Shown here piece by piece: positions 1 to 6,280 of a stretch of 6,280 nt of DNA. Under the pieces are notes generated by a model. It made no database searches. It had not been told where the DNA came from and saw only the letters and a program-made list of their open reading frames with translations. The translations under genes and the position numbers were made by a program. The DNA comes from Candidatus Poribacteria bacterium (GTDB lineage: Bacteria > Poribacteria > WGA-4E > WGA-3G). Position 1 is the stretch's first letter. Every line of letters starts with the position of its first letter. The stretch is taken from positions 1 through 6,280 of the forward strand of contig JAPPMR010000288.1 in NCBI GenBank assembly GCA_028818995.1, given 5' to 3'.

Positions 1-53
1 CTCAAAATCCAGCGGGCCCTAGGTCCATGTCGGTTCGAGTCCGACCTCCGGCA
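1..53 (+). tRNA. tRNA-Leu (anticodon CAA), 5'-truncated by the window edge
   Basis: The sequence starts in the anticodon loop. Bases 1-7 (CTCAAAA) form the seven-base loop with anticodon CAA at 3-5, which reads the Leu codon UUG, and an A follows the anticodon. Bases 8-12 are the 3' anticodon strand. A long class II variable arm follows, with GGGCC (14-18) pairing with GGTCC (22-26) around a three-base loop; this suits leucine. The T arm is GTCGG (29-33), loop TTCGAGT (34-40) and CCGAC (41-45). CTCCGGC (46-52) is the 3' acceptor strand and A53 the discriminator. Bases 54-56 are TAA, so CCA is not encoded and must be added by tRNA nucleotidyltransferase. The D arm and 5' acceptor strand lie outside the window. 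Confidence 0.93.
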
Positions 54-56
54 TAA

Positions 57-91
57 GGCGATGGTTTCAGTAAACCATCGCCTCTGTTTTT
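57..91 (+). terminator. intrinsic terminator after tRNA-Leu
   Basis: A perfect 11-bp stem, GGCGATGGTTT (57-67) with AAACCATCGCC (72-82), encloses the four-base loop CAGT and is followed by TCTGTTTTT (83-91). This is a textbook Rho-independent terminator for the tRNA transcript and begins four bases after the discriminator. On the minus strand it lies just beyond the isomerase stop. There it is followed only by TTATGCC, so as a terminator for the convergent operon it would be much weaker, though the hairpin may still shield that mRNA's 3' end. Confidence 0.93.
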
Positions 92-96
92 AACAT

Positions 97-888
97 CTAC
101 ATTGCAACAATCTTACGCATCCGCTCTGCAAGATCAATTTGTGCGTCCCTATCTCCACCAACTTCGTGAACAACGTAACCGTCATAACCAACGGCACGGA
201 ACGCTTCCATAACCGCTGCCCAATCTGTATCGCCATCTAACAAGTTCGTAAAACGGTGTTGACCACGCGAGAAATCCTTGAAATGCACGTTTTTTATCCG
301 ATGCCCAAGTTCACGGATCCAATGTTCAGGGTAACCATACGCCATCATGTTGGCTGTATCAAGATAAGTTCCAACCCAATCACTATCAACTTCGTCCACA
401 ATCTCACGCATCTCCTTCGGACTGAGCAGGAATTTGTTCCACACGTTTTCCAAACCGATGGCAACTTTGTGTGTTTCAGCGGAAGGCGTAAGGTCTTTTA
501 GAATTCCGACAAGATTATCCCACACCTGTTGGTAAGTGCCTTCAACAGAGAGTTGACCGGGGTGAAGTAAAATACCACCAACCCCAAGTGCTCCTGCAAC
601 TTCTAACCCACGCGCAAGCGATTTCGTGCCGTTCTCGCGTTGTTCTGCATCAGGGCTAAGCAGGTTCCCACGATTCGCGTATCCTGCGGTTATACTGGCA
701 ATCTCAATACCAGCATCTTCACACTTCGCAGCAATTCCTTTGAGTTCGGAATCGCTCATATTGATGTCTGTGTCTTTCCCTTCACCAAAAGTAAGTTCAA
801 CCGCATCGTAGCCAGCATCTTGGCAGAGCGAGAGGGTATCATCAAGTGACATATTACCGAGAATTATTTGGGTAACGCCTATCTTCAT
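97..888 (-). CDS. sugar phosphate isomerase/epimerase-like TIM-barrel protein
   Basis: A 263-residue protein of the xylose isomerase-like TIM-barrel superfamily (AP endonuclease family 2 fold), which contains ketose 3-epimerases, hexulose-phosphate isomerases and inosose dehydratases. The start MKIGVTQIIL is the usual first beta strand. Candidate divalent-metal ligands fall at the expected strand ends: Glu147 in GLENVW, Asp177 in YLDTAN, His202 in NVHFKD and Glu242 in VVHEVGG, with His109 in LLHPGQ nearby. The length is normal and no signal peptide is visible, so it is probably a cytoplasmic metal-dependent sugar or sugar-phosphate isomerase. The substrate cannot be read from the sequence. 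Its ATG overlaps the TGA of the preceding zinc-ribbon gene as ATGA (885-888). An AAGGAG (908-903 on the minus strand) lies 14 nt upstream, slightly far, so translational coupling is likely. It is the last gene of the hflX operon. Confidence 0.88.
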   Translation of the reverse strand: MKIGVTQIILGNMSLDDTLSLCQDAGYDAVELTFGEGKDTDINMSDSELKGIAAKCEDAGIEIASITAGYANRGNLLSPDAEQRENGTKSLARGLEVAGALGVGGILLHPGQLSVEGTYQQVWDNLVGILKDLTPSAETHKVAIGLENVWNKFLLSPKEMREIVDEVDSDWVGTYLDTANMMAYGYPEHWIRELGHRIKNVHFKDFSRGQHRFTNLLDGDTDWAAVMEAFRAVGYDGYVVHEVGGDRDAQIDLAERMRKIVAM

Positions 889-1148
889 TTTTTGTTTTCT
901 TTCTCCTTTTCAGTATAAAACTGCGTAGGTGTCAACGCCTGTATGCACAAGTAGCGTGTTTCAAGACATTGTGGACACCGAAGTTCAATATAATACGCAT
1001 CGTTAAAAACAGCATCAATCCAATCTGTAAGTCTATCTTGGGTTTCTCCTAAAAATTGTTCAAGTACTTCATATTCACGATTACAATCTGGACAGATCTG
1101 CAAGTCGTGTCCGATCTCAATACTGTCTAACCATCCCATGATTACCAC
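885..1148 (-). CDS. small four-cysteine zinc-ribbon protein (hypothetical)
   Basis: I do not recognise this as a named family. The 87-residue product has two CxxC knuckles, CPDC at residues 19-22 and CPQC at 58-61, with an acidic, partly helical linker between them. This spacing fits a zinc ribbon in which four cysteines bind one Zn2+. A further Cys68 and a charged tail (KEKENKK) follow, and no membrane segment or signal peptide is visible. The start is uncertain: GTG at 1148 gives MVIMGWL, while ATG at 1139 gives MGWLDSI and is 84 residues long. Neither has a strong Shine-Dalgarno, so re-initiation after the hflX stop, 12 or 21 nt upstream, is plausible. It overlaps the isomerase gene by four bases. 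Position in an operon with a ribosome-associated GTPase makes an RNA, ribosome or protein-binding role conceivable, but that is only context. Confidence 0.75.
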   Translation of the reverse strand: MVIMGWLDSIEIGHDLQICPDCNREYEVLEQFLGETQDRLTDWIDAVFNDAYYIELRCPQCLETRYLCIQALTPTQFYTEKEKENKK

Positions 1149-1160
1149 ACAATACCCACA

Positions 1161-2474
1161 TTAATTGTAGCTCGGAGTCTCTGTATCCTTAACCGAAAAT
1201 TGTAAGACTGATTTGAGATAACGACCCGGCAGACGTGCCTTGACATGAACAGCATCCTCAGCATATTCCGTGCCTAACACCGTTCCATGCTTATAGAGCA
1301 TATCCAATGCTTTTCCGTCCGTATAAGGGATACTCAGATTGAGCATTGCACCGTGCGAAGCGAAACGTTGTGCTAAGGTCTCTGTCAGCGTTTCAATACC
1401 ATCTCCCCGCTGCGCAGAGATGGATATTGCCTCTGGATAACGGGCTTTCAGAATATGTAGTTGGTCTTCTTTTTCAAGTTGATCTATTTTATTGAATACC
1501 ATGACCATCGGAATATCTGAAGCATCCAATTCTTGAAGCACCGTGTCTACTGCAGCGATTTGTGCTTCTGCTTCTGGATGGCTAATATCCACGACATGCA
1601 ACAACAGATCAGCCTCTGTCACCTCTTCTAAAGTTGCTTTGAATGCAGCAACGAGTTGATGCGGTAACTTCTTGATAAAACCGACGGTATCGCTTAATAG
1701 AATGTTTTGATTTTCTGGTAAATTTACCCGCCGTGTGGTTGAATCTAAGGTGGCAAACAGTTTGTCTTCTGCCAAGACATTTTCGCCTGTTAATGTATTA
1801 AAGAGGGTTGATTTACCAGCGTTGGTATATCCTACGAGAGATACTTTGATTTTTTCTGAACGGTTTTGACGTTGCACCTGTCGCCGTTTTTCAACCGTTT
1901 CTAACGCTTTTTTGACTTGAGAAATTTGCCTGCGAACCCACCGACGGTCCATCTCAAGCTGCGTTTCACCCGGACCACGTAGTGCTCCACTACCGCTGCC
2001 ACCACTGGTTGCGATCCGTGAAAGGTGTGTCCACATCCGTGTGAGTCGTGGGAGTGCATATTCCAATTGCGCTAAAGAGACTTGTAACCGCGCTTCACTA
2101 GTTAATGCACGTTGCGCAAACACCTGTAGGATAAGCCCTGTTCTGTCAACAGTCGCGATATCAAGCATGTTTTCAATATTTCGCGTCTGTGCAGGTGATA
2201 ACTCTTCATCAAAAATGATAGCATCCGCTTCAAGTTCCGCTGCGACATCTTTAAGTTCTTCAACCTTACCTTCTCCAATAAAATAGGTTGGATTCGGCAC
2301 GTTGCGCGATTGAATGGTTTCACACACGACTTCAATCCCCGCAGTTTCGGTCAGTTGTTGGAGTTCTTGCAGCGATTCCTCTGTTTCGTGCATCAAGGCA
2401 TCTCGCAGTTTTACACCCACAAGAATTGCACGAGAGGGTGGATTTGGTGCTTGTGTATCGTATAGTTCTTGCAT
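1161..2474 (-). CDS. hflX: ribosome-associated GTPase HflX
   Basis: A complete 437-residue HflX, a translational GTPase of the Obg-HflX group. The known family binds the large ribosomal subunit and can split stalled or stressed ribosomes; it acts in the cytoplasm. Residues 1-150 form the HflX N-terminal domain, and the family signature GGSGSGALRGPGETQLEMDR lies at 158-177, leading into a basic helical linker. The G domain is complete: G1 GYTNAGKST (215-223), G2 ATLDSTTR (241-248), G3 DTVGF (262-266), G4 NKID (328-331) and G5 SAQ (353-355). A short C-terminal domain (about 376-428) follows. The start is supported by AAAGGGG (2485-2479 on the minus strand), four bases before the ATG. It leads a three-gene operon with the zinc-ribbon and isomerase genes. 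No hfq lies next to it, unlike in many proteobacteria. Confidence 0.97.
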   Translation of the reverse strand: MQELYDTQAPNPPSRAILVGVKLRDALMHETEESLQELQQLTETAGIEVVCETIQSRNVPNPTYFIGEGKVEELKDVAAELEADAIIFDEELSPAQTRNIENMLDIATVDRTGLILQVFAQRALTSEARLQVSLAQLEYALPRLTRMWTHLSRIATSGGSGSGALRGPGETQLEMDRRWVRRQISQVKKALETVEKRRQVQRQNRSEKIKVSLVGYTNAGKSTLFNTLTGENVLAEDKLFATLDSTTRRVNLPENQNILLSDTVGFIKKLPHQLVAAFKATLEEVTEADLLLHVVDISHPEAEAQIAAVDTVLQELDASDIPMVMVFNKIDQLEKEDQLHILKARYPEAISISAQRGDGIETLTETLAQRFASHGAMLNLSIPYTDGKALDMLYKHGTVLGTEYAEDAVHVKARLPGRYLKSVLQFSVKDTETPSYN

Positions 2475-2478
2475 ATCG

Positions 2479-2485
2479 CCCCTTT
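2479..2485 (-). promoter_or_regulatory. ribosome binding site of hflX
   Basis: The minus strand reads AAAGGGG four bases upstream of the ATG at 2474. It is a good purine-rich Shine-Dalgarno and settles the hflX start; no better in-frame start is visible upstream. Confidence 0.7.
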
Positions 2486-2517
2486 AACAATTATGGAGTT
2501 GGTTATAGTATATACAG

Positions 2518-2545
2518 TTTATCAGATTAATATGCGGTTTTTCAA
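2518..2545 (-). promoter_or_regulatory. candidate promoter of the hflX operon
   Basis: On the minus strand TTGAAA (2545-2540) is separated by 16 bases from GATAAA (2523-2518). These match the sigma-70 consensus at five of six and four of six positions, and would give a leader of roughly 35 nt before hflX. A second -10-like TATACT (2512-2507) lies closer but has no recognisable -35. The site lies just outside the left end of the putative mobile element (2562), so insertion would have left it intact. It is inferred from motif matching only. Confidence 0.3.
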
Positions 2546-2552
2546 CCAAAAC

Positions 2553-2561
2553 TTGCAAATC
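2553..2561 (+). repeat. left flanking direct repeat (putative target-site duplication)
   Basis: TTGCAAATC directly abuts the left inverted repeat. The right inverted repeat is directly followed by TTGCAAATT (2924-2932), identical at eight of nine positions and in the same orientation. This is the arrangement a transposase leaves when it duplicates its target; nine-base duplications are common for several DDE transposase families. The single mismatch would be later mutation. Confidence 0.6.
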
Positions 2562-2587
2562 GGGTGTGTAAAAAAGTTTTGGTACAA
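2562..2587 (+). repeat. left terminal inverted repeat
   Basis: GGGTGTGTAAA followed by AAAGTTTTGGTACAA. The outer 11 bases are perfectly complementary to the right end, and the inner part aligns after a three-A insertion and one further single-base gap. Confidence 0.6.
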
Positions 2588-2637
2588 AGCATATTGTCGG
2601 TTGAGTTTCGCTTCGCCTTCCCGATGGACACCTTCAA

Positions 2638-2724
2638 TTAGGACGTTTGCACGTCACATTTAGGACGTTTGCACGTCACATTTAGGACGTTACACGTCAC
2701 ATTTAGGACGTTTTGCACGTCACA
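2638..2724 (+). repeat. four tandem 21-23 bp dyad repeats
   Basis: Four contiguous units run 2638-2658, 2659-2680, 2681-2701 and 2702-2724. Each reads (T)TTAGGACGT, a short variable core, then ACGTCACA. The cores are TTGC, TTGC, TAC and TTTGC, so all size variation falls in the centre while the arms GACGT and ACGTC stay perfect. Each unit is therefore a dyad that can form a five-base-pair hairpin or bind a dimeric protein. ACGTC of one unit can also pair with GACGT of the next across eight bases. The period of 21-23 bp is close to two helical turns, so repeated sites would face the same side of the DNA, like iterons or clustered operators. No function is shown by the sequence. Confidence 0.9.
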
Positions 2725-2765
2725 GTGACGTGGTAAAACCCAGTCAGGACAAGGAATGTGACGTG
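2716..2765. repeat. inverted half-sites closing the repeat array
   Basis: CACGTCAC (2716-2723), the end of the fourth unit, is followed after one base by its exact complement GTGACGTG (2725-2732). A second inverted copy, TGTGACGTG, occurs at 2757-2765 and complements the CACGTCACA that ends each unit. After it comes ATTTTTCAGCTTTTTT. This makes alternative hairpins possible, a tight one (2716-2732) or a larger one (2716-2765), and the latter followed by T-runs could act as a weak plus-strand terminator. Confidence 0.65.
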
Positions 2766-2871
2766 ATTTTTCAGCTTTTTTGTTTTTTCTTCTCTTTATT
2801 CCTTAGAAATTTTGAGTGTATTGAGAATACTATTTGATTATGTAATAATAATATTAACATAAATATATCGG

Positions 2872-2909
2872 TTTGTCAAGTTAATTTTCAAAAAATAATC
2901 ATTGACAAA
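2872..2909. repeat. inner inverted repeat near the right end of the element
   Basis: TTTGTCAA (2872-2879) and TTGACAAA (2902-2909) are perfect eight-base complements around a 22-base AT-rich spacer. The right copy is part of the imperfect terminal inverted repeat. The left copy may be a second transposase-binding site, or a promoter-like box since TTGACA is a -35 consensus; no good -10 stands at the proper distance. Confidence 0.5.
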
Positions 2910-2923
2910 AACTTTACACACCC
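2902..2923 (-). repeat. right terminal inverted repeat
   Basis: Read on the minus strand from 2923, it begins GGGTGTGTAAA and continues GTTTTTGTCAA, matching the left end in inverse orientation. The direct repeat TTGCAAATT follows immediately outside. Confidence 0.6.
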
Positions 2924-2932
2924 TTGCAAATT
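2924..2932 (+). repeat. right flanking direct repeat (putative target-site duplication)
   Basis: TTGCAAATT matches TTGCAAATC at 2553-2561 in eight of nine positions, and each copy touches the outermost base of an inverted repeat. Confidence 0.6.
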
Positions 2933-3009
2933 GAGACTACCCAAAAATATACTGGACTCAATGTGTCTGATTATACTAAAATATAAAGTACTAAGAGAAT
3001 TAACGCTAT

Positions 3010-3035
3010 TATAATGTTCTTAAGGAAGGGCTTCC
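3010..3035 (+). promoter_or_regulatory. methyltransferase -10 box and sequestered ribosome binding site
   Basis: TATAAT at 3010-3015 is a perfect -10 hexamer but has no clear -35 at 16-18 bases, and would start transcription only about 15 nt before the gene. An alternative TATACT lies at 2972-2977. AAGGA (3022-3026) is a good Shine-Dalgarno nine bases before the ATG and decides the start. It overlaps the palindrome GGAAG-GG-CTTCC (3024-3035), so the ribosome site can pair with bases next to the start codon. Confidence 0.45.
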
Positions 3036-3740
3036 ATGATGCCTCATGATTATCGGGTTGAGACTGCTGATTATCAAGATTTTATTACCTCTTTACCAGC
3101 AAAATCAGTTGACCTTATCTTAACTGATCCGCCATACTGCATAAGCAAAAAGACAGGATTTAAGTCTGTAAAAAATGGAGAGAAAAGGTTCGCTGTGAGT
3201 ATGGACTTTGGGCAGTGGGATCAGATTGAAGTTAACCTTGAGGATATGGCAATATCGTTTTACGATGCTTTACGACGTGGGGGAACTGCTATTGTTTGGT
3301 ATGATATTTGGAAAATAGATAGGCTAAAGGAAGCGATGGAATCTGCTGGCTTTAAGATGATTCGGTTGATTATCTGGCAGAAAACCAATCCTGTACCGCT
3401 GAATATGAGGGCAACCTATCTGTCCAATAGTAGAGAAGTAGCAGTTACGGGAGTAAAAGTCGGCAAACCTACCTTCAATAGCGAATATGATTCTGGTATT
3501 TATGAATATCCTATCCCACGCCACAATGGAAACAGGGTGCATCCAACGCAAAAACCTTTACCACTCTTTGAAGATTTGGTGCAAAAACATAGTAATATGG
3601 GGGATTTGGTCGTGGACCCGTTTCTCGGTTCAGGCACTACAGGTGTTGCCGCTATTAGAAATTCCCGTAGATTCGCTGGTTGTGACTTAGACACAAACTA
3701 TGTAAAAATAGCGCGTGAAAGAATAGAAATGTGTTCTTAA
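3036..3740 (+). CDS. solo DNA methyltransferase, beta class, probably adenine-N6
   Basis: A complete 234-residue S-adenosylmethionine-dependent DNA methyltransferase of the N4/N6 amino-methyltransferase family. The catalytic motif IV is DPPY at residues 31-34; DPPY is typical of adenine-N6 enzymes, while cytosine-N4 enzymes usually have SPPY. HPTQKP (169-174) corresponds to motif X, DPFLGSGTTG (194-203) is the AdoMet-binding motif I, and GCDLD (215-219) looks like motif II. The order IV, then X and I, is that of the beta class. The stretch between about 117 and 165 is short and probably contains target recognition, so the recognised site cannot be predicted. All core motifs are present and the length is normal for compact phage-like or solo enzymes. 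No restriction endonuclease is in view. A second in-frame ATG follows at 3039. The stop TAA overlaps that of the convergent sigma-propeller gene. Confidence 0.92.
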   Translation: MMPHDYRVETADYQDFITSLPAKSVDLILTDPPYCISKKTGFKSVKNGEKRFAVSMDFGQWDQIEVNLEDMAISFYDALRRGGTAIVWYDIWKIDRLKEAMESAGFKMIRLIIWQKTNPVPLNMRATYLSNSREVAVTGVKVGKPTFNSEYDSGIYEYPIPRHNGNRVHPTQKPLPLFEDLVQKHSNMGDLVVDPFLGSGTTGVAAIRNSRRFAGCDLDTNYVKIARERIEMCS

Positions 3741-6280
3741 TTTGTAGACCGGGAGCTAATGACATCACCAACTTTTAGCGGTTTTTCCTCAAGCAAAATA
3801 TGGAAAATCCCGTGCTGTTTTGTAGCGATATAAAGTTTATCACTACTCACCGCTACAGATAGCACTTTATCAGGGATACTTGAAGAAAACTGATTCCATT
3901 TACTATCAGAATCTAAGCGGTAAATGCCCATATCCCCAACACCATATAAACTTAATCCATTTACAGCGAGTTTATCTATGACGATATGTGTTCCAACATT
4001 ATCGGTGAGCGGACGCCAATATTCGCCAGTTTGCGAACATAAGACTCCTTTATCTGTTGCTACATATACCTTCATATTCGCAAATACGATATCCTTAATA
4101 TGGGTAAAGGTTGAGGGTAGACTCAACGTTATGTCCCTCCAACTTTCTCCGCCATTGATGGATTGGAATAGTTTCCCATCTCGTTTACCCACATAGACAG
4201 TTTGTGATGCAGCAGCTACCTTGAACCCATTATCCATTTCATGATCAGGGTGGTTGTTTGTATCTATCAAGCCGGTGTCCGTAAATATTAAACTGTCCGT
4301 ATCCCATTTTAAAAGCCTATTTTTATATGGTATGAAAATTGTGTTATTTTCTGTGAATTCGGTATTCTGTTTTCCTTCAGAGAGCAGTGTAGTGGATGAT
4401 TTGGCGTTTTTCCACAGTTCCCGAGAAGATATCCTTTGAACCAATGAAAACGCAGCTTCACCTATGCGTAAACGGAAAATATCTAAATCTTCACCTTGCA
4501 ATGAAATTAGGTAAAGAGATTTGCCAACAATCATAAACTTGGAATCCGTAAGATGATGTACATAAGACCCTGACTGTCCGATCTGTTCGGATATGTACTG
4601 CCCATAATCAAAACGCACCGGCACCCATATTTTCTCGTTGTCCATCGTTTCATAAATGTCGCTACCTGTATATACATAAAGTCGATTGTTAAATGAAATC
4701 AACTCCTGGACATCTGTTCCTACAATTCCATTCATGAAAGAGTGCCACGTTGTGCCACTATCAACTGTGCGATGAATGCTGAACTTATCCAATTTGTAAA
4801 AAGTATTCTCATCTATCGCTATAACTGTAGCATGTGCTGACGGTGATGATTTTGTGTCAAATCCAAGGTTTGCCCACGTTTGCCCCGCATCTGTTGATTG
4901 GAAAGTTGGAACACCTAAAACGAACAACGTCGGACCTTTTGCCATAATACGAGTAGGACTTGCAGGCGATGTGCCTATCATGAAATATTTATCTTTAGGC
5001 GTTATATCAGTCCACGTCATACCAAGGTTCGTTGAGTGGAATATCTTACGAGCACCTCTATTCTTTGTATCGGAAAGGTCATTGGTAAGAAAATCTTGCC
5101 CCGTTGCTACATAAAGGTCATTCTCATCAACTGCCAATGCATGGACAGCGTTGTCGGCATCATCTACCACAGATAATTGTTCCAAATCATCTAAAATCAA
5201 GCGATAAAGCCCTTGGTTCGTGCCAATAAACACAGCATTCCCTATCGCGGCGACTGCTGTAATCTTTTTATTTGTCAACCTATCATTGAGTGGAATCCAC
5301 TTTCTACCAGCATCGGTAGACCGAAATACACCTTTATCCTGCGTAGCAATATACATAATAAAATTTGTGCGTGATTGTCGTTCGAATGTTTTATCCATTA
5401 TGACCAATCCAATAGGTTTCCCAATTGGACGGGAAGAAAATACTTGCCATGAGGTGCTATCGTCAGTTGACGTGTATATATTATCGCTACCGACAACATA
5501 TAACGTCTCCTGATATTCAGCGATTGGTGCCCCGATGATACTTGTAGGTGTGCTTGCGCTTATATTTTTCCATGATGTCCTGCCTCTGCTTAATTTGTAA
5601 ACACCAGTCCATGAAAATGCGTAAAGATTACCATTTGAGGTAGAAAAGAGATTATAGACAGGATCACCTTGCGGTACGTATGTCTGTTTCCATACCGATG
5701 ATAAATGCGTAACATTCTCGCGTGCATTATTGACTAAGACCGCTTCAGATGCTTGTGACTCATCATTATCAACATTACCATCAAGAATACTCTTCCCCAC
5801 TTGATTGTGCAAGGCAGGTTTAGAAACAGTATCAAGGTGTATAGGAGATTCAACAATTTCAATCGTCGGTTCTGATTGGGCATTAAAGTCATACGGTTTT
5901 TGAATAAGACCCAGTCGTTGACTCATCGCACCTAACAATAATATAACCAAGACCGCAGCAGTGCCAAAAGCGATCCACGGTAGTAATGGTTTTGCTACCT
6001 GTGGTGTCGGTTTTATGTCTGCAATCTGCTTCATGATGCTTTTGGTTAGATCTGTAGATAGCTGCAAACCGCCAAATGCCTCAGACATCAAGAGATGTTC
6101 TTCCGATTCTAATCGGTTTCTTGCCCGATGCAGCCTACTTTTGATGGTGTTGGCGGATACACCTAAGAAATTACCTATATCCTTTACGGACATTTCACTG
6201 AGATAATAGAGGATTATGACAGTGCGTTCACTCTCCGGCAATTTTTCCAATAGTTTCTTGACGACTTCGCGGTAATTTTC
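3737..6280 (-). CDS. ECF-like sigma factor region 4 fused to membrane anchor and Asp-box propeller (5'-partial)
   Basis: The reading frame is open to the window edge, giving 847 visible residues; the first in-frame start-like codon at 6250 (TTG) lies within region 4, so the true start is outside. Residue 1 is the codon at 6280. Residues 1-60 are sigma-70 region 4, with LPESER and the helix-turn-helix SVKDIGNFLGVSANTIKSRL (31-50) expected to contact the -35 element. A hydrophobic helix at about 99-120 (PLLPWIAFGTAAVLVILLLG) predicts a membrane anchor. A low-complexity acidic spacer to about 190 leads to a repeated beta-propeller with Asp-box/BNR-like motifs: STDDSTSW (271), STDAGRKW (321), STNLGMTW (416), STDAGQTW (462), TVDSGTTW (505), SINGGESW (707) and weaker ones near 544, 749 and 789. 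The propeller would be outside the cytoplasm if region 4 is inside. Region 2 should lie upstream. It could be a membrane-tethered sensor sigma factor; ligand and targets are unknown. Confidence 0.88.
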   Translation of the reverse strand, partial: ENYREVVKKLLEKLPESERTVIILYYLSEMSVKDIGNFLGVSANTIKSRLHRARNRLESEEHLLMSEAFGGLQLSTDLTKSIMKQIADIKPTPQVAKPLLPWIAFGTAAVLVILLLGAMSQRLGLIQKPYDFNAQSEPTIEIVESPIHLDTVSKPALHNQVGKSILDGNVDNDESQASEAVLVNNARENVTHLSSVWKQTYVPQGDPVYNLFSTSNGNLYAFSWTGVYKLSRGRTSWKNISASTPTSIIGAPIAEYQETLYVVGSDNIYTSTDDSTSWQVFSSRPIGKPIGLVIMDKTFERQSRTNFIMYIATQDKGVFRSTDAGRKWIPLNDRLTNKKITAVAAIGNAVFIGTNQGLYRLILDDLEQLSVVDDADNAVHALAVDENDLYVATGQDFLTNDLSDTKNRGARKIFHSTNLGMTWTDITPKDKYFMIGTSPASPTRIMAKGPTLFVLGVPTFQSTDAGQTWANLGFDTKSSPSAHATVIAIDENTFYKLDKFSIHRTVDSGTTWHSFMNGIVGTDVQELISFNNRLYVYTGSDIYETMDNEKIWVPVRFDYGQYISEQIGQSGSYVHHLTDSKFMIVGKSLYLISLQGEDLDIFRLRIGEAAFSLVQRISSRELWKNAKSSTTLLSEGKQNTEFTENNTIFIPYKNRLLKWDTDSLIFTDTGLIDTNNHPDHEMDNGFKVAAASQTVYVGKRDGKLFQSINGGESWRDITLSLPSTFTHIKDIVFANMKVYVATDKGVLCSQTGEYWRPLTDNVGTHIVIDKLAVNGLSLYGVGDMGIYRLDSDSKWNQFSSSIPDKVLSVAVSSDKLYIATKQHGIFHILLEEKPLKVGDVISSRSTN

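Follow-up and report, generated by a model that had tools for sequence, protein, structure and literature searches.

Insertion sequences of the prokaryotic Mutator-like (p-MULT) type carry inverted repeats of 18-39 bp and are flanked by direct repeats of 8 or 9 bp, as described by Guerillot et al. (2014; PMC3942029). In their account, TnGBS and related elements insert 15-17 bp upstream of the -35 box. Several members of the ISKra4 group insert at the same distance, and promoter targeting is given as known for ISKra4 insertion sequences. A contact of the transposase with the RNA polymerase initiation complex was proposed by these authors, who also refer to the eukaryotic, non-autonomous Pack-MULEs that insert near the 5′ ends of genes. 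ISKra4 and ISLre2 elements are described as preferring distances of 50-250 bp from genes (PMC9208149), and MITEs with sigma70-like promoters are known (PMC10969869). No ISKra4-dependent MITE was found in the literature searched, most subscription papers lying outside the search; nor did the search find anything on miniature inverted-repeat elements in Poribacteria or on non-autonomous elements of the ISKra4 family.

The window analysed here is the whole stretch of 6,280 nucleotides from a Candidatus Poribacteria genome. It contains a spacer bounded by hflX (minus strand) and an N6/N4 DNA methyltransferase gene (plus strand), and the spacer holds a block at 2562-2923. The features are as follows.

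1161-2474, minus strand: hflX (TIGR03156, E 1.4e-140), the gene downstream of the promoter-like site at 2545-2516
2545-2516, minus strand: hflX promoter-like site, TTGAAA-N18-TAAACT
2553-2561, no strand: left target duplication, TTGCAAATC; a single TTGCTAATT stands in the empty sites
2562-2923, no strand: MITE of 362 bp; the nearest genome compared (G001) has several copies, whose matches end at or close to these positions, and in G004 and G005 the site is empty
2562-2582, plus strand: left terminal inverted repeat with three extra A, from comparison with full ISKra4 elements
2638-2724, plus strand: array of four 22-bp units; the unit count by one motif is 0 to 4 over 23 rows
2706-2784, plus strand: palindromic core module, also present outside this MITE in other species
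2879-2851, minus strand: internal promoter-like site, TTGACA-N17-TAATAT, in 23 of 23 rows, its hexamer columns more conserved than the rest
2903-2923, minus strand: right terminal inverted repeat, GGGTGTGTAAAGTTTTTGTCA (end inward), 21 nt identical to both ends of the L107 ISKra4 element
2924-2932, no strand: right target duplication, TTGCAAATT
3036-3740, plus strand: N6/N4 DNA methyltransferase gene (PF01555)

The 21 best named relatives of the HflX protein are 76-95% identical and all come from Candidatus Poribacteria metagenome-assembled genomes; the next relative is 46% identical and belongs to another phylum. G001 has 73% of the sampled 31-letter words in common with the window. Among the loci compared, the methyltransferase gene was matched beside hflX only in G001 and G018 (L138, named twin L154). 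Read by eye, a long open frame on the minus strand of 3737-6280 seems to begin like a sigma factor and to continue into a membrane segment and a part rich in repeats, and positions 1-55 look like a tRNA gene of which the window edge leaves only the 3′ part. Neither the window nor four related loci had an Rfam match that passed the gathering score.

The preliminary description had proposed a 362-bp non-autonomous MITE with inverted ends, an imperfect extension of these ends, flanking direct repeats and an internal repeat array, and each of these features was recovered. The perfect 11-bp inverted ends, GGGTGTGTAAA, lie at 2562-2572 and 2913-2923. At the left end three extra A follow base 11, beyond which the match continues (GTTTTGG against GTTTTTG). 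The terminal inverted repeats are about 21 bp long, imperfect at the left end and within the p-MULT range given in PMC3942029. The direct repeats TTGCAAATC and TTGCAAATT are 9 bp long with one mismatch. The window has six pairs of perfect 11-bp inverted repeats whose starts are 60-1000 bp apart, against an average of 1.9 in 200 first-order Markov resamples. Direct-repeat flanks matching in at least 8 of 9 bases were found at one of the six pairs and at none in the 200 resamples. No ORF of at least 60 aa lies wholly inside 2562-2923, and in having no such transposase ORF the element differs from a full member of the ISKra4 group.

Copies of the element were compared among related genomes. G001 carries the same insertion at the same place (96% identity over 999 bp) and has eight further places, of 281-360 bp, that match the 362-bp element. 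The match ends no more than 4 bases from window position 2923 in seven of the eight; it starts at 2561 or 2562 in four and at 2544, 2557, 2573 and 2635 in the rest. Long matches are also present in G004 and G005. Upstream of hflX, the whole element was found only in G001 among the 18 congeneric genomes, while about 90 bp of its core module are seen at this locus in G003 and G015. In G004 and G005 the region upstream of hflX matches the window on both sides, without the element and with a single TTGCTAATT; therefore the insertion is most likely to have occurred in the lineage to which the window and G001 belong. Single copy, conservation upstream of hflX and similarity running past the ends had been named beforehand as findings that would speak against a MITE, and none of them was obtained, the similarity between copies mostly ceasing at the proposed ends or a few bases from them. 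The two checks proposed with them, for an empty site and for a full insertion sequence with the same ends, both gave a positive result, the latter in the ISKra4 family. In the hflX upstream region of G018 (L138) a different insertion of roughly 120-130 bp, with the ends CAGAGCC / GGCTCTG, was noted by eye at the same place.

Target duplications were scored in 57 element rows, which are paired ends in related loci (the window excluded; a few rows share an end). Exact duplications of 9 bp were present in 12 rows and of 8 bp in 6; 3 rows matched in 8 of 9 bases and 36 had none. In the control of 3,180 mismatched flank pairs there was no exact and one near duplication. For the 21 rows of the 362-bp family the corresponding numbers were 4 (exact 9-bp), 4 (exact 8-bp), 1 (8 of 9) and 12 (none). 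The block is short, has no transposase gene, exists in many copies whose similarity ends at the terminal inverted repeats, and has a target duplication and an empty site. As judged from sequence, it is a MITE in a Candidatus Poribacteria genome. The basis for this is the copies, the ends, the duplication, the empty site, the full elements sharing the ends and the fixed distance to promoter-like sites. It is part of a large family, probably mobilised by a transposase encoded elsewhere, whose members often land at an almost constant distance upstream of host promoters.

Among 59 related genomes, 21 had a match to the ISKra4 transposase model, and 11 places exceeded the curated cut-off (NF033572). 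At six of these places, in four genomes, both ends are present: L106 and L057 (G035), L107 (G009), L109 and L128 (G010), and L110 (G015). Their transposases are single open frames of 427-460 aa, all above the cut-off, and the inverted ends, GGGTGTGTAAAGTTTT, are 1,430-1,480 bp apart with at most one mismatch per end. Among the remaining five places, with up to 3 mismatches allowed, L105 and L126 (G049, another family) have no ends and L108 and L127 have one end; G010:2412693-2413844 is without its own locus. Asp185, Asp264 and Glu378 (L106 numbering) are invariant across the six transposases and are candidates for the DDE triad. The six intact elements show two exact 9-bp duplications, one of 8 bp offset by one base, and three without any. 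Between the MITE and the full ISKra4 elements the match is limited to the outer 18-39 bp. None of the six ISKra4 matches in G001 was both full-length and uninterrupted.

The 18-nt end, with at most one mismatch, was found in 54 of 117 genomes. These include 53 of the 58 in the window's family, among them all 18 of the genus; outside the family it occurred in 1 of 59 genomes, as one match. The reversed end pattern, used as a control, gave one match across all 117 genomes. There are as many as 248 end-sequence matches in G010 (one contig) and as many as 290 in G014. By sequence, the elements bounded by these ends form several groups, of which the 362-bp type is one. The shared ends point to an ISKra4 transposase as the mover of the 362-bp MITE, and on present comparisons the element is best classed with the ISKra4 group, as a non-autonomous derivative whose insertions lie just upstream of promoters.

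Longer elements with the same ends were also seen. A 2,754-bp element at L100:548-3301 (G001 C34:141047-143800) has an 8-bp duplication, ATTTGGAT, and encodes a subtilisin-like protein (Peptidase_S8) of 448 aa, with no ISKra4 gene seen inside. It is perhaps a bacterial counterpart of the Pack-MULEs. Among 30 genomes, the Peptidase_S8 gene has a relative in G001 and G012 only, and the G012 copy is without paired ends. The elements at L092:487-1836 (1,350 bp) and L093:507-2183 (1,677 bp), a part of which is in L097, contain about 1 kb without a recognised gene or Rfam family.

In the window, 16 bp separate the left end of the element from the -35 box of the hflX promoter-like site, the element being on the upstream side. 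This site is a modest match (9 of 12 bases, spacer 18). Of the 18 congeneric genomes, 13 have its TTGAAA/TAAACT hexamers upstream of hflX; the spacer is 17 nt in 12 of these and 18 nt in G001, and in the other five genomes the hexamers were not found at the place searched. To address the position of promoters at other insertions, sigma70-like promoters (at least 9 of 12 bases, spacer 16-18) were called reading outward from each element end. Junctions with a flank of less than 90 nt, or with the first 60 nt outward repeated, were dropped. Of 148 unique junctions, 48 had a promoter starting at a distance of 15-17 bp; the mean was 1.8 (maximum 5) in the other 3-nt bins and 1.35 (maximum 5) in base-shuffled flanks. 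In a second set of 30 loci from six genomes, partly the same as in the first set, 12 of 44 new junctions had a promoter at 15-17 bp, and the other bins had a mean of 0.67 (maximum 2). Some ends with two mismatches are possibly false ends, which are expected to dilute the 15-17 bp signal. An ORF of at least 100 aa started 40-250 nt outward at 36 of 47 promoter junctions vs 38 of 107 others, junctions with a flank of less than 900 nt being left out.

Among the two-ended insertions, 36 of 60 had a promoter at 15-17 bp, and at the control offset of 25-27 bp a promoter was present in 2 of 60. The remaining 24 had no promoter at the threshold used. The promoter lay at the left end only in 16, at the right end only in 16 and at both ends in 4; this mixed orientation differs from TnGBS/ISLre2 elements (p-MULT 3), which mostly insert in one orientation according to PMC3942029. 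Judged by these distances, insertion of this end-sequence family is promoter-directed. These results suggest that the gene-less elements keep the promoter targeting of ISKra4 within a range of 3 bp. The same rules are in print for the ISKra4 group, and we infer that the targeting of the MITE stems from the ISKra4 transposase. It may operate via the transcription machinery, as proposed for TnGBS.

Taken as a whole, the block is very probably a MITE that keeps ends for an ISKra4 (p-MULT 4) transposase in trans and that inserted near the hflX promoter with duplication of 9 bp. In this mechanism the non-autonomous element would be recognised at its ends by the ISKra4-family enzyme supplied in trans and would insert 16 bp upstream of the hflX -35 box, 9 bp being duplicated. 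The hflX promoter would be left in place and the DNA further upstream displaced by 371 bp. Several observations count against this explanation. G001 yielded no ISKra4 match that is full-length as well as uninterrupted, and the MITE has only its outer 18-39 bp in common with the full elements. By the rules used, duplications are absent in 36 of 57 rows (in the 362-bp family, 12 of 21) and in 3 of 6 intact insertion sequences. Of the 60 two-ended insertions, 24 are without a promoter; the hflX promoter of the window is a modest match, and its hexamers were missing at the place searched in 5 of 18 congeneric genomes. The spacer region is also rich in promoter-like sites, 10 being found vs 2.6 expected.

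Selection in place of targeting would mean that insertion itself is indiscriminate and that survival is limited to copies in harmless upstream regions. Purging of insertions within genes is expected anyway, which counts for this possibility; the peak, however, spans only 15-17 bp with the neighbouring bins at background, and survival alone predicts no such narrow distance. We regard it as quite improbable. Movement of the element by another transposase family, for example of the IS256 type, draws on the 8-9 bp duplication being common to all Mutator-like families (PMC3942029), but the same ends are carried by ISKra4 elements. A search covering the IS256 type found no Transposase_mut (PF00872) in the three carrier genomes G001, G004 and G005, while the control search was positive in 6 of 14 known genomes; IS256 (p-MULT 1) was rejected as the partner, and the probability left to any other family is slightly lower still. 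The idea of a fixed, non-mobile regulatory or REP-like repeat takes up the palindromic half-sites and the core module that the 362-bp element has in common with other repeats. The empty site, the duplications and the copies at unrelated places refute it for the whole block, making it the most improbable reading of all, though the core module by itself is still compatible with it. At E 1e-4 or better, 12 of 59 genomes contain sequence related to the core, and several of them have it outside this MITE. Examples are L235-L242 (G003) and L243-L248 (G015); in G003 the module is seen within a repeat of ~480 bp and alone.

The MITE, read as an ISKra4-dependent element, carries a promoter-like site of its own, on the minus strand and 44 nt inward from the right end. 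Every row of the 362-bp family has it, counting the window and its ortholog in G001, and in 21 rows it reads TTGACA/TAATAT; the variants are L009 (TGATAT) and L263 (TTGACG with TATAAT; 73% identical over the match). Over 21 copies (L001 and L254 left out) conservation is 0.99 and 0.98 for the hexamers, 0.93 for the 17-nt spacer and 0.90 for the other columns of that half. Transcription from this site would cross the palindromic core and then the 22-bp array of variable length, and the element's internal promoter is presumably active. The AT-rich spacer has other promoter-like sites, including one on the plus strand at 2821-2849. A host promoter scoring at least 9 faces the left end in 10 of the 23 rows and the right end in 5, one of them having both; the orientations are mixed and give no support for a set direction of the internal promoter relative to that of the host.

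RNA structure as the reason for the core module is likewise unsupported, RNAalifold giving about -2.5 kcal/mol on either strand for 58 modules. Compared with shuffled sequences, the minus-strand transcript is better folded by 1.8 sd, and 9 of 200 shuffles equal or surpass it. For the plus strand of the whole element the folding z is -4.3, which we attribute to the inverted ends and palindromes. The hairpin top pair and third half-site, scored in 50 of 60 modules, read A/A/T in 29, A/A/G in 9, C/C/G in 7, A/C/G in 4 and C/A/T in 1. This pattern would be as compatible with a protein site or with repeat homogenisation as with RNA. It is a speculative and rather unlikely idea that the 362-bp family is a self-spreading, promoter-docking regulatory cassette, in which an internal sigma70 promoter and a 22-bp repeat array of varying length, its units two helical turns apart, would be placed just upstream of host promoters and tune host genes in these Poribacteria.

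Among the described systems, the ISKra4 group in PMC3942029 is alike in the ends (those of Poribacteria ISKra4 elements), the 8-9 bp duplications, the position 15-17 bp upstream of -35 and the promoters on either side. It is unlike the MITE in that the latter is 362 bp long, has no transposase gene and has a core unrelated beyond the outer 18-39 bp. TnGBS/ISLre2 elements are alike in their insertion 15-17 bp upstream of sigma-A promoters (PMC3942029). The Correia element and other promoter-bearing MITEs are also short and multicopy with an internal sigma70-like promoter, but their ends and host are different, and ISKra4, ISLre2, IS256 and Mutator are absent from the main text of the review that describes them (PMC10969869). 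The parts are of known kinds; the combination was not found in the literature searched. The ISKra4 family, the promoter targeting and the element's own promoter-like site are new here, beyond the preliminary description.

The finding describes a reservoir of small mobile elements tied to one transposase family, in a phylum known here only from metagenome-assembled genomes. End-sequence matches number 24 to 290 in 16 of the 18 genomes of the genus (4 and 6 in the other two), so many host promoters may carry an insertion just upstream. The filled hflX sites of the window and G001 and the empty sites of G004 and G005 are natural pairs for testing an effect on transcription.
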